Assembly: GCA_016190245.1 (NCBI GenBank)
Contig: JACPQY010000043.1
Coordinates: 1-11,182 of the forward strand
DNA length: 11,182 nucleotides
Source: Nitrospirota bacterium
GTDB taxonomy: Bacteria; JACPQY01
Direction of reading: 5' to 3'
The notes below the pieces were generated by a model, which saw only the letters and a program-made list of their open reading frames with translations, made no database searches and was not told the DNA's origin. Below are positions 1 to 11,182 of the stretch, in pieces. The translations under genes were made by a program, and so were the position numbers. The stretch's first letter is position 1, and every line of letters starts with the position of its first letter.

Positions 1-297
1 GCGGCGGAGGCTCTGGGCCATGCAGCCCAGGAGGCCGATGGCGCGCAGTCGGCCTTCGGTCTTCAGCCGTGCAAGGGCTTGCAGCCGCTGCCAGACCTTC
101 TCTTGCGCGCTTTCTCGGATGGCGCACGTGTTGAGAAGAGCCACGTCCGCGGAGTCGAGCGTCGCCGCCGTGACAAAACCTCCCTCGCGCAGGATCGAGG
201 CGACCAACTCCGAGTCGTAGACATTCATCTGACAACCGTAGGTCTCCAGATAGACCCGTGGTGTGTCTTCAAGCGGGAGGGGCGGCGCGGGGTCCAT
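1..297 (-). CDS. miaB: MiaB tRNA-2-methylthio-N6-dimethylallyladenosine synthase (5' part, runs off window)
   Basis: The first 99 codons of a minus-strand gene are present; the rest lies before base 1. The product is a radical-SAM methylthiotransferase that adds a methylthio group to i6A37 of tRNAs reading UNN codons. The visible part is the N-terminal UPF0004/MTTase domain: VYLETYGCQMN at residues 15-25, NTCAIRES at 56-63 and LGCMAQ at 90-95. Cys22, Cys58 and Cys92 are the three conserved ligands of the auxiliary [4Fe-4S] cluster, with family-typical spacing. The pairing of 'TYGCQMN' with 'NTCAIRE' favours MiaB over RimO or MtaB. The ATG at 297-295 leaves a normal short leader before the core, and no in-frame start lies just upstream. 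There is no clear Shine-Dalgarno, and the predicted promoter lies so close that the mRNA may be almost leaderless. The radical-SAM CxxxCxxC motif and TRAM domain would be outside the window. Confidence 0.93.
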   Translation of the reverse strand, partial: MDPAPPLPLEDTPRVYLETYGCQMNVYDSELVASILREGGFVTAATLDSADVALLNTCAIRESAQEKVWQRLQALARLKTEGRLRAIGLLGCMAQSLRR

Positions 298-306
298 GCC
301 GGCCCC

Positions 307-335
307 AGTGTAGCGTGCCCGGGGCGGTGTCACAA
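307..335 (-). promoter_or_regulatory. Predicted sigma-70-like promoter of miaB
   Basis: On the minus strand TTGTGA (bases 335-330) and TACACT (312-307) are separated by exactly 17 bp; each matches the -35 and -10 consensus at 4 of 6 positions. The predicted +1 falls near base 300, only a few bases before the miaB ATG at 297. This site lies back to back with the plus-strand promoter at 345-374. Prediction from sequence only. Confidence 0.4.
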
Positions 336-344
336 CGAGACCAC

Positions 345-374
345 TTGACGCGAGGGGCACCACGCCCGTATTGT
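345..374 (+). promoter_or_regulatory. Predicted sigma-70-like promoter of the reductase/TRAP/peroxiredoxin-like operon
   Basis: TTGACG at 345-350 (5 of 6 to the -35 consensus) and TATTGT at 369-374 (4 of 6 to the -10) are 18 bp apart. The predicted +1 is near 381, just before the strong ribosome-binding site AAAGAGGAGG and the ATG at 398. A start near 381 would exclude the in-frame TTG at 371 as initiator. Confidence 0.45.
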
Positions 375-397
375 GGGCGATTCAAAGAGGAGGGCCG

Positions 398-1201
398 ATG
401 GCCGGAATTTTTCGAGATGGTTTGCTGACAGGGAAAACCGCTTTCATCACGGGGGGCGGCAGTGGAATCAACCTGCGCATCGCAGAACGGTTCGTGGACC
501 AGGGCGCAAAGGTCGGGATTACTGGCCGCAAGCAGGAGCGGCTGGACCAGGCGGTCGCCGCGCTCAAAGCGAGAGGCGGCGAGGCGATGGGCGTGGCGTC
601 GGACGTGCGCGACTACGCCGCGCTCGAGACGGCCGTTCGCCGCACGCGTGAATCCTTCGGCCCGATCGACATCGTCATCTGTGGAGCCGCGGGCAACTTT
701 CCTTCGCCGGCCGTCGGCATCTCGGCCAACGGCTTCAAGGCGGTGGTGGACATTGACCTCCTGGGGACCTTCTCCACCTGCCGCGCCGCCTACGAGCACC
801 TGCGCAAGCCCGGCGCCTCGATCGTGAGCATCTCCGCCACGCAGGCCTACATTCCTACGCCGTTGCAAGCCCACGTCTGCGCCGCGAAGGCGGGGATCGA
901 CATCCTTACCAAGACCCTGGCGCTGGAGTGGGGCGCGGCCGGAGTGCGCGTGAATGCCATCTCGCCCGGGCCGGTGGACGACACGGAGGGCATGCGCAGG
1001 CTGACCCCCTCTCCGGAGGCAAAGGACAAGTTCTGCTCAACGATTCCCATGCGGCGGTACGCGACGAAGGATGAAATCGCGGATCTGGCCTTGTTCCTCT
1101 GTTCCGAGGCTGCGGGCTACATCACGGGGGCGATCTACGTGTGCGACGGCGGGCAGTCTCTGGTCGGCTCGGGCGCCTTCATGGGCCAGTTGGGGATGTG
1201 A
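398..1201 (+). CDS. SDR-family oxidoreductase, 2,4-dienoyl-CoA reductase (DECR2/Sps19-like)
   Basis: This 267-residue classical short-chain dehydrogenase/reductase probably reduces 2,4-dienoyl-CoA with NADPH during beta-oxidation of unsaturated fatty acids. The nucleotide-binding TGGGSGI is at residues 18-24, the GR pair at 43-44, and GAAGN at 96-100. Lys164 is the active-site Lys, in AHVCAAKAG. The residue four before it, usually the catalytic Tyr of YxxxK, is Val160, with His159 in front. The 'QxH...AAKAG' pattern followed by LALEWG (174-179), VRVNAISPGP (183-192) and a TEG triplet is what I recall from the DECR2/Sps19 branch, which also lacks that Tyr. The start is set by AAAGAGGAGG placed just before the ATG at 398; an in-frame TTG at 371 lies inside the predicted promoter. 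The stop comes 2 bp before the next gene. The SDR assignment is very sure, the dienoyl-CoA substrate likely but not proven. Confidence 0.87.
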   Translation: MAGIFRDGLLTGKTAFITGGGSGINLRIAERFVDQGAKVGITGRKQERLDQAVAALKARGGEAMGVASDVRDYAALETAVRRTRESFGPIDIVICGAAGNFPSPAVGISANGFKAVVDIDLLGTFSTCRAAYEHLRKPGASIVSISATQAYIPTPLQAHVCAAKAGIDILTKTLALEWGAAGVRVNAISPGPVDDTEGMRRLTPSPEAKDKFCSTIPMRRYATKDEIADLALFLCSEAAGYITGAIYVCDGGQSLVGSGAFMGQLGM

Positions 1202-1203
1202 GC

Positions 1204-2241
1204 GTGGCGCTGCGGCGATCAACCGCACCGATCCTGGCGATCGCGGCGGCCGCGCTGTTCGGGGAAACCGTGTGGTCGGCCGGCGCCGAAAAGAACGGGA
1301 GCGGCCCCGAGATCACACTCAAGGTCGGTACGCTCGCGCCGGAATCGGCTTCTCTGATCCAAGAGGCCAAAGAGGGTTTCAGGGAGGTCACCGAAAAGAG
1401 TCAAGGCCGTGTGCGGATCGTTCTCTACTCGGGCGGCGTTCTCGGCGATGAGCGCGACATGGTCCGCAAGCTCCAGATCGGACAGATCGATGCGGTTGTT
1501 GTCTCCGGCATGTTGGGAGCCTTGGTTCCCGAGATGACAGTGATCTCGTTGCCGTTCGTCTTCAGGAGCTTCGACGAGTTCGACGCGCTGCGTGACGGCC
1601 TCTTCGAGCGGTTCTCGGCGGCCTTCGAGAAGCAGGGGCTTGCCCTGCTGGTGTGGTTCGACATCGGGGGATTCACGCAACTCTTCTCCGCCGAGCCTGT
1701 TCGCTCCCTGGACGATCTGGCCAAGCGTAAGGTGTGGATCTGGCCGGGAATGCCGCTGGCCGATGCCGCGGTGCGTGATTTCCCGATGCAGGCGGTGCCG
1801 CTGGATGCCCCAAGCGTCCTCATGGGGTTCCAGACAGGGATGCTCGATACCATGTTCTCCAATCCGCTGGCTATCCTCCTCTTCCAGGTTCAGAAGCAGG
1901 TGAAGTACATGACGCGGCTCGACTTCTCGCTGGTCCCGGTGGCCTTGCTCACCACGAAGAAACGCTTCTACGAGATCCCACCGGATTTGCGCGAGGTGAT
2001 CCTGGCGACGCTGGCGCGCTATGGCCCTCGTCTGACGCTGCGGGCCAGGCGGGACGACGACACGGCCCTGAAGGCGCTGATCCGGTCGGGGATCGAGGTG
2101 GTCCGTCCGACGCCCGAGGCGATGGTGGAGTTCCAGAAGACAGGTGAAAAGGTGTGGAACACGCACGCCGACAAGCTCTACCCGCGTGCCTGGCTCGATG
2201 AGTTCCAGGCAGCCTTGGGGCAGGTTCGCGCCGCCCGTTGA
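1204..2241 (+). CDS. TRAP transporter DctP-like solute-binding protein (orphan)
   Basis: A periplasmic solute receptor of about 345 residues from the DctP/TRAP-P family. The N terminus looks like a Sec signal peptide: two Arg (4-5), a hydrophobic APILAIAAAALFG run, and a likely cleavage after WSAGA. The mature part follows the family: LKVGTLAPESA near residue 39, then YSGGVLGDERDMVRKLQIG, SLPFVFRSFDEF, and QTGMLDTMFSNP. The helix-strand region where most DctP proteins carry the carboxylate-clamping Arg (usually K-I/L-R-x-P) reads KRKVWIWPG at 174-182, so that Arg is absent and two Trp are present. No DctQ or DctM membrane gene is nearby. The GTG at 1204 was chosen because GGGGAT lies 7 bp upstream and the signal peptide then has a normal n-region; GTG 1198, overlapping the previous stop, is the alternative. 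Translation is probably coupled to the reductase. The ligand is unknown. Confidence 0.88.
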   Translation: MALRRSTAPILAIAAAALFGETVWSAGAEKNGSGPEITLKVGTLAPESASLIQEAKEGFREVTEKSQGRVRIVLYSGGVLGDERDMVRKLQIGQIDAVVVSGMLGALVPEMTVISLPFVFRSFDEFDALRDGLFERFSAAFEKQGLALLVWFDIGGFTQLFSAEPVRSLDDLAKRKVWIWPGMPLADAAVRDFPMQAVPLDAPSVLMGFQTGMLDTMFSNPLAILLFQVQKQVKYMTRLDFSLVPVALLTTKKRFYEIPPDLREVILATLARYGPRLTLRARRDDDTALKALIRSGIEVVRPTPEAMVEFQKTGEKVWNTHADKLYPRAWLDEFQAALGQVRAAR

Positions 2242-2267
2242 GGCGCAAGACGGCCGGGAGGCCGGTA

Positions 2268-2819
2268 ATGGGCAAGGGACAAATACCGGGAGTGGGGGCG
2301 TCGGCGCCTGATTTCGAGGTGGAGGATGGGCGCGGGAGGCGACTCGTTCTCGCGAAGCTCAGAGGCGAAAAAGTCCTTCTTGTGTTCCTTCGTCACTTGG
2401 GATGCCCGGTGTGCAGGTTGGAGATTTCACAGCTCCAGGCGCGCCACGCGGAATTCGAGCGGGCCGATGTGCGTGTGATCGTGTTTGTTGAATCACCCGA
2501 ACAAAAGGTGCAGGTGTTTTGCCGCGATCGCGGCTTGGCCTACCACCTCGTCGGCGATCCAGACCGCCGGGTGTATCTGAAGTACGGTGTGCAGCGTGGC
2601 GGTGTGGCTGCCTTCCTGTCGCTCGGGGCCGCGTGGGGGACCATGAAAGCGCTCGCCAGAGGTCATGCGCACGGTCGGTTCGAGGGTCATGAACTCCAGC
2701 TCCCGGGCGACTTCGTGATCGACCGCAAAGGGCGCGTCGCGCACGCGTACCTCGGCCGCCACGTTGCGGACAACACGCCGGTGGATCGCCTGCTGCAGAT
2801 TTGCCGCGAGATGGAGTAG
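2268..2819 (+). CDS. Peroxiredoxin-like (AhpC/TSA, thioredoxin-fold) protein with CxxC
   Basis: This 183-residue cytoplasmic thioredoxin-fold protein belongs to the AhpC/TSA superfamily, in the 'peroxiredoxin-like' branch related to SelL/PRXL2. APDFEVEDGRGRRL at residues 13-26 is the usual N-terminal strand-loop. The core FLRHLGCPVCRLEI follows, with a redox motif C46-P-V-C49 where 2-Cys peroxiredoxins have a single peroxidatic Cys in a TxxC setting. VGDPDRRVYLKYGVQRG and LPGDFVIDRKGRVAHAYLG are family-typical later blocks. The start is ATG 2268 with GGGAGG at 2256-2261, 6 bp upstream; an in-frame TTG at 2238, overlapping the previous stop, is less likely. The gene lies 26 bp after the TRAP receptor and is probably the last gene of that operon. 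A disulfide reductase or peroxidase role is plausible; the substrate is unknown. Confidence 0.82.
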   Translation: MGKGQIPGVGASAPDFEVEDGRGRRLVLAKLRGEKVLLVFLRHLGCPVCRLEISQLQARHAEFERADVRVIVFVESPEQKVQVFCRDRGLAYHLVGDPDRRVYLKYGVQRGGVAAFLSLGAAWGTMKALARGHAHGRFEGHELQLPGDFVIDRKGRVAHAYLGRHVADNTPVDRLLQICREME

Positions 2820-2863
2820 GGCCCCGATCCTTGCCCGCTCTATCGAAAAACCGGACAGTCAAA

Positions 2864-2878
2864 GTGAAAAGTTTCCAC
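2864..2878. promoter_or_regulatory. Near-palindrome upstream of the sigma-54 promoter, candidate activator site
   Basis: The 15-mer GTGAAAAGTTTCCAC is a dyad centred on G2871 in which 6 of 7 base pairs match. It lies about 100 bp upstream of the sigma-54 promoter, a usual distance for an enhancer-binding-protein site. I saw no clear second copy nearby. The remainder of 2820-3109 holds no gene I can support; it is AT-richer than its flanks. Confidence 0.25.
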
Positions 2879-2976
2879 CTCGCGAATTGCAGACTTGCGT
2901 TGTCATGATCCCTGTTTCGAACCTATCCATGTACAACCCCACGAATACTCGAACGGTTGCAATCCGGCTGAACTCT

Positions 2977-2992
2977 TGGCATATATGTTGCG
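2977..2992 (+). promoter_or_regulatory. Predicted sigma-54 (RpoN) promoter, -24/-12 type
   Basis: TGGCATATATGTTGCG fits the sigma-54 consensus TGGCAYRNNNNTTGCW at every fixed position except the last. The GG (2978-2979) and GC (2990-2991) doublets have the required 10-base gap. Transcription would begin near 3003, upstream of the three-gene envelope module, and would need an ATP-dependent enhancer-binding activator. Confidence 0.65.
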
Positions 2993-3109
2993 CTACCCTT
3001 TTCGGTGGCGGGTGTGGTTGAAGGCGAGGTTACAATGAGAAGCTCGGAATGCGTGCGCCCGCCACGTCCCTGTCAAGGCACAGCCACCGGCGTGGGGAAG
3101 GACGATACG

Positions 3110-3346
3110 GTGAGAATTCAAGGCCTCTCGCGCTGCCGACGGACACTACCGCCCCTTGAGGTGGCGCTCTACGGGGCCCTGATCGTCGTATCGTGGCCGA
3201 CGCTCTCGCTCGCGTACGTGGATCCCACGGGGGGGGGTCTTCTCGTCCAGATTCTGATGGGCGGTTTGGCGGGCGTGATCGTCGTGTCGCGGCTGTGGAT
3301 ACGAAGACTGATGGGAGGGCTGATCCGACTTTTCCGCTCTACCTGA
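3110..3346 (+). CDS. Small membrane protein with YVDP motif
   Basis: With the GTG start at 3110 the protein has 78 residues. A basic N terminus is followed by a hydrophobic stretch (EVALYGALIVVSWPTLSLA) ending at AYVDP, which could be a signal peptide or first membrane helix. A second hydrophobic, Gly-rich helix (GGGLLVQILMGGLAGVIVV) and a basic tail (RLWIRRLMGGLIRLFR) follow. I recall similar 'Y(V/I)DPxxG' two-helix proteins next to sulfatase-like membrane enzymes; the function is unknown. GTG 3110 was chosen because GGGGAAGGA (3094-3102) lies 7 bp upstream and the length suits such proteins. The alternative ATG at 3035, with GAGG upstream, would add 25 polar residues (103 in all). GTG 3005 is too close to the predicted +1. 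The stop TGA shares one base with the next ATG (TGATG). Confidence 0.68.
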   Translation: MRIQGLSRCRRTLPPLEVALYGALIVVSWPTLSLAYVDPTGGGLLVQILMGGLAGVIVVSRLWIRRLMGGLIRLFRST

Positions 3347-4734
3347 TGGAGTGGGAGCCGGGATCCTTCAGGGATCCGGCGGGTCGCATCTTCTATCACG
3401 ACGGGAGGGTCTTCCGCACGCTCTCCCGCAGGATGCTCTCTTTGCTCGAGGATCTTGAGAAGAGAGGGCGACTCGCGGAGTGGGCGCGCGAGGGCCTGCT
3501 GATCGGGACCGAGATCCGCCGGGCCGGTGAAATAGGCCTGCCGTCGGAGTCGGTGGGCGAGATCGTCCTTGAACATCCGCGCATCCCCTACGTGACGTAC
3601 CCGTACGAGTGGTCGTTCGACATGCTGCGCGATGCGGCGCTCCTTACGCTGAAGCTCCTCCGCCGGACGCTGGCATGCGGCATCATTCTGAAGGACGCGA
3701 CGGCCTTCAATATCCAGTTCGTGGGAGGGCGCCCCGTCTTCATCGATGTGGCCTCCTTCGAGCCGTTCGATGGAGACAGGCCCTGGACGGGATATGCGCA
3801 GTTCTGCCGCTCTTTTCTCTTCCCTCTCGTCATCACTTCTCTCACCGGCGTGGAGTTTCAGTCCCTGCTGCGCGGCTCGCTCGAAGGTCCCACCGCGCAG
3901 GACGCGCACCGTCTCATACGTTGGGCGGTCTGGCGGCGGCCGGCACTCTGGCGGCACATCCACCTCCAGGCGGCATTGGAGCGGAGGTTCGGGACATCTA
4001 CGACGGAGATCGCGGAAGCCTTGAAGGACGTGAAGCACGGCAGAGAGCGCACCGAACGTCTGACCTCGACCCTGACGCGGCTCATCGAAGGCCTGCGGTA
4101 CCGCCCCGCGGGCGGGTGGACGGCCTACGAACCGCCCGGAGAGGGAGCGGATGCGGGGAGCAAGCGGGCATTCGTTGAGGCCCGCCTGCGGGAGGTGCGC
4201 GGCGGTCGCGTGGTGGACCTGGGTTGCAACACAGGGGAGTATGCGTTCATGGCGGCCGCGTCGGGAGCGGAGGCCGTGGCCGCCGACGCGGATGCCGCTT
4301 GCGTCAACGAGGTCTACACGCGGCAAAAACGCGAGGGAGGCGGCCGGGTGCATCCGGTGGTGCAGGACCTGGCCGATCCATCCCCATCCATGGGCCTGTG
4401 CCTCCGTGAGAGGAAATCGTGGTTCGAGCGGTCCCAAGGGCATTTTTTTCTCGCCCTCGCTCTGACCCACCACCTGGCGCTGGGACGCAACATTCCTCTC
4501 TCGTCGATCATCGAGATGCTGGCCGGGTTGGCGCCGGAAGGGATCGTGGAGTTTGTGTCGTTGGATGACGCGCGCGCCCGTGCCCTCCTTGCCCTCCGCC
4601 CGGAGACGACCGAATCGTACAGCCAGGCGGCCTTTGAGCGCGAGTTGAGCGGGCGATTTCAGGTTCTGGGGCGACTCCCCATCCTGGGAGGCCACAGGAC
4701 CCTCTACCATGTCCGTCTGGAGCGGGAACCATGA
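3346..4734 (+). CDS. Kinase-like/SAM-dependent methyltransferase two-domain protein
   Basis: A 462-residue protein with two parts. Residues ~1-240 start with FRDPAGRIFYHDGRVFRTL and contain YPYEWSFDML, then LKDATAFN (115-122) and VFIDVASFEPF (131-141). D117, N122 and D134 are placed like the catalytic-loop Asp/Asn and the metal-binding Asp of kinase-fold (APH/HipA-like) enzymes. No Gly-rich loop is evident, so it may be degenerate. Residues ~270-462 are a class I methyltransferase: VVDLGCNTGEYAFMAA with motif I DLGCNTG at 291-297, a VQDLADPSPSMG block, LALALTHHLAL, and a terminal strand (GHRTLYHVRLER). This layout resembles proteins annotated as NoeA-like or class I SAM methyltransferases. 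ATG 3346 overlaps the preceding stop; there is no separate Shine-Dalgarno, so translation is probably coupled. An in-frame GTG at 3193 would add 51 residues lying over the upstream gene and is rejected. The substrate is unknown, probably an envelope glycan or lipid. Confidence 0.8.
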   Translation: MEWEPGSFRDPAGRIFYHDGRVFRTLSRRMLSLLEDLEKRGRLAEWAREGLLIGTEIRRAGEIGLPSESVGEIVLEHPRIPYVTYPYEWSFDMLRDAALLTLKLLRRTLACGIILKDATAFNIQFVGGRPVFIDVASFEPFDGDRPWTGYAQFCRSFLFPLVITSLTGVEFQSLLRGSLEGPTAQDAHRLIRWAVWRRPALWRHIHLQAALERRFGTSTTEIAEALKDVKHGRERTERLTSTLTRLIEGLRYRPAGGWTAYEPPGEGADAGSKRAFVEARLREVRGGRVVDLGCNTGEYAFMAAASGAEAVAADADAACVNEVYTRQKREGGGRVHPVVQDLADPSPSMGLCLRERKSWFERSQGHFFLALALTHHLALGRNIPLSSIIEMLAGLAPEGIVEFVSLDDARARALLALRPETTESYSQAAFERELSGRFQVLGRLPILGGHRTLYHVRLEREP

Positions 4735-6341
4735 GCCGCGTTAAGCTGCTGTCCTACTGCGTGGGGGTGAGTGTCCTGGGCGCAACGAACTTCGTGGCCT
4801 GGGAGATATTGGGGCAGGCCGCGAGAATGTTCGGGTCGCCTCCGGGGGCCTACTACGTGGCGCTGGGGCTGGTATATGCGGTCCCCCCCGTCGTGCTTCT
4901 TGCCGGCGACGCGGTGATTCGCCGCCTTCTTCCGAATGGATTGCCCCACTACCATCGCGCGCTCCTTCTCGCGGCATTTCTGGCCTTTTTCTACCGCAAC
5001 TCGGCCTGGGGATACCTGAGCGTCCATCCCCACGTGCGTGTGATCGTCCTGGCCGGGGTCGTGACGGCGACAACGGTGGCCGTGGCACGGTATCACGAGC
5101 AGATCGGCCGATGGGCGGCTGCCCTCGGGGTCGTGTCGGTCCCGTTCTTTGCCTACTACGGCTTGGCCGGAGCCCCGCCCACCCAGACATCAGTGGCCCA
5201 TGTGCGCCCGGCCTTGACCGGAGGCCGGCCGGGGCCGTCGATCGTCCTCCTTCTTTTCGACGCTTTTTCCCTCGATGGGCTGCTGGATGAGCAGGGTCGG
5301 ATTCTCGATCGTTTTTCCAACTTGAGGCGGCTGTCACAGAGTGCCTTCTGGGCTCGAAATGCGACGACCAACTATGACATGACGGGGTCCTCCGTCGCCT
5401 CGATGCTATCGGGCCGATACCTCCAACATGAGAAGGACGTCCGGGAAGTTCTCGGATCGCTCGCCGGGCTTCTCGGCGGCGGGTACGAGTGGTCAGTCTA
5501 CGGGGCGCACTTGCCTTACTGCCAAAGGATACCGGCGGCCCGCTGCTTCGACTCGCTTGCCCTCACGGCCGGAGACTGGAAGGGGTTGCTCCGGTATTCG
5601 ATCCTGACCTACGCCCGTTTTCAATTCCCCACGTCGCTGTACTACTCGCTTCCACACCCTATCTCACCGCAGAAGGCCGAATCGCTCCACTTGGCGAAGC
5701 TTTTCCTGGATGATCTTGTGCGGGCCCGACCGAGAGGCGAAGTCCGATACGTCCACTTGTACATCCCCCACTCGCCGTTCGAGGTGACACCGGACGGACG
5801 CCGCGCCTACCCTGGCAAGGCACACTCGTTTCAGGGGCTGTACGGCGATGCGCTGAGGCCACGGGCAATGGAGAACTACCGCGACGAGATCGAGTGGGCG
5901 GATCGGTTGGTGGGCGAGGCCCTTGATCGCCTGGAAGCGGCGGGTGCGTTGGAGGAGACCCTGCTCGTGATCACGAGCGATCACGGCGAATCACGGGTGC
6001 ATTCGGGCGGGGCGCGAGGCCGCGGCCTGGGCAAGATGGATGACCACGTGGCCCGGATACCGCTCTTCATGAAGCTGCCGACAGGTTTTCCGCTCGATCG
6101 TGTCCCGCGCGACGACTACCAGCACGTTGATCTCGTGCCGACGATCTTGGATGTCGCCGGCGTCAAGACGACGGAGCGCTTCGACGGCGTGTCCCTCTTC
6201 GCCCCCGGGGTGTCGGGTGGGCGGAAGAGGGCCTTCAGCGCGGGCCGGGAATGGACTGTCGATTCTGAAACCGGAGCGTGGCGGCCGGTTGATGCGGACC
6301 CGCCGACGGCAGACCACCCGCAGTCTCACCCGGTGAATTGA
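4731..6341 (+). CDS. Membrane-anchored sulfatase/phosphoethanolamine-transferase-superfamily protein with Thr nucleophile
   Basis: This 536-residue protein has about five hydrophobic helices in residues 1-155, then a large presumably periplasmic alkaline-phosphatase-fold domain. Metal and active-site residues are visible: D177 (LLLFDAFSLDG), T218 (NYDMTGSSVASMLSGRY), H347 (YIPHSPF), D417-H418 (SDHGES), H439 (DDHVARIPLFMKLP) and HVDLVPTILDVAG near the end. T218 stands where sulfatases have the formylglycine Cys/Ser, and the CxPxR consensus is absent. Thr nucleophiles are known in LtaS and EptA-type phosphoglycerol/phosphoethanolamine transferases, where the Glu-Thr spacing (about 40-45 residues) is close to D177-T218. 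So a group transfer or phosphodiester activity on surface polymers is more likely than sulfate hydrolysis. ATG 4731 overlaps the previous stop by 4 bases (ATGA). The stop lies 18 bp from the convergent kinase gene. Confidence 0.85.
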   Translation: MSRVKLLSYCVGVSVLGATNFVAWEILGQAARMFGSPPGAYYVALGLVYAVPPVVLLAGDAVIRRLLPNGLPHYHRALLLAAFLAFFYRNSAWGYLSVHPHVRVIVLAGVVTATTVAVARYHEQIGRWAAALGVVSVPFFAYYGLAGAPPTQTSVAHVRPALTGGRPGPSIVLLLFDAFSLDGLLDEQGRILDRFSNLRRLSQSAFWARNATTNYDMTGSSVASMLSGRYLQHEKDVREVLGSLAGLLGGGYEWSVYGAHLPYCQRIPAARCFDSLALTAGDWKGLLRYSILTYARFQFPTSLYYSLPHPISPQKAESLHLAKLFLDDLVRARPRGEVRYVHLYIPHSPFEVTPDGRRAYPGKAHSFQGLYGDALRPRAMENYRDEIEWADRLVGEALDRLEAAGALEETLLVITSDHGESRVHSGGARGRGLGKMDDHVARIPLFMKLPTGFPLDRVPRDDYQHVDLVPTILDVAGVKTTERFDGVSLFAPGVSGGRKRAFSAGREWTVDSETGAWRPVDADPPTADHPQSHPVN

Positions 6342-6359
6342 GGGGCGTGAGGCGGCCTC

Positions 6360-7259
6360 TCAGACGTTCCAGAGCCGTGCGGCACCTCGCACGCCGCTTG
6401 AGTCGCCGTGGCGGGCCCTCACCAACTTCGTATCCACCCGATCCGAAAACACGTGGGGGGCCCACAGCCGGGGAACGTTCGCGTACAAGCGGTCGAGATT
6501 GGAGACGCCGCCCCCGAGCACGATGACATCGGGGTCAAGAATGTTGATGACGACCGACAAGGCGCGCGCGAGGCGGTCCTCGTGGTCGGCCAGAACGGAC
6601 TCGGCCGCGGCCTCGCCCGCGGCAGCGCGGCGCCCGATCTCAACCGCAGGGGTGGTGATGCCGACACGGGCCTTGTAGTCGTGTTCTATGGCGGGGCCCG
6701 ACAAGAAGGTCTCGACGCATCCGCGACGGCCGCAGTAGCAGGTCGGACCGGGACGTTCCTCGTCCCTTGGCGAGGGCAGGGGGTTGTGTCCCCATTCGCC
6801 CGCAATGGCGTTGGCGCCGACAAGCGGCCGTCCGCAGACCACGATACCGCCGCCCACACCCGTGCCGAGGATGACCCCGAACACGACGGCGGCCGCGGCG
6901 CCGGCTCCATCGGTCGCCTCCGAGAGGGCGAAACAGTTGGCGTCGTTTTCGAGCCGGACGGGTCGGCCGAGTCGCGCGGTCAAGTCACGGTCGAGCGGGT
7001 GGCCGATGAGCCATGTGGAGTTGGCGTTCTTCACGAGGCCCGTGGCGGGCGAGACGATCCCGGGAATGCCGACGCCCACAGTGCCCGAGGGGCCGCACCG
7101 ACTCTCGAGAAAGCCCACCAGGTCCACGATGGTCTTCAGCGTCGCGTCGTAGTCATTGCGCGGCGAGGGGACGCGCTGGCGGGCCCTTTCGGCCCCGCTC
7201 GAGTCCAGAACGATGCCTTCGATCTTGGTACCGCCCAGGTCAATTCCAATGCGGATCAT
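6360..7259 (-). CDS. mak: ROK-family fructokinase (Mak-like)
   Basis: A cytoplasmic ATP-dependent sugar kinase of 299 residues. The phosphate-binding DLGGTK is at residues 7-12, the catalytic Asp106 lies in ENDANCF, and LGTGVGGG (131-138) forms the second ATP loop. The ROK zinc site is complete: His158 in GEWGHNPLP, then Cys174, Cys176 and Cys181 in CYCGRRGC. The stretches VKNANSTWLIG, CVETFLSG, INILDPDVIVLGGG and HGDSSGVRGAARLW match what I remember of E. coli Mak (fructokinase) better than NagK, so fructose 6-phosphorylation is the best guess; other hexoses remain possible. The start is well bounded: a TGA in frame lies two codons upstream of the ATG at 7259-7257. No Shine-Dalgarno is visible, and a 105-bp inverted-repeat element begins 9 bp upstream of the start codon. 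The gene follows the lipase on the same strand and meets the plus-strand membrane enzyme tail to tail. Confidence 0.92.
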   Translation of the reverse strand: MIRIGIDLGGTKIEGIVLDSSGAERARQRVPSPRNDYDATLKTIVDLVGFLESRCGPSGTVGVGIPGIVSPATGLVKNANSTWLIGHPLDRDLTARLGRPVRLENDANCFALSEATDGAGAAAAVVFGVILGTGVGGGIVVCGRPLVGANAIAGEWGHNPLPSPRDEERPGPTCYCGRRGCVETFLSGPAIEHDYKARVGITTPAVEIGRRAAAGEAAAESVLADHEDRLARALSVVINILDPDVIVLGGGVSNLDRLYANVPRLWAPHVFSDRVDTKLVRARHGDSSGVRGAARLWNV

Positions 7260-7267
7260 GGGTCATG

Positions 7268-7372
7268 GGGGTCAGGTCTTGCATTGACACATCGGCCATT
7301 CGTCGGACGCTTGTTCATGCAACTCACTCTCTCAGCCCCGACCTGCGATGCATGAACGCAAGACCTGACCCC
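7268..7372. repeat. 105-bp MITE/REP-like inverted-repeat element
   Basis: GGGGTCAGGTCTTGC (7268-7282) is repeated perfectly inverted at 7358-7372. The arms extend to 7294 and 7346 with 23 of 27 positions pairing. A second 9-bp pair, GTTCATGCA (7313-7321) with 7349-7357, allows an alternative hairpin. The element lies between the lipase and kinase genes with no reading frame of its own. The GACCTGACCCC termini resemble palindromes I recall as dispersed elements in several environmental bacteria, possibly moved by REP-associated (Y1) transposases; this is memory, not a search. Confidence 0.7.
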
Positions 7373-7380
7373 GGCGCTCC

Positions 7381-8196
7381 TCAGGCGAGCGCCCGGCGCA
7401 CCGCTTCCCAGCTCCGCGGGTGAATAAGGTAGCTGTAGTGGGTGAAGGGGCTCATGTCCACGGATTCCATCCCCTCGAGACAGGCGGACTCGGGCGGGAG
7501 GACCATCAGGTCGTTGCGGCTCCAGAGGGCGACACCACGCACGGAGCGGGGCCAAGGGCGATGTTGCAGCAAGCGGATGATGCGGCCGTCTGGCCGGAGG
7601 TCTCGCAGAATCGGGCTGTTCAGGTATCGGGCGGGATACGTGCCGTGGTGGGGTGTCCCGAGCGTGACAAGGGTCCGCACGCTGCGCGCGAGCCGAGGGC
7701 GGGCGAGGGCGATCCGCACGATGATCCCTCCCAAGCTGTGCGCGACGAGATCGACCTGCGAGGCGCCGTTGGCGGCCCTGACCCTGCCGATGAAACGTGC
7801 AAGCGCATCGGCGCGCTTCTCCAGACCCTGCTTCGAGTCGAACGAAATCCGATAAGATCGTTTTCTGCCGTGGAACCGCAGATAGGTCGCCATGGGGAGG
7901 AAGTTGCCGGGGCCACCTCCCAACCCGTGAACGAAGATGATCGGGGCATGACCGTCGGATTCAACGCGCCGGATCTTGGGGGGTGGGGAGGGAAGCATGG
8001 TAAGTGCCGCTACCGGCAGTTGAAGCAGGTGACGTGGAACATCGGGATCCACGGACCGGTACCACTCGGCGGCCTTCCTTGCTGTAAACCTTCCTGCCTG
8101 CACGAGCAGCTCCAGAGAGCGCTGCGTCATCCTGGCCGGACTCGAAAGGGGCCGCCTGGCCTTCGCTTTCCCACTCGGCCTGGCTGCGGAAGTCAT
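7381..8196 (-). CDS. Alpha/beta-hydrolase lipase/esterase
   Basis: A 271-residue alpha/beta hydrolase of the triacylglycerol-lipase/PGAP1-like group. PIIFVHGLGGGPGNF (around residues 85-99) supplies the oxyanion-hole HG. VDLVAHSLGG contains the nucleophile Ser154, and VTLGTPHHGT is the usual lipase follow-up. Asp229 (SRNDLMVLPPES) and His253 (FTHYSYLIHP) are the likely acid and base. The N-terminal ~60 residues are basic to amphipathic with no clear signal peptide, so cytoplasmic or membrane-associated action is more likely than secretion. Start choice is uncertain: ATG 8196 gives the length stated, ATG 8130 would give 249 residues, and neither has a good Shine-Dalgarno. An open frame continues to 8376 but would cross the divergent promoter region. 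The stop lies 8 bp from the inverted-repeat element. The substrate is not inferable. Confidence 0.82.
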   Translation of the reverse strand: MTSAARPSGKAKARRPLSSPARMTQRSLELLVQAGRFTARKAAEWYRSVDPDVPRHLLQLPVAALTMLPSPPPKIRRVESDGHAPIIFVHGLGGGPGNFLPMATYLRFHGRKRSYRISFDSKQGLEKRADALARFIGRVRAANGASQVDLVAHSLGGIIVRIALARPRLARSVRTLVTLGTPHHGTYPARYLNSPILRDLRPDGRIIRLLQHRPWPRSVRGVALWSRNDLMVLPPESACLEGMESVDMSPFTHYSYLIHPRSWEAVRRALA

Positions 8197-8259
8197 GAGG
8201 CTGCCCGAGGCAACTGAGGTTCGACAGGGACGGGGTGATTCACTAACGCGGAGGATAAC

Positions 8260-8409
8260 ATGAACTCGGGGATCGAGCTCAAGCCAGCACAGATGGCGAG
8301 AGGTCGTGGCAAGGTGTTCCCGTCGGGCTTGACGGCGGTCGGCAGGGCCTGTATTCTGCTGGTAATGAATCTTCATTACCGGATTCTATGCAACGCCTAC
8401 ACGCACTGA
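8260..8409 (+). CDS. Possible 49-codon small ORF (doubtful)
   Basis: ATG 8260 is preceded by GCGGAGGATAAC, the best-looking ribosome-binding site in this part of the window. The frame runs 49 codons to TGA 8407, starting MNSGIELKPAQ and ending in a short hydrophobic patch (ACILLVMNLHY). No homologue is recognised. The predicted promoter and palindrome for the next gene lie inside it, which argues against coding. It may be chance or a leader peptide. The rest of 8197-8427 holds only regulatory signals. Confidence 0.2.
   Translation: MNSGIELKPAQMARGRGKVFPSGLTAVGRACILLVMNLHYRILCNAYTH
8329..8357 (+). promoter_or_regulatory. Predicted sigma-70-like promoter of the GH106 operon
   Basis: TTGACG (8329-8334) and TATTCT (8352-8357) are spaced by exactly 17 bp, matching 5 of 6 and 4 of 6 consensus bases. 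The predicted +1 near 8364 leaves a 5' leader of about 64 nt before the ATG at 8428. Confidence 0.5.
8361..8380. promoter_or_regulatory. Perfect operator-like palindrome over the predicted +1
   Basis: GGTAATGAATCTTCATTACC has two perfect 9-bp arms around a 2-bp centre. It starts 3 bp after the -10 hexamer and covers the predicted transcription start, the classic place for a repressor. The arms could also form a hairpin in the 5' leader, but no U-run follows, so it is not a terminator. The regulator is not in the window. Confidence 0.5.
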
Positions 8410-8427
8410 ATACCGGTAGCGGCCATC

Positions 8428-10752
8428 ATGACCAAAGCCTTCATTGCCATCGTCACGATCATGGTGGGCTGCTCAGCGCGATCAGTCGAACGTGGGAGCG
8501 CGGAGCTTGAGGCATTCAGCGTCGAAGCGTGGCTCGATCCATCGTCCGAATATCATCCGATCGTGAATTGGTTCTGGCCGGGCGGCAGCGTGACAGAGGA
8601 GGAACTGAGAAGAGAGCTGCAACTCTTTGCGGTGACCGGTTTCGGCGGCGTGGAAATTTCGACATTTCCTTGGGGGCTCCCTTCGCGCGAATCGGGCTCC
8701 GATCCGGAAATCTACACGGTGGGCACACCCGCATTTTTCGACAGAGTGGCGGTCGCGTGCCGACTCGCGCGGGAGCTGGGCCTGGAGGTGGGACTCATGT
8801 TCGGGAGCAGCGACCCGGTGGGAGGGCCGTTCGTCCGAGAAGCCGTCTCTCGGCAACTCGTCCTCGGCTCTACGGAGGTCGACGGACCCGCACGATTTGA
8901 AGGGGCTCTTCCTTCCCCCGAGCGGCCGCTGTTCGCGCAGGCGCTCGAGCCCGCGCTCCTCGCCCCATTCGACGCGGATCCTGTGCTCGTGTCGGCCGTG
9001 GCTTGGAGGGATCGCGACGGTACGCCTGAGGAGTATGTGGACCTGCGTGCCCTGGTCTCGGACGACCGTCTTGTGTGGGACGCACCGGCCGGACGATGGC
9101 GTTTGTTCGCGATCTACGAGAACCGCGTGGGCCACAAGACGAAGTTCTCGGCCTATCCGGGGCCCAACGACGCCGGGCGCATCGTGGATCACCTCGATCG
9201 TGCGGGCATCGAAGAATTCATCCGGGGATTCGGCGAGCCCATGGCTGCTGCGCTTGCGCCCTACGTGGGCGACCCTTTCAGCTTTATCAAGCTCGAGAGT
9301 CCCGAGTTGATCTACCAGTTCCCGTGGACACCCCGTTTGTCCGAAGGCTTCCGCACGGCCATGGGCTACGAGATCGAACCCTACCTCCCGCTCCTTTTCC
9401 GGCGTTTCGGTGAAGGGATGTATGTGGACCCCTTGGCGGCTCCGATGTTCCCGCCGGGTGACGTGGGCCGGCCTGTCCGGGACGATTACGAGGAAGTACG
9501 AAGCCGCCTATTCCGCGACGAGTTCGTGGGCCCCCTCGTGGCGTGGGCGAATGAGAAAGGGTTGAGCGTCTCCTTCCAGGCACACGGCGGCCTCGAGGAT
9601 TACATCGAGGCCTATCAGCAGGCGGATATTCCTGAGGCGGAACAGCTCTACGCGGGGGGACGAGTCGAGTTCATGAAACTTGCCGGTTCTGCGGCGCACG
9701 TGGCGGGGAAGCGGCGCGTCTCGTCGGAGTCCTTCCTGGTCCACGGCGACGCGCGTTCCCTGCGTCTCGACGGTTTCTATCGGATGGCCGCCCGCCTCGT
9801 CGCCGCCGGGGTGAACCGGTACGTCCACTACGGATACTCCTATCGTTACCTCCTACCCGACGGAAGCCGTTGGTGGGCGATGGTGAGTCCCTCCCCGGCG
9901 TTGAGCAGCCTGGGCTGGACAAGTTGGACCGATGAGAACCATCCCGCATGGCCGGACATGCCCGCCTTCAACCGGTATCTCGCGCGAATGGCGTATGCCC
10001 TCTCTGTCGGGAAGGACCGGGCGGAGATCGCATGGCTACATCAGGATAGGGGCGTAGCCGACACGCTTGCCGCGGGGGCCTCGAGCACCGAGGCGGAGGG
10101 TCTGCGGCTATCCGAGGATACGCTGCCGCCGGCTCTCGCACTGAACGCGGGCGGCTACACGTATGACTGGGTCAATCGCTATGACCTCCAGAAGGCGACG
10201 GCGCGTGGCGGGCGCGTGAGCATCGGCGCGGCACAGTACGAAGGTCTGCTGTTGACCGATCTCGAAGAGGCCTCCCCCGAGTTGATGGCTTCGATCGAGA
10301 AGTTGGTGAGGGGCGGAGTGCCGGTGTTCGTGATCGGCGGGTTGCCGGGACGGGCGGCGGGCTATTCGGACTTCCAGAGGAACGACGAAGAGGTGGCCCG
10401 GATTTCAAGCTCGATCTCCGATCGCGTGCGGTCGGTCGATTCCGCCGGACGGCTCGGTGCCGCGCTGAGCGAGGCAGGGGTGTTGCCGGCTGCCACTGTC
10501 GCCGAGGGCGATGTTCCGTTTCGCGTCGTCCGTCGGGAGGTTGGAAACGGCACGCTGCTCGTATTGGTCAATGAGGGTGCGGCGGACCTCGAACAGGATG
10601 TGACGATGTCGGTCGAGGGTTCTCAGATCGCCGTGCTCGACCCTCTGAGCGGAGACATGGAGCATTCGACGCCGGGGCGGGATCGTGCAGGGAATCTCCT
10701 CGCGCGCGTACGCATCCCGGCCCGCCGATGCACGGTTCTGTGGGTGCGATGA
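8428..10752 (+). CDS. GH106-like glycoside hydrolase lipoprotein (putative alpha-L-rhamnosidase)
   Basis: A 774-residue exported enzyme of the GH106 (alpha-L-rhamnosidase) type. The N terminus, MTKAFIAIVTIMVGC, ends in a lipobox-like MVGC with Cys15 as the lipidation site. NWFWPGG (47-53), EELRRELQLFAVTGFGGVEI, YTVGTPAFFDRV and VGLMFGS form the family's N-terminal barrel half. Later come SVSFQAHGG, ADIPEAEQ (E405) and VSSESF (E434), acidic positions in the family's usual active-site region, then AARLVAAGVNRYVHYG and PAFNRYLARMAYALSVGKDRAEIAWL. The C terminus is a beta-rich domain ending RRCTVLWVR. It is short for GH106, which as I recall often reaches 900-1100 residues, so accessory domains may be missing. 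ATG 8428 has only a weak ribosome-binding site (GGTAGCGG). It is preceded by a promoter and operator-like palindrome and overlaps the next paralogue by 4 bases. The rhamnoside substrate is inferred from family only. Confidence 0.82.
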   Translation: MTKAFIAIVTIMVGCSARSVERGSAELEAFSVEAWLDPSSEYHPIVNWFWPGGSVTEEELRRELQLFAVTGFGGVEISTFPWGLPSRESGSDPEIYTVGTPAFFDRVAVACRLARELGLEVGLMFGSSDPVGGPFVREAVSRQLVLGSTEVDGPARFEGALPSPERPLFAQALEPALLAPFDADPVLVSAVAWRDRDGTPEEYVDLRALVSDDRLVWDAPAGRWRLFAIYENRVGHKTKFSAYPGPNDAGRIVDHLDRAGIEEFIRGFGEPMAAALAPYVGDPFSFIKLESPELIYQFPWTPRLSEGFRTAMGYEIEPYLPLLFRRFGEGMYVDPLAAPMFPPGDVGRPVRDDYEEVRSRLFRDEFVGPLVAWANEKGLSVSFQAHGGLEDYIEAYQQADIPEAEQLYAGGRVEFMKLAGSAAHVAGKRRVSSESFLVHGDARSLRLDGFYRMAARLVAAGVNRYVHYGYSYRYLLPDGSRWWAMVSPSPALSSLGWTSWTDENHPAWPDMPAFNRYLARMAYALSVGKDRAEIAWLHQDRGVADTLAAGASSTEAEGLRLSEDTLPPALALNAGGYTYDWVNRYDLQKATARGGRVSIGAAQYEGLLLTDLEEASPELMASIEKLVRGGVPVFVIGGLPGRAAGYSDFQRNDEEVARISSSISDRVRSVDSAGRLGAALSEAGVLPAATVAEGDVPFRVVRREVGNGTLLVLVNEGAADLEQDVTMSVEGSQIAVLDPLSGDMEHSTPGRDRAGNLLARVRIPARRCTVLWVR

Positions 10753-11182
10753 AGGCGTCCGGGCGTCCGCGGGCCGCCGCGGGTCTCTGCCTGCTAGTCT
10801 TGGCCCTGAGCTCCTGCGGTTCCCCGAAGCCTGGAAGTCCGGATCTCGACGCCTTCGAGCTCTCCCACTGGAGCGATCCGCCCAAGGAGTTCCGACCCCA
10901 GTTTTGGTGGCACTGGCCCGGTGGAAAAGTATCGGAAGAAGGCATGGAACGCGATCTCGCCCTGTTCGATCGGATCGGAATCGGCGGGGCCTACATCCAG
11001 GCCATCGGTCCCTCGCTCGGGCAGAATGACCCGGAGATGATGACCGTCGGCACGCCGGCCTACTTCGAGAAGGTGCGGACGGCCTGCCGGATCGCCGAGA
11101 AGCGAGGCATGAAGATCAACGTGTATTTCGGAACGAGCTGGGAGACGGGCTCGCCGCATCCCGGCGACGGGAAAGAGCGCCA
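10749..11182 (+). CDS. Second GH106-like glycoside hydrolase lipoprotein (5' part, runs off window)
   Basis: The first 144 codons are present. The product has a basic start, a Leu/Ala-rich hydrophobic stretch and a lipobox LALSSC with Cys23, so it is a predicted lipoprotein. The mature part parallels the upstream gene: DAFELSHWSDPP, FWWHWPGGKVSEEGMERDLALFDRIGIGG, MTVGTPAYFEKVRTACRIAEKRGMKINVYFG. The WWHWPGG form is closer to the common GH106 pattern than the WFWPGG of the upstream copy. Its ATG overlaps the previous stop as ATGA, so the pair is co-transcribed and probably translationally coupled. The two are recognisable but diverged paralogues, which suggests different glycan linkages. Catalytic residues lie beyond the window. 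Confidence 0.82.
   Translation, partial: MKASGRPRAAAGLCLLVLALSSCGSPKPGSPDLDAFELSHWSDPPKEFRPQFWWHWPGGKVSEEGMERDLALFDRIGIGGAYIQAIGPSLGQNDPEMMTVGTPAYFEKVRTACRIAEKRGMKINVYFGTSWETGSPHPGDGKER

Follow-up and report, generated by a model that had tools for sequence, protein, structure and literature searches.

The locus described here raises the question of whether three overlapping genes, encoding a mini-membrane protein, a kinase-like protein fused to a methyltransferase and a membrane enzyme of the AP/sulfatase superfamily, work together on a single surface decoration, and whether such a system is already on record. The window, that is, the whole stretch of DNA that was analysed, has a length of 11,182 nt and corresponds to an entire contig of a 3.29 Mb draft genome that is 84.8% complete. 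From open reading frames and sequence, all three genes are located on the forward strand: the gene for the small YVDP protein at positions 3110-3346 (GTG start, 78 aa), that for the NoeA-type kinase-methyltransferase at 3346-4734 (ATG start, 462 aa) and that for the NoeB-like AP-superfamily enzyme at 4731-6341 (ATG start, 536 aa). These coordinates reproduce the overlaps of 1 base between the small and the middle gene, and of 4 bases between the middle and the last gene, that an earlier note on this DNA had pointed out. The same note regarded the combination as the best candidate in this DNA for an under-described system. The large pair turns out to be on record, as NoeA/NoeB and as Lani_1194/Lani_1195, but the description remains apt in one respect, as the function of this family, of which the two large proteins are members by sequence, is unsolved.

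Conservation of the trio

Genome contigs were scanned with the middle protein as sole query, and 33 homologous loci were collected from Nitrospirales, Chitinophagaceae and other Bacteroidota, Deltaproteobacteria and Armatimonadetes, with relatives that are 31-42% identical to the middle protein. The spread of the cassette also includes Planctomycetes. An AP-superfamily gene is found nearby in every one of these loci (33/33), mostly on the same strand; in many cases it overlaps or is only a few bases away. This AP gene is located upstream in Nitrospirales and in one Deltaproteobacterium, and downstream in most other loci. The small YxDP gene lies directly upstream of the methyltransferase gene, on the same strand, in 31/33 loci. 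The two others comprise one locus that starts at the methyltransferase, at a contig edge, and one in which the YxDP motif occurs in a shortened frame.

We also searched an unselected sample of 386 genomes with a methyltransferase profile and a small-protein profile, which matched 16 and 20 genomes, respectively. The 16 methyltransferase-bearing genomes represent 16 different genera. The small protein adjoins the methyltransferase in 15 of them (hypergeometric P ~7e-22, a value that ignores shared ancestry) and 14 have an AP-type gene in the vicinity, one of the remaining two being cut by a contig end. Co-occurrence of the three families across genomes, which the earlier note had put forward as a check on a joint function, is very strong both in this sample and at the collected loci. 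No recurring gene type outside the trio could be recognized by eye among the inspected neighbourhoods of the 386-genome sample, so that the trio behaves as a self-contained cassette. Inside the window, searches of its genes with Pfam and other family models revealed no glycan-synthesis neighbours. A scan of positions 2700-6600 found no promoter, and terminator-like sites were scarcely above the level of shuffled sequence.

KINASE-METHYLTRANSFERASE and its relation to WbdD

The two motifs that had suggested a fusion are indeed present in the middle protein, LKDATAFN...FIDV at residues 115-135 and DLGCNTG at residues 291-297. The kinase-like half was delimited from a 28-sequence alignment and an AF2 model as residues 1-240 (3346..4065, forward strand); its invariant residues are R24 (3415-3417), D117 (3694-3696), N122 (3709-3711) and D134 (3745-3747). 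The SAM methyltransferase half, defined by Pfam, alignments, hhalign with WbdD and structure matches, comprises residues 250-462 and the stop codon (4093..4734, forward strand). Its main sites in the alignments are D291-x-G-x-N-x-G (4216-4236), H375-H376 (4468-4473) and R451 (4696-4698), and D291, G293, N295, G297, D316, H375, H376 and E402 are, among others, also invariant in the 28 sequences. With Pfam, the middle protein gave weak methyltransferase matches alone, at residues 269-344.

The AF2 model of the whole middle protein has a pLDDT of 88.5 and a pTM of 0.91 (plasmid-record rows were left out of the alignments used for structure prediction). In its N-terminal half, a helix (91-109) is followed by a strand (113-115), the D117/N122 loop, two further strands (123-126 and 129-132) and D134, and this order of elements, as modelled, corresponds to a kinase C-lobe. 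When the whole model was used for structure searches, all of the matches listed were to the methyltransferase domain, so that these searches speak neither for nor against a kinase fold. The idea of a kinase-like N-terminal half agrees with the predicted C-lobe topology and with the invariance of D117, N122 and D134. The predicted fold rests on the confident model, on the motif spacing and on the published analysis of a homologue as a kinase-methyltransferase, in which the kinase ion-pair Glu was not identified (PMC9758233). An Arg, the invariant R24, stands in place of the kinase catalytic Lys and is probably the counterpart of R38 in Lani_1194 (PMC9758233).

The best PDB profile matches of the middle protein are entries of WbdD (E 1.4e-5), the methyl-phosphate chain terminator of E. 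coli O9a. WbdD similarly combines a methyltransferase and a kinase in one protein, and the middle protein is in register with it at the His pair for phosphate methylation and at the catalytic residues of the kinase. In the hhalign alignment of the methyltransferase half (probability 96.8), H375-H376 are aligned to H132-H133 of WbdD. R451, within R-x-L-Y, could be paired by eye with R203, within the R-P-M-Y of WbdD, a pairing that MAFFT did not make. H132, H133 and R203 are each required by WbdD for methylating sugar phosphate (PMC3482155). D117/N122/D134 fall on D351/N356/D369 of WbdD in an alignment with a poor score (E about 0.4-0.6). Kinase activity is lost in D351 mutants of WbdD, and N356 and D369 coordinate Mg-ATP (PMC3482155). 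Because the phosphate-methylation and kinase residues of WbdD have counterparts in the middle protein, invariant or near-invariant among its relatives, the sequence comparison predicts a methyl-phosphate product, which appears to be a new point. The HH pair alone is no proof of phosphate methylation, since a His or Tyr pair is also carried by NodS and RebM, methyltransferases that do not act on phosphate (PMC3482155).

The two proteins nevertheless differ in architecture: WbdD exhibits the order methyltransferase then kinase, together with a coiled-coil ruler, whereas the window protein runs from kinase to methyltransferase, ends with the latter and has no coiled coil. The gene neighbours of WbdD are unlike those of the cassette, and the similarity of the kinase half to WbdD is not significant by profile comparison with one or three sequences, the best local alignment being in register. 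A search for WbdD proteins over 290 genomes, run without a positive control, gave no matches. The MADS anti-phage defence system was considered as an identity for the locus and rejected: the match to mad2 amounts to 27 bits over ~110 residues around the SAM motif, and PADLOC models gave no match to either of the two proteins next to it.

The membrane proteins and relatives in Sinorhizobium and Legionella

The third protein consists of N-terminal membrane helices, recognized by hydropathy, followed by a catalytic domain that matches Pfam Sulfatase at 1.2e-21. The family alignment places its catalytic sites at D177 (5259-5261), T218 (5382-5384) and D417-H418 (5979-5984), on the forward strand; D177, D417 and G419 are invariant, T218 and H418 near-invariant. 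The last gene encodes, as first read, a membrane enzyme of the AP/sulfatase superfamily with a Thr at the nucleophile position. Type I (formylglycine) sulfatases carry the signature C/S-x-P-x-R at the nucleophile. Sulfatase activity is disfavoured for the third protein, in which the site reads T218-G-S-S-V and is without this signature. Its metal-site and Thr nucleophile residues correspond to those of the known EptA and LtaS enzymes. The predicted structure has a pLDDT of 65 overall and is better in parts of residues 165-480. For residues 160-536, the matches to sulfatases, to EptA/EptC/MCR and to LtaS/LtaP score much alike (Z 23-26), and because of this tie the fold cannot choose between a sulfatase, an EptA and an LtaS type. 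EptA/EptC/MCR and LtaS share with the third protein the succession of membrane helices and an AP-superfamily domain with a Thr nucleophile. The third protein nevertheless falls outside these families by the models run, the LtaS model being far below its cut-off.

The small protein has a signal-like N-terminus, a single TM helix at residues 41-59 (hydropathy) and a basic tail. In an alignment of 20 relatives, the Y-x-D motif and a Q just before the TM helix are invariant. With this topology, the motif would probably point outward and the basic tail inward. No Pfam family matched the small protein, and a literature search on YxDP motif strings found no paper. Its proposed role as a membrane partner would fit both its topology and its gene linkage, and the recognition of the YxDP mini-membrane protein as the third part of the cassette appears to be a new point.

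In a tblastn search, the middle protein is 31.5% identical to NoeA from the S. meliloti plasmid pSymA over 97% of its length (E 3e-41). A profile built without NoeA matches NoeA at 1e-135, and in a one-sequence search an AP profile built without NoeB matches NoeB with an E of 5e-31. Both noeA and noeB belong to the host-range nodulation genes, and a role in modifying a secreted glycolipid signal has been hypothesised for them (PMC9758233, citing a 1995 paper). The nodL-noeA-noeB operon of pSymA, as portrayed in papers citing Ardourel et al. (1995), resembles the present locus in that the homologues follow the same order, and a small YLDP gene precedes noeA. It differs in its nodL-type acetyltransferase, whereas none adjoins the window's trio. 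The YLDP gene is an ORF of 71 aa (MPIIMSVVGFLILSIVPAHAYLDPGTGSMLVQ...) located between nodL and noeA and overlapping noeA; in S. medicae and Rhizobium sp. T1473, the annotation lists its equivalent as a hypothetical protein. Comparison of the S. meliloti and T1473 copies gives a dN of 0.065 and a dS of 0.276, values that would be compatible with a small gene under selection. The citing papers give the operon as nodL, noeA and noeB, with the small gene unnamed in those descriptions, and its presence inside the Sinorhizobium nodulation operon has apparently gone unremarked so far.

In an analysis of the Legionella pan-kinome, Lani_1194, a homologue of NoeA, was described as a kinase-methyltransferase; one of its two conserved neighbours is an AP-fold relative of NoeB (PMC9758233). 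The Lani_1193-Lani_1194-Lani_1195 locus of Legionella anisa resembles the window's trio in that a NoeA-homologous kinase-methyltransferase is accompanied by a NoeB-like AP-fold protein and by a further conserved neighbour, and differs from it in that its products are described as putative effectors (PMC9758233). Lani_1193, which is undescribed in the main text of that paper, may be the small protein.

A candidate phospho-decoration of membrane-associated glycans

We propose, with confidence and doubt about evenly balanced, that the trio is a NoeA/NoeB-type cassette adding a small phospho-substituent to a membrane-associated glycan. The cytosolic NoeA-like kinase half would place a phosphate on a hydroxyl of a glycan that is lipid-linked or still growing, and the methyltransferase half would methylate that glycan phosphate, as WbdD does. 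The single-pass YVDP protein could hold the NoeA-like protein at the membrane and link it to the third protein. The NoeB-like enzyme would presumably be held in the membrane by several helices and expose its catalytic domain to the outside; with the Thr nucleophile and the metal site, it could form, transfer or trim a phosphodiester-type group on the glycan after export. In this scheme we infer the substrate, the methyl-phosphate product, the order of the steps, the reaction of the AP enzyme and the role of the small protein. The original supposition that one decoration is built by all three proteins is consistent with all of the findings. The glycan reading is favoured by a divergent methyltransferase relative that adjoins a polysaccharide flippase and a hexapeptide-repeat transferase, whereas the lack of glycan-synthesis neighbours in the window speaks against it.

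A possible exchange of pathways within one genus bears on the nature of the substituent. Three of its genomes (G407, G409 and G410) carry the small protein and the methyltransferase. A fourth, G120, has kept the small protein, and synteny links its locus to the corresponding ones in G407 and G409; the flanking proteins, AP enzymes excepted, are 58-78% identical to theirs, and the small protein 46-48%. No methyltransferase match was found anywhere in the G120 genome, which carries instead a PEP mutase with an N-terminal cytidylyltransferase, a phosphonopyruvate decarboxylase, an iron alcohol dehydrogenase and a Glyphos_transf protein. The PEP mutase and the phosphonopyruvate decarboxylase score above the NCBIfam cut-off, the iron alcohol dehydrogenase below its own. 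Following the precedent of Fom1 (PMC6697681), the fused cytidylyltransferase domain would activate hydroxyethylphosphonate as CMP-HEP. This one genome suggests that the kinase-methyltransferase and the phosphonate pathway are comparable sources of small phospho-groups, which appears to be a new point. More tentatively, and with doubt now prevailing somewhat, one can envisage a widespread surface-decoration system in which a NoeA-type methyl phosphate is interchangeable with phosphonate head groups and which includes the hitherto unrecognised YxDP protein; the nodL-noeA-noeB operon would then comprise four genes, and an undetected phospho-substituent would be present on Nod factors or on a surface glycan.

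Alternatively, the kinase-methyltransferase could make a lipid or small-alcohol head-group donor, with the NoeB-like enzyme transferring the head group outside the cell, in the manner in which EptA and LtaS draw on phospholipids. We consider this rather unlikely, although several observations suit it: EptA/EptC/MCR and LtaS/LtaP are matched by the AP domain no less than sulfatases are, the profile matches to the methyltransferase half include a phosphomethylethanolamine methyltransferase, and replacement by a phosphonate head-group pathway would suit a donor-making role equally well. However, the best profile match, WbdD, is an enzyme acting on glycans and shares its phosphate-methylation His pair with the middle protein, and the tie between sulfatase, EptA and LtaS matches gives no preference of the fold for a transferase. 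It is less probable still that the target is a secreted signal or an effector-like molecule instead of the envelope of the cell itself, as has been proposed for Nod factors and for Legionella; noeA and noeB have a host-range role in nodulation (the 1995 paper, as reported by citing papers), and the Legionella neighbours are predicted to be effectors (PMC9758233). An envelope target is the simpler explanation for a cassette that occurs in Nitrospirales, Chitinophagaceae, Deltaproteobacteria, Armatimonadetes and Planctomycetes, and this alternative in part overlaps with the glycan reading, as the Nod factor is itself a lipo-oligosaccharide. That the three genes are mere neighbours from unrelated pathways is already disfavoured and most improbable: although G420 and G421 possess the small protein and an AP enzyme without the methyltransferase, and G005 and a second locus of G271 a methyltransferase without an adjacent small protein, the adjacency reported above (15/16 genomes; 31/33 and 33/33 loci), the gene overlaps and the retention of the same trio under differing gene orders all argue against it.

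The chemistry of NoeA and NoeB has so far been hypothesised. Under the preferred glycan-decoration reading, gene linkage, the residues shared with WbdD and the phosphonate swap together yield a concrete prediction, a methyl-phosphate or similar small phospho-group, one that names residues to mutate and points to the small gene between nodL and noeA. The answer would reach many bacteria, as the kinase-methyltransferase is present in about 4% of the 386 sampled genomes.

Relatives of the trio's proteins at other loci

A YVDP-type small protein adjoins a 652-aa protein of the alkaline-phosphatase/sulfatase (AP) superfamily at locus L084 (5138-7422) of genome G172, in which we found no methyltransferase match. 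At another locus, a divergent relative of the kinase-methyltransferase (219 bits; L087:3227-8635) has neither the small protein nor an AP gene near it, and lies between a polysaccharide flippase, an unassigned protein of 651 aa and a hexapeptide-repeat transferase. Several divergent AP-superfamily genes (L121:7749-9362 and 12268-13878; L123:3-1694, 2096-3631 and 15247-16866) adjoin an Acyl_transf_3/PGA_cap/GDSL fusion protein at one locus, suggesting that in this genus there are several acceptors, or several head groups.

Genes flanking the trio in the window

Upstream, a SelL-related redox protein with a CPVC motif is encoded at 2238-2819 (+; NCBIfam NF040769, above cut-off). The ORF cut by the contig start (1-363, -) begins LETYGCQMNVYDSELV; judged only by eye, this resembles the N-terminal end of a MiaB-type methylthiotransferase.

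Downstream, a GH106-type alpha-L-rhamnosidase gene (8428-10752, +; Pfam 3.9e-43) overlaps by 25 bases the next ORF (10728-11180, +), whose start is present and whose remainder is cut by the contig end; at its N-terminal end this second ORF looks similar.
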